DNA of 64,000 bases from assembly GCF_007993035.1 (NCBI RefSeq), contig NZ_VOOS01000001.1, positions 806,001 to 870,000 of the forward strand. The letters run 5' to 3'. Below the pieces are notes generated by a model. It ran no database searches. It was not told the origin of the DNA and saw only the letters and a list, made by a program, of their open reading frames with translations. Position 1 is the first letter of the stretch, and each line of letters starts with the position of its first letter. Position numbers and translations under genes: made by a program. The stretch comes from Vicingus serpentipes. Lineage in GTDB: Bacteria > Bacteroidota > Bacteroidia > Flavobacteriales_E > Vicingaceae. Of the stretch, positions 1 to 64,000 are shown one piece after another.

Positions 1-70
1 CAGCACTCTTTAATGAAATTACCTTTTCGTGACTATAACCACCTTCAATTACTGCTATATTTTTAATCAT
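1..70 (-). CDS. ddl: D-alanine--D-alanine ligase, N-terminal fragment (cut by window edge)
   Basis: An ATG at 70 on the minus strand opens a frame that runs off the left edge, giving 23 residues. It begins MIKNIAVIEGGYSHE and continues to VISLKSA. This fits the conserved N-terminus of Ddl, where a hydrophobic strand leads into a GGxSxE loop and then SxxSa. Ddl joins two D-alanines with ATP in the cytoplasm to make the dipeptide used in peptidoglycan precursors. The gene is divergent from the glycosyltransferase at 194. Only the first strand-loop-helix can be judged, so the call rests on a short but characteristic motif. Confidence 0.72.
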   Translation of the reverse strand, partial: MIKNIAVIEGGYSHEKVISLKSA

Positions 71-159
71 ATTTTATATTATTAAGCCTACCAAATGTAT
101 TCAGATATTTTAAAGATTAATAAAAAAGTGTAAAATAAATATTCATACCATTGTGTTGA

Positions 160-167
160 TAGATTTG
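160..167 (+). promoter_or_regulatory. Candidate Bacteroidota -7 box before the glycosyltransferase
   Basis: TAGATTTG matches the TAnnTTTG -7 consensus of Bacteroidota sigma-70 promoters. It ends 26 bases before the ATG at 194, giving a leader of about 20 nt. No TTTG -33 box is seen at the usual spacing. Confidence 0.45.
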
Positions 168-193
168 TTATTATCGAGTAGATTTACAACTCA

Positions 194-1303
194 ATGCCAA
201 AACAACAAAAAATTATCATTTCTGTAACCAACGATTTAGTCGTTGATCAACGTGTCGCAAAAATTTGCCAAACACTTTCTGAAATGGGGTATAAAATTGT
301 TTTAGTTGGACGAGAATTAAAAGGAAGTTTACCAGTTGCTAGAGACTACAATGTAAAGCGATTTAAACTCTTTTTCAATAAAGGATTTCTCTTTTATGCA
401 AACTACAACATTCGCTTATTTTTCTATTTGCTTTATAGCAATGTTGATATTTTATGGAGCAATGATTTAGATACTTTACCTGCAAATTATTTAGCATCAA
501 AAGTTAAAGGAAAAAAAATAGTTTATGATAGTCATGAATTTTTTACTGAGGTTCCTGAATTAGTAAAAAGACCAAAAGTTCAAAAAGTATGGGAAACAAT
601 TGAGGAGTTAATTTTACCAAAGCTTAAAAATGTTATTACTGTTTGCAATAGCATTGCAAAATGCTATGAAGAGAAATACAACATAAAAGTAAATGTTGTT
701 CGCAATGTTCCTCGTAAGAACAAAACCTTTTTAACTGTAAAAAACCTTAGAGAAGGCGATAAAAACATTATTATTTACCAAGGGTCAGTAAATATAAATA
801 GAGGTTTAGAAGCTTTAGTTAAAGCTATGCAGGAAATTGACAATACAATTCTTTATATTATTGGAGATGGAGACGTTTTTGAAAATATTATTTCTTTGAT
901 TCTTGAATTAAATTTAAACCACAAAGTAAAAATGTTAGGCAAAATTCATTTTGAGCTTTTACACGACTACACTATGCAAGCAGACCTAGGGCTTAGTTTA
1001 GAGGAAAATGTAGGGTTAAATTACAAATATGCTCTACCCAATAAGTTGTTTGATTACATTAATGCAAAAGTACCTGTGCTAACATCAAACCTACCAGAAA
1101 TGGCTAAAATTGTTAACCAATACCAAGTTGGCGAAACTATTGATGAGATTACCCCAAATGCTATAGCAAAAAAAATAAACCAACTTTTTGAAAATAGCGA
1201 GCAACTTAAATCTTATAAAACTAACACCATAAAAGCTGCTGAAGAATTAAACTGGGAGTCTGAACAGAAAATTATTCAGGGTTTAGTTAAAGAGATTAAA
1301 TAG
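194..1303 (+). CDS. Glycosyltransferase, GT-B fold, family 4-like
   Basis: This 369-residue cytoplasmic or membrane-associated enzyme probably moves a sugar from a nucleotide-sugar onto an envelope glycan or lipid. The N-terminal half has the Rossmann-like start IIISVTNDLVVDQRVAK and an SNDLDTLPAN segment. The C-terminal half has the GT4 donor-site pattern: YQGSVNINRGLEALVKA near residue 195, IIGDGD, and a late SNLPEM loop before a VGE motif. There is no signal peptide. Its last 28 bases overlap the convergent 3' end of the GT2 gene. The acceptor cannot be told from sequence. Polysaccharide or lipopolysaccharide synthesis is likely from the company it keeps. Confidence 0.85.
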   Translation: MPKQQKIIISVTNDLVVDQRVAKICQTLSEMGYKIVLVGRELKGSLPVARDYNVKRFKLFFNKGFLFYANYNIRLFFYLLYSNVDILWSNDLDTLPANYLASKVKGKKIVYDSHEFFTEVPELVKRPKVQKVWETIEELILPKLKNVITVCNSIAKCYEEKYNIKVNVVRNVPRKNKTFLTVKNLREGDKNIIIYQGSVNINRGLEALVKAMQEIDNTILYIIGDGDVFENIISLILELNLNHKVKMLGKIHFELLHDYTMQADLGLSLEENVGLNYKYALPNKLFDYINAKVPVLTSNLPEMAKIVNQYQVGETIDEITPNAIAKKINQLFENSEQLKSYKTNTIKAAEELNWESEQKIIQGLVKEIK

Positions 1304-2163
1304 CCTAGCTTATACAAATCGAACCATCTTAGATTTGGTTCATTTTCTTGTAGCTTTTGAAGTATTTCTTTTTTATTATTAGAATAATAACGCCAAATTT
1401 TATTTGTCAACCCAAATTTTTTCAACAACAAATAATATCGATAAAGCTTTACTGAAGTATCAATTTTATTAGTTTCAATTAAATACTTTAAATTTCTTAT
1501 CCCCTCTTCTGTTTTTAAAATATACTCTTCAAAAGATTCTAAACCAATATGAAAAAGCGGATTATCAATATGCTTTATTCTGATGTTTTGTTTTTTTAGT
1601 TCCAACCCAAACAAAGTATCTTCATGTCCATATCCTTTTAAAGTTTCTTCTAACTTTATGCTTTGGTAGATAGTTTTTTTAACTAAAAAATTATTTGTCA
1701 TAAACGAATCGTAAGGTTGTTTATTTCTGTTTTCGAGACGAATTGTTTCTCGCTGCACACCATACCACCATCTAAAATGTTCATCTGATTTTTTGGGAGA
1801 TTGTTCTTTATAACTTCTTCCTCCATATATTACTGAAGAATTATCTATAGCATCAACATAGCGTTTTATAAAATAACTATCAACTACAGCCGAATCACAA
1901 TCTAAAAAAAGTAAACATTCATATTTTGCTTTTTGAGCTAATAGATTTCTAATTTTAGAGCGCCCAATATTCTGATTAAGTTCATCATAAATAACAGAAT
2001 CAAAATTGTTTAATTCCTTATTCCCAAGTTTAAATTGCTCAGAAGAGAAATCATCCAAACAAATAATTTCAAAATCAATTTCACAATTGTAAGCTTGCTG
2101 TTGCAAATCTCTTACAAAAGCAATTACATTAAAATTATAAATAGGAATTAAAATAGAAAGCAT
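1276..2163 (-). CDS. Glycosyltransferase family 2
   Basis: A 295-residue GT-A enzyme. It starts with the typical GT2 strand MLSILIPIYN, followed by IICLDDFSSE. The donor/metal DxD is seen as LFLDCDSAV near residue 90. The acceptor-side region GYGHEDTLFGLEL near residue 180 carries the ED pair expected for the catalytic base. No membrane spans are evident, so it should work at the inner face of the membrane. It ends inside the convergent glycosyltransferase and lies 8 bases downstream of ftsE, so the two minus-strand genes are probably cotranscribed. The sugar and acceptor are unknown. Confidence 0.87.
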   Translation of the reverse strand: MLSILIPIYNFNVIAFVRDLQQQAYNCEIDFEIICLDDFSSEQFKLGNKELNNFDSVIYDELNQNIGRSKIRNLLAQKAKYECLLFLDCDSAVVDSYFIKRYVDAIDNSSVIYGGRSYKEQSPKKSDEHFRWWYGVQRETIRLENRNKQPYDSFMTNNFLVKKTIYQSIKLEETLKGYGHEDTLFGLELKKQNIRIKHIDNPLFHIGLESFEEYILKTEEGIRNLKYLIETNKIDTSVKLYRYYLLLKKFGLTNKIWRYYSNNKKEILQKLQENEPNLRWFDLYKLGYLISLTKP

Positions 2164-2171
2164 ATAGCTTA

Positions 2172-2909
2172 TTACAAGTTATGACCCTCTGATCTTTCTT
2201 CTTCAGATTTAGTTATTGCATTAAAGGGAGTTGACTGGTTCATCACTCCTTCAACTTCAACTACTGAGCTATTTTCACATTTAATTGTTCGTGTAGGAAA
2301 TTTACCCATCAAATGAAAATCGTGAGTTGCCATTAAAATAGCTTTTCCTTTTTTACTTATATCAAACAACAGCTTCATTATTTCTTCAGATGTTTCTGGA
2401 TCTAAATTACCTGTTGGTTCATCTGCTAAAATTAAATCAGGTTCATTCAACAATGCTCTTGCTATAACTACACGTTGTTGCTCACCTCCAGATAACTCAT
2501 GTGGAAACTTAAACCCTTTGTTTTCTAATCCAACATTAGTAAGTACTTCTTTAATTCTATCTTCAATCTCATTCTTTTTTTTCCAGCCAGTTGCTTTAAG
2601 TACAAACAATAAATTATCATTCACACTTCTATCAGATAATAATTGAAAATCCTGAAACACAATTCCAAGTTTACGTCTCAAAAAAGGAATTTTTCTTCTT
2701 TTAATTGTACCCAAGTTAAAATCTACAACATTTGCTACCCCTTCAATCAAAGGCAGATCACCATACAGTGTTTTCAATAAACTACTTTTCCCCGAACCTG
2801 TTTTACCAATTAAATAAACGAACTCTCCAGCTTTAATCTTAATGTTTACATCTTTCAGCACTAAGTTTTTTTGCTGAAAAATATTCACCCCTTGCATTTC
2901 TATTATCAT
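2172..2909 (-). CDS. ftsE: Cell division ABC transporter ATP-binding protein FtsE
   Basis: This 245-residue ABC ATPase has Walker A GKTGSGKSS near residue 36, the Q-loop FQDFQLL, the signature LSGGEQQR, Walker B LILADEPTGNLD and the H-loop ATHDFH. The Q-loop and ADEPTGNLD context fit FtsE, which pairs with the permease FtsX to control peptidoglycan hydrolases at the septum. About 20 polar residues extend the C-terminus beyond the usual length near 225. No ftsX is adjacent. The related LolD and MacB-type ATPases cannot be fully excluded, but this lone ftsE arrangement is common in Bacteroidota. Confidence 0.85.
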   Translation of the reverse strand: MIIEMQGVNIFQQKNLVLKDVNIKIKAGEFVYLIGKTGSGKSSLLKTLYGDLPLIEGVANVVDFNLGTIKRRKIPFLRRKLGIVFQDFQLLSDRSVNDNLLFVLKATGWKKKNEIEDRIKEVLTNVGLENKGFKFPHELSGGEQQRVVIARALLNEPDLILADEPTGNLDPETSEEIMKLLFDISKKGKAILMATHDFHLMGKFPTRTIKCENSSVVEVEGVMNQSTPFNAITKSEEERSEGHNL

Positions 2910-2973
2910 AATCTCTGTTCGTTTTAAATTTCAAGTAATAACCCAACGTAAAATGGTCTATTTTATTGATAAA

Positions 2974-2981
2974 CAAATATA
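2974..2981 (-). promoter_or_regulatory. Weak candidate -7 box for ftsE
   Basis: On the minus strand TATATTTG fits TAnnTTTG, but it lies about 64 bases before the ftsE ATG and no -33 partner is clear. The 160-bp gap 2910-3069 between divergent ftsE and the TPR gene holds nothing else I can support. Confidence 0.28.
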
Positions 2982-3069
2982 TTATTATTTAAATCAACCT
3001 AGCAGCATTAAAAGGAGCTATCATAAAATAATTTCAACACTAACACGTTGAAAACTTGATGAGTGAAAA

Positions 3070-6000
3070 ATGAGCATACCCACTATTCATTCTAATTTTA
3101 ACATGAATAAATATAAAGTAAAGGATTTGACTTTGAGGATAAAATATTTAATACTCGTTTTAATTGTTAATAGCGTATCGAGCATTGCTCTTTTTGCTCA
3201 AAAAACTACAATTTACACTCATGAAATAAGCACTTACAATAGTGCTTCTGAGCTTTTCGATAAAGAAAAGTATAGTGCTGCTCAAGATAAATTTGCTGAT
3301 GTTTTAAAAACGATTTCTGATAAAAAATCGGAAGTTGCTGTAAATGCAAAATACTATCATGCACTTTGCGGTTTAAGATTATTTAATACCGATGCCGAAA
3401 ACTTATTTATTGAATTTATCAATGAATATCCTGAAAGCCCTAAAGTTAAATTAGCTTATTTTTATTTAGGCACTTACCATTTTAGAGGAAAAAAATACGA
3501 TGAAGCTTTAGCTTGGTTTGCGAAAATTGATGCTTACGATTTATCTCCTGAAGAATTAGCTGAATACCATTTTAAGAAAGGATATAGTTATTTCATTAAT
3601 GAAAGTTATGATGAAGCATCTAAAGAGTTTTACGAAATAAAAGATGTAGATAACAAATATGCTGCTCCTGCTAAATATTACTATGCCCATGTTGCCTATT
3701 TACAGCAGAAATATGAATCTTCTTTAGAAACATTTTTACAATTAAATAGCAATCCAAAATTTTCTCCAATTACTCCGTACTACATTACTCAAATCTATTA
3801 TTTACAAAAGAAATACGATAAATTAATCGAATATGCACCTGCTTTACTTGATACTGCAATTCCAAATCGGACTCCAGAAATTGCTCGTTTAATCGGAGAA
3901 TCTTATTATCGATCAAATAAATTTAATGAAGCAATCCCATACTTAAAACGATACCAAAAAGAGAAACCTTACGAAGCTTCAAGAGCAGATCAATATCAGT
4001 TAGGTTATGCTTTATATAAAGCTGATAGTTGCGATCAAGCAATTGAATGGTTTAAAAAATCGATTAATGAAAATGATAGTATTTCACAAACTGCTCATTA
4101 CCACTTAGCAGAATGTTATTTAAAACTTAACAACAAACAATTTGCAAGAAGCTCTTTCCGTGCTGCATCTCAAGCAGATTTTGATCCTCAAATTAAGGAA
4201 GATGCACTTTTTAGTTTTGCTAAAATTTCTTACGAATTATCATTTCACCCATTTAATGATGCAATTAAAGCTTTTGAAGAATACATTAATACCTACCCTA
4301 ACTCAAAAAAATTAAGCAGTGCTTATGAATATTTAGTTGCTGTTTATTATACTACAAAAAATTACAAAGCAGCAATTCAATCATTAGAAAACATTAAAAC
4401 CCTTGATAATAGTTTACAAGAAGCATATCAAAAAATAGCTCACTACAGAGGTATTGAACTGTTTAATAACAGACAATATGAAGAAGCTATTTCATATTTT
4501 GACAAATCAGACAAATATCTTCTCAACCCTAAAATTAAAGCAGAAAATATTTATTGGAGAGCTGAATCTTTTTACCGATTAAATAATTTTAGTGAAGCAA
4601 TAGGTAGGTATAAAAAATTTATTTACGAACCTGAAGCTATTGGAACTGAAAACCTAAATAAAGCATACTACCATATTGGTTACGCTTACTTTGAATTAAA
4701 AGAATATAGCAATGCTAAAACTTGGTTTAGAAAATATAATGAAAACACAACAAACATTAAATCGTCAAAAATTAAAAACGACGCATTAAACAGAACTGCC
4801 GATTGCTTCTTTATGGAACAAGATTACAAAGCTGCTATTGAATATTACGACAAAGCAACTATGATTGGTGTTCATCAAATTGATTATTCTTTATACCAAA
4901 GTGCAATTGCGAATGGAGTTGTTGGTAACTACAAAGAAAAAGCAAATTTGTTGGAGACTTTGATAAACCAAAAACAAAATAGTCATTTATTAGATGATGC
5001 CATTTATGAACTTGCCGAAGTTCAATTACTGCAAAACAATAATGACAAAGCTTTAGAAAACTTTAAAAAGATTAAAAATAATCATCCAACGAGTCCTTAT
5101 GTAAGTAAATCACTAGTTAAAGAAGGATTGATTTATTACAACAAAAAAGATGACAACAATGCACTCATTGTATTTAAAGAAGTGGTTAAAACTTACCCAA
5201 ATACGGATGAGTCTAAAGAATCATTAGAAAAAATTAAAAAAATATACATAGACCAAGGCGATTTAGCTACTTACGAAACTTATTTAGGAACAGTTGGTTC
5301 TACTGATGCTGCAGCATTAATTTTAGATGCAGACTATTACGAAGTAGCAGAGAATAGCTACATGGGTGGAAATTGTGATAGAGCTGTGTCTGGGTTTGCA
5401 AAATACTTAGAAAAATACCCTAAAGGAACTTATGCTTTAAATGCACATTTTTATAAAGCTACATGTGAGTATAAGTCAGGATTCAACAATGAAGCTTTAA
5501 TTGATTATAACTACGTAATCCAAGCACAAAAGAATAATTTTTCAGAAAATGCTTTATTAGCTGCTGCAAAAATAAATCTGGAATTGGGTAAAACTGATGA
5601 TGCATTAAATAACTATAACCAATTAGAATATTTGGCTGACAACCCAGAAAATGTATTTAAGGCTCAAGTAGAGCAAATGCGATTAAATTACCAATTCAAT
5701 AACATTGATGCTACTATAAAATACTGTGAAATTGTAATTAATAAAGACATAGATGATGCTAACTTAATTACAGAAACTCACTTAATTTATGCGAAAGCTT
5801 TATTAGCTCTAGACAATTACAATAAAGCTTTAAAAGAATTTACAACCGCTTCAATGTCACCTAATAAATTTGGTGCAGAGGCGAAATACAATGTTGCTCA
5901 TATTTTATATTTAAGAGGTGAATACGATAATTGCGAAGCTGAAATTTTTAGCCTAATCAAGAAATTTCCTGGTTATGATTATTGGATGGGCAAATCCTTA

Positions 6001-6363
6001 ATTCTTCTTGCTGATAACTATGTTTCTAAAGAAGATTTATTTCAAGCTAAAGTTACTTTCCAAAATATAATAGACAATAGTAAATACCCTGAACTAGTAA
6101 ATATTGCTACAGAAAAACTAAATATTATAAAAGAACAAGAAGCTTCTAAAAGAGTAGCAGAACAGCCAGAAGAAGTTGAGCTAAATTTTGGCAATGAATT
6201 AGACATTGAAAAACTCTTTAGTGACCCAGAACCTCCTATAGAGGAAGAAGAAATTCCACTACCTAAACAAAATAAAGAAGAAAAAATAATTGAAGAAAAA
6301 GATAGTTTAGAAAGCGAACCTAAAGAAAAAAACATAGATGAGGAGGGTAAAGGAGATGAATAA
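3070..6363 (+). CDS. Large exported TPR-repeat protein
   Basis: 1097 residues. A hydrophobic stretch ending in SIALFAQ near residue 44 looks like a signal peptide. Initiation at the internal ATG at 3103 would give a more normal signal length, so the start is uncertain. The rest is a long run of tetratricopeptide-like helix pairs recognised by repeated patterns such as YDEALAWFAKI, FNEAIPYLKRY, YEEAISYFDKS and YKAAIEYYDKA. The last 80 residues are acidic and lysine-rich with PEPP and PLP segments, probably disordered. It is likely a periplasmic or outer-membrane-associated scaffold. The gene overlaps the following beta-barrel gene, which implies joint function. The exact role is unknown. Confidence 0.85.
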   Translation: MSIPTIHSNFNMNKYKVKDLTLRIKYLILVLIVNSVSSIALFAQKTTIYTHEISTYNSASELFDKEKYSAAQDKFADVLKTISDKKSEVAVNAKYYHALCGLRLFNTDAENLFIEFINEYPESPKVKLAYFYLGTYHFRGKKYDEALAWFAKIDAYDLSPEELAEYHFKKGYSYFINESYDEASKEFYEIKDVDNKYAAPAKYYYAHVAYLQQKYESSLETFLQLNSNPKFSPITPYYITQIYYLQKKYDKLIEYAPALLDTAIPNRTPEIARLIGESYYRSNKFNEAIPYLKRYQKEKPYEASRADQYQLGYALYKADSCDQAIEWFKKSINENDSISQTAHYHLAECYLKLNNKQFARSSFRAASQADFDPQIKEDALFSFAKISYELSFHPFNDAIKAFEEYINTYPNSKKLSSAYEYLVAVYYTTKNYKAAIQSLENIKTLDNSLQEAYQKIAHYRGIELFNNRQYEEAISYFDKSDKYLLNPKIKAENIYWRAESFYRLNNFSEAIGRYKKFIYEPEAIGTENLNKAYYHIGYAYFELKEYSNAKTWFRKYNENTTNIKSSKIKNDALNRTADCFFMEQDYKAAIEYYDKATMIGVHQIDYSLYQSAIANGVVGNYKEKANLLETLINQKQNSHLLDDAIYELAEVQLLQNNNDKALENFKKIKNNHPTSPYVSKSLVKEGLIYYNKKDDNNALIVFKEVVKTYPNTDESKESLEKIKKIYIDQGDLATYETYLGTVGSTDAAALILDADYYEVAENSYMGGNCDRAVSGFAKYLEKYPKGTYALNAHFYKATCEYKSGFNNEALIDYNYVIQAQKNNFSENALLAAAKINLELGKTDDALNNYNQLEYLADNPENVFKAQVEQMRLNYQFNNIDATIKYCEIVINKDIDDANLITETHLIYAKALLALDNYNKALKEFTTASMSPNKFGAEAKYNVAHILYLRGEYDNCEAEIFSLIKKFPGYDYWMGKSLILLADNYVSKEDLFQAKVTFQNIIDNSKYPELVNIATEKLNIIKEQEASKRVAEQPEEVELNFGNELDIEKLFSDPEPPIEEEEIPLPKQNKEEKIIEEKDSLESEPKEKNIDEEGKGDE
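6341..6346 (+). promoter_or_regulatory. Strong Shine-Dalgarno inside the TPR gene end
   Basis: AGGAGG lies 9 bases before the ATG at 6356, within the last codons of the TPR gene. Strong Shine-Dalgarno sites are uncommon in Bacteroidota. This one supports the 6356 start over the upstream ATG at 6338, which directly abuts the motif. Confidence 0.6.
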
Positions 6364-8059
6364 TATTTTAAAAATGACATATAAAAAACTAATTACAAGC
6401 ATGCTTTTTATTATTCCTTGCTTATTAGGTTTTAATCAAAGTATTGCTCAAACTCCATTAGATACTACAACTATTGTTACCGTAAAACCTTTTAGTCCAA
6501 CATTATCAGATGCTATAAAAATAAAAGATAATCCTAGTATCCAAGACACCGATAAAATTGTACCTACGCTAAAATATAGTTTCATGAACAAGCAAGTTCC
6601 TGTAGCTTTTGAAGTAAATGAGATTAAACCTGCAAAAATTAAAGGAGAACCTTTAGTGAAATTGTATAGTGGTTATGGAAAATTAGGCTTTGGTAGCAAC
6701 AAAACACCTTTAGCAGAATTATATTATAATGCCAAACGATCTAAAAATTTCTCTTACGGCTTTTATGGCAATCATTTAAGTTCCTCTGGTATCTCAGGAA
6801 TTGATTATAGTGATTTCAGCGATAACCATATCAGTTTATTTGGCAAACGTTTTTTAAAAGATTTTACGCTTTATGCCAAATTTGATTACGATAGAAATGT
6901 AATTCATTATTATGGGTTCCCAGAAAGTTCAACTGCCGATATTAACGACAAAGATTTATTAAGGCAACGTTTCAATAAGTTTAGCGGTACTGCAAGTTTA
7001 ACTAGAAACTTTACCGATTCAGCTCAATTTGATTATAACTTCGATATTAATTATCATCATATAGTTGATTTGTTGGATGTTAAAGAAAACAATGTTAACC
7101 TTTCTGGTAGCTTAAGCAAATTCCATAAAAGTGAGTTGTATGCTATTGATGTTGAAACAAATTTTAACAAACTCAACAACAGCTTAAACCAAAATAATAC
7201 AATGATAGTTGGTTTAAAACCTCACATTAAAACTACAGCTGACAAATGGCAATTTAAAGTTGGGTTGGGATTATACATTAATAAAATGGATAAAACTAAA
7301 TTCCATTTTTATCCAGAAGCAGAATTTAAATATGATGTTGTACAACAAATTATTATACCTTATGTTGGAATAACAGGAGGTGTAACACCAAATAACTTAA
7401 ACAGTTTTTATACAGAAAATCCATTTATAAACACAACAACTATAGGAATAGCAAACACAAATCAAAAGTACAATATCTATGCTGGTATTAGAGGTAGTAT
7501 TAGCAATCACCTAACTTTTAATACTAGTTTTAGCAAGCAAAAATTAGAAACACTTCCACTTTATGTAAAAGATGTAAATAATGTATTAGAAAATCAGTTT
7601 ACAGTAATTTACGACACTATTGCATTAACTAAAATTAGTGGTGAGTTAGCTTATCAAAAATTAGAAAAACTTAAAATCATATTAGCAGGTGATTATTATG
7701 GATACACTCCTGAAAATGAAATTAAAACATGGCACAGACCAGATTTAAAAATTAGCTTAAATGGTATTTATGATTTGAGTGATAAAATTATTGTAAAAGC
7801 AGATTTTTTCTTTATAAACAAACAATTTGCAAAGGTTTACACAACATTTACCGATGCTAGCAATCAAATTATTACAACTCCAGAAGCTATTGAATTAAAA
7901 GGAATTTTTGATGCTAACTTAGGTTTAGAATATCGTTACACTAAAAAACTATCGGCATTTATTCAGTTTAACAATATTGCAGCAGCCAAATACCAAAAAT
8001 GGCAAGATTACCGTATTCAACGATTTAATGTATTGGGTGGGTTGACTTATTCTTTTTAA
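6356..8059 (+). CDS. Outer-membrane beta-barrel protein coupled to the TPR gene
   Basis: About 567 residues from the ATG at 6356, chosen because a strong Shine-Dalgarno precedes it. Its first bases overlap the TPR stop (ATGAATAA). A signal peptide ends at SIAQ near residue 32. The protein then shows many alternating amphipathic strands and finishes GGLTYSF, a C-terminal aromatic typical of barrel proteins inserted by the BAM machinery. Annotation pipelines might call it TonB-dependent receptor-like. I see no clear plug or carboxypeptidase-like domain, so I prefer a generic barrel. Coupling suggests that it anchors, or works with, the TPR protein. Confidence 0.78.
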   Translation: MNNILKMTYKKLITSMLFIIPCLLGFNQSIAQTPLDTTTIVTVKPFSPTLSDAIKIKDNPSIQDTDKIVPTLKYSFMNKQVPVAFEVNEIKPAKIKGEPLVKLYSGYGKLGFGSNKTPLAELYYNAKRSKNFSYGFYGNHLSSSGISGIDYSDFSDNHISLFGKRFLKDFTLYAKFDYDRNVIHYYGFPESSTADINDKDLLRQRFNKFSGTASLTRNFTDSAQFDYNFDINYHHIVDLLDVKENNVNLSGSLSKFHKSELYAIDVETNFNKLNNSLNQNNTMIVGLKPHIKTTADKWQFKVGLGLYINKMDKTKFHFYPEAEFKYDVVQQIIIPYVGITGGVTPNNLNSFYTENPFINTTTIGIANTNQKYNIYAGIRGSISNHLTFNTSFSKQKLETLPLYVKDVNNVLENQFTVIYDTIALTKISGELAYQKLEKLKIILAGDYYGYTPENEIKTWHRPDLKISLNGIYDLSDKIIVKADFFFINKQFAKVYTTFTDASNQIITTPEAIELKGIFDANLGLEYRYTKKLSAFIQFNNIAAAKYQKWQDYRIQRFNVLGGLTYSF

Positions 8060-8102
8060 ATGAATAAATAAAAACTCACTCAATTTTTAAAAGTCAAATC
8101 CC

Positions 8103-8110
8103 TACTTTTG
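8103..8110 (+). promoter_or_regulatory. Candidate -7 box for the dCMP deaminase
   Basis: TACTTTTG is an exact TAnnTTTG match ending 18 bases before the ATG at 8129. It covers the in-frame TTG at 8108, which therefore is unlikely to be the start codon. Confidence 0.5.
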
Positions 8111-8128
8111 TTGACTACAAATTTTACT

Positions 8129-8566
8129 ATGCAAGAATACAGCAAAGAAAAACAATTACGTTACGATCAAGCTTATTTGAAAATGGCCTTAGAATGGGCT
8201 AAACTATCACATTGTACACGTAAAAAAGTTGGTGCTTTAATTGTAAAAGATCGTATGATTGTATCTGATGGATACAACGGAACTCCAACAGGGTTTGACA
8301 ATTGTTGCGAAAACGATTTGGGAGAAACACATTGGTATGTTTTGCATGCTGAAGCTAATGCGATTTTGAAAGTAGCAAAATCTACCCACGAAATTAATGG
8401 AGCAACTTTATACATAACCCTTTCTCCATGTAAAGAGTGTAGTAAATTAATTGTACAGTCAGGTATAAAAAGAGTCGTTTATTGCATGGGCTACAAAGAT
8501 AATTCAGGATTATCATTCTTAGAAGATTCAGGAATTGAAGTGTGCCAAATTGAAACCTTAGACTAA
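8129..8566 (+). CDS. dCMP deaminase / ComE-type zinc cytidine deaminase family
   Basis: 145 residues from the ATG at 8129. It shows the cytidine-deaminase zinc site: HAEANAI (His73, Glu75) and SPCKEC (Cys101, Cys104). The RKKVGALIVKD and GYNGTPTGFDNCCE elements fit deoxycytidylate deaminases, which convert dCMP to dUMP and so feed dTMP synthesis in the cytoplasm. The stop codon directly touches the ATG of the S41 protease, so the two are cotranscribed. An alternative TTG 21 bases upstream lies within the promoter box and was rejected. Confidence 0.9.
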   Translation: MQEYSKEKQLRYDQAYLKMALEWAKLSHCTRKKVGALIVKDRMIVSDGYNGTPTGFDNCCENDLGETHWYVLHAEANAILKVAKSTHEINGATLYITLSPCKECSKLIVQSGIKRVVYCMGYKDNSGLSFLEDSGIEVCQIETLD

Positions 8567-10192
8567 ATGAAAAACAATAGAAATCTTTTTTTTTACTTAC
8601 TCCCTTTAACTTTTGCTGTTTGCATTGTTATTGGAATTTATTTAGGGGCTTATTTATCTAAAAGTTCAACTGAAAAAACAAAGATATTTCCAAGCAGCAT
8701 TCGATTTAACACCGCTAACAAACTAAATGAAATATTAAATTTTGTTGAAGATACTTATGTTGATTCGGTAGACAAAGAAGCTATTACAGAAAGTTCAATT
8801 GCAACCATCTTATCAAAATTAGATCCTCACTCCTACTATATTCCCGCTACAGATTTCAACGGAATGAACGACCCTTTGGAAGGTAATTTTGAAGGTATAG
8901 GCATTGAGTTTAGAATTATTGAAGATACCGTTATGGTTATTTCTGCAATTCCAAACGGACCTTCAGAAAAATTAGGTATAGAAGCAGGTGATAGAATTGT
9001 AAAAGTTGATACTTCTGAAATTGCGGGTAATGGAATTACAAACGAGAATGTAATCAAACTCTTAAAAGGTCCAAAAGGAACAAAAGTTAAAGTTACTATT
9101 ATCCGTAAAGGAATAAAGAAAAAATTAACCTTTGACATTGTAAGGGATGAAATTCCAATTTTTAGCATTGATGCTCCATACTTAATTAACGAGAGTACTG
9201 GTTACATAAGAATAACACGTTTTGCCAAAACTACTTACAATGAATTTTTAGAAGCCACTAAAAACTTAAAAGAAGATGGGATGGAAAATCTAATAATAGA
9301 TTTAAGAGGCAACGGTGGGGGTGTTTTATTTGCAGCAACTGATATCGCAGATGAATTATTGATGAAAAACAAAATGATTGTTTATACCGAAGGTAGAGTG
9401 AGAAACAAAAAAGAATACTTCTCTACTAAAAAAGGCATTTTAAAACACATCAAAGTGTCTATCTTAATAAACGAAAATTCAGCATCTGCAAGTGAAATTT
9501 TAGCAGGAGCTATTCAAGATAACGACAGAGGAACAATAATTGGTCGTCGTTCATTTGGTAAAGGATTAGTTCAAGAACAAGTAATGTGGCCAGATGGTTC
9601 TGCATTAAGGTTAACTGTGGCTAGATATTATACACCAACCGGAAGGTGTATTCAAAAACCATATACTGATGACATGGAAAGTTATAACATGGAGTCTTAC
9701 AACCGTTATTTAAATGGAGAGTTATTAAGTTCAGATAGCATTCATTTTCCAGATTCATTAAAATACTTCACTCCTGAAGGAAAAATAGTATATGGCGGAG
9801 GTGGTATAATGCCTGATATTTTTGTACCACTAGATACAGCTGGCAACACTCCTTATTTTTATGAAATGAGGTACCGAGGAATTTTACAGAGCTTTTCTTT
9901 AAACTATGTTGACAACCAAAGACATAAACTAAAAGAAAAATACAAAGACGCATTAACTTTTAAAGAAAAATTTAAGGTTGATGACAACCTATTTAATAGT
10001 GTAATTAAATACGCTGAAGCAAATGAATTACCTCGAAATCTAAAAGAAATTCATGAATCTAAAAAACTGATAATAGAAAGCTTAAAAGGTTTTATTAGTA
10101 AGGACTTATGGGGTAATTTTGGTTATTACGTTATTGTTAACGAAAATGACAAAACCATTCAAAAAGCAATTTCTGAATTCAATAAAAAATGA
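8567..10192 (+). CDS. S41 family C-terminal processing peptidase
   Basis: 541 residues. An N-terminal membrane span or signal anchor (residues 6-28) is followed by a helical region, a PDZ domain near 85-180 with GIGIEF and AGDRIVKVD, and the tail-specific protease core. The catalytic SASASE segment is at 305-310 and the FGKG lysine is at 332, giving the usual Ser-Lys pair. It should act in the periplasm, cleaving non-polar C-termini of envelope proteins. It starts on the base after the deaminase stop. Its TGA overlaps the next ATG by 4 bases, so the three genes form an operon. The deaminase/S41 pairing recurs in Bacteroidota. Confidence 0.92.
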   Translation: MKNNRNLFFYLLPLTFAVCIVIGIYLGAYLSKSSTEKTKIFPSSIRFNTANKLNEILNFVEDTYVDSVDKEAITESSIATILSKLDPHSYYIPATDFNGMNDPLEGNFEGIGIEFRIIEDTVMVISAIPNGPSEKLGIEAGDRIVKVDTSEIAGNGITNENVIKLLKGPKGTKVKVTIIRKGIKKKLTFDIVRDEIPIFSIDAPYLINESTGYIRITRFAKTTYNEFLEATKNLKEDGMENLIIDLRGNGGGVLFAATDIADELLMKNKMIVYTEGRVRNKKEYFSTKKGILKHIKVSILINENSASASEILAGAIQDNDRGTIIGRRSFGKGLVQEQVMWPDGSALRLTVARYYTPTGRCIQKPYTDDMESYNMESYNRYLNGELLSSDSIHFPDSLKYFTPEGKIVYGGGGIMPDIFVPLDTAGNTPYFYEMRYRGILQSFSLNYVDNQRHKLKEKYKDALTFKEKFKVDDNLFNSVIKYAEANELPRNLKEIHESKKLIIESLKGFISKDLWGNFGYYVIVNENDKTIQKAISEFNKK

Positions 10193-10596
10193 AAAAAGAT
10201 ATAAATCCTACACCCGTAAAGGATGTAGCAGTTGCAGTTATTAAAGAACAAAACGAGTTATTTGAAGATATTTGGAATGTATATCTAATTAATCTTCAAA
10301 ATCAAAAACTTGAACAAGTAATTGTTTCTTCTAAAGGCTATTTAAAATTAGAAAATGGTGAAGAAACAAAAACATCAATGCTTAGACATGGGTTAGGGGA
10401 TATTGAAGGCAACAGTTTTACACTAATAGAGCCTATAATGGAAAATTTATTTGGTCTTCATAATGAGTATTGGTTAACTTATTTCAATAACAATGAGCTA
10501 CTTGATAAAAAATATATCTTTTTAGCTGAAACCATTAAAGAGGAAAATTTCACCAACATACCTCTAATCGAAAAAAAAGGAATCCTTATTAAATAA
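10189..10596 (+). CDS. Conserved small protein of unknown function
   Basis: 135 residues, soluble and acidic, without signal peptide or membrane span. It reads as a mixed alpha/beta fold with strands such as DIWNVYLINLQ, LEQVIVSSKGY and EYWLTYFNN. No catalytic motif is visible. The ATG overlaps the stop of the S41 peptidase by 4 bases (ATGA), so translation is coupled and the product may work with the protease or simply share regulation. I do not recognise a family with confidence. Confidence 0.75.
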   Translation: MKKDINPTPVKDVAVAVIKEQNELFEDIWNVYLINLQNQKLEQVIVSSKGYLKLENGEETKTSMLRHGLGDIEGNSFTLIEPIMENLFGLHNEYWLTYFNNNELLDKKYIFLAETIKEENFTNIPLIEKKGILIK

Positions 10597-10641
10597 ACAG
10601 TCATTTTTTCTTAACTTGAACCTATTAAAAATTACAATTCT

Positions 10642-11358
10642 ATGTTAGAAAATGTGAATTTAGAAAAGGTTTTGTTTTTAGATATCGAAACTGTATCTCA
10701 AGCTAAAAATTATGACGAGTTACCTGAAGCTATTCGCTTTCATTGGGAAAACAAGTCTGACAAAATAGAGAAAGAAGGTGAGTCGGCTTTTGACACTTAT
10801 AATAGGGCTGGAATATATGCTGAATTTGGTAAAATTGTGTGTATTTCGGTTGGATACATTAAGATTGAACATGGGGATAAAAATTTGAGAATAAAATCAT
10901 TTTTTAATCATGATGAAAAGATTTTACTTTCTAATTTTTTTGAAGTTTTAAATCAACATTTCAATAGTCCTCAACATCTTTTATGCGCTCATAATGGCAA
11001 AGAGTTTGATTTCCCTTACATTGCTCGTAGAGCATTAATTAATGGTTTAAAAATTCCTCAAATTTTAGATTTAGCTGGAAAAAAACCATGGGAAGTAAAT
11101 CATCTAGACACCCTACATTTATGGAAGTTTGGTGATTATAAAAACTATACATCTCTAAGTCTTTTAACTACAATTTTTAATATTCCCACACCTAAAGACG
11201 ATATTGATGGAAGTATGGTAAATGAGGTGTATTGGAAAGACAACAATTTAGAGCGAATAGCAATTTATTGCCAGAAAGATGTTGTTGCTCTTACTCAATT
11301 ATTTTTACGATTTAAAAATGAACCTTTAATTACTGAAAGCAACATTATAATCAATTGA
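10642..11358 (+). CDS. DEDDy 3'-5' exonuclease, PolB-exonuclease-like
   Basis: 238 residues with the three exonuclease motifs of the DEDDy RNase H-like superfamily. Exo I is LFLDIETVS (Asp14, Glu16), Exo II is AHNGKEFDFPYIARR near residue 117, and Exo III is YCQKDVVAL near residue 212. These residues bind the two metal ions that cleave nucleotides from a 3' end. The stand-alone form resembles the predicted PolB-like exonucleases of bacteria, likely cytoplasmic and involved in DNA or RNA trimming. The stop codon lies 2 bases before the lipoprotein ATG. Confidence 0.85.
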   Translation: MLENVNLEKVLFLDIETVSQAKNYDELPEAIRFHWENKSDKIEKEGESAFDTYNRAGIYAEFGKIVCISVGYIKIEHGDKNLRIKSFFNHDEKILLSNFFEVLNQHFNSPQHLLCAHNGKEFDFPYIARRALINGLKIPQILDLAGKKPWEVNHLDTLHLWKFGDYKNYTSLSLLTTIFNIPTPKDDIDGSMVNEVYWKDNNLERIAIYCQKDVVALTQLFLRFKNEPLITESNIIIN

Positions 11359-11360
11359 AA

Positions 11361-11864
11361 ATGAAACTTAAAAATCAATATTTTACGATAATTTTAATTG
11401 CACTTATAGTTGCTTGTACGCAAAAAAAGAACCCTTACTTTGATAAGCTTTTAAAATCAGAAACTGGTTTTTTTAGAGGTGCCGAAATTGGCAATAGTAT
11501 ATCAGAAATTAAACAACTAGAAAATAGTGAATATTTAATTGACGATATGCCCGACTACCTCTATTTCGATTATAAATTAGATATGGGAAATAGCTACACC
11601 ATTTCCTATGATTTTTCGGACAACAAACTCTATGAAATAGAACTAGCAGCTTACTTTGACAAAATTGAAGATGCTAATCAACTTTTTAAAGATTTTAGCG
11701 CCTATTTTAATAAAATTCATGGAAAAGGTAAAGTTGAAGATGATGGCTATACTTCTTGGCGTACAAAAAACAAAAAAACAGGTGCAAACATTGAAATTGC
11801 AATGGTTAATGATAGTCAAGATTACGGATACATATCTATCTTAATTAGCGACTTAGACTATTAA
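11361..11864 (+). CDS. Putative lipoprotein of unknown function
   Basis: 167 residues. The N-terminus is a lysine start, a hydrophobic stretch and a lipobox-like LIVAC with the acceptor cysteine near residue 19, so it is probably lipidated and envelope bound. The mature part is acidic with aromatic beta-rich stretches such as YLYFDYKLDMG and YTISYDFSDNKLYEIELAAYF. I chose the ATG at 11361. An earlier in-frame TTG at 11355 overlaps the upstream stop. No functional motif is recognised. It is probably the last gene of the plus-strand run from 8129. Confidence 0.75.
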   Translation: MKLKNQYFTIILIALIVACTQKKNPYFDKLLKSETGFFRGAEIGNSISEIKQLENSEYLIDDMPDYLYFDYKLDMGNSYTISYDFSDNKLYEIELAAYFDKIEDANQLFKDFSAYFNKIHGKGKVEDDGYTSWRTKNKKTGANIEIAMVNDSQDYGYISILISDLDY

Positions 11865-11929
11865 TTGATAGACAATTAGACAGAGTTAATCTTGGTAATC
11901 AAATCAATCATCTAATCTTTAATCAGTTA

Positions 11930-11968
11930 TTAAGGTTAACCCTTGTTTAATCTTATTTTTAACCTTAA
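11930..11968. repeat. Inverted repeat before the peptide ABC ATPase gene
   Basis: TTAAGGTTAA at 11930-11939 is mirrored by TTAACCTTAA at 11959-11968. The arms are 10 bp with a 19-nt spacer, ending 34 bases before the ATG at 12003. It could be an operator or a leader hairpin. No T-run follows, so it is not an obvious terminator. Confidence 0.45.
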
Positions 11969-12002
11969 ATTTATTCCCTTTTCAAAACGAGGTTAAAAAA
12001 TT

Positions 12003-13811
12003 ATGGAAGACAGAACACTTTTAGAGATTAAAAACTTAGTTACCGAATTCCGTACGGAAGACGAAACAGTAAAAGCAGTAAATGATGTTTCATTTACACT
12101 TAACAAAGGTGAAACCATTGGAATTGTTGGAGAATCAGGTTCAGGAAAATCTGTTACGTCTTTATCAGCTATGCGTTTAATTCCTAATCCTCCAGGAAGA
12201 ATAGCTTCAGGAGAAATGTTATTCCACTCAAAAGATGGTATAATTGATTTAGCCAAAGTATCAGAAAAAGAAATGAGAACATTAAGGGGGAATGAAATAG
12301 CAATGATATTTCAAGAGCCTATGACCTCATTAAACCCTGTTTACACTTGTGGTGATCAGGTTGCCGAAACAATTTTACTTCACCAAAAAGTGAGTAAAAA
12401 AGAAGCAAAAGAAAGAACAATAGATCTTTTTAAACAAGTTCAATTACCTCGTCCAGATGTAATTTTTGATACTTACCCTCACCAAATATCTGGTGGACAA
12501 AAGCAAAGAGTAATGATTGCAATGGCTATGTCTTGCAATCCATCTATACTAATTGCCGATGAACCAACAACTGCATTAGATGTAACCGTTCAAAAAACCA
12601 TTTTGGAATTGATGAACGAATTGCAAATTAAACACGACATGGGTATTATGTTTATTACTCACGATTTAGGAGTGATTGCAGAATTGGCAGACAAAGTTGT
12701 GGTAATGTACAAAGGTAAATTAGTTGAACAAGGTACTGTTTTAGATATTTTCACTAACCCTCAACACCCTTACACTAAAGGATTATTAGCTTGTCGTCCT
12801 CCATTAAACAAACGATTAGAATGGTTACCAACAGTGTCTGATTTCATGACCGTGGATAGCGATGGAGTAATGCATGAGACAAATAAATCTGTAGAGGAAG
12901 TAACCAATAGCTTAATTATTTCTCCAGAACAAACAGCTAAACAACACGAAAAACTATATGCACAAGAGCCTGTGCTTCAAATCAAAAATTTAAAGACATA
13001 CTTCCCAATTAACAAAGGTATCTTTGGAAAACCAAAAGACTATGTTAAAGCGGTTAATGATGTAACTTTCGATGTCTACCCAGGTGAAACTCTAGGATTA
13101 GTTGGTGAATCTGGTTGTGGTAAAACAACCTTAGGAAGAACTATACTAAAATTAGTTGAACCTACATCAGGTCAAATAATATTTGAAGGTAACGATCTTA
13201 CTCATTTAGGTTCTAAAGAAATGAGAGAGTACCGTAAAAAATTACAAATCATTTTCCAAGATCCATACTCGTCATTAAACCCTAGAATTACGATTGGAGA
13301 AGCCATTATGGAACCTATGCGTGTTCATGGTGTTTACGATAATGATGAAGAACGTAAAGCACGTGTAATGGAATTACTTAGAAGAGTAAATTTACCTGAG
13401 CAACATTTCTATAGATATCCACATGAGTTTTCTGGTGGACAACGTCAACGTATTTGTATAGCTCGTTCTTTAGCCTTAAACCCTAAATTTATTATTTGCG
13501 ACGAATCTGTTTCTGCCTTAGATGTATCAGTGCAAGCTCAAGTTTTAAATCTATTAAATGAGTTAAAAGCAGAATTTGGCTTCACTTATATTTTTATTTC
13601 TCATGATTTATCAGTTGTTAAATTTATGAGTGATAGAATGATTGTGATGAACCAAGGAGAAATTGTAGAAATGGGCTTAGCCGATGAAATTTATGCAAAT
13701 CCAAAAACCGATTACACTAAAAAACTGATTGGAGCAATTCCTAAAGGTGAATTAGCTGACATTAAAGCTTCAATTGCTAAAAAAAAAGGGTTAACGGAAG
13801 TGGTAGTATAA
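12003..13811 (+). CDS. Double-domain peptide-type ABC transporter ATPase (YejF/GsiA-like)
   Basis: 602 residues with two complete ABC ATPase domains. The first has Walker A GESGSGKS (43-50), signature ISGGQKQR and Walker [13 protein letters not shown]. The second has Walker A GESGCGKT near 367-374, signature FSGGQRQR and Walker [13 protein letters not shown]. Each is followed by the oligopeptide-family C-terminal extension ([18 protein letters not shown] and [17 protein letters not shown]). Such fused DppD-DppF-like subunits energise peptide or glutathione uptake at the inner membrane. No permease or binding-protein genes are adjacent, so the partners must be elsewhere. A hairpin terminator follows at 13836. 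Confidence 0.92.
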
Positions 13812-13835
13812 ACTAGCTTTTGTTCAAAAATATTT

Positions 13836-13866
13836 AACCCCTTAGCATTGCTGAGGGGTTTTTATT
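13836..13866 (+). terminator. Rho-independent terminator after the ABC ATPase gene
   Basis: AACCCCTTAGC at 13836-13846 pairs with GCTGAGGGGTT at 13850-13860. The stem is 11 bp with one G-T pair and a 3-nt loop, and a T-rich tract follows at once. Confidence 0.88.
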
Positions 13867-13870
13867 TATC

Positions 13871-13878
13871 TACCTTTA
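13871..13878 (+). promoter_or_regulatory. Near-consensus -7 box for radA
   Basis: TACCTTTA differs from TAnnTTTG only in the last base. It lies between the terminator and the radA ATG, with 4 bases between box and start. If real, the radA message would be almost leaderless. Confidence 0.35.
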
Positions 13879-13882
13879 TAGT

Positions 13883-15256
13883 ATGGCTAAAACGAAAGTA
13901 AAAACGACTTTTTTTTGTAACAATTGCGGAGCTCAATTCCCAAAATGGGTGGGCAAATGTAGCTCTTGCAACCAATGGAATACCATAGCCGAAGAAATTA
14001 TAGCTCGACCAGACAAAAACGACATAAAAGCAACTTTTAATATTGTTAGGAATAGTAAACCACAATTGTTAGAAGACATTAAAATTGCTGACATACCACG
14101 AATAAAATTACCCGGAACAGAGTTAAACAGAGTGCTTGGTGGCGGTTTAGTTCCAGGCTCATTAGTACTATTTGGAGGAGATCCAGGAATAGGTAAATCT
14201 ACTTTAATGCTTCAAATGTCTTTACGTTTAAAGGGTCATAAAACATTATATGTTTCAGGTGAAGAAAGTGAGCAGCAAATTAAGATGAGGGCTGAACGAA
14301 TAGGAAACAAAAATCCCGATTGCTACATTCTTACTGAAACCTCAACGCAAAATATTTTTCATCACATTAAGGAGTTAAATCCTGATGTACTTATAATTGA
14401 TTCCATCCAAACCTTAACTACTGCCACTATAGATTCATCTCCTGGAAGTATTTCTCAAGTAAGAGAATGTACTGCCGAACTGATGAAATATGCCAAAGAA
14501 ACGAATACTCCTGTGTTTTTAATTGGACACATCACAAAAGATGGAAACATTGCGGGACCAAAAATTTTAGAACACATGGTAGATGTTGTTTTACAATTTG
14601 AAGGAGATAGAAATCATATCTATCGTTTATTGAGAGCTGCTAAAAATAGATTTGGCTCAACCAATGAACTAGGTATTTATGAAATGCATGGTGAAGGACT
14701 TAAAGAAGTTAGTAATCCTTCCGATATTTTAATAAGCAACAAAGATGAAACCTTAAGTGGATCTGCAATTGCTGCGACTATGGAAGGCAACAGACCTTTA
14801 TTAATCGAAATACAATCATTAGTAAGTACAGCAGCTTACGGAACCCCTCAACGCTCTTCTACTGGTTTTGATTTAAGAAGATTAAACATGCTTTTAGCGG
14901 TTTTAGAAAAACGTTGTGGGTTTAGATTGGCTCAAAAAGATGTCTTTTTAAACATTGCAGGAGGAATAAAAGTTGATGACCCAGCTATTGACTTAGCAGT
15001 AATTAGCGCAATACTTTCAAGCAGTGAAGATATTGCGGTACCTCCTACTGCTTGTTTTGCTTCTGAGGTTGGTTTATCTGGCGAATTAAGACCAGTGAGT
15101 AGAATAGACCAACGCGTAATGGAAGCTGAAAAACTAGGTTTTGATAAAATTTTCGTTTCTAAGCATAACAAAAAAGGAATGGCAAAACTTGACCATAAAA
15201 TTGAAGTAATTTTTGTTGGAAAAGTAGAAGAAGTTTTCCAAAATTTATTTGGTTAA
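13883..15256 (+). CDS. radA: DNA repair protein RadA
   Basis: 457 residues, the usual length. It has the N-terminal four-cysteine zinc finger (Cys12, Cys15, Cys26, Cys29), a RecA-like ATPase core with Walker A GGDPGIGKST near 98, the RadA-specific KNRFGS motif near 253 and a C-terminal Lon-protease-like domain without its active site. RadA is a cytoplasmic branch-migration helicase that processes recombination intermediates and aids strand exchange by RecA. It stands alone behind the ABC ATPase terminator and probably has its own promoter. Confidence 0.97.
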   Translation: MAKTKVKTTFFCNNCGAQFPKWVGKCSSCNQWNTIAEEIIARPDKNDIKATFNIVRNSKPQLLEDIKIADIPRIKLPGTELNRVLGGGLVPGSLVLFGGDPGIGKSTLMLQMSLRLKGHKTLYVSGEESEQQIKMRAERIGNKNPDCYILTETSTQNIFHHIKELNPDVLIIDSIQTLTTATIDSSPGSISQVRECTAELMKYAKETNTPVFLIGHITKDGNIAGPKILEHMVDVVLQFEGDRNHIYRLLRAAKNRFGSTNELGIYEMHGEGLKEVSNPSDILISNKDETLSGSAIAATMEGNRPLLIEIQSLVSTAAYGTPQRSSTGFDLRRLNMLLAVLEKRCGFRLAQKDVFLNIAGGIKVDDPAIDLAVISAILSSSEDIAVPPTACFASEVGLSGELRPVSRIDQRVMEAEKLGFDKIFVSKHNKKGMAKLDHKIEVIFVGKVEEVFQNLFG

Positions 15257-15322
15257 AACATTTATGCCCATCATTTTAATAAAACCAATAATTTAGTTTT
15301 CTTTGCATAAAATTTAGTAAAA

Positions 15323-16111
15323 ATGAGATTAGGACAACTTTCAAGACAACTCGAAATTAAACCAGAACAAATAGTTTCTTACTTAGAAAAAAAAGGAATT
15401 ATAGTAAAACAACACCCAAATGCTAAAGTTGAAGACGAGTTAATTGAGGAATTAACCTCTCACTTTAAGCCTGTTGTTGAAGAAGAAGTTTTAGAAACAA
15501 TAGAAGAACCTTTAATAAAGAAAGAAGAACCCAAGCCTATCATTGAAGAAACTATTCAACCTCAAGCTGAACCTGAACATATAGAAACAGTTAAACCTGT
15601 TGCTGCTATTGGGCCAAAAATTATTGGAAAAATAGACCTGCCAGACAAAACTCAAATTAACGTAGAAGTTGATGGTGTAGTTTATGACCAAGAAACCCTT
15701 GAGGCTAAGAAAAAAGAAAGCATTAAGGAAGAAAGAGAAAGAAAAGAAGCGGAGAAAGAAGCAGCTAAAAAAGCTGCCGAAGAAGCAAAAGAACAAGCTA
15801 GAATAAAACGCGAAGAAGAACAAGCAAGAAAAATTAAAGAAGAAGCTGAACGCATTGAAAAAAAGTTAAAAGAAAAAGCAAAACAAGATGCTATTCGCTT
15901 GAAGAAAGAAGAAGAAAAGAGGAAAGCCCTTGAAAAAGCAAGAAAACTTAAACAAAAAGAACACTACAATCAAAAGTTTAAGCCTAAAACAAAGCCAAGC
16001 AAGCCTAAAAAAGTTACTGAAAAGCCTAAAGAAATTAAAGAAAATACCAAAATTGAAGCCGTTCAAGAAAAAAGTCTTTATAAAAGATTTATTAAATGGC
16101 TGAATACTTAA
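15323..16111 (+). CDS. IF-2 N-terminal-domain-like protein with charged coiled coil
   Basis: 262 residues. The first 50 (MRLGQLSRQLEIKPEQIV, then LEKKGIIVKQHPNAKVEDE) resemble the small helical IF2_N domain of translation initiation factor 2. No GTPase follows. Instead there is an acidic proline-rich linker, a short strand-rich patch near 95-125 (IIGKIDLPDKTQINVEVDG) and a long Lys/Glu/Ala-rich segment at about 130-240 predicted to be a coiled coil, ending KRFIKWLNT. It is cytoplasmic, with no signal peptide. It lies 66 bases after radA and just upstream of the membrane protein gene. Function is unknown. It is not infB. Confidence 0.72.
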   Translation: MRLGQLSRQLEIKPEQIVSYLEKKGIIVKQHPNAKVEDELIEELTSHFKPVVEEEVLETIEEPLIKKEEPKPIIEETIQPQAEPEHIETVKPVAAIGPKIIGKIDLPDKTQINVEVDGVVYDQETLEAKKKESIKEERERKEAEKEAAKKAAEEAKEQARIKREEEQARKIKEEAERIEKKLKEKAKQDAIRLKKEEEKRKALEKARKLKQKEHYNQKFKPKTKPSKPKKVTEKPKEIKENTKIEAVQEKSLYKRFIKWLNT

Positions 16112-16112
16112 A

Positions 16113-16128
16113 CATAGCTCAAGCTATG
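16113..16128. repeat. Short hairpin between the coiled-coil gene and the membrane protein gene
   Basis: CATAGCT and AGCTATG are 7-bp arms around a 2-nt loop in the 24-bp gap before the ATG at 16136. No T-run follows. It may affect translation of the downstream gene or be chance. Confidence 0.3.
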
Positions 16129-16135
16129 GATTAAT

Positions 16136-17815
16136 ATGGTAATTACACTTATTGTTTGGTTATATATATTTACAATACTTACATCTTTAGGTATTTTATT
16201 TAATCGAATTTCTTTATTAGCCATTAAAGATAAATCCTTGTTGAATGAGAATAGCATTATTCAACATATTTTTAATGGATTTTGCTTGTGTATGGGGTTA
16301 TGCTCATTACTTTACTTCTTTTCCAACATTGGATTTACTGTTCACTTATTAATTGCAATACCATCCCTTATTTCAATTTATTTTTTTCGAAACGACTGGA
16401 AAATTATCATATCTAAAGTAAAAAATGCGGCAATCTCTTTTAATTTATGGCAATGGCTTTTAATTTTTATTGGCTTCATATCTATCTTGTTAGCTACTAT
16501 TGAAGAGCCAACAAATATTGACACAGGTAACTACCATGCACAATCCATAAAATGGATGAACGAATACAAAATAATTCCTGGGCTAGGTAATTTACTAGGC
16601 AACTTAGCTTACAACCAATCCAATTTTCTTGTAGAAGCCTTTTTTAGCTTTTCCTTTTTAAACTATGGAACTTTTAGAATATTAAATGGCTTTTTAGTTT
16701 TAGTTTTTATTCTAAATATTATTAAAACGTTTAATTTAAAAAACTTAAAATTTAACGCTATCCAATTTATAGGAAGCATTATCATTATTTTCTTTTTTAT
16801 TCATTACAAAAATTGGATTTCCTCTCCCTCTCCAGATGTTATTATTACACTAATGACCTATTATATATTCTACGAAGGAATAAAACGACTAACAAACAAC
16901 CCACTTCAAGAAACAGATAATACTTTAATCTCAATTTACTTTATTGCAATTTCAGCCCTAACAGTTAAACTTTCGGCTATAACCTTACCTTTTTTAGCCA
17001 TCGTTTTAATTCTTCGAACTCCTTTGTTTTTTAAACAAGGCAGAGTCATATTTTATGCTCTACTTACACTAATTATTATCGTTCCATGGTTGGTAAGAAA
17101 TGTGTTTTTTTCAGGATATTTAATTTTCCCAGTAGCTGAAATTGACTTATTTAATGTTGATTGGAAAATACCTCGAGAACTTGTTATCGGAGTTAAAAAT
17201 GCCATTCATGGCTTCTCTACAAACTCCCAAATGTCTTCTGTAGAAATAATGAAACTTACCTTATGGGATAGAATTATAATTTGGATCAACACAAACTATT
17301 GGTATAGAATTCTATATTTACTTATCATCTTGTTCTCTCAATTCTATTTTATAAAATTATTTTTTTCTAAAGCTAAATTGAGCTACAAAAAAACATCTCT
17401 AATTCTACTTGGCTTTACTACTTTTCTTGGTGTGGTATTTTGGTTTTTAACAGCTCCTGATTTTAGGTTTGGTAGTGCATTGGTTTACATGTCTATTTCT
17501 ACAACCTTAATAATTACTATTCCTAAAAAGGTTTATTTAAATCGGTTTTTTGGACATTCCTTTATATTGTTAACCCTATTTTTTCTTTTTAGAAAAATGC
17601 ATGTAGAAGAACTATATAATCATCCTCTAAAACCTGCACCTTACCCTAAAGTAGAAGTTAAGATAAATAACGGTAAGAATTTTAGGTATGCTATTCCAAA
17701 AAACAATTATCAATGTTGGGACTATAACTTACCATGTGTGCCTTTTGGAGATCTATCAATTGTTAAACAAAGAGGCGAAGATATAGAGGATGGTTTTAAG
17801 TATGATTTCAATTAA
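16136..17815 (+). CDS. Polytopic membrane protein, LIC_10190-like / GT-C-like
   Basis: 559 residues with about a dozen hydrophobic spans from residue 2 to about 490 and a soluble C-terminal tail. The loop DTGNYHAQSIKWMNEYKIIP followed by GLGNLLGNLAYNQSNF near 129-165 is characteristic of the LIC_10190-type membrane family. It recalls the first periplasmic loop of GT-C enzymes, where acidic residues contact a lipid-linked sugar. A later PDVIITLMTYYIFYEG segment also fits GT-C architecture. It is probably an inner-membrane enzyme of glycan assembly. Substrate unknown. It starts 24 bases after the upstream gene. Confidence 0.7.
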   Translation: MVITLIVWLYIFTILTSLGILFNRISLLAIKDKSLLNENSIIQHIFNGFCLCMGLCSLLYFFSNIGFTVHLLIAIPSLISIYFFRNDWKIIISKVKNAAISFNLWQWLLIFIGFISILLATIEEPTNIDTGNYHAQSIKWMNEYKIIPGLGNLLGNLAYNQSNFLVEAFFSFSFLNYGTFRILNGFLVLVFILNIIKTFNLKNLKFNAIQFIGSIIIIFFFIHYKNWISSPSPDVIITLMTYYIFYEGIKRLTNNPLQETDNTLISIYFIAISALTVKLSAITLPFLAIVLILRTPLFFKQGRVIFYALLTLIIIVPWLVRNVFFSGYLIFPVAEIDLFNVDWKIPRELVIGVKNAIHGFSTNSQMSSVEIMKLTLWDRIIIWINTNYWYRILYLLIILFSQFYFIKLFFSKAKLSYKKTSLILLGFTTFLGVVFWFLTAPDFRFGSALVYMSISTTLIITIPKKVYLNRFFGHSFILLTLFFLFRKMHVEELYNHPLKPAPYPKVEVKINNGKNFRYAIPKNNYQCWDYNLPCVPFGDLSIVKQRGEDIEDGFKYDFN

Positions 17816-17912
17816 AAAAAATATTTAATTATTTGCTTCTCTTTCATTGTTTTGAGATAAGTTGTGTACACAAGCCATTACTCCCTTAAAACCTCTAATA
17901 CGTGCCTTAAAA

Positions 17913-17926
17913 GTGTTTTAAAACAC
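17913..17926. repeat. 14-bp palindrome in the gap after the membrane protein gene
   Basis: GTGTTTTAAAACAC is a perfect palindrome flanked by AAA and CTTT. It could be a weak terminator for the gene ending at 17815 or an operator. The 240-bp gap 17816-18055 holds nothing else I can support. Confidence 0.35.
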
Positions 17927-18055
17927 CTTTAATGTATTTATATTAACCTTATATATAAATAACGAGTATAGTTAATAAAGGCCTTTTTATAAAACTAATT
18001 ATCCTTATTATTTACCCTCTCGTTTGTTTTTCACTTACGACTAAAATTTACTACC

Positions 18056-18832
18056 ATGAAACATCTACATATCACAATAATTTTCTTGCTTACGCTTAGT
18101 TATAGCTTGGCTCAAAATGAAATTTATAATTCAACTTTTAATTTAGAATTGAATACCGAACTACAACAAGTCCTCAATTCTTTTCATGATGAATTAACGA
18201 AAAATGGAATTAACGAATCGGATTTTTTAAATCACACAGCTACAGCTCATTATATTTATATTGATAAAGGAAAAATTAAATCGGCTATAAAAGATTTAAA
18301 AAACAACATCCCATTTAATGAATTTATTTTACAACACCCCGACACAAAAGTGGATAGTAACTTATTAGTGATTAGGCACCAACAACTCAATTATAAAAAT
18401 GAAACCGTAACCAATTACACAAATTTACCAGGAAATAAAAAATACTTACACAGCATAACTACTACACGTAAAACCGTAATGCCTAATTATAATTTTAAAG
18501 GAAAATGGATTTATAATTATGTTCCTAAAACAAAATATTCTGACGAGTTTTTAATGGCTTTTTATTTTACTTCAAATTTTGGTTTTGAATCTTTAAGTAA
18601 TCAGTTTCCTACTGTAATAGCTTATTCAAATAGCATTCAAAAAAAGGGAGATTTATCAGTTCAAAAATACAACCAAGAAACATCTATTAATAAAATAATC
18701 TCTTTCTTAGAAAAATTAGTTGATGTTTGTGCTTCTATATTTATTAGTTATAACAATCCTGACTTATTAAAAGTAACACTTACCAATATAATAATACCTA
18801 AAATGACACGACCAACAAATAACTTAAGATAA
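18056..18832 (+). CDS. Exported protein of unknown function
   Basis: 258 residues with a clear signal peptide ending SYSLAQ near residue 20. The mature protein begins with a helical stretch (LNTELQQVLNSFHDELTKNG) that resembles the opening of some CAP/SCP-like domains, but the rest lacks the conserved His/Glu of that family, so I do not make that call. The second half has aromatic strands (KGKWIYNYVPKTKYSDEFL). The extreme C-terminus is a hydrophobic patch followed by a basic end. There is no sorting domain. It stands alone, with a hairpin terminator 58 bases downstream. Confidence 0.65.
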   Translation: MKHLHITIIFLLTLSYSLAQNEIYNSTFNLELNTELQQVLNSFHDELTKNGINESDFLNHTATAHYIYIDKGKIKSAIKDLKNNIPFNEFILQHPDTKVDSNLLVIRHQQLNYKNETVTNYTNLPGNKKYLHSITTTRKTVMPNYNFKGKWIYNYVPKTKYSDEFLMAFYFTSNFGFESLSNQFPTVIAYSNSIQKKGDLSVQKYNQETSINKIISFLEKLVDVCASIFISYNNPDLLKVTLTNIIIPKMTRPTNNLR

Positions 18833-18856
18833 AAGCTATACAGGGTTTATTAGCTT

Positions 18857-18887
18857 CGTTTATAATTTCTCCTTCTTGTTATAAACG
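18857..18887. repeat. Inverted repeat, 9-bp arms
   Basis: CGTTTATAA at 18857-18865 pairs with TTATAAACG at 18879-18887 across a 13-nt pyrimidine-rich loop. It sits directly before the plus-strand terminator and could form part of the 3' end of that transcript. Confidence 0.5.
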
Positions 18888-18889
18888 AG

Positions 18890-18921
18890 AAAAGGGAAGC
18901 AGCAGCTTCCCTTTTATTTAA
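18890..18921 (+). terminator. Terminator of the exported-protein gene
   Basis: AAAAGGGAAGC pairs with GCTTCCCTTTT as an 11-bp stem (18890-18900 with 18905-18915) around an AGCA loop, then ATTTAAT. The T's at the 3' arm give the plus-strand U-rich end. Confidence 0.8.
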
Positions 18922-18933
18922 TCGTACATTTAT

Positions 18934-18948
18934 ACGTTTAATAAACGT
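18934..18948. repeat. Short palindrome
   Basis: ACGTTTA and TAAACGT are mirrored around a single A. The CGTTTA word recurs several times nearby, including within the 28-bp palindrome. Confidence 0.35.
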
Positions 18949-19086
18949 TTAACAAACGACTAATTATTTTTTATCAATTAACTTTAAATAGCTTAAAAAC
19001 TATACACGAAGCCACAGCTACCGTAAATATTAAACAAGAGACAATGATTAACAGTATAAATAGTCACAAATTTAACTTAGAAACTT

Positions 19087-19103
19087 ATTTAGTTTTACTA
19101 AAT
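19087..19103. repeat. Short inverted repeat
   Basis: ATTTAGT and ACTAAAT form 7-bp arms around TTT. It is one of the cluster in this gap. Confidence 0.35.
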
Positions 19104-19122
19104 TTGAACTAAACACATAGTG

Positions 19123-19150
19123 CGAATAAACGTACCGGTACGTTTATTCG
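19123..19150. repeat. 28-bp perfect palindrome
   Basis: Two 14-bp arms meet without a spacer between 19136 and 19137. The core is ACGTACCGGTACGT, extended on each side by CGAATAA and TTATTCG. There is no T-run on either side, so it is not an ordinary terminator. It may be a protein-binding site, a cruciform or an RNA hairpin. Confidence 0.75.
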
Positions 19151-19171
19151 GTTGTTATAAAAAATATTTTC

Positions 19172-19186
19172 TTCGCTTAAAGCGAA
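19172..19186. repeat. Short palindrome
   Basis: TTCGCTT and AAGCGAA are mirrored around one A, 21 bases after the 28-bp palindrome. Confidence 0.35.
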
Positions 19187-19251
19187 TTCAGATGGCTTAG
19201 CTTTTCAAAACACATTTCATTCTTCAACGTGTTTTTTCAAGATTTTTTCAC

Positions 19252-19282
19252 CAATAAAAAAAAGGGAAGCTATAGCTTCCCT
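19252..19282 (-). terminator. Terminator of the T9SS-cargo gene
   Basis: AGGGAAGCTATAGCTTCCCT (19263-19282) is a perfect hairpin. Read on the minus strand, it is followed by a run of eight T's. It lies 30 bases beyond the stop codon at 19313. Confidence 0.88.
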
Positions 19283-19312
19283 CTTCATTTATTTTATTTA
19301 AACAACTACTGC

Positions 19313-20407
19313 TTATTCAACAATAAGCTTTCTAGTAATTTTAGCATTATCTATTAATACATTTACAAAGTAAACTCCTGAACTTAAACTAGAAGTGTTG
19401 ATTTCAAATTTATTAACACCAGAATTAGCCTGTCCTTGATATATAGTAGAAATTGTTTGCCCTAAGTTATTTAACAACTCTACTTTTGCATTTGCAGTGT
19501 TTTCGATGTTAAATATTAATTCAGATTGGCCGTTTTGAGTTGGGTTAGGATATAAGTTTAATGAATTAGACAACTCATACTCTTTAACATCGGTAGCTAG
19601 TAAAGGATATTGGCAAGCTATGGTTTTGTTAGATGCTATAACAGCTCCATCTTGCTGATAAGTTCCTTCTATAAAAGATAGTATTGGAGATTTACCATGA
19701 CTTGGCTTATAGTAACTTACCACAATTGCATCAATAGTTATAGGTAATATTTCTAAATTAAAAGGAAAAGGAATAAAAATAGTATCAGTAACTGCATGCT
19801 CTACTCTTCTAATTCTAACCACACTATCAAAACTTGTTGCAAATGGCAAATCTAATCTTCCCCATGCATCTGCAGCAACAGTAACATTTCCTTCTCCATT
19901 TGTAGAAACTGGAATACCTGAGTAATTTACATCAAAAGTTCCTGAATAATTATCAGTATAAAAGTCTCCATAATTAAAAGGAAACTTCATTACTGTTTCT
20001 GGGTCTGCATCATATTTAGCAGTTACAACCCCAAAACCAACTATATCAGCAATAAAACCAACAGTAAATAGACTATCAACATTTGATTTAGAGTAAATAA
20101 AATTAGTGTCTCCTAAATTTGTTTTCTCACAATAATCTGCTGTAGGAAAATCTGCCGCACCTGCAGTTGAAGCTGGATCAACATAAAAATCGGTTTGAGA
20201 AATACCAAGCGCGTCAACTGTTGTATAATCAAAAATAACATTTGCTCCTAGCGCTGGATTTAATGTTGTTGTATTTGTGTCAGCTAAATAATAAAAAGTG
20301 CTTTCACCTATAGTATGCACAAAATTTGCTTGTGTTAAAGTAGGCTGAGCAACAATTGCAGTTATTCCGGCAATTAAAAATGTAAATAAGATGTATAATT
20401 TTCTCAT
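19313..20407 (-). CDS. Secreted protein with type IX secretion sorting domain
   Basis: 364 residues from the ATG at 20407. The upstream ATG at 20446 is rejected because a -7 box lies between the two and a normal signal peptide begins at 20407 (MRKLYILFTF, ending IVAQ). The middle is a beta-rich extracellular region with no recognised enzyme motif. The last 75 residues, starting near LYPNPTQNG and ending NAKITRKLIVE, form the Por-type sorting domain that directs export through the outer membrane by the type IX system. The cell therefore has T9SS. It is monocistronic, with its own terminator. Confidence 0.88.
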   Translation of the reverse strand: MRKLYILFTFLIAGITAIVAQPTLTQANFVHTIGESTFYYLADTNTTTLNPALGANVIFDYTTVDALGISQTDFYVDPASTAGAADFPTADYCEKTNLGDTNFIYSKSNVDSLFTVGFIADIVGFGVVTAKYDADPETVMKFPFNYGDFYTDNYSGTFDVNYSGIPVSTNGEGNVTVAADAWGRLDLPFATSFDSVVRIRRVEHAVTDTIFIPFPFNLEILPITIDAIVVSYYKPSHGKSPILSFIEGTYQQDGAVIASNKTIACQYPLLATDVKEYELSNSLNLYPNPTQNGQSELIFNIENTANAKVELLNNLGQTISTIYQGQANSGVNKFEINTSSLSSGVYFVNVLIDNAKITRKLIVE

Positions 20408-20433
20408 ACTATTTAGTTTTAAGTTTAGTTTAT

Positions 20434-20441
20434 CAAACTTA
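20434..20441 (-). promoter_or_regulatory. Candidate -7 box for the T9SS-cargo gene
   Basis: TAAGTTTG on the minus strand is an exact TAnnTTTG match, 26 bases before the ATG at 20407. A TTG lies about 24 bases further upstream as a poor -33 candidate. Confidence 0.5.
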
Positions 20442-20500
20442 ATCAAATAATTTAGAATGAATTAACAATAATTGCTGGGAAGCAGGAATGTTAAATTTTT

Positions 20501-20773
20501 TTAGATAAAATATTCTTCTTTTAAAAATTCATCAAAAGGAGATAAGTTCGCTAAAACCTGCAATTTAGTGTAAGCAGCATGAAAATCTTTTTCACTTTTT
20601 TGACTATTTAGTATAGAAATTCTATATCTATCATAATTTTTTAAAGCCAAACGTTCTTGCGGAGAAAGTTCTTCTCCTTTAAATTCAATATCACGCAAAT
20701 CATTAATACTTAGTGTACCACCAATTAAGGTTTTACGAAAAGTTGCTTTTTTATTTAATGATTCATTTTTCAT
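20501..20773 (-). CDS. Small conserved-looking protein of unknown function
   Basis: 90 residues from the ATG at 20773. A GTG at 20782 is possible but overlaps a promoter-like box. The protein is charged and soluble, probably mainly helical (EELSPQERLALKNYDRYRIS), with no signal peptide, membrane span or cysteine pair. It ends FDEFLKEEYFI. It lies between fumarase and the T9SS-cargo gene on the same strand, 86 bases beyond the fumarase stop, in the order fumarase outwards. I do not recognise a family. Confidence 0.6.
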   Translation of the reverse strand: MKNESLNKKATFRKTLIGGTLSINDLRDIEFKGEELSPQERLALKNYDRYRISILNSQKSEKDFHAAYTKLQVLANLSPFDEFLKEEYFI

Positions 20774-20781
20774 GATGTGCA

Positions 20782-20789
20782 CAAATTTA
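20782..20789 (-). promoter_or_regulatory. Candidate -7 box for the 90-residue gene
   Basis: TAAATTTG on the minus strand matches TAnnTTTG and ends 8 bases before the ATG at 20773. This would give a leader of only a few bases. Confidence 0.38.
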
Positions 20790-20859
20790 TCTATAAAGAC
20801 TATTTTAAAGCACTCAAAAACAAATTACTTTCAACATTACATTGTTAATGTTAAATGAC

Positions 20860-22464
20860 TTACATATCAGCAAAAAAGTCATTTCCTTTATCATCACAAA
20901 TAATAAATGCTGGAAAATTTTCTATCTCAATTTTACGAACAGCCTCCATTCCTAACTCAGGAAAGTCAACCACCTCAACAGATTTAATGTTTTGTTTAGC
21001 TAATATGGCTGCTGGGCCACCTATTGAACCTAAGTAAAATCCTCCATGTTTTTTACAAGCATTTGTAACAGCTACAGACCTGTTACCTTTTGCTAACATA
21101 ATCATCGACCCACCGTGTGATTGAAACTCATCTACATAAGGATCCATTCTTCCTGCAGTAGTTGGCCCAAAGCTTCCTGAAGCCATGCCTTCTGGTGTTT
21201 TTGCCGGACCGGCGTAATAAATTGGATGATTTTTAAAATATTCTGGCATTGGCTGACCTGAGTCTAACAACTCTTTAATTTTTGCATGAGCAATATCTCT
21301 AGCAACGATTAAGGTTCCTCTTAAATTCAGTCTTGTTTTAATCGGATATTTTGAAAGAATTTTTAATTGTTCTTCCATTGGTTGATTTAAATCAATCTCT
21401 ATTGCAGGTTCTAAATGTGGGGCTACTGCTGGCACAAAACGGCCAGGATTTGTTTCCAATTGCTCTAAAAATATTCCGTCTTCTGTAATCTTTCCTTTTA
21501 TATTTCTATCAGCCGAACAGCTTACTCCAATACCTACAGGACAAGATGCAGCATGACGAGGCAAACGAACAACTTTAACATCGTGAGTAAAATATTTACC
21601 TCCAAATTGTGCTCCTATTAAACTATCTTGACATATTTTTTGAACCTTATCTTCCCATTCTTTATCTCTAAATGCTCTTCCTCCAATACTTCCAACCTCT
21701 GGTAATTCATCATAATAACCCGTAGATGCTAACTTAACCGTTTTTAAGTTAGCTTCTGCAGAAGTTCCTCCTATTACAATAGCTAAATGATAAGGTGGAC
21801 AAGCAGCTGTACCTAGATCTTTTATTTTAGCAGTAATAAACTCAGTTAACGACTTTTCATTTAACAATGATTTCGTTTGTTGATATAAGTAAGTTTTATT
21901 AGCTGAGCCTCCTCCTTTTGCTAAAAACAAAAACTTATAAGCATTTCCTTGGGTAGAATAAATATCTATTTGAGCAGGTAAATTACTTCCTGAATTTTTT
22001 TCCTCAAACATTGAAATAGGAACTACTTGAGAGTATCTTAAATTTCTATCTTGATAAGTATTGAAAACTCCTTTTGATAAATGAGACGCATCATTTGCCC
22101 CAGTATAAACATCCTCTCCTTTTTTTGCAACAACAATTGCTGTTCCAGTATCCTGGCAAGAAGGTAATTGACCTTCTGCAGCAATTTGAGCATTTTTTAA
22201 TAACGTATAAGCTACAAATCTATCATTATCAGTTGCTTCTGGGTCATCTAATATTTTAGCAACTTTTTCTAAATGAGCTGTACGGAGCATAAAAGAAACA
22301 TCGGCCATAGCTTCTTGAGCTAACAACTCCAATGCTTTAGGATCGACTTTTAAAATTTTTCTCCCATCAACTTCTATTGTTGAAACATATTCGTTTGATA
22401 TTAATTTATATTCCGTAGAATCTTTTAAAATTGGAAAAGGTTCTTCATAAATAAATTCTGCCAT
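20860..22464 (-). CDS. fumA: Fumarate hydratase, class I (iron-sulfur)
   Basis: 534 residues, close to the single-chain class I fumarases (E. coli FumA is 548). It catalyses reversible hydration of fumarate to malate in the TCA cycle, in the cytoplasm, using a [4Fe-4S] cluster. The likely ligands are Cys103 in LPSCQDTGT, Cys222 in TAACPPYH and Cys308 in AASCPVG. The N-terminal catalytic domain is followed by the C-terminal beta-domain with [20 protein letters not shown] and FPELGMEAV. It is unlike the iron-free class II FumC. It has its own -7 box and is not in an operon with other TCA genes. Confidence 0.95.
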
Positions 22465-22488
22465 TATTTTATTTTTTTATTAGACCTT

Positions 22489-22496
22489 CAAATTTA
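22489..22496 (-). promoter_or_regulatory. Candidate -7 box for fumarase
   Basis: TAAATTTG on the minus strand, 24 bases before the fumarase ATG and within the short gap after the dsbD stop, suggests independent transcription. No clear -33 box. Confidence 0.48.
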
Positions 22497-22525
22497 GTTT
22501 ATTCTAATTTGAAAGTTTATGATTT

Positions 22526-24541
22526 TTATCTTTTCAAAAAATTGACTTTAAAAGCTGGTGCTGACTCAACTTTGTTATTCTCTTGGAATGTTGAAATTCC
22601 ACAATCTAAATATTTTGTGTATTCCTCAACATCTGGCATATAGCCAACCGGATTAGCTAACAAATCACCTTCTGGTGAAAGCATAACATAGTAAGGTTGA
22701 GAGTTATTATTAAAAACTTGAGTTTGAAATGTTGACCATTTATTACCAATTGTTTTAATATTTTTCTTTTTCACTTCTCCATTTACTTCATATTCAAAAA
22801 CGCCTTGTTGTTCTTCAGGCAATTCAACCTTGTCATCAACATATAATGAAACCAACACAAAATCATTTTCTAGCTTTTCTTTAACAGATTCAACACTCCA
22901 AACACTTTCTTCCATTTTACGACAATTAACACATGCCCATCCAGTAAAGTCAACTAATAAAGGTTTATTTACTCTTTTAGATTCAGCTAAAGCTTCTTCA
23001 AAATCAGTGAACTCTGCGTGAAAAGTTTCTGTTTCATACCAACTATAAAAGGCTGGTGGTGGAAATCCGCTCAATAAATTATGATTCCATGGCGAATCTT
23101 TTAGAACACCCGGAGCAACATAAATGGTAAACAAAGCGATTGTCAAGGCAAACAACATTCTAAATTTAGACAACTTAACTATTGGCGAATCATGAGGAAA
23201 TTTAATAATCCCAAATAAGTATAATGATAATCCTACACCAATAATTGTCCATATTAAAAAGAAAGTTTCTCTGTGAATTAAACCCCATTGTTCTACTAAA
23301 TCTGCATTTGATAAAAATTTAAGCGCCAAAGCTAATTCAACAAAACCTAAAACAACCTTTACAGAGTTTAACCAACCTCCTGATTGAGGTAATTTATTCA
23401 TAAAACTAGGGAACATTGCAAATAATGCAAAAGGTAATCCTAAGGCTATACCAAAACCACTCATAGCTGCAGAAATTGGCCACGGTCCATTTTTAAGCGA
23501 ATTTCCTAACACAGTACCTAAAATTGGTCCAGTACAAGAAAAAGACACTAAAGCTAAAGTTAAAGCCATAAAGAAAATACCCAAAATGCCTCCAGTATTA
23601 GATGCCGAGTCTGCTTTATTTGCTAAGCCACTAGGTAAAGTAATCTCGAATACTCCAAAAAATGAAATTGCAAAAACAACAAAAACAACAAAGAAAATAA
23701 CGTTTAGCCATACACTAGTTGCTATTTCGTTTAACACTTCTGGATCTGTATTAAAATGAAAAGGCACACTTAATATTGCATAAATTAAGAAGATAAAAAA
23801 ACCATACAAAACGGCTCTACCAACTCCTTTGCTACCATCTTTCCCTCCTTTTGTAAAAAAACTAACTGTTAAAGGAATCATAGGAAATACACAAGGCGTT
23901 AACAATGCTATTAATCCTCCTAAAAATCCAAATAAGAAAACCAACCAAATATTACTTATCTCTTTTTTCTCTCCACAATTACTAAGTGGTTTTTCTAAAT
24001 CTAATTGTGGTAAATTAGGTACAATTTTAGAAATGTCAATCACCTCATCGGCAGACTCATTTATTTGACTAGAAGCATTATTAATACTAAAAGTTAAATC
24101 TATTTCATCAGGAGGTAAACACATCTCTTCATTACAAATCATGCATGCAATCATTCCTTTTATAATAAAAGGAGAAGTTGTATTTATTTTAATTTTTTGA
24201 GTAAAAACAGCTTCCTTTTCATGATAGTTTAAATCCATACTAAAATTAGCATCGTACTCTGTTTTAAACTCTCCTTCTGAAGGATCTCCAATTAATTCAT
24301 ATTCTTCCGATGGAATTAAAGATATTGTTGTTGGCTCAGGGCCTTCTAAGCTAGGTAAATTTAATGCATATAAGTGCCAGCCTCTTTCTATCTCAGCTTT
24401 AATAATTAAATCCGCTTCTGTATCACTAATTTTATTCACTTCATAACTCCATGTAATTGGATCATATATTTGAGCATTAGCACTAAATAAAGATGTAATT
24501 ACAAAAAGAAAGACTATTAATATTCTATTAAGCATTTTCAT
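22526..24541 (-). CDS. dsbD: Thiol:disulfide interchange protein DsbD family
   Basis: 671 residues with all three DsbD parts in order. First comes a signal peptide (ends SANAQ). Then a periplasmic N-terminal immunoglobulin-like domain has its cysteine pair in CMICNEEMCLPP. An eight-span CcdA-like membrane domain follows, with LLTPCVFPMIP and SFSCTGPILG carrying the reactive cysteines. Last is a C-terminal thioredoxin domain with WACVNC (Cys537, Cys540). It carries electrons from cytoplasmic thioredoxin across the inner membrane to reduce periplasmic disulfides and cytochrome c maturation partners. It may supply the TlpA-like lipoprotein at 37502. The start at 24535 (second Met) is equally possible. 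Confidence 0.93.
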   Translation of the reverse strand: MKMLNRILIVFLFVITSLFSANAQIYDPITWSYEVNKISDTEADLIIKAEIERGWHLYALNLPSLEGPEPTTISLIPSEEYELIGDPSEGEFKTEYDANFSMDLNYHEKEAVFTQKIKINTTSPFIIKGMIACMICNEEMCLPPDEIDLTFSINNASSQINESADEVIDISKIVPNLPQLDLEKPLSNCGEKKEISNIWLVFLFGFLGGLIALLTPCVFPMIPLTVSFFTKGGKDGSKGVGRAVLYGFFIFLIYAILSVPFHFNTDPEVLNEIATSVWLNVIFFVVFVVFAISFFGVFEITLPSGLANKADSASNTGGILGIFFMALTLALVSFSCTGPILGTVLGNSLKNGPWPISAAMSGFGIALGLPFALFAMFPSFMNKLPQSGGWLNSVKVVLGFVELALALKFLSNADLVEQWGLIHRETFFLIWTIIGVGLSLYLFGIIKFPHDSPIVKLSKFRMLFALTIALFTIYVAPGVLKDSPWNHNLLSGFPPPAFYSWYETETFHAEFTDFEEALAESKRVNKPLLVDFTGWACVNCRKMEESVWSVESVKEKLENDFVLVSLYVDDKVELPEEQQGVFEYEVNGEVKKKNIKTIGNKWSTFQTQVFNNNSQPYYVMLSPEGDLLANPVGYMPDVEEYTKYLDCGISTFQENNKVESAPAFKVNFLKR

Positions 24542-24560
24542 ATTTTCTTGTTAAGACTGG

Positions 24561-24588
24561 TAAAGTTAATCATTCTTATAGATGCAAA
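24561..24588 (-). promoter_or_regulatory. Candidate promoter for dsbD
   Basis: Minus-strand TTTG at 24585-24588 and TAACTTTA at 24561-24568, 16 bases apart, resemble the -33/-7 pair (one mismatch in -7). The box ends 19 bases before the ATG. Confidence 0.45.
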
Positions 24589-24719
24589 GGCTAGCATTTA
24601 TAAAGCAACATGTTATTAAACGTTAAAAAATTATTTCCTTACAAAATTAGAACCTAAATTTCATTTTATTATTCAGTTTTAACAAATAAAATAACAAGCA
24701 AAACAGTAAAGCCAAGACA

Positions 24720-24746
24720 TAAAAAAACCTCGCTATTGCGAGGTTT
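24720..24746 (-). terminator. Terminator of the 99-residue gene
   Basis: AAACCTCGC and GCGAGGTTT pair as a 9-bp stem around TATT. On the minus strand the stem runs into seven T's. It lies 17 bases after the stop at 24764. Confidence 0.87.
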
Positions 24747-24763
24747 ACAGTTAAATAAAATTT

Positions 24764-25063
24764 CTAGTAAAATTTAACATCATGCACTCTTCTAATTGGA
24801 AGTATTGTGGTTTTTTTCAATAAAATATTTTTATCTGTAATCCCCCAAATTGTAGTTTCAACAGTTTTCAACCCATTATCATCTTCAAATAAAATTTTTA
24901 CTTTCCCGTGATAAGCATTACCAAGCTTTAATGCTTTTTCCATTTTAGCTAGCAATTCTTGTCTTTGCTCTTTATTTGCTATTACCTCTTCTTTTGGGAA
25001 ATGTAAATCCCCCACTTCTTCTTTAGCTACAAGGGTCGCTTTCTTTAATAGTTCTGAGTCCAT
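24764..25063 (-). CDS. Small protein of unknown function
   Basis: 99 residues, soluble and charged. The N-terminal third is helical (SELLKKATLVAKEEVGDLHF and KEQRQELLAKMEKALKLGN). The rest is strand-rich with HGKVKILFEDDNGLKTVETT and a final ILPIRRVHDVKFY, looking like a small beta-barrel or SH3-like fold. No catalytic motif. It has a good terminator of its own and lies downstream of the monooxygenase-like gene with an 82-bp gap. Similar short proteins are common in Bacteroidota without known role. Confidence 0.7.
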   Translation of the reverse strand: MDSELLKKATLVAKEEVGDLHFPKEEVIANKEQRQELLAKMEKALKLGNAYHGKVKILFEDDNGLKTVETTIWGITDKNILLKKTTILPIRRVHDVKFY

Positions 25064-25145
25064 AATTTAATTATTTAAAAGTTAGATAGAGATTATCTTA
25101 ACGATAATAAGTTCATATTTGTTTCAAGTGAAATCAAAAAAAGAG

Positions 25146-25448
25146 TTAAAAAGTATATTTTTTTTGAACCTTACAAATTTCTACTTTATAAGATTTATAG
25201 AACTCTTCTCGCCCTTTCTGTTGAGCAATTTTATGTTCAATATTTTCTTTCCAATTTTTAATTGCCTCCAAACTATCCCAATAAGAAACAGTAATCCCTA
25301 TTTTTTCTCTTGCACTTTCAACTCCTAAAAATCCTGGTTGCAGCTTAGCCAACTCTTCCATTTTGTTTGCCATTTCACTATAATCATTACTAGGATTTAG
25401 TATCGAAGTAAAGATTACCGCATAATATGGTGTTTCAAACTTATGCAA
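25146..25448 (-). CDS. Antibiotic biosynthesis monooxygenase (ABM) domain protein
   Basis: 100 residues forming one ABM-type ferredoxin-like fold. A YYAVIFTSIL first strand is followed by a helix with MANKMEELAKLQPGFLGVES, then ITVSYWDSLEAIKNWKENIEHK. These are dimeric cytoplasmic proteins that oxidise quinols or haem, or have unknown ligands. The frame starts with TTG at 25448, overlapping the end of the upstream CBS-domain enzyme gene by 8 bases. No ATG is available near the N-terminus, so translation is probably coupled. The biological substrate is unknown. Confidence 0.85.
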   Translation of the reverse strand: MHKFETPYYAVIFTSILNPSNDYSEMANKMEELAKLQPGFLGVESAREKIGITVSYWDSLEAIKNWKENIEHKIAQQKGREEFYKSYKVEICKVQKKYTF

Positions 25449-26802
25449 TCGCCTTGATCATATCTTGTTGAGTTATAATATGATGTTTATCTCCATCATA
25501 TTTAACAATTATTGCTTTAGCTCCTTCTTGAAATAATTTAGATATATTGTCAATTGTAGTTGTTTCTGATACTATTGGAAAAGGCGCTCCCATAATATGT
25601 TTAACAGGTAATTCTTTCAATTCTGGATTTTCGCAAAGTTTTGCGAATAGAATATTATCCGTTAACGAACCTTCAAAACCATTATCTCCAACTACTGGTA
25701 TTTGAGAAATACCATATTGATTCATCAATAAAATTGCTTGAGAAACAGGGTTTTCTGTAGTAACGGTAACTAAATGTTTACCTGCATGATCTTTAATTAA
25801 ATCTTTTGCATTCTTTTTTTCTTCATCTAAAAATCCTCTTTCACGCATCCAATCATCATTGAACATTTTACCCACATATCTACTCCCGTGATCATGAAAC
25901 AGAACAACAACAACATCATCTTTTGTTAGCTCATCTTTTAATTGTAGTACGCCTTTTATAGCTGAACCAGCAGAATTCCCTACAAATATTCCTTCTTCTT
26001 TAGCTAATTTTCGTTGATAAACAGCAGCATCTTTATCGGTTACTTTTTCAAACTTATCAATCACACTAAAATCAACATTTTTAGGCAAAATATCTTCTCC
26101 AATTCCTTCTGTTATGTATGGATAAATTTCATTTTCATCAAAAATTCCTGTTTCATGATACTTTTTAAACACTGATCCGTAAGTATCTATACCCCATATT
26201 TTAATATTAGGATTCTTCTCTTTTAAATATTTCCCAACTCCAGAAACCGTACCTCCAGTTCCTACACCAACAACAAAATGAGTGATTTTACCTTCTGTTT
26301 GCTCCCAAATTTCAGGACCAGTACTTAAATAATGTGCTTTTGCATTAGAAGGATTATCATATTGATTTACATACCATGAATTTGGAACTTCTTGAGCTAA
26401 TCTTTTTGAAACAGAATAATATGAACGTGGATCATCAGGTGCAACATTAGTTGGACAAACATGAACATCAGCTCCAACAGCTCTTAAAATATCCATTTTT
26501 TCCTTGCTTTGCTTATCGCTCAAAACACAAATTAGCTTGTATCCTTTCATTATACAAGCTAATGCTAAACCCATCCCTGTATTTCCTGAAGTTCCTTCAA
26601 TTACAGTTCCTCCTGGTTTTAGCCTTCCATCAGCTTCTGCATCTTCAATCATTTGAAGCGCCATTCTATCTTTTACTGAGTTTCCTGGGTTAGTTGTTTC
26701 AATTTTAGCTAACACTAATGCATCAACATCTTTACACATTTTGTTAATTTTAACTAAAGGTGTATTTCCTATCGTTTCTAATATATTATTGTAGTATTTC
26801 AT
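25441..26802 (-). CDS. Cystathionine beta-synthase-type PLP enzyme with CBS domains
   Basis: 453 residues. The N-terminal 320 form a fold-type II PLP enzyme of the cysteine synthase/cystathionine synthase family. Lys44 in NPGNSVKDRM should hold PLP. EGTSGNTGMGLA binds the phosphate or substrate, and GTGGTVSGVG is the PLP phosphate loop. A pair of CBS domains fills about 335-453 and should bind adenosyl ligands for regulation. It makes cystathionine from serine and homocysteine, or cysteine from O-acetylserine. The CBS pair favours the former. It is cytoplasmic and coupled to the ABM gene downstream. Confidence 0.9.
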   Translation of the reverse strand: MKYYNNILETIGNTPLVKINKMCKDVDALVLAKIETTNPGNSVKDRMALQMIEDAEADGRLKPGGTVIEGTSGNTGMGLALACIMKGYKLICVLSDKQSKEKMDILRAVGADVHVCPTNVAPDDPRSYYSVSKRLAQEVPNSWYVNQYDNPSNAKAHYLSTGPEIWEQTEGKITHFVVGVGTGGTVSGVGKYLKEKNPNIKIWGIDTYGSVFKKYHETGIFDENEIYPYITEGIGEDILPKNVDFSVIDKFEKVTDKDAAVYQRKLAKEEGIFVGNSAGSAIKGVLQLKDELTKDDVVVVLFHDHGSRYVGKMFNDDWMRERGFLDEEKKNAKDLIKDHAGKHLVTVTTENPVSQAILLMNQYGISQIPVVGDNGFEGSLTDNILFAKLCENPELKELPVKHIMGAPFPIVSETTTIDNISKLFQEGAKAIIVKYDGDKHHIITQQDMIKAIA

Positions 26803-26869
26803 TCTATTTTTCTGATTTTTAGCGAAGTTACAAAATACATCTATGCTTCAAATATTTAAAGCTGTATTT

Positions 26870-28099
26870 TTAATCAAATCGAATTGCTTTTATTGGTGTA
26901 ATTTTAGTGATAACATAAGATGGAATAATCATCATTGCTGCACAAATCAATAAAGTACCAATATTTAATAGGAAGATATTATAAAAATTAAGTTTTACAG
27001 GCACAACCGAAACATAATATGATTCTTGTGGCAGAGTTAAAAATCCGAACTGCATTTGTAAAAAACACAATCCTAATCCAATTACATTCCCCCAGATTAA
27101 ACCTTTTACAACAAGATAAACTGCATTATACATAAATATTTTACGCACGTTCCAATTTGGCATCCCTAAAGCTTTCAGAATACCTATCATGTTTGTTCGC
27201 TCTAAAATTAGAATCAATAAAGCAGAGATAATATTAATAGCAGCTACCACAACCATCAAAACAATTATTACAATAACATTTACATCTTGTAATTCTAACC
27301 AGTTAAATATATCTGGATTTTGACGAACAATTGTTGTTGAATGTAAATCGTATCCAATATTATCATAAACAAACAAATCGAGCTTATCTAAATCGTCATA
27401 GCTATTAATTAAAATTTCAAACCCTCCCACCTGATTTTCAGTCCAGCCATTTCTTTTTTGCACATGAGCAATATCTGAAAGCACATACAAATTATCAAAC
27501 TGCTCCAATCCAGATTTATAAATACCTTTTACAATAAAATCTTTAGGCCTAAGTTGCCCATTTTGCTGAATAAAATATATAAAAGTTTTGTCTCCTACTT
27601 TTAATTTCATTTTATCAGCAATAGTTTTCGAAATCAATAAATCATTTTTCAATTCACCTTCTTTAACCCTTACAAGCTCTCCTTCTATTAAATTTTTATC
27701 AAAAAAATCCCAATCAAAATCACTCCCAATTCCTTTTACAACAACCCCATAAATCTCTTCATTGGTTTTAATAATACCTGCTTTGTTTGCAAAAACTTGA
27801 ATGTGTTTTATGCCTTCTACAGAATCTATACTTGGATAAAAATCTTGTGATTTGCTTATTGGACTAGCCTCGTATGTATTTTGTGAATCGTAGCTAGTTA
27901 TTTGTATGTGGCTTCCAAATCCAATTACCTTGTTTCGTATTTCTTGCTGAAAACCAGAAACGATACTAATCGCAACAATCATCACGGTTAAGCCTAAAGC
28001 AATTGCTGCAATTGAAATACGAATAATAGGTTTGGTAAATTTCTTAGACCTAGCGTCGCCTTTAATTATATTCTTTGATATAAAATATTCGAGGTTCAA
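26870..28099 (-). CDS. LolC/LolE-like ABC transporter permease (MacB/FtsX superfamily)
   Basis: 409 residues with the typical layout. An N-terminal MNLEYFISKNIIKG leads to span 1 (about 27-49). A large periplasmic domain (50-270) follows, then three spans near 273-296, 325-347 and 370-395, ending IKAIRFD. The family extracts lipoproteins from the inner membrane together with a LolD ATPase, which is not adjacent here. The start is TTG at 28099. It is preferred because MNLEYFI is the family N-terminus and no ATG is available. It is divergent from the NamZ-like gene with only 26 bp between. Confidence 0.88.
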   Translation of the reverse strand: MNLEYFISKNIIKGDARSKKFTKPIIRISIAAIALGLTVMIVAISIVSGFQQEIRNKVIGFGSHIQITSYDSQNTYEASPISKSQDFYPSIDSVEGIKHIQVFANKAGIIKTNEEIYGVVVKGIGSDFDWDFFDKNLIEGELVRVKEGELKNDLLISKTIADKMKLKVGDKTFIYFIQQNGQLRPKDFIVKGIYKSGLEQFDNLYVLSDIAHVQKRNGWTENQVGGFEILINSYDDLDKLDLFVYDNIGYDLHSTTIVRQNPDIFNWLELQDVNVIVIIVLMVVVAAINIISALLILILERTNMIGILKALGMPNWNVRKIFMYNAVYLVVKGLIWGNVIGLGLCFLQMQFGFLTLPQESYYVSVVPVKLNFYNIFLLNIGTLLICAAMMIIPSYVITKITPIKAIRFD

Positions 28100-28125
28100 A
28101 TTAATTATATTTACCAGCCCATTTA

Positions 28126-29394
28126 ATGTATAACAAAAATAGTAATTTGAAATTGATGCAATTGAAGGAAATAGGTTTTATTATAATCATCTCATTATTT
28201 AGTATTTCTTGTGTTGGACAAGATGACTCTAAAACAACAACCAATCAAAACAATACTATAAAAGTTAAAGAAGCTCCAATAATTAAAGATATTATTGTTG
28301 CTGCAAATCTTACCGACCAATATATCCCTTTATTAAAAGATAAAAAGGTTGGAATTGTTGGGAATCATACTTCACTAATTAACCAAACTCACTTAGTAGA
28401 TTCCTTATTGAATTTAGGTATTGATGTAGTAAAAGTATTTAGTCCAGAGCATGGTTTTAGAGGTAATGCTGATGCAGGAGAAAAAGTAAATTCAAACATT
28501 GACGAAAAAACAAAATTACCTATAGTTTCATTATACGGCAAAAACAAAAAACCATCAACCGAACAACTAAAAGGATTAAATGTAGTTGTCTTTGATATTC
28601 AAGATGTTGGTACACGTTTTTACACTTATATTTCTACTATGAGTTATGTAATGGAAGCTTGTGCTGAAAACAACATTAAAGTTATTGTGTTAGACCGCCC
28701 TAATCCAAATGGACATTATATTGACGGGCCTATACTTAACCCTAAATTCAGCTCATTTATTGGCATGCACCAAGTGCCAATTGTACACGGAATGACAATT
28801 GGAGAATATGCTCAAATGGCAAATGGAGAGCATTGGTTAGCTAACAGCGTCAGTTGTGATTTAACAGTTATAAAAATGGAGAATTACGATCACAACTCAA
28901 CTTATACTTTACCTTTAAAACCATCGCCAAATTTGCCTAACATGAAATCTATTTACCTCTATCCTTTCTTGTGTTTATTTGAAGGAACACCTTATAGCAT
29001 TGGAAGAGGTACTGAGAAACCTTTCCAAATAATTGGCCATCCAAATATGGATTCTGTTAATTTTAGCTTTATTCCAAAAAGTATGGAGGGCGCCAAAAAC
29101 CCAAAACTTAAAAATGAAAAATGTTTTGGTGTTGACTTATCGTTAATTGAAGAACATGAGTTAAGAAACCAAAAAAGCATAGAATTAAAATGGCTCATCG
29201 AAGCTTATAAAAATGCCAACGATAAAGACAACTTTTTTAGTTCTTCATTTAATTTATTAGCGGGAAGTGATGAGCTACAAACTCAATTAAAAAATGGCCT
29301 AACTGAAAAGGAAATTAAAGCTTCATGGCAAGATGGATTAGCACAATTTAAAGAAACTAGAAAAAAGTATTTGCTCTACAAAGACTTTGAATAG
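28126..29394 (+). CDS. DUF1343 lipoprotein, NamZ-like exo-beta-N-acetylmuramidase
   Basis: 422 residues as the longest frame. An ATG at 28156 gives a tidier lipoprotein signal, with lipobox SISC. The mature part matches DUF1343: KVGIVGNHTSLI, VVKVFSPEHGFRGNADAGEKV, PIVSLYG, FDIQDVGTRFYTYISTM and SIGRGTEKPFQ. B. subtilis NamZ of this family cleaves terminal MurNAc from peptidoglycan fragments (GH171). The lipid anchor places it in the periplasm, where it would take part in cell-wall recycling or scavenging. The 3' end overlaps the convergent Nudix gene by 19 bases. Confidence 0.88.
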   Translation: MYNKNSNLKLMQLKEIGFIIIISLFSISCVGQDDSKTTTNQNNTIKVKEAPIIKDIIVAANLTDQYIPLLKDKKVGIVGNHTSLINQTHLVDSLLNLGIDVVKVFSPEHGFRGNADAGEKVNSNIDEKTKLPIVSLYGKNKKPSTEQLKGLNVVVFDIQDVGTRFYTYISTMSYVMEACAENNIKVIVLDRPNPNGHYIDGPILNPKFSSFIGMHQVPIVHGMTIGEYAQMANGEHWLANSVSCDLTVIKMENYDHNSTYTLPLKPSPNLPNMKSIYLYPFLCLFEGTPYSIGRGTEKPFQIIGHPNMDSVNFSFIPKSMEGAKNPKLKNEKCFGVDLSLIEEHELRNQKSIELKWLIEAYKNANDKDNFFSSSFNLLAGSDELQTQLKNGLTEKEIKASWQDGLAQFKETRKKYLLYKDFE

Positions 29395-30008
29395 CCTTTT
29401 AACAAATACCTCAACTCATTTAGCATTAAAGCTGTTGCTCCCCAAATTATTTTTTGATTAAACTCAAAAGTGGGCACTTCCATTTGCAATCCATTACTGA
29501 GTTTAATTTTATTTAAACGCAACGTTTCCACTTCGATTAAATGACCTATTCGTAATTCTATAATTTCTGCAACTTCTCTTAATTCTGGAATAAAACGAGG
29601 AGTATAATTAATTACTCCTATTACTGGTGTTACTAAAAAATTACTCACCGGAATATAAACATCTGATAGCTGACCAAGAACCTCAACATCATTCATTTCA
29701 ACCCCAACTTCTTCATTAGCCTCTCTTAATGCAGTATGGATAATGTCTTTATCTGATTCCTCAACTTTACCTCCGGGGAAAGCAATTTGACCACTATGGG
29801 TTCCATTATAAATTGGTCGTTGAATTAAAACTAAATGTGTTTCCTCTCCTTTATTATAAAACAGAATTAATACGCCACTTTTTTTTACGGTATTTAAATC
29901 AAGTGTGTCATAATCAACTTTACGGTAAGGAGCTGCTTCTTGATGTGCTAATTTACCTGGTAAATCAGCTAAAAGTTGTTCACTTAAAAACGATTTAAAA
30001 TTATTCAT
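29376..30008 (-). CDS. Nudix hydrolase, CoA pyrophosphatase-like
   Basis: 210 residues with an N-terminal helical part and a Nudix domain. The Nudix box spans GGKVEESDKDIIHTALREANEEVGV in two parts, with catalytic REANEE. The preceding HSGQIAFPGG, with RPIYNGT just before it, is the signature of the CoA-hydrolysing (UPF0035/NUDT7-like) group. It would split CoA or its derivatives to 3',5'-ADP and phosphopantetheine in the cytoplasm. The ATG overlaps the stop of the WG-repeat gene as ATGAATAA, so the two are coupled. Confidence 0.9.
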   Translation of the reverse strand: MNNFKSFLSEQLLADLPGKLAHQEAAPYRKVDYDTLDLNTVKKSGVLILFYNKGEETHLVLIQRPIYNGTHSGQIAFPGGKVEESDKDIIHTALREANEEVGVEMNDVEVLGQLSDVYIPVSNFLVTPVIGVINYTPRFIPELREVAEIIELRIGHLIEVETLRLNKIKLSNGLQMEVPTFEFNQKIIWGATALMLNELRYLLKGYSKSL

Positions 30009-32109
30009 CTGCCTTGAAAACTTGATTTAAATGTTTGTATTCAAAACCATCTTCAATAAATAACCTTAATAATTTTTCATCTTTTGTCAACTCAATTTTT
30101 GAATACTGAATTGGTATAATTGGTTGATTTTGTTTGGTTATTACACCGTAAAGACCTTCTCGTTTTACCATTAAATAAGAATCTTGAAACCAATTAATTT
30201 CTTCGTAATCTGCTGAAATTACAAAATTAGCTTTTGTATCTATTATTCCATATTTGCCATTTAAATTAACAATAGACAATCCGTTTTTAAATCCAGTAAC
30301 AGAAATGTAACTGTATGGAATTCTCAATTTTGTATTTAAATCACAAAAACCCCATTTACCATGTCTTTTTATCGCTATTAGTCCTTCTGAAATTGCCCCT
30401 ACATCTTCAAATAAACAAGGTACGAATTTAGTTCCTGTAGAATCAATCAGCCCAAATTTCCCTTCAGAAACTACCCGAGCATAATTATTTTCATTAAACA
30501 ATCCCCAATTGATAACCCCTTCTAAATAGCTAAATTGAATAGGTATTTGTATTTCTCCTTTTTGATTAACATAACCATATAAGCTATCCTCTACTATCAT
30601 TGCCCATCCGTTTTGCAATTCAGATAATTGAGTATAATTTGGAGGAATAACGTATTCTCCTTTTTTATTAATTACACCAAACAATCCGTTTTCTTGTATA
30701 CGAATAAAATCAATATTTAAGGCATCTATCCAATCGTACTTTGGTTTTACAACATAATACAAATTAGTATCAATTAAACCATATTTGCCGTTTTTAAGCA
30801 CGTAAGCAACACCCGACTTAAAATCGCCAACAGACTCAAATTCTAACCCAACTTTTAAGTTGCCTTTATGATCAATAAACCCATATTTATCCTCCAACTC
30901 TACCCAAACAAACTTATTGGTTAATTCACCAATATCATCATACATTAGAGGAACTACTATTTCTCCAATTTTATTTATTATTCCGTATTTATCGTTTAAT
31001 CCAACCACTGCTAGTCCCTTGTTATAGGAGTGTGCTTCATCATACTGAAAAGAAATAATTACCTCTCCTGCTTTATTAATAAAACCAACCTTACCTTGCT
31101 TTCCAACTGCTGCTGCACCTTCAAAAAAATCGCTTACCCAATCGTAAACAATAGGTATTACTACATTTAAGCTGTCGTTTACAAAACCCCATTTATCATT
31201 TTTATTAAGTTGATAATAAACTGCATTGGCTAGTTTATACTCTTTTACCAATTCATTTTTAAAAGGATATTCGGGATAGTTCTTAAAAAACTTTTCAATA
31301 TTTTCTGCCGTATGTTCTTGGGTAGATAAACTGTAAATGTTTCGCCAAGCAGAAGATACATGAGGGTTGTTTGGAAACGTTTTTAAAAAAGAATAGTAGG
31401 AGTTAATCGATTTGTCTTTAGTAGATATCTCATAAATATTTTGTTGTGCTTGATTTACAAAAGGGTTATTCGAATTTTCACTTATAAACCGAACATTATT
31501 TTCTACAGTATTGTTTTGAGTGTATTCTTGAAACAAAACTTTTTCATACAATCCTTTCACCTCATCAACTTGATTGGCTTTAGGGTATTGATTTAAAAAA
31601 TCGAGATACCCAACTGAAGTATTTATGCTCATTGCTTCTTGATAAGCTAATTGATTTCTAGCTTCAATAACCTTAGCCGTTTGTTTTGCTCCTTTGTTTT
31701 GTTTTAGAAATAAATTATAAGCTACAATTGTATTCGATTCTTGAACTTTTTCAAACCATTTTTCATCAACAAAAGTTCGTTGAGTAAATAGCGACAAGGA
31801 ATCAACTTTTAGTTCAGCTAATTTTAATTTCTTCTTTGCATCGAGTAAAACAAAGCTTGAATCACTTTTATTGATATAGTAAAGAGCCGAATCGAGATTG
31901 TAAAAAGGATTGTTGTTTAAAGAATATATAACGCTTAATCCATAAGCTGCGCCTGCAGTTTGCTTTTTCAACGATTTTTCAAAGGTTTTTTTTGCCTTAA
32001 AATAATCGTAAATAGACAATGCTTCAAAGCCACATTTTAGCCCGCCAGAAAAGACTTTGAAACAAATTAATAAACTTAAAATTGTTAAAATTAAACCTCT
32101 CTTATACAT
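30001..32109 (-). CDS. Exported WG-repeat protein
   Basis: 702 residues with a signal peptide (ends FSGG near 23). Residues 30-300 are helical-repeat-like, with a recurring FL-x-xYP pattern (FLNQYPKA, FLKTFPNNP, FFKNYPEYP). Residues 300-690 carry about eleven WG repeats (KWGFVN, KVGFIN, KYGIIN, KYGFID, KYGLID, LFGVIN, LYGYVN, KFGLID, KWGFCD, KYGIID, LYGVIT). Such repeats probably fold as beta hairpins in a solenoid or propeller. It is a periplasmic or surface protein with no known catalytic site. It is divergent from the MltF-like gene and coupled to the Nudix gene. Confidence 0.88.
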   Translation of the reverse strand: MYKRGLILTILSLLICFKVFSGGLKCGFEALSIYDYFKAKKTFEKSLKKQTAGAAYGLSVIYSLNNNPFYNLDSALYYINKSDSSFVLLDAKKKLKLAELKVDSLSLFTQRTFVDEKWFEKVQESNTIVAYNLFLKQNKGAKQTAKVIEARNQLAYQEAMSINTSVGYLDFLNQYPKANQVDEVKGLYEKVLFQEYTQNNTVENNVRFISENSNNPFVNQAQQNIYEISTKDKSINSYYSFLKTFPNNPHVSSAWRNIYSLSTQEHTAENIEKFFKNYPEYPFKNELVKEYKLANAVYYQLNKNDKWGFVNDSLNVVIPIVYDWVSDFFEGAAAVGKQGKVGFINKAGEVIISFQYDEAHSYNKGLAVVGLNDKYGIINKIGEIVVPLMYDDIGELTNKFVWVELEDKYGFIDHKGNLKVGLEFESVGDFKSGVAYVLKNGKYGLIDTNLYYVVKPKYDWIDALNIDFIRIQENGLFGVINKKGEYVIPPNYTQLSELQNGWAMIVEDSLYGYVNQKGEIQIPIQFSYLEGVINWGLFNENNYARVVSEGKFGLIDSTGTKFVPCLFEDVGAISEGLIAIKRHGKWGFCDLNTKLRIPYSYISVTGFKNGLSIVNLNGKYGIIDTKANFVISADYEEINWFQDSYLMVKREGLYGVITKQNQPIIPIQYSKIELTKDEKLLRLFIEDGFEYKHLNQVFKADE

Positions 32110-32180
32110 ACCCTCTTAATAACCTTAATGTTACTTTAGCCGTAAACTAATATTACGCTAAATTAGTAATTGAATACCGC

Positions 32181-33608
32181 ATGATAAAATTTTTAAAACA
32201 TATCAGTTATATAGTTATTGTTTTAGTTGCGTGTACTCCAAAACCAAAGGATGCTAATCGTAAAATTATTGATAGAGATATTGACAAAATAAAAACTAAC
32301 GGCAGCCTAAAAGCTCTCATAAATTACAGTTCTACTAGTTATTTTCTTTACAAAGGAATACCAATGGGATTTGAATATGAATTACTTAAAAAATACACTG
32401 AACACATTGGAGTAGAGCTCGAAGTAATTCCTATCAAAAATATGGATAGTGTTTTTGTAGATTTAAACAGTGGTGTTGCCGACATTGTTGCAGCCAACCT
32501 TACTATTACTAACCAACGATTAACTGAAGTAAATTTTACATTACCCATTATTATTACTAAACAAGTGCTGGTTCAACGAAAACCTGACAATTGGCGAAAA
32601 ATGAATAAAAAAGAATTGGCTAATTCACTTTTACAATCGCCACTCGACTTAGCTGGTAAAACAGTCGTAGTAAGAGAAGGCTCCTCTTTTAATACACGAC
32701 TAAAAAGTTTAAATAATGAAATTGGTGGGCAATTAAAAATTGAAACCGTTGCCGGAGAAACCACCATGGAACAGCTTATTGAAAAACTCGTTAAAAAAGA
32801 AATTAACTATACAGTTGCCGACAAAAACATTGCATTAGTTAACCAATGGCACTACCCAAATATAGATGCTAGCTTAACACTAAGTTTAGACCAAAAAATT
32901 GCTTGGGCAACACGAACAAATGCCGACAGTTTAACCCTTTCAATTAACAATTGGTTAAATGATTTTCAGAAAACTAAAAAGTTTAAAATTTTATACAACA
33001 AGTACTTTAACAACAAACACCTATTTACCTCTCGGGTAAAAAACCAATACTACACGCTTGAAAGCGGACAAATTTCGCCCTACGACGATTTGATAAAAAA
33101 ACACGCGAAATCTATTAATTGGGATTGGGAATTATTGGCTGCCATGATCTACCAAGAATCGCACTTTAACAATAATGCTATTGGCTGGGGAGGGTCGTTT
33201 GGGTTAATGCAAATGATGCCACAAACAGGCGAAAGATTTGGCGTTGATACATCATCAACTCCTGAGCAAAACATTATTGCTGGAGTTAAATACATTAAAA
33301 AATTAAACCGTATTTGGGAAAAAAGTATTGACGATACCTTAGCCCGAATTCCTTTTATTTTAGCAAGTTACAATACCGGTCCAGGACATGTAATTGATGC
33401 TAAAAAGTTAGCTAAAAAATACAATAAGAACCCTTTAGTTTGGGAAGATGTAAGTTATTATTTACTACACAAATCGGAACCGAAATATTACAAAGACGAT
33501 GTGGTAAAACATGGCTACTGCAAAGGTTATATTGTTTACGACTATGTAAATGAAATATTAGAACGCTACCACCATTATAAAACGATAATGGAAGAAAAAA
33601 AGATGTAA
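32181..33608 (+). CDS. MltF-like membrane-bound lytic murein transglycosylase
   Basis: 475 residues. A lipobox-like VACTP near residue 20 suggests lipidation. Residues 45-270 form a periplasmic solute-binding (SBP_bac_3) domain with GFEYELLKKYTEHIG and GVADIVAANLTIT. Residues 300-460 are an SLT lytic transglycosylase domain with the catalytic glutamate in MIYQESHF near 326, GLMQMMPQTG and ASYNTGPGHV. This two-domain order is that of MltF, which cleaves peptidoglycan with formation of 1,6-anhydroMurNAc. It is followed after 27 bases by the acetyltransferase gene. Confidence 0.93.
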   Translation: MIKFLKHISYIVIVLVACTPKPKDANRKIIDRDIDKIKTNGSLKALINYSSTSYFLYKGIPMGFEYELLKKYTEHIGVELEVIPIKNMDSVFVDLNSGVADIVAANLTITNQRLTEVNFTLPIIITKQVLVQRKPDNWRKMNKKELANSLLQSPLDLAGKTVVVREGSSFNTRLKSLNNEIGGQLKIETVAGETTMEQLIEKLVKKEINYTVADKNIALVNQWHYPNIDASLTLSLDQKIAWATRTNADSLTLSINNWLNDFQKTKKFKILYNKYFNNKHLFTSRVKNQYYTLESGQISPYDDLIKKHAKSINWDWELLAAMIYQESHFNNNAIGWGGSFGLMQMMPQTGERFGVDTSSTPEQNIIAGVKYIKKLNRIWEKSIDDTLARIPFILASYNTGPGHVIDAKKLAKKYNKNPLVWEDVSYYLLHKSEPKYYKDDVVKHGYCKGYIVYDYVNEILERYHHYKTIMEEKKM

Positions 33609-33635
33609 TTTCATCACTGATTTTTATTTTTTCTC

Positions 33636-34154
33636 ATGATTTCAATTGTAAAAGCTACATTGCAAGACGCTCCATTACTCTCTAAAATTGGGCAACAAAC
33701 CTTTATGGAATCGCATGGAAAAAGTGCTCCAGAAAAAGACCTAAACAACTACATGGAAAACAACTTAAGTTTAGAAAATTTCAAAAACGAATTAGCAGAC
33801 TCATCTAATATTTACCACCTTTTTTATTCTAATAACCGAGCTGCTGGTTACTCTAAAATTATTTTAAACACATCCAACAAAAACCTTAAAGAGGAAAACA
33901 TTACCAAATTGGAGCGCTTGTATATTTTAAAAGAATTTTACAATTTAAAACTGGGCTATCACTTATTGCTATTTAATGTAAACTTAGCAAAACAAAATAG
34001 TCAAAGTGGCTTATGGTTAAATGTTTGGACAGAAAACAAAAGAGCCATTAATTTTTATAAAAAAACAGGGTTTAAAATTATTGGTGAGTATTTATTTAAA
34101 ATTTCTGCAACTCACTCTAACCCTAATCATCAATTGTTTTTAGCTATAAACTAA
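33636..34154 (+). CDS. GNAT family N-acetyltransferase
   Basis: 172 residues with a single GNAT fold. The N-terminal strand and helix (ISIVKATLQDAPLLSKIGQQ) are followed by KLERLYILKEFYNLKLGYHL, the acetyl-CoA pyrophosphate-binding region in which the usual QxxGxG/A is modified to LKLGYHL. The late WLNVWTENKRAINFYKKTGF segment is the typical GNAT C-terminal signature. It is cytoplasmic and transfers an acetyl group to an unknown amine. It probably shares a transcript with the MltF-like gene. Confidence 0.88.
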   Translation: MISIVKATLQDAPLLSKIGQQTFMESHGKSAPEKDLNNYMENNLSLENFKNELADSSNIYHLFYSNNRAAGYSKIILNTSNKNLKEENITKLERLYILKEFYNLKLGYHLLLFNVNLAKQNSQSGLWLNVWTENKRAINFYKKTGFKIIGEYLFKISATHSNPNHQLFLAIN

Positions 34155-34194
34155 GGATTTAATACCTATATTTAATAAATTAAAAAAATACGTT

Positions 34195-34293
34195 ATGGCA
34201 AAAGGTCAAGATTCAAAAAAAGCAGTAAAAAAAGAAGCTGCAAAAACACCAAAAGAAAAAAAAGAAGAAAAGCGTTTAAAGAAAGGGAAGTAA
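34195..34293 (+). CDS. 32-residue lysine-rich protein
   Basis: ATG at 34195 to TAA at 34291-34293. The product starts MAKGQDSKKAVKKEAAKT and ends KRLKKGK, with nearly half the residues lysine. No signal peptide. A bidirectional terminator begins about 20 bases after the stop, which supports a real, short transcript end. A TATATTTA box (34167-34174) is a near-match to -7. Similar short basic proteins occur in Flavobacteriia. It might bind nucleic acid, but that is inference only. Confidence 0.6.
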   Translation: MAKGQDSKKAVKKEAAKTPKEKKEEKRLKKGK

Positions 34294-34304
34294 ACTCAAA
34301 AAAT

Positions 34305-34347
34305 ACAATAAAAAAAAGCCAGAATTAACTTCTGGCTTTTTTGTTTT
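34305..34347. terminator. Bidirectional terminator between convergent genes
   Basis: GCCAGAA (34318-34324) pairs with TTCTGGC (34330-34336) and is flanked by an A-run before and a T-run after. It can end the small basic gene on the plus strand and the HMA gene on the minus strand. Confidence 0.87.
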
Positions 34348-34698
34348 TTAGTGCATTCCACCCTTTTGGCAACAGTCAGGTAGTTTGTTATATGCTTTTT
34401 CGTCAGCTTTTAAACCATCAGCATCGTAGCCAATTTTAGTTACTGCTAGTTGTAATTTTTCAGGTGTAGTTTTATTCGGTAAATATTCTACTGTAAAAAC
34501 CGCCGTTTCAACATCTAACTCTGAAGATTTCACTCCTTTTTCGTAAGCAAATGCTTTTTCCAAACGTTCTTTACACATTTCGCACTGTGCCGATGTTTTA
34601 ATTTCTACTTTTTTTGTTTCTCTCGAGCTTTGGGCTTTTACTGTTGCTCCAGTTACCGAGAATATTGCTACTGCTATTACTACTATTAAATTTTTCAT
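34348..34698 (-). CDS. Exported heavy-metal-associated (HMA) domain protein
   Basis: 116 residues with a signal peptide (MKNLIVVIAV, ends VKAQ near 23). The mature part is one HMA ferredoxin-like domain with metal-binding Cys39 and Cys42 in AQCEMCKE. It ends in a second cysteine pair (Cys109, Cys110) in LPDCCQKGG. It is thus a periplasmic copper- or similar soft-metal-binding chaperone. It lies 24 bases downstream of the TonB receptor gene and is the last gene of the metal module that starts at 37378. Confidence 0.88.
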   Translation of the reverse strand: MKNLIVVIAVAIFSVTGATVKAQSSRETKKVEIKTSAQCEMCKERLEKAFAYEKGVKSSELDVETAVFTVEYLPNKTTPEKLQLAVTKIGYDADGLKADEKAYNKLPDCCQKGGMH

Positions 34699-34722
34699 GT
34701 TTTTATTATTTTAAATTATTAG

Positions 34723-36912
34723 TTATTGTATTCTAAATCTTAAGCCTCCATAGGCAATTCTTCCATTTACCGACCCCCAAATTAAAGAAGCATCAAAATC
34801 CGAACCAAAAGGATCTGTTGCAGCAATTATTGGTGAATCCTGCCTAAAGTTGGTCATATTTTCAACACCTAAATAAAATTCAATTCTTTTAAATGCTCGT
34901 GTTATTTGTCCGTTTAAGGTTATAAATGGTTTTGAGGATGTGCTAATTTGGTTTTCAACCAAATTTGTAGCTGTACTTGGTAATCTACTCACATCAAACC
35001 ATTGCCCTGTTAAATCAAACTTCCATTTATCGAAATTGGTAATGTAACCAATATTAACCAATGCTCTATTTTTAGGAACTAAAGGTTTTTCTTTTAAACC
35101 AGTTTGGTAATCGGTTTTAATGTCATAAAGCTTATAAGCCGCTTTAATTTCTAATTGTTGGGTTATTTGGGCACTTACTTCTGCCTGAAAACTATGAGAG
35201 TATGATTTTCCTTGTAAATTATAAAACGAAACTTCATCTGGGTTTTCTAAATCTACCACTACTTGATTCTGAAAATCAGTAAAATAGTAATCTAAATTTA
35301 CACTCATTTCTCTACCTCCAAGCTCAAATTTGTGCGTAACACTTGTTCCGTAATTCCAAGCAATTTCTGGAGCTAGTTTTTCGCTAATCACTCTTCGTGA
35401 ACTTGCCATTACATTTGCATTTTCTATATAAGGGTTAGCTGTTCTAAATCCTCTCCCAACAGAAAAACGTAAAGCCGAAAGTGGAGTAAAATTGTATTTA
35501 TAATGTACTCTTGGAGTAAAAAATGCACCATATAAATTATGATAATCTCCACGAGCACCTAGAACCAATGCACTTTTCGCTGTAGTTAAAGCATATTCCG
35601 TGAAAATACCTGGTACAATTTCTTCTCTCCCAAACAAAGAGTCGTTATAATTTTTATCATAATGATCATAAACCAAGCTTCCTCCTAATTTTACATTGTT
35701 TTTCTCATTCACCATTCTTGTTTGGTAAATCGCATTTAAATAACCACTCATTTGTTCAGCATTAAACTTTTTATCGCCATACTTCGATTCGTGATTGTGA
35801 TATTTAAAACTATTGATGATACCTATACTCTTGTAAGGCTGCTCTGGAAACAAAAATCCATTTTTGGAAAATACTTCAAACTGTTTGGTTAAAACTCCAA
35901 TTTTATACAATCGATTTGTTTCAGTAGAACTAATTTGCCCTGCTTCCATATCTTCATAAACACCTTTTACTCCAAATTGAGAAACCTGTTTTTTACCTTG
36001 ATATTTCCATCTATTAAAAAAGTTAAATTGCGTTTTTAATGGCATGTCCAAAAAGGTGTCGTCATTATTATCCCAAGCCACACTTTGATTGCTCACATGT
36101 ACTAAAGTCATTGTACTCCATTTATCGTTTAACTTTTGAGCTCCATGAATATTTAGTTCTGCTCTACCTTTTTCATTTCCATAAACATTTATAAAGAGTT
36201 GTTCGGCATTGTCTGGTTTTAGCAACTCCACATTTATTTGTCCTGTTATAGATTCATAACCATTTACTACAGAGCCTGCTCCTTTTTTAATTTGTATAGA
36301 TTCTGCCCAAGTACCTGGCACAAAAGTTAACCCAAATGCAGACGACAATCCTCTAATCATTGGTAAGTTTTCAGCTTGAATTTGCGTGTAAATCCCATCC
36401 AACCCTAACATTTGAATCTTCTTAGTGCCAGAAACCGCATCTGTAAAATTTACATCAACTGAGGCGTTCGTTTCAAAACTTTCAGAAATATTACAGCAAG
36501 CAGCCTTAGTAAACTCATTTTTATTTAAAGTTTCTACCAATAATGGATTAACTAAATCTATTTTGGTACTTGATTCACGTTCGGTTAATTCAAATTCTTT
36601 TAGCTTAACGTCTTTACTTAACTTAATTTCTAGTTTTGATTTAGGCAATGATTTAACAGTAATACTATCTGTTTGATAGCCTATAAAGCTTACCATTAAA
36701 GTTGCTGGAAATTGACTAGGCTCTGCTATTTCAAAATTTCCATTTTCATCAGAAAAAGTTCCAGTTGTTGTATTTTGCCAGTAAACATTAGCACCTGGAA
36801 TTGGTGATTTGCTTTTATTGCTTTCAGATATAGTTCCTTGTACTTTTTGAGCGGCACTTATTTTTGCTATCAAAAAACATCCAAGCAAGATTAAAAATTG
36901 ATATTTCTTCAT
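34723..36912 (-). CDS. TonB-dependent outer-membrane receptor, likely metal-related
   Basis: 729 residues. The signal peptide ends SAAQ near 22. A carboxypeptidase-regulatory-like domain follows (about 23-105, with GTISESNKSKSPIPGANVYW), then the TonB plug (about 120-230, with LPMIRGLSSAFGLTFVPGT and INVELLKP), then a 22-strand barrel region ending YGGLRFRIQ. An unusual Cys139-Cys140 pair lies at the start of the plug. TonB receptors import scarce ligands across the outer membrane using energy from ExbB/D-TonB. The neighbours, an HMA protein and a HYC_CC_PP-type protein, point to copper or a related metal. Confidence 0.9.
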   Translation of the reverse strand: MKKYQFLILLGCFLIAKISAAQKVQGTISESNKSKSPIPGANVYWQNTTTGTFSDENGNFEIAEPSQFPATLMVSFIGYQTDSITVKSLPKSKLEIKLSKDVKLKEFELTERESSTKIDLVNPLLVETLNKNEFTKAACCNISESFETNASVDVNFTDAVSGTKKIQMLGLDGIYTQIQAENLPMIRGLSSAFGLTFVPGTWAESIQIKKGAGSVVNGYESITGQINVELLKPDNAEQLFINVYGNEKGRAELNIHGAQKLNDKWSTMTLVHVSNQSVAWDNNDDTFLDMPLKTQFNFFNRWKYQGKKQVSQFGVKGVYEDMEAGQISSTETNRLYKIGVLTKQFEVFSKNGFLFPEQPYKSIGIINSFKYHNHESKYGDKKFNAEQMSGYLNAIYQTRMVNEKNNVKLGGSLVYDHYDKNYNDSLFGREEIVPGIFTEYALTTAKSALVLGARGDYHNLYGAFFTPRVHYKYNFTPLSALRFSVGRGFRTANPYIENANVMASSRRVISEKLAPEIAWNYGTSVTHKFELGGREMSVNLDYYFTDFQNQVVVDLENPDEVSFYNLQGKSYSHSFQAEVSAQITQQLEIKAAYKLYDIKTDYQTGLKEKPLVPKNRALVNIGYITNFDKWKFDLTGQWFDVSRLPSTATNLVENQISTSSKPFITLNGQITRAFKRIEFYLGVENMTNFRQDSPIIAATDPFGSDFDASLIWGSVNGRIAYGGLRFRIQ

Positions 36913-36976
36913 TGTAATAAATTATAAGTTAACACTTTTAATAATTCTCTGCACATAGCAGCAAAGTGTTAAAATC

Positions 36977-37378
36977 CTATAATCTAAATAACTGAATTGT
37001 TTTGAGTAATTCTATACCACTGAGTGGTGGCGGTAAATTATGGAAGAAACTTATAGAAGCTTCTTTAACTTTAATAAGCTCAATTAATTGGGGAATCTGA
37101 ATTGCGATTAAATCAAGATTAATGAAAGAAAAATCAGTTATTGAACTAAATGAGTTAATATTATTATCGAAAGTAATTTTATGAAAATCACAACATTTAG
37201 TTGTTATAGTGCCATCTTTTTTTGATGGATTACAATCTTCTAAATCATCAACAGAAAAAAGTACCTTACCAGTCATCAAGCAAGTCATTTTAGTTACACT
37301 CAATTGAAGTGAAGAAACTAAAACAATCGCTATTAGTAAAAAGCTAGTTATATGTTTAAGTATTGCTCTCAATAACAC
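36977..37378 (-). CDS. HYC_CC_PP-type protein
   Basis: 133 residues counted from a GTG at 37378. An N-terminal hydrophobic segment (FLLIAIVLVSSLQLSV) acts as signal peptide or anchor. Conserved cysteines follow (MTCLMTGK, EDCNPSK, Cys62-Cys63 in TKCCDFHKI) and a late NLPPPLSG. This cysteine/double-cysteine/double-proline order fits the Bacteroidota HYC_CC_PP family, which is often found beside TonB receptors. The GTG overlaps the last base of a -7 box, so the true start may be the TTG two codons later. Likely periplasmic metal binding, by context only. Confidence 0.78.
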   Translation of the reverse strand: MLLRAILKHITSFLLIAIVLVSSLQLSVTKMTCLMTGKVLFSVDDLEDCNPSKKDGTITTKCCDFHKITFDNNINSFSSITDFSFINLDLIAIQIPQLIELIKVKEASISFFHNLPPPLSGIELLKTIQLFRL

Positions 37379-37385
37379 AAAGATA
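37378..37385 (-). promoter_or_regulatory. Candidate -7 box of the metal module
   Basis: TATCTTTG on the minus strand is an exact TAnnTTTG match, and its final G is the first base of the GTG at 37378. Transcription would begin close to the TTG two codons downstream. Confidence 0.5.
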
Positions 37386-37401
37386 ATTATAAATTATCAT
37401 A

Positions 37402-37439
37402 ATAAATGTTAATTGACTAGGATTCCAATTAACATTTAT
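37402..37439. repeat. Inverted repeat in the divergent region of the metal module
   Basis: ATAAATGTTAATTG at 37402-37415 and CAATTAACATTTAT at 37426-37439 are perfect 14-bp arms around a 10-nt spacer. The repeat covers the expected -33 region of the minus-strand promoter and lies 62 bases upstream of the TlpA-like ATG. It looks like an operator for a dimeric regulator. Confidence 0.65.
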
Positions 37440-37501
37440 ATTTTTCATATTTATCATGGTATTTTATTTGGTAATTTTCGACTTTATAATTTAACCTAAA
37501 T

Positions 37502-38641
37502 ATGATAAAACAAACAAAAACAATCGCTTTAGCAATGTCAGCATCATTATTAATGTTTGCATGTGGCAACGAAGAAAAAGCAACTGAAGAAAAAGAAGCT
37601 GCATTTACAATAAATGCAACTTTAACTGATGCCAACTTTAAAATGGCTTATTTATCTGAGTACAAAGATGGTGAAATGATGAAATTAGATTCATCTGCCA
37701 TTACTGAAGGTAAATTTTCATTTAATGGAAAAATGGAAATGCCAGAAGTAAGATATATCAATTTTAACGAAGGAAAAGAAATGATTCCTTTGTTTGTTGA
37801 AAATAGTGAAATTACAATTAACGGTTCTGCAACTTTAATGGACAGTGTTAGCGTTAAAGGTTCTGTAGCAAATACAGCATATCGTTCATTTATGGACAAC
37901 TTAAATAGCTACGAAATGCCTCTTAAAGCTATTGTAGATAAATTTTATGCATTACCAGAAGACGCTTCAGAAGAAGAACAAGCAGTTCTTGAAGATGAAT
38001 ACAATGTAGCAGATTCTATAAAAATTGATTTTATAAAAAGTTATGTTGCTAAAAACGCTAATTCTGTTCCTGCTGCATACATAGCTTTACGCTATTTAAC
38101 TAGTCAAGCTGAAGTTGAAGAATTAGAGGCTTTAAGCAACTCTTTTAGTGAAGAAATAAAATCTTCTATTTACACTCAAAAAATTGCAGACAGATTAGCT
38201 ACATTGAAAAAATCAATGATTGGTGCTCCTGCTCCAGCGTTTAGCCAAAATGATGCTGATGGCAACCCTATAGCGCTAGAAAGCTTTAAAGGAAAATATG
38301 TTTTAATTGATTTTTGGGCTTCTTGGTGTGGACCATGTAGAGCTGAAAACCCTAATGTGGTTGATGCTTATAATAAATACCATGAAAAAGGATTTGAAAT
38401 TTTCGGTGTATCACTAGATGAAAGCAAAGAGAAATGGCTAGAAGCTATCGAAAAAGATGGTTTAACTTGGTCTCATGTGAGTGATTTAAAAGGATGGGGT
38501 AACGAAGTTGCTAAACTTTATGGTGTACAAGGAATTCCTCATTCTGTTTTAGTTGACAAAGAAGGAAACATTGTTGCTAAAAATTTAAGAGGCGAAGAAT
38601 TGCATAAAAAATTAGAGGAAGTTTTAGCTTCAGAAAGTTAA
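37502..38641 (+). CDS. TlpA-family thioredoxin-like lipoprotein with N-terminal DUF4369-like domain
   Basis: 379 residues. The lipoprotein signal ends LLMFACG with the acceptor Cys near 21. Residues 30-130 form the beta-rich DUF4369-like domain common in Bacteroidota. A helical linker follows, then a TlpA/ResA-type thioredoxin domain from about 245 with FWASWCGPCRAE (Cys276, Cys279) and the cis-proline in QGIPHSVL. It should act as a membrane-tethered periplasmic thiol reductase, probably fed by DsbD, for cytochrome c or metal-site cysteines. It is divergent from the metal module and ends with a strong terminator. Confidence 0.92.
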   Translation: MIKQTKTIALAMSASLLMFACGNEEKATEEKEAAFTINATLTDANFKMAYLSEYKDGEMMKLDSSAITEGKFSFNGKMEMPEVRYINFNEGKEMIPLFVENSEITINGSATLMDSVSVKGSVANTAYRSFMDNLNSYEMPLKAIVDKFYALPEDASEEEQAVLEDEYNVADSIKIDFIKSYVAKNANSVPAAYIALRYLTSQAEVEELEALSNSFSEEIKSSIYTQKIADRLATLKKSMIGAPAPAFSQNDADGNPIALESFKGKYVLIDFWASWCGPCRAENPNVVDAYNKYHEKGFEIFGVSLDESKEKWLEAIEKDGLTWSHVSDLKGWGNEVAKLYGVQGIPHSVLVDKEGNIVAKNLRGEELHKKLEEVLASES

Positions 38642-38662
38642 ATAAAAGCAACCTTGAAAATT

Positions 38663-38692
38663 AAAATCCACAGCAATTGCTGTGGATTTTTT
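38663..38692 (+). terminator. Terminator of the TlpA-like gene
   Basis: AAAATCCACAGCAA and TTGCTGTGGATTTT form a 14-bp palindromic stem (38663-38690), followed by more T's. It begins 21 bases after the stop. Confidence 0.88.
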
Positions 38693-38726
38693 ATTTAGAT
38701 TTATTCTAAATTATACTATTGTTGCT

Positions 38727-38734
38727 TATCTTTG
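38727..38734 (+). promoter_or_regulatory. Candidate -7 box for the Nfu gene
   Basis: TATCTTTG is an exact TAnnTTTG match, 14 bases before the ATG at 38749. The in-frame TTG at 38719 lies upstream of it and is therefore unlikely to be used. Confidence 0.52.
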
Positions 38735-38748
38735 TAAAAAATAAAACC

Positions 38749-39378
38749 ATGGAAAAAACTCAAGCACCTTATACTATCTATGCGGAAATGACTCCGAATC
38801 CAAACTCAATGAAGTTTGTCTCTAATCGTTGGCTAGTTACTAACGATAGGTCTTACGAAATCTTAGCAGATCAAAGAGTTGGTGGTCCATCACCATTAGC
38901 AGAAAAATTGTTTTCATTCCCATTTATTAATGGCGTTTTTATTGCTGGAAATTTTGTTAGCGTTACAAAAAATGACGCAATAGAATGGCAAGACGTTTTA
39001 CTTGAACTAAGAGATTTTATTAGTGAGTATTTAAATTCAGAAGGATCAGTTGTGATTAGAGAAGAATTTTTAAACGCTCCTGAAGAAGCTTCAAATGAAA
39101 CTGAGAGCGGTGAGTCAAACCCAACATTTAGTTCTAAAGATTATACAGATTTTGAGAAAAAAATTGCTGAAATTTTAGATGAATACATTAAGCCAGCAGT
39201 AGAAAGTGATGGCGGTGCTATTGAATTAGACTCTTTTGAAGATGGCGTTGTAAAAGTTATTTTAAAAGGTTCGTGTAGCGGATGCCCTTCATCAACTATG
39301 ACTTTAAAACATGGTATTGAATCTATGCTTAAAAACATGTTGCCAGAGGTTAAAGAAGTAGAAGCTATAAACGGATAA
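38749..39378 (+). CDS. NifU/Nfu-family iron-sulfur scaffold protein
   Basis: 209 residues from the ATG at 38749. The N-terminal Nfu_N domain (PYTIYAEMTPNPNSMKFVSN) is joined to a C-terminal NifU domain with the cluster-binding CSGC (Cys176, Cys179), after SDGGAIELDSFEDGVVKV. Nfu proteins carry Fe-S clusters from the assembly machinery to client enzymes in the cytoplasm, such as aconitase-type hydratases and possibly the class I fumarase at 20860. The stop is 3 bases before the TerC ATG, so the two are in one operon. Confidence 0.93.
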   Translation: MEKTQAPYTIYAEMTPNPNSMKFVSNRWLVTNDRSYEILADQRVGGPSPLAEKLFSFPFINGVFIAGNFVSVTKNDAIEWQDVLLELRDFISEYLNSEGSVVIREEFLNAPEEASNETESGESNPTFSSKDYTDFEKKIAEILDEYIKPAVESDGGAIELDSFEDGVVKVILKGSCSGCPSSTMTLKHGIESMLKNMLPEVKEVEAING

Positions 39379-39381
39379 TAA

Positions 39382-40086
39382 ATGGACTTTTTTTTACAAG
39401 CTGACACTTGGATTGCCCTTTTAACACTTACTTTTTTAGAAATAGTATTAGGAATAGATAATATTATTTTTATTTCTATCGTTGCAGGAAAACTACCTGA
39501 ACACCAACAAAAAAAGGCTAGATTAATTGGTTTATCCTTAGCGTTAATTGTAAGAATTTTCTTGTTAATGGGTATAACTTGGTTAATTGGATTAACCGAT
39601 CCTGTTCTCGAAATAAGCACATTCAACTTAAGCTGGAGAGATATTATTTTGTTTGTTGGGGGATTATTTTTAATAGCTAAAAGTACATCTGAAATACATC
39701 ACAAAGTTGAAGGAGATGAGGAAGAGATTAGCAAGCCTAAAAAAGTTTCTGCTTTTGGAAGCGCACTTGTTCAAATCGTTTTACTTGATATTATCTTTTC
39801 TTTCGATTCTATCTTAACTGCAGTTGGTTTAACCAATGAGATATCTTTAATGATAATAGCAGTAATTGTTTCTATTCTTGTTATGATGATTTTTGCAGGA
39901 GCAATAAGTAACTTTATAAACAAACATCCAACATTACAAGTACTAGCTTTATCCTTTTTAATATTAATTGGGTTTATGTTGGTAGTTGAAGCTTTACACT
40001 ATGAAGTGCCTAAAGGATACATTTATTTTGCTGTATTCTTCTCGTTGTTAGTTGAAATAATAAACATGAGAGTTAGAAAAAAATAA
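39382..40086 (+). CDS. TerC-family integral membrane protein
   Basis: 234 residues with seven hydrophobic spans. The TerC signatures are [16 protein letters not shown] in span 1 and [18 protein letters not shown] in the middle, whose acidic residues lie inside the membrane and probably bind a divalent metal. TerC/Alx relatives export manganese or support metal loading of secreted proteins. A cytoplasmic charged loop (residues 103-127) separates the two halves. It follows nfu by 3 bases and converges with alkC. Confidence 0.92.
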
Positions 40087-40089
40087 TAC

Positions 40090-41169
40090 TTATTTAGTAA
40101 GCTCAAAAGCTATACTACATTTATCTTCTCCATTTACCACAATGATTACTTCATGTAATCCTGGATAGTGCTTACGGGTTGTAAAATCAGTAAAGCGTTG
40201 TTTTCTTTTAAAGCTTTTAGAGACTCCTTTTTCAATCGTTAATTGAGAGAGTTGAAACACTTTTTTAGATATACTACCATTTGCTTTAATATAAGCTATT
40301 TTATATTCTACCCTAATATTTCTAACTCTATTTGAATCATTTAACAATGTAAAATTGAAAAATAAATCTTCTCCTATTGCTATAGATTTTTTGTTAACTA
40401 TTAAGTCTTTAATCGAAAGATTTGAAGCATCATGTAATTTAAAGATTGCTAAAGCATTCTTATCTCCTTTTTTTAATAAGGTTCTTAATCCATGTTTTAT
40501 AATCCAATCAGTATTAGCTGTTTGACCAATCCATTCTTTAACTAGAGCTAAGACTAATTCAGGTTGGGTTTTAGTAATATCATTTAAATGATTTGCAACA
40601 CTTTTTCTTACGTATTCTGAATCATCATTTTTTAAATTGTCAAGAATAGGAATAACCGGCTCTGGATTTATTATAAACTCTTTTAAAGCAGGCGCCCATG
40701 GTAATTTAGGCCGACTTCCTTCGCTAGCTAATCTTCTAACATGATGATTTTCTGATTTACTCCAAACTAATAATTGTTGAATTGCTTCATTTGGGTAAGT
40801 TTCAATAAAAGGACGAATCGCAAATTCTGATGATGAATATTGTGTAAAAACTTCAAGTGCATAAATCGAAGTAGGAAAATCATTTAATCCATATACTTGA
40901 ACAAAGTCTGGGAAAATAAGCCCTTGAAGCCCTCCAAATTTTGGAGCTACTTTTATTAATAGTTCTATCTGCTTTTTATATTCAATAGATAAATAATCAT
41001 GAATGGCATTTGAAACAAAACGCATTCGCTCCTTCAATTCTTTTTCTTCCCATGTTTTATTAATAATTGCATCTATAAAACCTTTACAGTCAAATGCGGG
41101 AAATATTAAGTTAATTTCATGAGCTAACTTGATTACAAATTCTTTGTTATATACATCTTTTAAGTTCAT
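40090..41169 (-). CDS. alkC: DNA alkylation repair glycosylase, AlkC-like
   Basis: 359 residues. Residues 1-240 are HEAT-like helical repeats of the AlkC/AlkD superfamily, with the AlkC hallmark EGSRPKLPWAPAL near residue 145 and NDDSEYVRKSVANHLNDI. Residues 260-359 form an immunoglobulin-like beta domain (YKIAYIKANGSISKKVFQL and ending CSIAFELTK), as in AlkC enzymes. AlkC removes 3-methyladenine and 3-methylcytosine lesions without flipping the base. It is cytoplasmic. It is monocistronic and converges with terC with only 3 bases between their stops. Confidence 0.82.
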   Translation of the reverse strand: MNLKDVYNKEFVIKLAHEINLIFPAFDCKGFIDAIINKTWEEKELKERMRFVSNAIHDYLSIEYKKQIELLIKVAPKFGGLQGLIFPDFVQVYGLNDFPTSIYALEVFTQYSSSEFAIRPFIETYPNEAIQQLLVWSKSENHHVRRLASEGSRPKLPWAPALKEFIINPEPVIPILDNLKNDDSEYVRKSVANHLNDITKTQPELVLALVKEWIGQTANTDWIIKHGLRTLLKKGDKNALAIFKLHDASNLSIKDLIVNKKSIAIGEDLFFNFTLLNDSNRVRNIRVEYKIAYIKANGSISKKVFQLSQLTIEKGVSKSFKRKQRFTDFTTRKHYPGLHEVIIVVNGEDKCSIAFELTK

Positions 41170-41173
41170 TGTT

Positions 41174-41205
41174 AAAAAAATTATCCCCGCTATAAGCGAG
41201 GATAA
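41174..41205 (-). terminator. Terminator of the M13 peptidase gene
   Basis: TTATCC and CGCT (41181-41191) pair with AGCG and GGATAA (41195-41205) with one mismatch and a 3-nt loop. On the minus strand seven T's follow. It lies just upstream of the alkC ATG. Confidence 0.8.
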
Positions 41206-41233
41206 TTAATATTTTATATCTCTTGGTTTTATT

Positions 41234-43294
41234 CTACCAAATTTTAACTCTTAAACTATCAGGAGCAACCATTTTACTATCTGTTCCAGTACACCCAAAA
41301 GCATCACTAAATTCAGACATATTTACCAATGGCCCAATTGTTCTAAATCGTGTTGGAGAATGAGGGTCTGTTTTAACTTGATTAACAAGGAACTCTTCTT
41401 TGGCATTAGTATGCCAAACTTGAGCCCATCCTAAGAAAAATCGTTGTTGATAGTTGTAGCCATCAATCATCTTATCCTCTTTCCCTTCCATCGCTTTTTC
41501 TAATGCATAATAAGCTAAAGTAATACCAGCTATATCAGCAATATTCTCTCCTAAGGTTAATTCTCCATTCACAAAATTTCCTTCAACTACTTCATAACCA
41601 TTAAATTGATTTACTAATTTATTAGTACGTTCTTTAAAGTTAGCTAAATCAACATCACTCCACCAGTTTTTTAAATTACCGTCACCATCAAATTTACAGC
41701 CTTGGTCATCAAACCCGTGAGAAAATTCATGCCCAATTACGCCACCAATACCACCATAGTTAATAGCATCATCAGCATCGGGATTAAAGAAAGGAGGCTG
41801 TAATATTGCTGCTGGAAACACAATTTCATTCATTGTTGGATTATAGTAAGCATTTATTGTTTGTGGAGTCATACCCCATTCTTGCTTATCAATTGGTTTA
41901 CCAAGTCTTCCTACATTTTTTTTGTATTCAAAATAATTAAGGTTCATCACGTTTTGTAATAATGATGATGCATCAATATTAACAGAACTGTAATCTTCCC
42001 ATTTATCAGGGTAACCAATTTTATAAGTGAATTTACTTAGTTTTTCTAATGCTTTAGTTTTAGTAGAATCAGACATCCAATCAAGTTTTTGAACACGTTC
42101 TTTAAATACTTTATTGATGTTTCCAATTAAATCAAGTACTTTTTGTTTTGATTCTTCTGGAAAATGCTTTTCAACAAATAACTTTCCAATTTGCTCTCCT
42201 ACATTACCATTAGACTTAGATAAAGCTCTTTTCCATCTTGGTTTCATTTCGCTAGTCCCTCTTAATATTGTAGAATAAAACGAAAATACTTGCTTCTCAA
42301 ATTCAATACTTAAATCATCAGCAAAATCGTTAATTAAATGGAATTTCATGTATGTTTTCCATGTATCAAGAGGTATTTCAGTCAATGCCGAATTATACAT
42401 TTTAATAAACTCTGGTTGACCAACAACTACTTCTTTTATATTTTCAATTTCAGCTTTTCTAAAGAACGATTCCCAGTTAATTGCAGGAACTAAAGCCTGA
42501 AGTTCTTCAACAGTCATTTTATTATAAGTCTTTTCAGGATCTCTACGTTCGACTCTATCCATTGATTTTTCAGCAAGTAAATTTTCTACTGTCAAAACCA
42601 TTTCAGCACTTTTAGTCGCTTCTTCTTCACTTTCACCTTTTAATACAAATAAAGCTTTAACATGCTTCTTATATTCAGCTAAAATATTCTCGCCTCTTTC
42701 ATCTGATGGTGTATAAAAAGATTTATCTGGTAATCCTAATCCTCCTTGAGATAAGTAAGTTATATATTCATCACTTTTTTTAGAATCAATATAAACATAA
42801 TAACCAAACAAAGATCCTGAACCGTACTTACGAGTTTCAGCCATAGTCTCTACTAATTCTTGGGCATTAGAAATCGCATCTATTTGGTCAAGCATTGGTT
42901 GAATAGGTGTAATACCTAATTCATTTACTTTAGTTGAATCAAGAGCTGAAGTATAAAAATCTCCTACTTGTTGTAACGCAGATCCTTTTTCTCCTTTAGA
43001 ACTTGCTGCATCTTCAACAATTTTTCTAAGTTTAATTTCATTTGCATCATGAACTACACTAAAACTTCCCCATCTACTTTCTGAATCAGGAACAGGATTG
43101 TTTTTTAACCAATTACCAACCGCAAATTGCTCAAAATCCTCACATGGAGAAAAAGTTGAGTCGATATTAGCCATATCAAAAGCGGCTACAATTTCTTTTT
43201 TAGGTTCTTCTGTAGTTGATTTATCGTTATTTCCGCATGCGTAAGCTAATAGCGAAACTCCAACGCCTAATAAGGCTTTATTTGATAATTTCAT
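41234..43294 (-). CDS. pepO: M13 (neprilysin/PepO) family metalloendopeptidase, lipoprotein
   Basis: 686 residues. The lipobox LLAYACG gives a lipid-anchored start near residue 20. The N-terminal M13 domain contains SPCEDFEQFAVGNWLKNNP. The C-terminal peptidase domain has NAYYNPTMNEIVFPAAILQPP, the zinc motif HEFSH near 522-526 (HExxH) and GENIADIAG near 580 supplying the third zinc ligand. It should cut small peptides in the periplasm or at the cell surface. It has its own terminator, and the 185-bp gap upstream separates it from the divergent sigma factor gene. Confidence 0.94.
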   Translation of the reverse strand: MKLSNKALLGVGVSLLAYACGNNDKSTTEEPKKEIVAAFDMANIDSTFSPCEDFEQFAVGNWLKNNPVPDSESRWGSFSVVHDANEIKLRKIVEDAASSKGEKGSALQQVGDFYTSALDSTKVNELGITPIQPMLDQIDAISNAQELVETMAETRKYGSGSLFGYYVYIDSKKSDEYITYLSQGGLGLPDKSFYTPSDERGENILAEYKKHVKALFVLKGESEEEATKSAEMVLTVENLLAEKSMDRVERRDPEKTYNKMTVEELQALVPAINWESFFRKAEIENIKEVVVGQPEFIKMYNSALTEIPLDTWKTYMKFHLINDFADDLSIEFEKQVFSFYSTILRGTSEMKPRWKRALSKSNGNVGEQIGKLFVEKHFPEESKQKVLDLIGNINKVFKERVQKLDWMSDSTKTKALEKLSKFTYKIGYPDKWEDYSSVNIDASSLLQNVMNLNYFEYKKNVGRLGKPIDKQEWGMTPQTINAYYNPTMNEIVFPAAILQPPFFNPDADDAINYGGIGGVIGHEFSHGFDDQGCKFDGDGNLKNWWSDVDLANFKERTNKLVNQFNGYEVVEGNFVNGELTLGENIADIAGITLAYYALEKAMEGKEDKMIDGYNYQQRFFLGWAQVWHTNAKEEFLVNQVKTDPHSPTRFRTIGPLVNMSEFSDAFGCTGTDSKMVAPDSLRVKIW

Positions 43295-43454
43295 TTTTTT
43301 AAGTTAGGTTATAGTGTTATAAAAGTAATTAAAAAAATAACAGTAAAAAGCAAATAAAATGATGAATGGTAATAAAGCTAGATAAATAATTAAAAATATT
43401 TTATGGAATTTAAATGAAAACATCATCTACTTATAAAACCAACATAAAAGTGTA

Positions 43455-43462
43455 TACCTTTA
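43455..43462 (+). promoter_or_regulatory. Near-consensus -7 box for the ECF sigma gene
   Basis: TACCTTTA differs from TAnnTTTG in the last base and lies 17 bases before the ATG at 43480. The divergent gap 43295-43479 holds no other clear signal. Confidence 0.35.
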
Positions 43463-43479
43463 AAGTTGAAAATTAATTA

Positions 43480-44064
43480 ATGCGATTATTTAGAATAAGA
43501 AATATTAAAGCTCTAACTGATGCTGAACTGATTACCAACTACAAAAATAAGGGTGATACAGAATTGGTGGGTGAATTATACAAAAGATATTCGCATTTGG
43601 TTTATGGTGTTTGCTTAAAGTATTATAAAAACGAAGATGAAAGTAAAGACGCTGTAATTCAAATATTTGAAAATTTATTAGTCGATTTAAAAAAACACAA
43701 TATCGAAAATTTTAAATCGTGGCTGCATAGCGTAAGTAGAAATCATTGTTTAATGGCTTTACGCAAAAACCAAACTTTACAAAAAAGAGAAAATGAATAT
43801 GAGTATAGTTTAGGCGATAATCATACAGATACATTTGATTTTGAACCTCATGAAAAAGAAATTAAAGAATTACAATTAACTGCTTTAGAACGAGGAATGA
43901 CAACTCTTAAAGAAGAACAACGCATTTGTATTGATTTGTTTTTTTTACAAGAAAAAAAATATGAAGAAGTAGCCGAATTAACTGGCTACACAACAAAACA
44001 AGTAAAAAGTTACATCCAAAATGGAAAACGAAATTTAGCTAATTATATGAATACAATGTTATAA
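43480..44064 (+). CDS. ECF-type RNA polymerase sigma factor
   Basis: 194 residues with the two conserved sigma regions and no region 1 or 3. Region 2 is about 20-90 (ELYKRYSHLVYGVCLKYYKN, EDESKDAVIQIFENLL and FKSWLHSVSRNHCLMALRK). Region 4 is about 132-190 (LKEEQRICIDLFFLQEKKYE, EVAELTGYTTKQVKSYIQNG). It directs RNA polymerase to a set of promoters in response to a signal passed by its anti-sigma factor. That factor is encoded immediately after with a 1-base gap. Confidence 0.93.
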   Translation: MRLFRIRNIKALTDAELITNYKNKGDTELVGELYKRYSHLVYGVCLKYYKNEDESKDAVIQIFENLLVDLKKHNIENFKSWLHSVSRNHCLMALRKNQTLQKRENEYEYSLGDNHTDTFDFEPHEKEIKELQLTALERGMTTLKEEQRICIDLFFLQEKKYEEVAELTGYTTKQVKSYIQNGKRNLANYMNTML

Positions 44065-44065
44065 A

Positions 44066-45313
44066 ATGAAAGAATTACACAACCACATATTTTCGAAAAC
44101 GACTTGCATCTCAAAGGAAACTATGTTGAAGTATATTAACCAACAACTTTCTGAAAAGGAAGAACATTATATACAAAAGCATTTGATTGATTGTGACTTT
44201 TGCTCTGAAGCAATTAAAGGAATGAAATATGCTAATGATTCTTCGGCTTTATTTACTATTGATCATAAAATTGACCAAATTGTTGCGAATAAAAAAACAC
44301 CTATACTTAAAAACTTAATGCTTGCCGCAACTGTTTTAACTATTTTATTTGGAGCTTATTTTTCTTACCTCACTTTTAATAATGTAGTTACCAAAAATGA
44401 ATCTAAAATTTCATTAAACACTGCAAGTCCTAAAACAGAAAATAAAGTAATGGAGGAAACTGTACCTGCTTTTGAGGAGACTGCTGAGCAAGAAGCAGAG
44501 ATAGGTAATTCACAACAAAATAATAATGTTGCTGAACAAACAGAACGAGACCAAACAGAAACAATTGTAGCCACTAAAGAAAATCAAAAAGTAAAAGCAC
44601 TTGAAGTTGATGCCTCTATTACAGAAGGTATAATGGAGAAAGAGGAACCGATGAGTTTTGCAGCTAATGCTGAAGTTATCGATTTGGAAGATGATGTTGA
44701 GATACTAGAAAATGAAATTAGTGATAAGAAAGCAGAAGAAGTTGTTACATTATCAGCTATTGGGAGTACATCAACTCGAGCAGACAATATGCCTTTAAAA
44801 TTAGATAAATCTTATAAAAGTTCTGGCAACAAAAGGCGAGCAAAAGAAAAAACTTCTGCTCCTTCTCCTGTTCCTATTGAAACGGAAAAAGAATTGCTTG
44901 AGGAAAATCGTAATGAAAGTATGGCTGGCGGTTATTTTGATGATAAAAATAAAGATGATTTTGATGCCGAAGTAACAAAAGATGCTATTTCTCAAACAAT
45001 ATCTAGTGCTGATGATTTAGCAACTGATGAATTTAAAGAAAATTTAGATGGTAATGTTTTGGATAAAGGAATAGCACTATTCCAACAAAAGAAATATGAA
45101 GAAGCAATAAAACACTTTAATATAGAATTGTTAACGAAAACAACTCGAAACAAAAGCAAAACACACTGGTATAAAGCTTTATGTTTGATAGAATTAAATA
45201 AAATTGAGGAAGCAAAAGCTAATTTAACTCAAGTTATTAACTATAATGATGAGTTCTTAAATGAAGCAAAAAATAAGTTTACTGAAATAGAAAAAAAGAA
45301 AAAAGCTAGATAA
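44066..45313 (+). CDS. Membrane anti-sigma factor with zinc-finger start and periplasmic TPR
   Basis: 415 residues. Residues 1-55 are a zinc-binding anti-sigma domain with HLIDCDFC (His39, Cys43, Cys46). One span at about 83-104 crosses the inner membrane. The periplasmic part is acidic and low-complexity (110-325), then a TPR-like helical domain (about 330-410, with QKKYEEAIKHFNIEL and LCLIELNKIEEAKANLTQV). It probably holds the ECF sigma inactive until an envelope signal reaches the periplasmic domain. The stop codon lies inside the loop of a terminator hairpin. Confidence 0.85.
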   Translation: MKELHNHIFSKTTCISKETMLKYINQQLSEKEEHYIQKHLIDCDFCSEAIKGMKYANDSSALFTIDHKIDQIVANKKTPILKNLMLAATVLTILFGAYFSYLTFNNVVTKNESKISLNTASPKTENKVMEETVPAFEETAEQEAEIGNSQQNNNVAEQTERDQTETIVATKENQKVKALEVDASITEGIMEKEEPMSFAANAEVIDLEDDVEILENEISDKKAEEVVTLSAIGSTSTRADNMPLKLDKSYKSSGNKRRAKEKTSAPSPVPIETEKELLEENRNESMAGGYFDDKNKDDFDAEVTKDAISQTISSADDLATDEFKENLDGNVLDKGIALFQQKKYEEAIKHFNIELLTKTTRNKSKTHWYKALCLIELNKIEEAKANLTQVINYNDEFLNEAKNKFTEIEKKKKAR

Positions 45314-45333
45314 TGTCTAGCTTTTTTCTTTTT
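45297..45333. terminator. Bidirectional terminator overlapping the anti-sigma stop codon
   Basis: AAAAAAGCTAGA (45299-45310) pairs with TCTAGCTTTTTT (45316-45327) as a 12-bp stem, and the TAA stop sits in the 5-nt loop. A-rich and T-rich flanks let it serve both this gene and the convergent clpX. Confidence 0.85.
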
Positions 45334-45350
45334 AATCTATATTCTTATCA

Positions 45351-46586
45351 CTATGCCACTTTCAATTTCTCCAACTTCGTTTTCTTAAACATTTCTTCAG
45401 CATAGCTTAATGTAATTTTAAACTCTTTCTTGCTATCATCAGAAGGTAAATCGTACATTAAGTCTAACATTATAGCTTCACAAATAGAACGCAATCCTCT
45501 TGCTCCCAATTTATACTCTATTGCTTTATCTACAATAAAATCGAGTACCGCTTTATCAAACGAAAGTTTAACATCGTCCATTTCAAATAAATGAATGTAT
45601 TGTTTAATGATAGAGTTCTTAGGCTCTGTTAAAATTCTTCTTAATGCTGTTCTATCTAATGGGTTTAGGTATGAAAGAATAGGTAAACGACCAATCAATT
45701 CAGGTATTAAACCAAACGATTTTACATCTTGAGGAGTAATGTATTGTAATAAATTATCTTCATCGTAAACTTCACTATCACTCTTCTTAAAACCAATAGC
45801 TTGAGTTTGCAATCTATTTGCTATTTTTCGTGTAATACCATCAAAAGCACCACCGCAAATAAATAAAATGTTTTTTGTTTCAATAGCAATCAATTTTTGT
45901 TCTGGGTGTTTTCTTCCTCCTTGTGGTGGTACATTTACTACCGAACCTTCTAATAGTTTTAATAAAGCTTGTTGAACTCCTTCTCCAGATACATCTCTAG
46001 TTATTGAGGCATTATCACTTTTACGAGCAATTTTATCAATTTCATCAATAAAAACAATTCCTCTTTGTGCAGCCTCAACGTCATAATCAGATGCTTGTAA
46101 CAATCTTGATAGGATACTTTCAACATCCTCACCTACATATCCTGCTTCAGTTAAAATTGTAGCATCAGCAATGCAGAATGGAACATTTAATTGTTTTGCA
46201 ATAGTTTTGGCTAACAAGGTTTTTCCTGTCCCAGTTTCACCAACTAATAAAATATTCGATTTATCAAGCTCAATATCATCTTTGATTTCAATACCAATTT
46301 GGCTTAACCTTTTGTAATGATTATAAACAGCAACAGAAAGAACTTTCTTTGCATCATCTTGACCAATCACGTATTCATCTAGAGAAGCTTTTATTTCTTT
46401 AGGTTTAAGCAACTTTAATTGCGTTGCAAAATCCTTAGCTGATTTCCCAGAAACCTCTTCTTTTACAATATTTTGTGCTTGTGATATACAATGATTACAG
46501 ATATGACCAGTTACACCGGCAATCATAACATCAACTTCGTTTTTTGAACGACCACAAAACGAACATTTTACTTGCTCTTTTTCCAT
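45351..46586 (-). CDS. clpX: ATP-dependent Clp protease ATP-binding subunit ClpX
   Basis: 411 residues. The N-terminal zinc-binding domain has Cys8, Cys11, Cys30 and Cys33. The AAA+ core has Walker A GETGTGKT near 116, Walker B IVFIDEID and the pore loop GYVGEDVE, plus sensor residues in LIGRLPIL and GARGLRSI. The LGF-type ClpP-contact loop is present as an FGLIPE-region variant, so I leave that contact uncertain. ClpX unfolds tagged cytoplasmic proteins and feeds them to ClpP. No clpP is adjacent. It lies downstream of carA on the same strand. Confidence 0.97.
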
Positions 46587-46590
46587 GTTT

Positions 46591-46598
46591 CAAATTTA
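46591..46598 (-). promoter_or_regulatory. Candidate -7 box for clpX
   Basis: TAAATTTG on the minus strand is an exact TAnnTTTG match only 4 bases before the clpX ATG. If used, the transcript would be leaderless or nearly so. No -33 box is clear. Confidence 0.35.
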
Positions 46599-46662
46599 CA
46601 AAAAAGGGTTTGACGATAAATTATTATCGTTTTTTGAATTTAATAATTAAAAAAGAACCTTT

Positions 46663-47781
46663 TTAGGCAATAATTTTACTCTTGCTTTTAACAATATTTG
46701 CTACAAAATTGTCAAACAAATATCTAGAATCGTGAGGCCCTGGTGAAGCTTCAGGGTGATATTGAACTGAAAATACAGCTCTATCATTAAACCTTAAACC
46801 AGCAAGTGTATTATCATTAAGATGCTTATGTGTAACAGTTATATTACTATCATTTTCTGCAGCATCCATATTTACAACAAAACCGTGATTTTGAGAAGTA
46901 ATCTCTCCTTTTCCTGTTTCTACATTTATTACAGGATGATTACAACCTCTATGCCCATTAAACATTTTAGAAGTTGTTAAACCTGCAGATAAAGCCAAAA
47001 TCTGATGTCCTAAACAAATACCAAATACAGGTAACCCTGCAGCTGAAATTTGTTTCACTGTTGCTATTTGCTTAGTCATAACAGAAGGATCTCCAGGTCC
47101 ATTAGATAACATAAATCCGTCAGGATTCCAACTCATAATTTCTTCAAAAGTAGCATCCATTGGAAATACTTTTAAATAACAATCACGTTCAGCCAAACAT
47201 CTTAATATATTTTTCTTTACTCCAAAATCTAATACAGCAACTTTATTTGAAGCACTCTCTTCACCATAATAATAAGTATCTTTTGTACAAACCTTAGAAG
47301 AAAGCTCTAAACCTTCCATTGATGGTACTTCTTTCAATTGACTTTTTAATTCTTCAATTGACATGTTTTCAGAAGAGATAATTGCATTCATTGCACCTTT
47401 ATCTCGAATATAACGAACTAAAGCACGTGTATCTACATCTGATATCGCTACAATCTTTTGACTCTCAAAATATTCTTGTAAAGAAGATGTTGCTGCAGCT
47501 CTCGAATACATATCCGAAAACTTTTTACAAACTAATCCAGAAATATTAACTTGATCAGATTCTACTTCCTTATCAGAAACACCATAATTACCAATATGAG
47601 AAGTCGTTGCAACTAAAATTTGTCCGTAATATGATGGATCAGTAAAAATCTCTTGATAACCAGTCATACCTGTATTAAAGCATATTTCTCCAGTTGTAGT
47701 TCCAATAAATCCAGCAGCTTTGCCTTCAAAAATAGTCCCGTCTTCTAATAATAAAATTGCTTTATTTGATGTATTTTCCAT
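46663..47781 (-). CDS. carA: Carbamoyl-phosphate synthase small (glutaminase) subunit
   Basis: 372 residues. The N-terminal CPSase_sm_chain domain (about 8-135, with FNTGMTGYQEIFTDPSY and SGLVCKKFSD) is followed by a class I glutamine amidotransferase. The nucleophile is Cys256 in FGICLGHQ and His342/Glu344 are in YHPEASPGPHD. CarA frees ammonia from glutamine for CarB, which makes carbamoyl phosphate for pyrimidines and arginine. It follows rplQ on the same strand, separated by a strong terminator 25 bases before its ATG. No carB is nearby. Confidence 0.97.
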   Translation of the reverse strand: MENTSNKAILLLEDGTIFEGKAAGFIGTTTGEICFNTGMTGYQEIFTDPSYYGQILVATTSHIGNYGVSDKEVESDQVNISGLVCKKFSDMYSRAAATSSLQEYFESQKIVAISDVDTRALVRYIRDKGAMNAIISSENMSIEELKSQLKEVPSMEGLELSSKVCTKDTYYYGEESASNKVAVLDFGVKKNILRCLAERDCYLKVFPMDATFEEIMSWNPDGFMLSNGPGDPSVMTKQIATVKQISAAGLPVFGICLGHQILALSAGLTTSKMFNGHRGCNHPVINVETGKGEITSQNHGFVVNMDAAENDSNITVTHKHLNDNTLAGLRFNDRAVFSVQYHPEASPGPHDSRYLFDNFVANIVKSKSKIIA

Positions 47782-47806
47782 AGGTTATTACGATATATTG
47801 TTGCAT

Positions 47807-47844
47807 AAAAAAAAGGATAAAGCAAAAATACTTTATCCTTTTTT
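47807..47844 (-). terminator. Terminator of the ribosomal cluster, just before carA
   Basis: GGATAAAG (47815-47822) pairs with CTTTATCC (47831-47838), extended by A-T pairs. Read on the minus strand, eight T's follow. It lies 27 bases after the rplQ stop and 25 bases before the carA ATG. Confidence 0.88.
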
Positions 47845-47871
47845 AATTATCTAAAAATTAAACTTCAAATC

Positions 47872-48408
47872 TTAATCTTTTTTCTCCTCTTCGTTTCCTT
47901 CTTCTTTTTTCGTTTCAGTTTTATTTTCTGGAGCAGCTTCTGCTTTAGTTTCTTCAACTACTTCTGCAGTAGTTTCAGTAGTAGCTTTTTTAGCGCTACC
48001 TCTTCTTCTTCTCGATCCAGATTTAGATTTAGTTTCTTTCAACATGTTATCGTTGTAATCAACTAACTCAATCATACACATTTCAGCGTTATCTCCAAGT
48101 CTAAATCCAGTCTTTAAAATTCTAGTATATCCTCCTGGTCTATCAGCTACTTTAACAGCAATGTCTCTGAATAATTCAGTAACAGCTTCTTTTTGTTTTA
48201 AGTAACTAAATACAACTCTTCTAGAGTGAGTAGAATCTGTTTTAGATTTAGTAATTAATGGTTCAACATATTTCTTTAAAGCTTTTGCTTTAGCAACAGT
48301 TGTATTAATTTTTTTATGCTCTATTAATGAGCAAGCCATGTTAGAAAGCATTGCTTTTCTGTGACCAGCTTGTCTACCTAAATGGTTAAATTTCTTTCCG
48401 TGTCTCAT
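47872..48408 (-). CDS. rplQ: 50S ribosomal protein L17
   Basis: 178 residues. The first 120 are the standard L17 fold ([20 protein letters not shown] and [21 protein letters not shown]). The last 55 are an Ala/Glu/Lys-rich tail, absent from the 127-residue E. coli protein but usual in Bacteroidota. L17 binds 23S rRNA near the exit tunnel. It is the last gene of the ribosomal cluster, 4 bases after rpoA, with a terminator after it. Confidence 0.97.
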
Positions 48409-48412
48409 TTCT

Positions 48413-49405
48413 TTACTCCTTATCTAATTTGTAAGCAGCAACATTCATTCCGAATGTTAATCCTTTGTTTTCAACTAATTCGTCTAACTCAGTTAAAGAC
48501 TTTTTACCAAAGTTTCTGAATTTTAATAAATCGTTTTTATTGAATTGAACTAAATCTCCTAATGTATCAACATCTGCAGCTTTAAGACAGTTTAACGCTC
48601 TAACTGATAAATCCATATCAATTAATTTCGTTTTTAACAATTGTCTCATGTGCAATGAATCTTCATCAAATTCTTCTACAGAAGATTTTTCTTCAGTATC
48701 CAATGTAATTCTTTCATCAGAAAACAACATGAAGTGGTGAATTAAAATCTTAGCCGCTTCTTTTAATGCTTCTTTAGGATGAATAGAACCATCAGTAGTA
48801 ATTTCAAAAACTAATTTTTCGTAATCTGTTTTTTGACCAACTCTATAGTTTTCAATATTGTACTTAACATTTTTTATTGGTGTATGAATAGAATCAATTG
48901 CAACAACACCAATTGATGATTCACCTGAAACATTATCTTCCGAAGGAACATAACCTCTACCTTTAGAAATTGTAACTTCTAACTGTAGTTTAACAGACGA
49001 TTCCATGTTACAAATAACATGATCAGTATTCAATACCTGAAAACCAGATGTAAATTTACCGATATCCCCAGCAGTCAATTTATCTTGACCACCAACAGTA
49101 ACAATAACTTTTTCATTATCTGTATCTTCTATTTGTTGCTTAAATCTAACTTGCTTTAAGTTTAATATGATTTGAGTAACATCTTCAACCACACCTTTTA
49201 TAGTAGAAAATTCATGATCTACTCCTTCTATTTTTACTGATGTTACAGCAAAACCTTCAAGAGAATTTAATAATACTCTTCTTAAAGCATTTCCTATTGT
49301 AATACCATAACCAGGCTCTAACGGACGAAACTCAAATGTTCCGAAGAAATCGTCAGAGTTAATCATGATAACTTTATCTGGTTTTTGGAAATCTAAAATT
49401 GCCAT
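48413..49405 (-). CDS. rpoA: DNA-directed RNA polymerase alpha subunit
   Basis: 330 residues. The N-terminal assembly domain ([20 protein letters not shown]) dimerises and recruits beta and beta'. The C-terminal domain (about 250-320, with [20 protein letters not shown] and [16 protein letters not shown]) contacts upstream DNA and activators. Position between rpsD and rplQ is the standard alpha operon order. Confidence 0.98.
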
Positions 49406-49423
49406 AGTTTTTTTTGTTAAAAA

Positions 49424-50029
49424 TTATTTAGAGTAAAGCTCTACTATTAATTGTTCTTTAATATTCTCTGGAATTTGTGCTCTTTCAGGAGATTTAATAA
49501 ATCTACCTGTCATTAAGTGTGCATCCCAATCTAGCCATTCAACTTTAACAGGGTTAGCTGATAAAGAAGATGAAATAGCTTCTAAAGATTTAGATTTTTC
49601 ACGAACTCCAATTACATCACCTTCATTAACTGCGTAAGATGGTATATTAACTAATTTACCATTAACAGTAATATGTCTGTGACCTACTAATTGTCTAGCA
49701 CCTCTTCTTGATGGAGAAATACCTAAACGATAAACAACATTATCTAAACGAGATTCACAAAGTGATAATAAATTTTCACCTGTTATACCTTTAGCTCTAG
49801 ATGCTTTAGTAAATAAATTAGAAAATTGTTTTTCTAAAATACCGTAAGTATATTTTGCTTTTTGTTTTTCAGCTAATTGAATAGCGTATTCTGATTGCTT
49901 ACCTCTTCTTTTATTTGGACCATGTTGTCCAGGAGGGTAATTCTTTTTTTCTAACGCTTTATCAGGGCCAAAAATAGGCTCTCTGAATTTTCTAGCGATT
50001 TTTGACTTAGGACCTGTGTATCTTGCCAT
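49424..50029 (-). CDS. rpsD: 30S ribosomal protein S4
   Basis: 201 residues with an N-terminal helical domain and the S4 RNA-binding module ([29 protein letters not shown]). It starts 16S rRNA folding and, in many bacteria, represses its own operon. The zinc-binding cysteines of some S4 forms are absent. An 84-bp gap, the widest in the cluster, precedes it. Confidence 0.98.
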
Positions 50030-50113
50030 TGTAAATTATTTATGAAAGAAAAATTATGAATTAAGGTCAGTATCCTTCGATAACTTAAATTCCTTTCGAT
50101 TTATATTAATTGA
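50030..50113 (-). promoter_or_regulatory. Candidate rpsD leader region
   Basis: The 84-bp gap between rpsK and rpsD is the largest in the tightly packed cluster. It contains two similar words on the minus strand, ATCGAAAGGA and ATCGAAGGATA, separated by about 10 bases. This suggests a structured leader, for example of the S4-Bacteroidia type, but I have not folded it. Confidence 0.35.
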
Positions 50114-50500
50114 TTATACTCTTCTTCTTTTTGGAGGACGACATCCATTGTGTGGAAGTGGAGTTGTATCAACAATTTCAGTAACAATAATTCCACTATT
50201 GTGAATTGTTCTGATTGCTGATTCTCTACCTGCTCCAGGTCCTTTTACAAAAACTTTAACTTTTCTTAATCCGTTTTCGTATGCTTCTTTAGAACAATCT
50301 GCTGCTGCTAATTGAGCAGCATAAGGAGTATTCTTTTTAGAACCTCTAAATCCCATTTTACCTGCAGAAGACCAAGAAATAACTTGGCCATTATTATTAG
50401 TTAAACTAATAATAATATTATTAAAAGAGGCATGAATGTGAGCTTGTCCGTAAGCTTCTACGTTAACCTTCTTTTTCTTCTTTACGTTTGTTTTTGCCAT
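50114..50500 (-). CDS. rpsK: 30S ribosomal protein S11
   Basis: 128 residues. It shows the S11 core with [18 protein letters not shown] and the C-terminal [13 protein letters not shown] that touches the mRNA exit side of the platform. The basic KKKKK start is typical of Bacteroidota. It lies 17 bases after rpsM. Confidence 0.98.
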
Positions 50501-50517
50501 TGTATAAAGCTTATTTA

Positions 50518-50895
50518 TTATTTAGTTGCTTTTTTCTTATTTGCAACAGTTTTCTTTTTACCTTTTCTAGTTCTTGAGTTATTTTTAGTACGTTGACCTC
50601 TTAAAGGCAACCCTGCTCTATGGCGAATTCCTCTTTGACAACCTATATCCATTAAACGTTTAATGTTTAATTGAACTTCAGATCTTAAAGCTCCTTCAAT
50701 TTTAAACTCATCAGTTAAAATCTGTCTGATTTTACCTAAATCATCATCATCCCAGTCTTGAACTTTTTTATTTTCATCAATACCAGCTTGATTTAATATC
50801 TTTGTAGCCGAAGACCTTCCAATACCAAATATGTATGTAAGACCTATTACGCCTCTTTTGTTTTTTGGTAAATCTATACCTGCAATTCTTGCCAT
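50518..50895 (-). CDS. rpsM: 30S ribosomal protein S13
   Basis: 125 residues. The N-terminal [20 protein letters not shown] and helix-two-turn-helix [11 protein letters not shown] are followed by the C-terminal [20 protein letters not shown]. The tail reaches the P-site tRNA in the head of the 30S subunit. It lies 16 bases after rpmJ. Confidence 0.98.
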
Positions 50896-50911
50896 AATAA
50901 CTAGTTATATA

Positions 50912-51028
50912 TTATCCTTGTCTTTGTTTAAACTTAGGGTTCTTTTTATTAATAACGTATAAACGTCCTTTACGTCTAACTATCTTACAGTCAGCACTTC
51001 TTTTTTTAACTGATGCTCTTACTTTCAT
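50912..51028 (-). CDS. rpmJ: 50S ribosomal protein L36
   Basis: 38 residues, ATG at 51028 and TAA at 50912-50914. It begins [20 protein letters not shown] and ends KFKQRQG. Only one cysteine (Cys14) of the zinc ribbon remains, so this is the zinc-free form, as is usual in Bacteroidota. It sits between infA and rpsM in the standard place. Confidence 0.95.
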
Positions 51029-51060
51029 CTTTCAATTTTTTTTACCTGTTGGCAATTTAT

Positions 51061-51279
51061 TTACTTATACCTAAAAGATATTCTCCCTTTTGTTAAATCG
51101 TAAGGGGACATCTCAACTTTTACTTTATCTCCTGGCAAAATTCTTATATAGTGCATCCTCATCTTTCCAGAAATATGAGCTGTAATTACATGCCCGTTTT
51201 CTAATTCTACCCTAAACATTGCATTACTCAATGCTTCTATTATCGTTCCATCTTGCTCTATAGATGCTTGTTTTGCCAT
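51061..51279 (-). CDS. infA: Translation initiation factor IF-1
   Basis: 72 residues, a single OB fold with [20 protein letters not shown] and [21 protein letters not shown]-1 occupies the ribosomal A site during initiation. Its ATG directly follows the map stop with no gap. Confidence 0.98.
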
Positions 51280-52065
51280 TTAATTTTTATTTTTTAATAC
51301 TTCTTCTATAAACTCATGCGTTGATAAAACTTCAGCTTTTCCTTTTCTAATTGCAATATCGTGTTCAAAATGTGCAGATGGTTTTCTATCTTTTGTTACA
51401 ATAGTCCATCCATCTTTATCTTGTATCACATTTTTAACCCCCATATTAATCATAGGTTCAATTGCAATAACCATCCCTTCTTTTAATGTTAATCCATTTC
51501 CTCTTCTACCATAATTTGGAACTTCAGGTGCTTCATGTAAGTTCTTTCCTAAACCATGACCTACTAACTCTCTTACAACACCATATCCATTTTCTTCTGC
51601 ATAACTCTGAACAGCATATCCAATATCACCAATTCTGTTACCAGCAATTGCTACTTCAATAGCTCTTCTTAAACATTCTTTAGTTACCTCTAATAGTTTT
51701 TTAACCTCTGGGTTAACATTACCTACTTCAAATGTATAAGCAACATCACCATAAAAATCATTCATCAATACTCCACAATCTACTGAAATAATATCTCCAT
51801 CTTGCAATGGTTTATTATTAGGTATTCCATGAACTACAGCTTCATTAAGAGATGTACATAACGTATTAGGAAAATCGTACATTCCTTTAAATCCAGGAAT
51901 AGCACCATTGTCTCTAATAAATTCTTCAGCGATTTTATCCATCTGAAGCGTAGTAACACCTGGTTTAACTATCTTAGCAACTTCTGCTAAAGTTTTTCCA
52001 ACAAGCAAAGAACTCTGTCTAATTAATTCAATCTCCTCATCCGTCTTATAAATAATCTTACTCAT
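51280..52065 (-). CDS. map: Methionine aminopeptidase, type I
   Basis: 261 residues with the pita-bread fold. Metal ligands are visible in SVDCGVLMNDFYGDVAYTF (two Asp), VGHGLGKNLHE (His), AIEPM (Glu) and HFEHDI (Glu). It removes the starting methionine from new proteins on the ribosome. It lies between secY (12 bases) and infA (0 bases). Confidence 0.98.
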   Translation of the reverse strand: MSKIIYKTDEEIELIRQSSLLVGKTLAEVAKIVKPGVTTLQMDKIAEEFIRDNGAIPGFKGMYDFPNTLCTSLNEAVVHGIPNNKPLQDGDIISVDCGVLMNDFYGDVAYTFEVGNVNPEVKKLLEVTKECLRRAIEVAIAGNRIGDIGYAVQSYAEENGYGVVRELVGHGLGKNLHEAPEVPNYGRRGNGLTLKEGMVIAIEPMINMGVKNVIQDKDGWTIVTKDRKPSAHFEHDIAIRKGKAEVLSTHEFIEEVLKNKN

Positions 52066-52077
52066 AATACAAGTAAA

Positions 52078-53427
52078 TTATCCTGCCATTCCCATTCCAG
52101 TACTCGATCTTCCTTTGATCTTTCCTGTTTTCATTAATCCATCGTAATGACGCATCAATAAGTGACTCTCAATTTGTTGTAAAGTATCTAATATTACACC
52201 CACCATAATTAAAAGAGATGTACCTCCATAAAAATATGCGAATGCTTGATTTACACCTCCTAACATAGCAAAAGCAGGCAAAATTGCAACTAATGCTAAA
52301 AATATAGATCCAGGTAAAGTAATTCTAGACATTACATTATCAATAAATTCAGCTGTTTTCTTACCTGGCTTTATACCTGGTACAAATCCTCCATTTCTTT
52401 TCATTTCATCTGCCATTTGATTAGGATTTACTGTTACAGCCGTATAAAAGTATGTAAAAGCAATAATCATTAAAGCAAATGTTAAATTATAAGCAAAACT
52501 ATTCGGATTACTAAAAGTAGTAACAAACCAAGAAGTAACTCCTCCTTCGCCAAAACCAGCTAAAGTTAATGGAATAAACATAATTGCTTGGGCAAATATG
52601 ATCGGCATCACACCAGCAGCATTTACCTTCAATGGAATATATTGTCTTACACCACCATATTGTTTATTCCCAACAATTCTTTTAGCATATTGAACAGGTA
52701 TTCTTCTAGTTCCTTGTACTAATAAAATAGAAAGTACTACAACAAATAATAGAAGAGCAACTTCAATTAATAATACAATTGGACCACCAACACCACCGAT
52801 ACCAAATCTAGATGCAATTTCGAATACAAATGCTGAAGGTAAGTTTGCAACTATACCAATCATAATTAATAAAGAAATTCCATTTCCAATTCCTTTTTCA
52901 GTAATTCTTTCTCCAATCCACATAACAAACATCGTCCCAGTAATAAGTAACAATACAGTAGAAAACCACCACATTGGACCATCATTAGGAACAACTCCTT
53001 GATGCGTAGTAATTTGAGAAGCAATGTAACCTGGTGCTTGAAAAGCTGTAATGATGATTGTTAAGAAACGAGTAATTTGATTAATTTTTCTTCTTCCACT
53101 TTCTCCTTCTTTTTGTAAACGTTGAAAATAAGGAATAGCCATTCCTAATAACTGTATTACAATCGAAGCAGAGATGTAAGGCATAATACCTAAAGCAAAA
53201 ATTGATGCTCTAGAAAATGCTCCTCCAGCAAAAATATTAATTAAGTCTAATAAACCTCCACCTGAATTATTAGCATTAGCAGCTTCTAACATTGTAGAGT
53301 CTACACCAGGTAGCACTACGTAAGAACCTAATCTATATACTAACAAAAGACCTAGAGTAGTAATGATTCGAGCTCTCAAATCTTCAATACTCCAAATGTT
53401 TTTTATGGTTTCTAAAAATTTCTTCAT
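52078..53427 (-). CDS. secY: Preprotein translocase subunit SecY
   Basis: 449 residues with ten membrane spans. The plug region is near residues 55-85, and the cytoplasmic loop RIPVQYAKRIVGNKQYGG (about 240-258) binds SecA and the ribosome. LPGVDSTML and PGIKPGKKTAEFI are SecY signatures. It forms the inner-membrane export channel with SecE and SecG, encoded elsewhere. It lies 7 bases after rplO. Confidence 0.98.
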   Translation of the reverse strand: MKKFLETIKNIWSIEDLRARIITTLGLLLVYRLGSYVVLPGVDSTMLEAANANNSGGGLLDLINIFAGGAFSRASIFALGIMPYISASIVIQLLGMAIPYFQRLQKEGESGRRKINQITRFLTIIITAFQAPGYIASQITTHQGVVPNDGPMWWFSTVLLLITGTMFVMWIGERITEKGIGNGISLLIMIGIVANLPSAFVFEIASRFGIGGVGGPIVLLIEVALLLFVVVLSILLVQGTRRIPVQYAKRIVGNKQYGGVRQYIPLKVNAAGVMPIIFAQAIMFIPLTLAGFGEGGVTSWFVTTFSNPNSFAYNLTFALMIIAFTYFYTAVTVNPNQMADEMKRNGGFVPGIKPGKKTAEFIDNVMSRITLPGSIFLALVAILPAFAMLGGVNQAFAYFYGGTSLLIMVGVILDTLQQIESHLLMRHYDGLMKTGKIKGRSSTGMGMAG

Positions 53428-53434
53428 TATAATA

Positions 53435-53881
53435 TTATAATGTGTTTGCAGCTCCGCCTTGAGCTTCTATTGCTGCTTTAGCTGATGCTGAAAAAGCATG
53501 AACTGTTACATTTAATTTAGCTTTTAATTCACCTCTTCCTAAAATCTTAACTAAATCGTTTCTTGAAACTAATCCGTTATCTTTTAATAATTCAAAAGTG
53601 ATTTCTGTTGCACTAGTTTTTTCAACTAATTCCTGAATAGTATCTAGGTTAATCCCTTTATATTCAACACGGTTAATATTTGTAAAACCGAATTTAGGAA
53701 CTCTTCTTTGAAGTGGCATTTGACCACCTTCAAATCCTATTTTACGAGAATACCCAGATCTAGACTTGGCCCCTTTATGTCCTCTAGTAGAAGTTCCACC
53801 TCTTCCAGATCCTTGACCACGTCCTACTCGCTTACGCTGTTTTGTTGAACCCTCCGCAGGTTGTAAATTTGATAAGTCCAT
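53435..53881 (-). CDS. rplO: 50S ribosomal protein L15
   Basis: 148 residues. The glycine/arginine-rich N-terminal extension (KRVGRGQGSGRGGTSTRGHK) threads into 23S rRNA. A C-terminal globular domain begins near residue 75. It lies between rpmD and secY. Confidence 0.98.
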   Translation of the reverse strand: MDLSNLQPAEGSTKQRKRVGRGQGSGRGGTSTRGHKGAKSRSGYSRKIGFEGGQMPLQRRVPKFGFTNINRVEYKGINLDTIQELVEKTSATEITFELLKDNGLVSRNDLVKILGRGELKAKLNVTVHAFSASAKAAIEAQGGAANTL

Positions 53882-53899
53882 TGTATAAATTATTTAAAA

Positions 53900-54082
53900 T
53901 TATTTTACTTGTTCTACTTCTAATAAATGTTGAACCTTGTCAATCATCCCCATAATCTGAGGAGTTGCGTTATGCTCAACAACTTGGTTCATTTTTCTTA
54001 AACCTAAAGCTATTAAAGTCTTTTTTTGACGCGCAGGTCTATTGATTTGACTTTTAACTTGTTTTATTCTAACTATTGCCAT
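53900..54082 (-). CDS. rpmD: 50S ribosomal protein L30
   Basis: 60 residues, one small alpha/beta domain (VRIKQVKSQINRPARQKKT, LGLRKMNQVVEHNATPQIMG). Standard place between rpsE and rplO. Confidence 0.97.
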   Translation of the reverse strand: MAIVRIKQVKSQINRPARQKKTLIALGLRKMNQVVEHNATPQIMGMIDKVQHLLEVEQVK

Positions 54083-54097
54083 TTTAAAAATGTTATA

Positions 54098-54616
54098 CTA
54101 TCCGTTAAATACTTTGTTTAATTCCACACCTCTATGATCAGCAATTGTATAAGCATCCCTTAATTGCTCAAGAGCATTTAATGTAGCTTTAACAACATTG
54201 TGAGGATTTGAAGAACCTTTTGATTTTGCTAAAACATCAGTAATACCAACGCTTTCAAAAACAGCACGCATAGCACCACCAGCAATAACACCTGTACCAT
54301 GAGAAGCAGGTCTCATAAAAACTCTAGCTCCACCAAACTTACCATTTTGTTCGTGAGGAATAGTTCCATTAATAACAGGTACACTTATCAAGTTTTTCTT
54401 AGCTGAATCAATACCTTTTGTAATTGCTTCAGTTACCTCGTTAGCTTTACCTAAACCGTGACCAACAATATTTTTTTCGTCACCTACAACAACTATTGCA
54501 GAAAAACTGAAATTTCTACCACCTTTAGTAACTTTAGTTACTCTGTTAATCGCAACTAATTTATCTTTTAATTCAGTTTCAGTTGATCTAACTTTTTTTG
54601 CATTTGTATTTGCCAT
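54098..54616 (-). CDS. rpsE: 30S ribosomal protein S5
   Basis: 172 residues with the double-stranded-RNA-binding-like N-domain ([20 protein letters not shown]) and the C-domain (VRPASHG-like [19 protein letters not shown]). S5 guards decoding accuracy and mRNA helicase activity in the 30S body. Confidence 0.98.
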
Positions 54617-54635
54617 ATCTCTAATTATATCAAAT

Positions 54636-54989
54636 TTAGAATTTTAACCCACCTTCACGTGCAGCTTCTGCTAATGCTTTAACTCTACCGTGGTATAAAT
54701 ATCCACCTCTATCAAAGGCAACTTTATCAATACCAGCTTTTACAGCTTTTTCAGCAATTGCTTTACCAACTATTGAAGCTATTTCGGTTTTATTCCCTTT
54801 AGCTTTTACATCCTTTTCTATCGATGATGCAGCAACCAAAGTCACTCCATTTTCATCATTAATTATTTGAGCATAAATTTCTTTATTACTTCTATAAACT
54901 GATAATCTTGGTTGACTAGCAGTACCAGAAACAATCTTTCTAATTCTTCGCTTAATTCTTAATCTTCTATCTTTTTTACTCAGTGCCAT
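54636..54989 (-). CDS. rplR: 50S ribosomal protein L18
   Basis: 117 residues. A basic N-terminus ([19 protein letters not shown]) is followed by [18 protein letters not shown] and the ending [17 protein letters not shown]. It binds 5S rRNA with L5. Standard spc order. Confidence 0.98.
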
Positions 54990-55012
54990 AATATCTTTAT
55001 TATGATAATTAT

Positions 55013-55564
55013 TTATTTAGATGCAGATTTTCCTGCTTTTCTTCTTAATTGCTCACCAGCGAACTTAATACCTTTACCTTTATATGGTTCAGGTTTTCTC
55101 ATTGATCTGATTTTAGCTGCAACATGTCCAATCAATTGTTTGTCATGTGATTCTAAAATTACTTTAGGGTTTTTACCTCTTTCTGATTCAGTTGTTACCT
55201 TAATTTCATTAGGTAATTGAAAAACAATATTGTGTGAGAATCCTAAAGACAATTCTAAATTTTGTCCTTGATTAGTTGCTCTATAACCAACACCTACAAG
55301 CTCTTGTACTGTTTTATATCCTTCAGATACTCCAACCACCATATTATTAATTAAAGACCTGTACAAACCATGTTTTGCCTTGTGAGGAATTTCCTCAGTG
55401 TGTCTTTTAACATTAATTTCACTACCTTCTACTTCAACAGTAATAGCTTCGTCAACTTGTTGAGTTAATTCTCCTTTTGGCCCTTTTACAGTAACCAAAC
55501 CATTTTCAACTTTAACTTCAACTCCTTGAGGTATTGTTATTGGTGCATTTCCTATTCTTGACAT
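55013..55564 (-). CDS. rplF: 50S ribosomal protein L6
   Basis: 183 residues with two related domains. N-domain: [21 protein letters not shown]-domain signature: [24 protein letters not shown]. It lies near the GTPase-associated centre of the 50S subunit. Confidence 0.98.
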
Positions 55565-55583
55565 AACTCTATATCTTTCTTAA

Positions 55584-55979
55584 TTAATAAACATAACATA
55601 ATACTTCACCACCTACATTCTCTCTTCTAGCTTCTTTATCAGTCATAACACCTTTTGAAGTAGATACAATTGCAACACCTAAACCATTTATTACTCTTGG
55701 CATAGTTGATGAACTTGCATACTTTCTTAAACCAGGCTTACTCGCTCTCTTTAAACTTGTGATAGCTGAAACCTTAGATTGTGGATGATATTTCAAAGCA
55801 ATTTTAATATTACCTTGAACAGTATCGTCTTCAAATTTGTAGTTTAAGATGTAACCTTTATCAAACAAAATTTTAGTAATTTCTTTCTTAATGTTTGATG
55901 CAGGAATATCTACTATTCTATGTTTTGCACTTACAGCGTTTCTAACTCTTGTTAAGTAATCTGCTATTGGATCTGTCAT
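55584..55979 (-). CDS. rpsH: 30S ribosomal protein S8
   Basis: 131 residues. [14 protein letters not shown] opens the N-domain, and the C-domain ends with [20 protein letters not shown], the 16S rRNA-binding signature. In E. coli, S8 represses the spc operon. Whether that holds here is unknown. Confidence 0.98.
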
Positions 55980-56011
55980 TTTTAATCCTTTTTTAAATAA
56001 TTATTTCTTTT

Positions 56012-56281
56012 TTACCAACTTGCTTTCTTGATTCCAGGAATCAAACCAGCTGAAGCCATTTCTCTAAATGTAACACGAGATATACCAAATTGTCTCATGT
56101 AACCTCTTGGTCTACCAGTTAATTTACATCTATTATGTAATCTAACTTTAGAAGAGTTTTTTGGTAATTTCTGTAGAGCATCCCAATCACCAGCAGCTTT
56201 TAAAGCAGCTCTTTTATCAGCGTACTTTTCTACCATTGCTTCTCTTTTGCGCTCTCTCGCTTTCATTGATTCTTTAGCCAT
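56012..56281 (-). CDS. rpsN: 30S ribosomal protein S14, zinc-free form
   Basis: 89 residues with [20 protein letters not shown] and the ending [18 protein letters not shown]. The CxxC zinc motifs of the short S14 are absent, so this is the longer zinc-independent form. It lies 3 bases after rplE. Confidence 0.98.
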
Positions 56282-56284
56282 GTC

Positions 56285-56839
56285 TTATTGTTTTTTCTTA
56301 AATGGTAAACCAAATTCTGTTAATAAAGCTAATCCTTCTTCATTTGTCTTAGCCGATGTAACGAAAGTAATATCCATACCAGTTACATTTTTGATCTTAT
56401 CAATATCAATCTCAGGAAAAATAATTTGCTCTTTAATCCCTAGAGTATAATTACCTTGTCCATCAAATCCTTTATTTTCAATACCTCTAAAATCTCTAGT
56501 TCTAGGTAAAGAAACTGAAATCAATCTATCTAAGAATTCATACATCTTATCTCCTCTTAAAGTAACTCTTGCTCCAATTGGCATACCTTTTCTCAATTTA
56601 AAGTTAGATATATCCTTTTTAGAATAAGTTGCGTTAGCTTTTTGACCTGAAATAATAGTCATTTCTTCTACAGCTGATTCAATTAATCTTTTATCAGATA
56701 CTGCATCACCAACTCCTTGGTTTAAACATATCTTCTGAAGTTTAGGAACCTGCATTACAGATGTATAACTAAACTTTTCTTTTAAAGAAGAAACTATTTC
56801 TTCTTTATACTGTTTTTTTAATCTAGGCGCGTAACTCAT
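56285..56839 (-). CDS. rplE: 50S ribosomal protein L5
   Basis: 184 residues. [36 protein letters not shown] and [20 protein letters not shown] are L5 signatures. It binds 5S rRNA and contacts P-site tRNA. Its ATG overlaps the rplX stop by 1 base. Confidence 0.98.
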
Positions 56840-57162
56840 TATACAATAACCTCCCCTGACTTTTTAGAATAACGTACTTTTTTTCCTGAATCATCTAACT
56901 TTCTTCCAGTTCTTGTAGCATTTCCTTTGCCATCAATAACCATTAAGTTAGAAATATGTATAGGTGCTTCCTCATGAACTATTCCTCCTTGAGGATTAGC
57001 AGCGTTTGGTTTAGTGTGTTTTGACATTTTTTTAATATCATCACCTTCTACGATAGCTCTGTTTTTTTCAGTAAAAACTTTTCTAACAGTACCTTCTGCA
57101 CCTTTAGACTCTCCTGCAATAACTCTTACAGTGTCACCTTTCTTTATGTGTAATTTAGCCAT
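56839..57162 (-). CDS. rplX: 50S ribosomal protein L24
   Basis: 107 residues with the KOW motif ([20 protein letters not shown]), followed by a C-terminal extension. L24 starts 50S assembly and lines the tunnel exit. Standard place between rplN and rplE. Confidence 0.98.
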
Positions 57163-57188
57163 AACTAAAATGTTTCTTTAATTTGTTT

Positions 57189-57557
57189 TTATAGTACCTC
57201 TGGTGCTAACGAAACAATTTTCATAAATTCTTTTTCACGTAATTCTCTTGCTACAGGGCCAAAAATACGAGTACCTCTCATTTCACCTGTTGCATTTAAT
57301 AATACCGCAGCATTATCATCGAATCTTATATAAGAACCATCTGGTCTTCTAATTTCTTTCTTTGTTCTAACAACAACAGCTTTAGCTACTGCTCCTTTTT
57401 TTACGTTGCCTGCTGGCATTGCGTGCTTAACAGTTACTACAATTGTATCTCCAATAGAAGCATATCTTCTTTTAGATCCACCTAATACTTTTATACAAAG
57501 TACTTCTTTTGCTCCACTGTTATCAGCTACTGATAATCTACTTTCTTGCTGTATCAT
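57189..57557 (-). CDS. rplN: 50S ribosomal protein L14
   Basis: 122 residues. [20 protein letters not shown] and the ending [20 protein letters not shown] are highly conserved L14 segments. It forms part of an intersubunit bridge. It starts 2 bases after rpsQ. Confidence 0.98.
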
Positions 57558-57559
57558 AA

Positions 57560-57817
57560 TTATTTAGCTCTTTCAATAATTTCAACTAATCTCCAACATT
57601 TGTTTTTACTCATTGGACGAATTTCCATGATTTTAACTGTATCACCTATGTTACAGTCATTTTTCTCATCATGAGCCATAAATTTAGAAGTTGCCTTCAC
57701 AAACTTACCATAGATAGGGTGTTTTACTTTCCTTTCTACTGTAATAACAATGGATTTATCCATTTTGTTACTAACTACTAAACCTACTCTTTCTTTTCTT
57801 AAGTTTCTATTTTCCAT
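57560..57817 (-). CDS. rpsQ: 30S ribosomal protein S17
   Basis: 85 residues, an OB fold with [20 protein letters not shown] and [20 protein letters not shown]. It binds 16S rRNA in the early 5' domain. Standard order after rpmC. Confidence 0.98.
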
Positions 57818-57830
57818 CTTAAGTATCTAT

Positions 57831-58025
57831 TTATGCTTGAAGCGCTCTTTTTCCAAGTTCTGTGTTAATTCTAGCTACTGTTCTTCTAACTTGCTTAATT
57901 TGAGCAGGATTTTCCAATGGAGAAACAGCATGCCCTAATTTTAGTTTCGCTAAAATACTTTTTTGTTCTTGTAATTTTTCAGTTAAATCGTCAACTGAAA
58001 GGTCTTTTATATCTACTTGCTTCAT
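57831..58025 (-). CDS. rpmC: 50S ribosomal protein L29
   Basis: 64 residues, a helical hairpin with LKLGHAVSPLENPAQIKQVR and RRTVARINTEL. It lies at the tunnel exit beside L23. Standard place between rplP and rpsQ. Confidence 0.97.
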   Translation of the reverse strand: MKQVDIKDLSVDDLTEKLQEQKSILAKLKLGHAVSPLENPAQIKQVRRTVARINTELGKRALQA

Positions 58026-58035
58026 TTTGTATTAT

Positions 58036-58455
58036 TTATTCTACGTAGTCTCTTCTGATAACAAATTTTGTTTTAACTGGTAATTTTTGAGCTGCTAATC
58101 TTAAAGCTTCTTTTGCAACTTCTAATGGTACACCTTCTGCTTCAAAAATAATTTTTCCAGGTCTGATAGGAGCAACCCATAACTCAGGATTACCTTTACC
58201 TTTACCCATCCTTACCTCTGCTGGCTTTTTTGTTACAGGCTTATCTGGAAATACTCTAATCCAAATTTGACCTTCTCTTTTCATGTATCTTGTTACAGCA
58301 ATCCTTGCTGCTTCAATTTGACGAGCGGTTAGCCAACACTCTTCTAATGTTTTTATCGCAAACGATCCAAATGCAATTTGATTTCCTCTTTGAGCGTTAC
58401 CTTTCATACGCCCTTTCTGCATTTTTCTAAACTTCGTTCTTTTAGGTTGTAACAT
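58036..58455 (-). CDS. rplP: 50S ribosomal protein L16
   Basis: 139 residues. [19 protein letters not shown] and [20 protein letters not shown] are the L16 signatures. It helps place A-site tRNA on the 50S subunit. It lies 28 bases after rpsC. Confidence 0.98.
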
Positions 58456-58483
58456 CGTATATTAATTTTATCTTGCTATTCTA

Positions 58484-59215
58484 CTATTTATTGTTTCTTC
58501 TTTTAGCTCCACCTCTAAACTTCTTGTCATTTCCAGCAGCTCCTCCTGATTTAGGTTTTCCTTGACCTACGTTTGGAGATAAATCTCTTTTACCGTAAAC
58601 CTCACCTTTACATATCCATACTTTAACTCCAATACGACCATATGTTGTATGTGCTTCAGTTAAAGCATAATCAATATCAGCTCTAAAAGTATGCAATGGA
58701 ATTCTACCATCTTTATAACCTTCTGTTCTAGCCATCTCAGCACCGCCTAATCTTCCAGAAACTTGAACCTTAATACCTTCAGCACCCATTCTCATCGATG
58801 ATGCAACAGCCATCTTAGCAGCTCTTCTAAAAGAAACTCTACCTTCAATTTGCTTAGCTACACTATCAGCAACTAATTTAGCATCTAATTCAGGTCTTTT
58901 TATTTCGAAGATGTTAATTTGAACATCTTTTTTAGTAATCTTCTTTAACTCTTCACGCAACATGTCAACATCTTTACCACCTTTACCGATAATAATACCA
59001 GGTCTAGAAGAGTTTACAGTAACAGTAATAACTTTTAGAGTTCTTTCGATAATAATTTTAGAAACACTTGCTTTTTGCAAACGAGCCATTAAATATTCTC
59101 TAATCTTATAGTCTTCAACAATTTTGTCGGCATATTTATTACCACCGAACCAGTTTGAATCCCATCCTCTAATGATTCCTAATCTATTTGCTATTGGATT
59201 TACTTTTTGTCCCAT
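58484..59215 (-). CDS. rpsC: 30S ribosomal protein S3
   Basis: 243 residues with an N-terminal KH domain ([20 protein letters not shown]) and the S3 C-domain ([37 protein letters not shown]). A basic glycine-rich tail follows. It lines the mRNA entry channel. Its ATG overlaps the rplV stop by 1 base. Confidence 0.98.
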
Positions 59216-59619
59216 TATGCTTCTACTTTTTTACTGTCAACTATTAACGTAACGTGATTTGATCTTTTTCTAACTCTATGAGCTCTACCTTGAGGTGCAG
59301 GTTGAATTCTTTTCAACATTCTTGCACTATCAACCATTATTTCTTTAACTACTAAGTTATTATCTTCAGGTCTTGAGCCTTCATTTTTAGCTTCCCAGTT
59401 AGCAATAGCAGATCTTAATAATTTCTCTAATCTTCTAGCTGCATCTTGAGGACTAAACTTCAAAATCGCTAAAGCTTTAAATACCTCTTGACCTCTAACC
59501 ATGTCAGCAACTTTTCTCATCTTTCTTGGAGAAGTTGGACAGTCATTAAGTTTAGCAAAACTATTTGTCTTTTTTGCTTCTTTTAACTGTTCTGCTTTAT
59601 TTCTTTTTCTAGCACCCAT
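59215..59619 (-). CDS. rplV: 50S ribosomal protein L22
   Basis: 134 residues. [20 protein letters not shown] and the tunnel-reaching loop ending [20 protein letters not shown] identify L22. It contacts all six domains of 23S rRNA. Confidence 0.98.
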
Positions 59620-59630
59620 AGTATATCTTT

Positions 59631-59912
59631 TTATCTTCTACCTTTATCTTTTTTATTTCCACCGTGACCTCTAAAAGTTCTAGTTGGTGAAAACTCACCT
59701 AATTTATGACCTACCATATTTTCAGTAACATAAACAGGAATAAATTTATTTCCGTTGTGAACAGCTATTGTTAACCCAACAAAATCAGGTGTTATCATAG
59801 ATGCTCTTGACCAAGTTTTAATTACAGATTTTTTTCCTGACTGTTGAGCTTCGTCAACTCTCATCTGTAATTTATAATGTATAAACGGTGGTTTTTTTAA
59901 TGAACGACTCAT
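59631..59912 (-). CDS. rpsS: 30S ribosomal protein S19
   Basis: 93 residues: [39 protein letters not shown] and [16 protein letters not shown] are conserved S19 parts. It forms a head complex with S13. It starts 6 bases after rplB. Confidence 0.98.
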
Positions 59913-59918
59913 ATCTTA

Positions 59919-60743
59919 TTATTTCTTTCTACCTTCAATAATATATTTACTTGAACTTTTCTTTTTAGCACGAGTTTTGTAACCTTTAGCTGGAAGACCT
60001 TTTCTAGATCTTGGATGTTGTCCAGAATTTCTTCCTTCACCTCCACCCATTGGGTGATCGACAGGATTCATAACAACTCCTCTAACTCTTGGTCTTCTTC
60101 CTAACCATCTACTACGACCAGCTTTACCTGATCTTTCTAACATATGTTCAGAATTAGAAACAGCTCCAATAGTTGCTTTACATGTTGATAAAATCAATCT
60201 AGTTTCTCCAGAAGGTAATTTAACAACTACATATGCACCATCTTTTGCTGTTAATTGAGCATAAGCACCAGCACTACGTGCCATTTTAGCACCTTGATTT
60301 GGTTTTAATTCAACATTATGAATTACAGTACCTAAAGGAATTTCACTTAAATATAAAGAGTTTCCAACATCAGGATTAGCTCCTTTGCCAGCCATAATTT
60401 CTTGACCAACAACTAAACCATTTGGAGCAAGAATATATCTTTTTTCTCCATCTTTATAAAAAACTAATGCAATTCTTGCGGTTCTATTTGGATCGTATTC
60501 AATTGATTTAACAATTCCAGGGATTCCTTCCTTGTCTCTTTTGAAATCTATATCTCTGTACTTTTTCTTATGACCACCACCAATATAACGCATGGTCATT
60601 TTTCCAGTATTGTTTCTACCTCCTGATTTAGATTTTCCAGCAACTAAACTTTTCTCAGGTTTAGCTGAAGATACTTCATCAAAAGTATTAACAATTTTAT
60701 GTCTTTGCCCAGGGGTAATGGGTCTTAATTTTCTTACTGCCAT
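59919..60743 (-). CDS. rplB: 50S ribosomal protein L2
   Basis: 274 residues. An OB domain and an SH3-like domain are followed by the C-terminal [20 protein letters not shown] loop, which includes the histidine long linked to peptidyl-transferase function. A 52-bp leader with unusual G-runs lies between rplW and this gene. Confidence 0.98.
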
Positions 60744-60795
60744 TTTTGTTTATATCTTAAGAGGGTTGGAGCCCCCGTATAGGTTAATAAAAAAT
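60744..60795 (-). promoter_or_regulatory. G/C-rich leader before rplB
   Basis: On the minus strand this gap carries ACGGGGGCTCCAACCCTC, a rare GC-rich island in an AT-rich cluster. The GGG and CCC runs could pair in a small hairpin about 30 bases before the rplB start. Function unknown. Confidence 0.3.
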
Positions 60796-61086
60796 TTAAA
60801 TATTGCTGTAGAAATCTATCACATCTCCTTCTGCAACAGTTATAATCGCTTTCTTGAACCTATTAGTTCTTCCAGAAATTAATCCTGCTTTAGTGAATCT
60901 TGATTTAGATTTTCCTGCATAAACCATAGTATTAACTGACTCAACAGTCACACTATACATTCCTTCTACAGCTTTTTTAATTTGAACCTTGTTAGCTTTA
61001 TGGTCAACCACAAAACCATAACGGTTTAACTTTTCAGTTTGAGCCGTCATTTTTTCGGTTACAACAGGTTTTATTATTATACTCAT
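60796..61086 (-). CDS. rplW: 50S ribosomal protein L23
   Basis: 96 residues: IIIKPVVTEKMTAQTEKLNRY and FVVDHKANKVQIKKAVEGMY identify L23, the docking site for trigger factor and SRP at the tunnel exit. It lies 1 base after rplD. Confidence 0.98.
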   Translation of the reverse strand: MSIIIKPVVTEKMTAQTEKLNRYGFVVDHKANKVQIKKAVEGMYSVTVESVNTMVYAGKSKSRFTKAGLISGRTNRFKKAIITVAEGDVIDFYSNI

Positions 61087-61087
61087 T

Positions 61088-61717
61088 TTATTTACTTAAA
61101 ATCGTTTCTATCGTTTTCACAGAGCTTTCAGCTAAAATAATACTTGTTGCATTCATTAAATCGTAAGTATTTATTTCCGAAGCCGTTACTACTTTCGTAC
61201 CCTTCAAATTTCGGGACGACAAATATACATTTTTATTTGGTTCAGAAAGCACTAAAAGTGATTTTTTATTCAAAACTTCTAAATTACCTAATAATTCCGT
61301 GAATTTTTTAGTCTGCGGCGAGTCAAAAGTAAAGTCTTCTAAGACAATGATAGCACCATCTTTAGCCTTATAAGTTAAAGCAGATTTACGAGCTAATCTT
61401 TTTTGTTTAATATTTAATTTAAACTCATAATCTCTAGGTTTTGGTCCAAAAATTCTACCACCACCTACTCGAGTACCTGACTTAATACTACCAGCTCTTG
61501 CTCCTCCAGTACCTTTTTGTTTTTTAATCTTTCTTGTACTTCCTGCAATCTCGCCTCTTTCTTTAGCTTTATGAGTACCTTGTCTTTGATTTGCTAAATA
61601 TTGTTTAACATCTAAGTAAATCGCATGATCATTTGGTTCTATAGCAAAGATAGCGTCAGATAAAGATGCCTTTGATTTAGTATCTTTTCCGTTTATATTT
61701 TTTACAACTAATTCCAT
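61088..61717 (-). CDS. rplD: 50S ribosomal protein L4
   Basis: 209 residues. The extended loop [20 protein letters not shown] reaches into the exit tunnel, and the globular domain has [19 protein letters not shown]. Unlike most genes in the window it has a clear Shine-Dalgarno. In E. coli, L4 represses the S10 operon. Confidence 0.98.
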
Positions 61718-61722
61718 AATAT

Positions 61723-61730
61723 CTCCTCCT
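61723..61730 (-). promoter_or_regulatory. Shine-Dalgarno of rplD
   Basis: AGGAGGAG on the minus strand lies 5 bases before the rplD ATG in the 15-base gap after rplC. Most neighbours have only A-rich leaders. Confidence 0.6.
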
Positions 61731-61732
61731 GA

Positions 61733-62347
61733 TTATTTCTCGATTAAAACATACGAACCTTTAGCACCAGGAACAGATCCTTTAACTACGATTAAGTTCT
61801 TATCTGTATAAACTTTTATCACTTGTAGGTTTTCCATCTTAACTCTATCGTTACCCATTCTACCAGCCATTTTCATTCCTTTCATAACTTTAGAAGGAGT
61901 AGAACCAGCACCTAAAGATCCAGGAGCTCTAAGTCTATTATGTTGACCGTGAGTTGCATCACCTACACCTCTAAATCCATGACGTTTTACAACACCTTGG
62001 AAACCTTTACCTTTTGAAGTTCCAACAACATCAATCCATTCCCCTTCTTCAAAAATATCAACTCCAATAACATCTCCAAGATTTTTATCTTCGAAACCTT
62101 GAAATTCAACTAATTTTCTTTTTGCTGTAGTTCCAGCTTTTTTGAAATGTCCTTGTAATGGTTTTGGAGTAATATTTTCTCTTTTTTCTCCAAATCCTAA
62201 CTGAACAGCTTCATAACCATCGGTATCAACCTTTTTGACTTGTGTTACAACACAAGGACCAGCTTCTATAACTGTGCATGGTATATTTTTACCATCGGCA
62301 CTAAAAACACTAGTCATACCTATTTTTTTCCCAATCAATCCTGGCAT
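61733..62347 (-). CDS. rplC: 50S ribosomal protein L3
   Basis: 204 residues: [38 protein letters not shown] and the [20 protein letters not shown] loop that approaches the peptidyl-transferase centre. It lies 18 bases after rpsJ. Confidence 0.98.
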
Positions 62348-62365
62348 TTTATTCTAGTTTAATTA

Positions 62366-62671
62366 TTATACTTTAATTTCTACATCTACACCACTTGGCA
62401 ACTCTAATTTCATTAAAGCATCTACAGTTTTTGATGTTGAACTGTAAATATCAATTAATCTTTTATAAGCAGATAATTGAAATTGCTCTCTTGATTTTTT
62501 GTTTACGTGTGGAGATCTTAATACTGTGAAAATTCTTTTGTGAGTTGGCAATGGTATTGGACCACTTACTACAGCACCTGTACTTTTAACAGTTTTTACA
62601 ATTTTTTCAGCTGATCTATCAACTAAATTGAAATCGTAAGATTTTAGTTTTATTCTAATTTTTTGGCTCAT
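62366..62671 (-). CDS. rpsJ: 30S ribosomal protein S10
   Basis: 101 residues: [40 protein letters not shown] and the NusG-contacting loop [10 protein letters not shown]. It works in the 30S head and, with NusB, in antitermination. It directly follows fusA by 13 bases. Confidence 0.98.
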
Positions 62672-62684
62672 TCTTATATATATA

Positions 62685-64000
62685 TTAAGCTTCTACTTTT
62701 CCTTTAGCTTTTGAAATTACTGCATCAGCAATATTTTTTGGACATTCTGCATAGTGAGAAAATTCCATAGATGATGTTGCTCTACCTGAAGACATTGTTC
62801 TTAAAGAAGTAACATATCCAAACATTTCAGATAAAGGAACTTTAGCTTTAACAACTTTAGATCCGTGTTTATCATCCATACCTTCTACTTGCCCTCTTCT
62901 TCTATTTAAATCTCCTACTATGTCACCCATGTTTTCTTCTGGAGTAACAACCTCAATCTTCATTATTGGTTCAAGTATTACTGGATTAGCTTGTGGCAAT
63001 GCATTTCTGAAAGCCATTTTAGCAGCTAATTCAAATGATAATTGATCTGAATCGACAGCATGGAAAGACCCATCAAATAAAGTTACTTTTAAACTATCAA
63101 TAGAGAATCCAGCTAATGGACCATTTTTCATTGCTTCTTTGAATCCTTTCTCAACTGAAGGAACGAATTCTCTAGGAATATTACCACCTTTTATTTCGTT
63201 AACAAATTCTAAGCCTTCTTTAGTTGTATCTTCAACAGCTTCAATTGTAACTTGAATATCAGCAAATTTACCACGCCCACCGGATTGTTTCTTATAAACC
63301 TCTCTATGTGTAACCGAACCAGTAATTGCTTCTTTATAATTTACTTGTGGTTCTCCTTGGTTAATTTCAACTTTGAATTCTCTTTTTAATCTATCGATAA
63401 TAATATCTAAGTGTAACTCACCCATACCACTCAAAACAGTTTGACCTGAATCTTCATCAGTATAGATCGTTAACGTTGGATCTTCTTCAGTTAATTTAGC
63501 TAAAGCCATACCCATCTTATCAACATCTGATTGAGTTTTAGGCTCAATTGCAATACCAATAACTGGATCTGGGAAATCCATAGATTCTAATACGATAGGA
63601 TGTTTTTCATCACATAATGTATCACCAGTTTTAATATCTTTAAATCCGACTAAAGCTGCGATATCTCCACATGATAATTCATCAATTTGATTTTGCTTAT
63701 TAGCATGCATTTGGAAAATTCTAGAAATACGCTCTTTATTCCCTGAACGAGTATTTAAAACATAAGAACCTGCAGGTAAATTACCTGAATATGCTCTTGT
63801 AAAACATAAACGACCTACAAAAGGATCTGTTGCAATTTTAAAAGCTAAAGCGGCAAAAGGCTCATCAAATGATGGCTTACGAGATGCTGGCTCTTCAGTT
63901 TTTGGATTTGTACCATCAATAGCTTCAACATCTAGAGGAGAAGGTAAAATCTCCATTACCATATCAAGCATAGCTTGAACCCCTTTATTTTTAAACGCAG
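62685..64000 (-). CDS. fusA: Elongation factor G, C-terminal part (cut by window edge)
   Basis: The frame is open to position 64000. Reading in from the edge it gives [21 protein letters not shown], the usual EF-G segment at the end of the GTPase domain, so about 438 C-terminal residues are present. Domains II to V follow, including [38 protein letters not shown] and [23 protein letters not shown] drives translocation on the ribosome using GTP. The G domain and start lie outside the window. Confidence 0.97.

Follow-up and report, generated by a model that had tools for sequence, protein, structure and literature searches.

A candidate copper-uptake operon of Vicingus serpentipes headed by a putative copper-reading leader peptide

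What purpose is served by three adjacent genes whose products all carry adjacent cysteine pairs? The question is raised by a locus of Vicingus serpentipes within a 64,000-nucleotide stretch of contig NZ_VOOS01000001.1 (positions 806,001 to 870,000; the window), for which an earlier note had proposed a relay of metal, probably copper, from the plug of a TonB receptor to an HMA protein, with a HYC_CC_PP-type (hereafter HYC) protein as accessory sensor or carrier. The gene order described there, HYC, receptor and HMA in one minus-strand run, is correct, and the claimed motifs (Cys62-Cys63 in HYC, Cys139-Cys140 in the receptor, Cys39/Cys42 and Cys109-Cys110 in the HMA protein) are all present in the products of the window (Table 1). 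With moderate confidence, we read the locus as a copper-uptake operon under the control of its own copper-reading leader, a reading that draws direct support from conservation, linkage, gene fusions, spacing and a hairpin.

Table 1. Features of the three-gene module, in positions of the window.
Feature	Position	Strand	Remark
Promoter -7 element, Bacteroidota-type, TATCTTTG	37378..37385	(-)	directly 5' of HYC start; read from the sequence
HYC_CC_PP-type leader gene	36977..37372	(-)	ORF as listed starts at GTG 37378
Leader Cys62-Cys63 codons	37190..37195	(-)	
Leader Pro116-118 codons (PPP)	37025..37033	(-)	P118 invariant in 19 aligned rows
Stem-loop between leader stop and receptor start	36929..36972	(-)	computed fold
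TonB-dependent receptor, 729 aa	34723..36912	(-)	signal peptide, CarboxypepD_reg, plug, barrel
Receptor Cys139-Cys140 codons (KAACCNISESFETN)	36493..36498	(-)	kept in 111/113 rows
Secreted HMA protein, 116 aa	34348..34698	(-)	CxxC 39/42, tail CC 109/110
Intrinsic terminator, AAAAGCCAGAA-loop-TTCTGGCTTTTTTT	about 34311..34343	(-)	closes operon 3' of HMA gene; read from the sequence

The stem-loop, the C-terminal polyproline of HYC and the terminator had gone unmentioned in the earlier note. A palindrome 5' of the window promoter, GTTAATTG-N10-CAATTAAC, was dropped as a candidate element, the inverted repeat being unmatched upstream of 15 relatives.

The receptor family and its HMA partner

By plug and barrel the second product is a TonB-dependent receptor, and its model finds TonB-receptor folds in Foldseek; the barrel (71.6 bits) and the CarboxypepD domain score over their cut-offs and the Plug domain slightly below (21.6 against 23.9 bits). 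At a strict cut-off the family is present in 65 of 247 sampled Bacteroidota genomes. As the earlier proposal requires, the receptor cysteines are conserved among orthologues: of 113 distinct rows, which reach down to some 32% identity, 111 retain Cys-Cys, and the two exceptions are a spurious match and a fragment. The statement that adjacent cysteines are unusual in TonB plugs holds for the pair itself, found in 0 of 21 sister receptors, though all 21 carry a CxxC elsewhere in the plug; these sisters come from 20 control loci, chosen as the best-scoring sister receptors outside the window's own genome and one fragmentary genome. An AlphaFold model (22 rows) has a fair barrel, but the place of Cys139-Cys140 in the plug cannot be read from it because that region (residues 102-229) lies below pLDDT 50. 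OprC/NosA likewise serve TonB-dependent copper import; TIGR01778, which we take to be the OprC/NosA copper-receptor model, matched neither the window receptor at E<=0.01 nor 22 family members at E<=1e-5, and the top structure matches are generic TonB receptors, Cir and BtuB first, with OprC structures from rank 36.

Linkage was counted at 102 receptors with 600 bases on each side, identical receptors being counted once and a spurious match (L034, 47.8 bits) left out. HYC lies upstream of 88, HMA beside or fused to 84 (one, at L119, being a weak match with E 3.4e-4), and both partners accompany 74, against HYC in 0 of 20 and HMA in 1 of 20 control loci, which bears out the expectation that the three families co-occur across Bacteroidota. 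Among the 14 receptors at which the model found no HYC, reading by eye revealed a small upstream ORF, HYC-like or otherwise rich in Cys, in six (L063, L087, L092, L102, L118, L119) and nothing convincing upstream in eight (L032, L071, L086, L101, L113, L128, L129, L131); the genome of L071 has a HYC gene 3.3 kb upstream of the receptor (L141). The remaining expectation, that Cys139-Cys140 would be kept only in the company of the partners, fails, since the pair is also kept in the 18 of 102 receptors that have no neighbouring HMA gene.

The third product matches its family model, PF00403 (HMA), with 33.7 bits against a cut-off of 24.8 and has the CxxC at C39/C42, which makes it an HMA protein; C39, C42, C109 and C110 are invariant in 15 aligned rows (window plus 14). 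At receptor loci, 84 of 85 distinct HMA-model ORFs carry CxxC and 82 of 85 a CC within the last 35 residues. In five receptors, HMA+CC units are fused N-terminal of the plug, doubled in three of them, and since such joining is what a plug-to-HMA relay predicts, the fusions support this part of the original proposal. In such a relay, the receptor would carry copper, or copper in chelated form, across the outer membrane, Cys139-Cys140 of the plug could offer a thiolate way-station for Cu(I), and the secreted HMA protein would accept the metal from the plug, its tail CC and CxxC acting as successive ligands; in some lineages this putative carrier would be joined to the receptor N-terminus.

The first gene as a candidate leader peptide

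The HYC ORF encodes 133 aa with a hydrophobic N-terminus that resembles a signal peptide by eye, Cys33, Cys49, Cys62-Cys63, PPP at 116-118 and an FRL-stop end. Its true start is likely the in-frame TTG at 37372. In 13 of 15 relatives TAnnTTTG, which we take to be the Bacteroidota-type -7 consensus and by which TATCTTTG was assigned, lies in the span from -21 to +5 around the called HYC start. The family model, NF047658 (HYC_CC_PP), takes its name from motifs alone, and the window protein scores 21.4 bits, below its curated cut-off of 28, which leaves it short of formal membership, and nine of 19 close-family members (window included) match at E<=0.01, the best at 1.6e-22.

Could this product be an ordinary secreted carrier or sensor of metal that acts after release, the hairpin behind its gene merely tuning translation rates? 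The signal-peptide-like N-terminus, the invariant cysteines and the linkage of HYC mostly to metal genes would all suit such a protein, whereas the pattern of conservation does not. Invariance across 19 aligned rows (the window and 18 others) is confined to C33, C49, C62, C63 and P118, and conservation peaks at the cysteines, the PP and the residues just before the stop. The distance from CC to stop is nearly fixed, 70-76 residues in 111 of 134 HYC proteins (72 in the window leader, within the family range), with means of 74.5 +/- 5.7 for leaders before the receptor module (n=94), 72.1 +/- 1.0 before long RND ORFs (n=22) and 73.3 +/- 1.0 before other genes (n=18). Across 129 of the 134 leaders (CC-to-stop 66-80, five outside this range left out), linker identity is 0.22 where shuffled linkers give 0.24, yet the median difference in CC-to-stop is two residues: the length is nearly fixed, with no conservation of sequence detectable. 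A PP falls within the last 40 residues of 115 of 134 leaders compared with 29 of 617 other ORFs, and is followed by 15 residues in the window leader and by about 15 on average in the family. The AlphaFold model (mean pLDDT 52.6, 82 of 133 residues below 50, only the N-terminal helix well predicted) is in keeping with an unfolded leader, which given the shallow alignment is weak evidence.

The position of the gene also counts against a free-standing secreted protein, as HYC heads the module whichever order receptor and HMA take, often with a hairpin after its stop; the exception is L125, where the HMA gene precedes the leader, so that the leader is not always the first gene. Of 97 HYC places, 38 lie beside a receptor match and 59 away from one. 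All of the 40 best-scoring of these 59 have a same-strand ORF of at least 80 aa starting within 306 nt, and in 24 of the 40 an RND pump lies downstream. An AIG-type TM4 motif is present in 23 of these 24 pumps, and as we take this type to mark Cu/Ag pumps and the DFG type Co/Zn/Cd pumps, the motif suggests that the related leaders head Cu/Ag efflux genes. Taken together, the near-fixed spacing over a linker that is not conserved, the PP at the C-terminus, a stem-loop behind the stop and the placement before efflux genes favour reading the HYC_CC_PP product as a cis-acting leader peptide over the accessory carrier first envisaged, and we regard action after release as quite improbable.

The stem-loop before the next start

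In the window fold, a 10-bp outer helix (TTAACACTTT/AAAGTGTTAA) and an inner CTGC/GCAG hairpin lie between the two genes, four unpaired nucleotides separating the stop codon from the 5' arm and 16 nt separating the 3' arm from the ATG. How general this is was assessed with a strict helix, defined as uninterrupted Watson-Crick pairing between the 22 nt that follow the HYC stop and the last 40 nt of a stretch that runs 5 nt into the next gene (gaps of 40-200 nt; the first ATG in the ORF serving as next start; controls, 150 gaps drawn randomly from 194). A strict helix of at least 7 bp occurs in 54 of 93 gaps, where control gaps give 20 of 131 and shuffles 13%, and one of at least 8 bp in 38 of 93 compared with 7 of 131; the 93 gaps share no 14-mer, and the statistics treat them as independent though relatedness remains. 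For the longer helix the groups include receptor gaps with 15 of 43 (5.5% in shuffles) and RND gaps with 12 of 17 (1.2% in shuffles). An uninterrupted helix of at least 7 bp is missing from 39 of the 93. The minimum-free-energy (MFE) z-score is -2.37 over 94 gaps versus -1.07 over 150 control gaps, and a plain arm-to-arm duplex is weakly better than in controls (mean z -0.69 versus -0.03). A permissive closing-helix count gives 88 of 102 versus 64 of 135 controls but 55% in shuffles, and because of this high chance level we prefer the strict count. Four compensated pairs were found in 12 aligned gaps of one genus, as against none in 500 shuffles; three of the four compensated cells lie in one sequence (L104), and the set holds 12 of the genus's 13 gaps, L107 (whose fold lacks the helix) having been left out, and none of five other loci.

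We propose that the first gene yields a leader peptide that is read during its synthesis and export. The near-fixed Cys-to-stop distance would leave the cysteines clear of ribosome and translocon when the ribosome reaches the polyproline or the C-terminal motif, and copper occupancy of the leader would set whether the ribosome pauses at that motif. A paused ribosome would cover the 5' arm of the stem-loop and free the start region of the next gene; if there is no pause, the hairpin would mask it. A ribosome stalled at the PP itself, with some 15 residues still to go to the stop, would miss the stem-loop.

Another way to use the same hairpin would be as a transcription attenuator, whether intrinsic or dependent on Rho. 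Rho-dependent termination between genes one and two operates with CruR (passages of PMC9426467), and in one genus several gaps have a T-run behind the hairpin, where attenuation may indeed occur. Many outer helices are, by eye and without a count, AT-rich with no T-run, and in gaps with a helix of at least 8 bp a median of 7 nt separates the 3' arm from the ATG; at L048, L051, L058, L147, L150 and L161 this arm includes or abuts the start codon. With the arm so close to the start, we favour masking of the start codon and see attenuation as a real but minor prospect.

Known leaders, the metal and the sign of the response

The nearest likeness is the three-gene CruR-BfrG(CrtA)-bp2921 operon of Bordetella pertussis, in which an exported Cys leader with a C-terminal PP, whose spacing to the cysteines was examined and is kept, controls the downstream genes post-transcriptionally ahead of a TonB-dependent copper transporter (passages of PMC9426467 and PMC12914433). 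The window operon shares with it the small Cys leader with PP, the TonB receptor next and the number of genes. CruR, as far as those passages go, is a DUF2946 protein with CXXC and RAPP, whereas the window leader has C33/C49/C62C63, no RAPP, and a PP with some 15 residues between it and the stop. The Pfam DUF2946 model matched neither the aligned HYC members, even at E<=1, nor two divergent leaders ending in a WQPP motif, and with neither DUF2946 match nor RAPP we rejected kinship with CruR. Further differences are that the window receptor belongs to another family, with a Cys-Cys plug, and that the third gene encodes an HMA protein; to our knowledge, bp2921 is not one.

In Rhodobacter capsulatus CutF-CutO-CutG, according to passages of PMC9973294, an exported Cu-sensing leader has a proline-rich C-terminus that on its own gave no arrest in a SecM-type test, and a stem-loop masks the next start; the same passages count Bacteroidota among CutF-like proteins, with TonB, OEP and ACR_tran among the downstream neighbours. 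The window leader resembles CutF in its cysteines, its C-terminal proline region and the stem-loop before the next start, and differs in heading a TonB receptor and not a multicopper oxidase and in lacking the CxxxC of CutF. At 133 aa, with a hydrophobic N-terminus and Cys33/49/62/63, it falls within the CutF-like filter on length (<150 aa), signal peptide and Cys motif, as it does in having a same-strand downstream gene across a short gap with a stem-loop at its start; the filter for PP within the last 15 residues would miss it (PMC9973294, same passages). Since its last proline is 15 residues from the end, we claim that it works like CutF and CruR, not that it is a listed CutF-like protein. 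Passages of PMC9973294 do not describe the CC-plug receptor, the CC-to-stop spacing or the Bacteroidota hairpins. The arrest-peptide candidates uA_LPPP and, in Bacteroidota, NAP-stop and NSP-stop likewise have LPPP near the C-terminus or conserved residues at the stop, but precede secA or secDF genes (passages of PMC10987492).

HMA domains, cysteine pairs, RND pumps and these analogies lead us to infer copper as the metal. A COX1-family oxidase is encoded in 64 of 65 receptor genomes and 171 of 182 others; with COX1 in 235 of 247 genomes it cannot discriminate, and the copper-oxidase correlation was rejected as evidence. Literature searches found no expression data for the HYC-receptor-HMA module. 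That the module serves a different metal of soft or borderline character (Zn, Ag, Hg, Cd), or else a metallophore complex, would agree with the many soft metals that CxxC and CC bind, with the MerP/MerTP models that the HMA protein also touches, all far below cut-off, and with the Ni/Co genes linked to some His-motif-only CutF-like leaders (passages of PMC9973294). We nevertheless consider it unlikely, as thiolate ligands together with HMA point to Cu(I) and the pumps headed by related leaders are of the AIG type, presumably Cu/Ag, and not of the presumed Co/Zn/Cd DFG type.

Copper entry through the Bacteroidota outer membrane seems undescribed: titles and abstract openings of open-licence PMC papers do not treat the receptor family, and 'HYC_CC_PP' was not found in such papers. 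If our reading is true, the module would provide this step with a defined family of receptors, together with a carrier and a leader that regulates them, and the fused HMA-HMA-receptor proteins would be natural material in which to study how thiolates might relay metal across the plug. For TonB-related genes, RAPP/RGPP leaders occur throughout Gram-negatives, while for Cu-related factors they are missing from Bacteroidota (passages of PMC12992588); in HYC leaders, another C-terminal motif would serve a copper device.

A further point against the leader model is that related leaders before import and efflux genes would need opposite responses to copper. At the import operon, copper would shorten the stall and turn the operon off, the polarity of CruR; before efflux pumps it would lengthen the stall, the polarity of CutF. 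Tentatively, and as a possibility that we would not yet back, we suggest that one RAPP-less Bacteroidota leader family gauges periplasmic copper by a Cys-to-stop ruler of about 72 residues, with copper ending the stall at the Cys-relay import receptor and prolonging it at Cu/Ag efflux pumps, arrest occurring where the conserved aromatic-hydrophobic C-terminus meets the stop codon and not at the PP, and the kinds of target having been switched in evolution. With related leaders on both kinds of gene, the question of what makes a nascent peptide respond to a metal in one direction or the other would become testable. On the best leader tree the target label changes 12 times, and well-supported branches force only three to four changes per group.

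Operon layout and conservation of the cysteine pairs

The operon is closed by an intrinsic terminator, and every cysteine motif that the earlier note had read from its three products was found at the residue named there. By profile, the first gene matches HYC_CC_PP under the cut-off, the receptor matches CarboxypepD_reg, plug (slightly under the cut-off) and barrel, and the third gene matches HMA.

Features of the operon and its immediate surroundings in the window
Feature	Position	Strand	Remarks
Leader gene (HYC)	36977-37372, listed to 37378	minus	First gene of the three-gene operon
TonB-dependent receptor	34723-36912	minus	Second gene of the operon
Secreted HMA protein	34348-34698	minus	Third gene of the operon
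Stem-loop outer helix, TTAACACTTT/AAAGTGTTAA	36972-36963 with 36938-36929	minus	From gap folding
Divergent thioredoxin-like gene	37502-38641	plus	WCGPC motif; intergenic region shared with the operon

Receptor homologues were taken from genome contigs (22 loci), 41 relatives and 247 genomes drawn across the phylum, 65 of the latter having a match at E<=1e-85. Conservation of the plug pair among orthologues was borne out: the 120 loci gave 113 distinct rows, and Cys139 and Cys140 are present in 111; the two others are L034, matched spuriously at the N-terminus, and L132, a fragment missing that region. The proposed co-occurrence of the three genes likewise held, as among 102 distinct receptors flanked on each side by at least 600 bases 88 have HYC upstream, 84 have HMA adjoining or fused (including one weak case, L119) and 74 have both. 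HMA-model matches in the receptor loci (85 distinct ORFs) carry the CxxC in 84 cases and the tail pair in 82. The expectation that the receptor pair is kept only alongside its partners failed, since the 18 of 102 receptors without adjacent HMA retain it. No HYC model match was obtained at 14 of the 102; six of these have a small upstream ORF that is HYC-like or otherwise Cys-rich, and upstream of eight (L032, L071, L086, L101, L113, L128, L129, L131) no convincing leader was found. The receptors of L118, L119 and L121 read ACCDLxGCF, with a third cysteine close to the pair; L118 and L119 are preceded by a small protein that has no CxxC (GCSAD...TPGC), together with a Cys-rich ORF whose end reads FWQPP-x-L-A.

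As a control we used 20 loci (21 receptors) of the top-scoring sister receptors from the 41 relatives, in which the plug pair occurs in 0/21, HYC at 0/20 loci and HMA at 1/20. All 21 carry a plug CxxC, and in sister receptors (L173-L192; in the own genome L007, C1:534223-536349) this motif, e.g. NCSVCNTGDIHING, sits at a different plug site. A DtxR/MntR-type regulator adjoins the sister receptor at 11/20 control loci and in Vicingus serpentipes itself, and at none of the CC-plug receptor loci; possibly, these receptors form a second family that uses a cysteine pair to take up another metal.

At five loci (L075, L083, L087, L092, L102) the receptor carries the HMA and tail-CC unit as an N-terminal fusion, in tandem duplicate in three, giving the single-chain order CxxC-CC-(CxxC-CC)-plug CC. 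Because of these fusions, HMA and plug appear to act together, and this part of the relay proposed earlier finds its strongest support here; its direction and metal we infer. In the best reading, copper would be imported via the receptor and handed from the plug pair to the HMA tail pair and on to the CxxC.

The HYC product as a putative leader

The HYC set comprises 134 different proteins, 94 before receptor modules, 22 before long RND ORFs and 18 before other genes. From the cysteine pair to the stop these measure 74.5+/-5.7, 72.1+/-1.0 and 73.3+/-1.0 residues, respectively (111/134 inside 70-76), whereas the spacing between the first cysteine and the pair is more variable (SD 16.4, 6.0 and 3.6). 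Among 1500 pairs drawn from the 129 proteins with a pair-to-stop length of 66-80, 738 share <30% identity; in these the median length difference is 2 residues, identity is 32% in the CC block and 28% over the last 22 residues, and the linker (22%) shows no excess over shuffled linkers (24%). A proline pair lies within the last 40 residues in 115/134, compared with 29/617 other ORFs; Phe or Tyr occupies the third-last position in 105/134. A near-fixed length over a free linker has the look of a nascent-chain ruler, and we regard the product as a probable leader instead of the accessory carrier or sensor suggested previously. The module starts with HYC irrespective of whether receptor or HMA is second, with one exception observed (L125, HMA ahead of HYC). 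Close to the HYC start, 13/15 relatives have a TAnnTTTG element.

When the gaps between the HYC stop and the next start were folded, an outer helix running from just past the stop to just before the ATG was seen in many species with unrelated sequence. We defined a strict helix as an uninterrupted run of Watson-Crick pairs between the first 22 nt and the last 40 nt, the stretch running 5 nt into the next gene, and compared 93 HYC gaps without a common 14-mer with 131 control gaps that separate other genes on the same strand, and with dinucleotide shuffles. A strict helix of at least 7 bp occurs in 54/93 HYC gaps (absent in 39/93), 20/131 controls and 13% of shuffles; at 8 bp the counts are 38/93 and 7/131, with 15/43 for receptor gaps and 12/17 for RND gaps. 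Helices of at least 8 bp lie at median offsets of 2 nt past the stop and 7 nt ahead of the ATG. Within one genus (12 of 13 alignable gaps), compensated changes affect 4/10 outer pairs, equalled in 0/500 shuffles and no slid control, three of the four coming from one sequence, L104.

Leaders ahead of efflux and other genes

The HYC model, NF047658, matches at 97 places in 73/247 genomes, and we fetched the best 40 of the 59 away from receptor matches. All 40 leaders are followed within 306 nt by the start of an ORF on the same strand that is at least 80 aa long; in 24 of these best 40 the ORF is an RND pump, 23 of the 24 having the AIG-type TM4 motif that we take to mark Cu/Ag pumps. Twice, a second HYC-RND unit lies directly 3' of import genes (L021:4118-8344, L025:5103-9419). 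Among the other 16 targets, 15 were scanned with Pfam, giving HMA (4), HMBD (3), AraC-type regulator (2), OEP, cytochrome c and a sorting-domain protein (1 each), and no match for three. The leader at L154:923-1702 precedes this C-terminal sorting-domain protein (Por_Secre_tail), unlike other scanned targets. Target types cluster on the leader tree (12 changes vs 37.5 in shuffles), which has few columns and many unresolved forks and whose starred branches require 3-4 changes in each group, suggesting that targets have switched more than once in evolution.

Proposed mechanism and relation to known systems

With ~72 residues separating the sensor cysteines from the stop, about the combined length of ribosome tunnel and translocon, the cysteines would reach the periplasm as the ribosome finishes, and a ribosome lingering at the leader end would cover the 5' arm of the stem-loop, exposing the next gene's start. 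The hairpin may instead work by transcription attenuation. For start masking, a pause at the C-terminal motif is more likely than at the proline pair, as the latter lies ~15 residues before the stop and a ribosome there is too far away to touch the hairpin; this is the weakest step, and the C-terminus alone of CutF, the copper-reading leader of Rhodobacter capsulatus, produced no arrest in a test of the SecM type (PMC9973294). Lingering is the ON state both in CutF, where copper prolongs it and an oxidase is controlled (PMC9973294), and in CruR of Bordetella pertussis, where copper relieves it and import is controlled (PMC9426467). By analogy, CruR polarity would be expected at the HYC import operon and CutF polarity at HYC-headed pumps.

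A CXXC-to-RAPP spacing analysis similar to ours exists for CruR (PMC9426467), and the published count of CutF-like proteins already takes in members from Bacteroidota and, in general terms, TonB neighbours (PMC9973294), so that the outline of the leader idea is in the literature. We found no description of the CC-plug receptors as a family, of the HMA partner or the fusions, of the pair-to-stop spacing or of the hairpins, either in the part of PMC9973294 consulted or in the literature searched by title and abstract opening. HYC has no match to DUF2946, the window leader fails the proline-pair position criterion of the CutF-like filter in PMC9973294, and the NCBIfam model for copper receptors does not recognize the receptor family of the window; hence, HYC would work like CruR and CutF, although by these tests it belongs to neither group. 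The HMA-HMA-receptor fusions L087, L092 and L102 follow another kind of Cys-rich leader, which ends IWQPPKxG-stop; that of L087, the sole one checked, has no DUF2946 match, and in all three the proline pair is close to the stop, resembling CruR.
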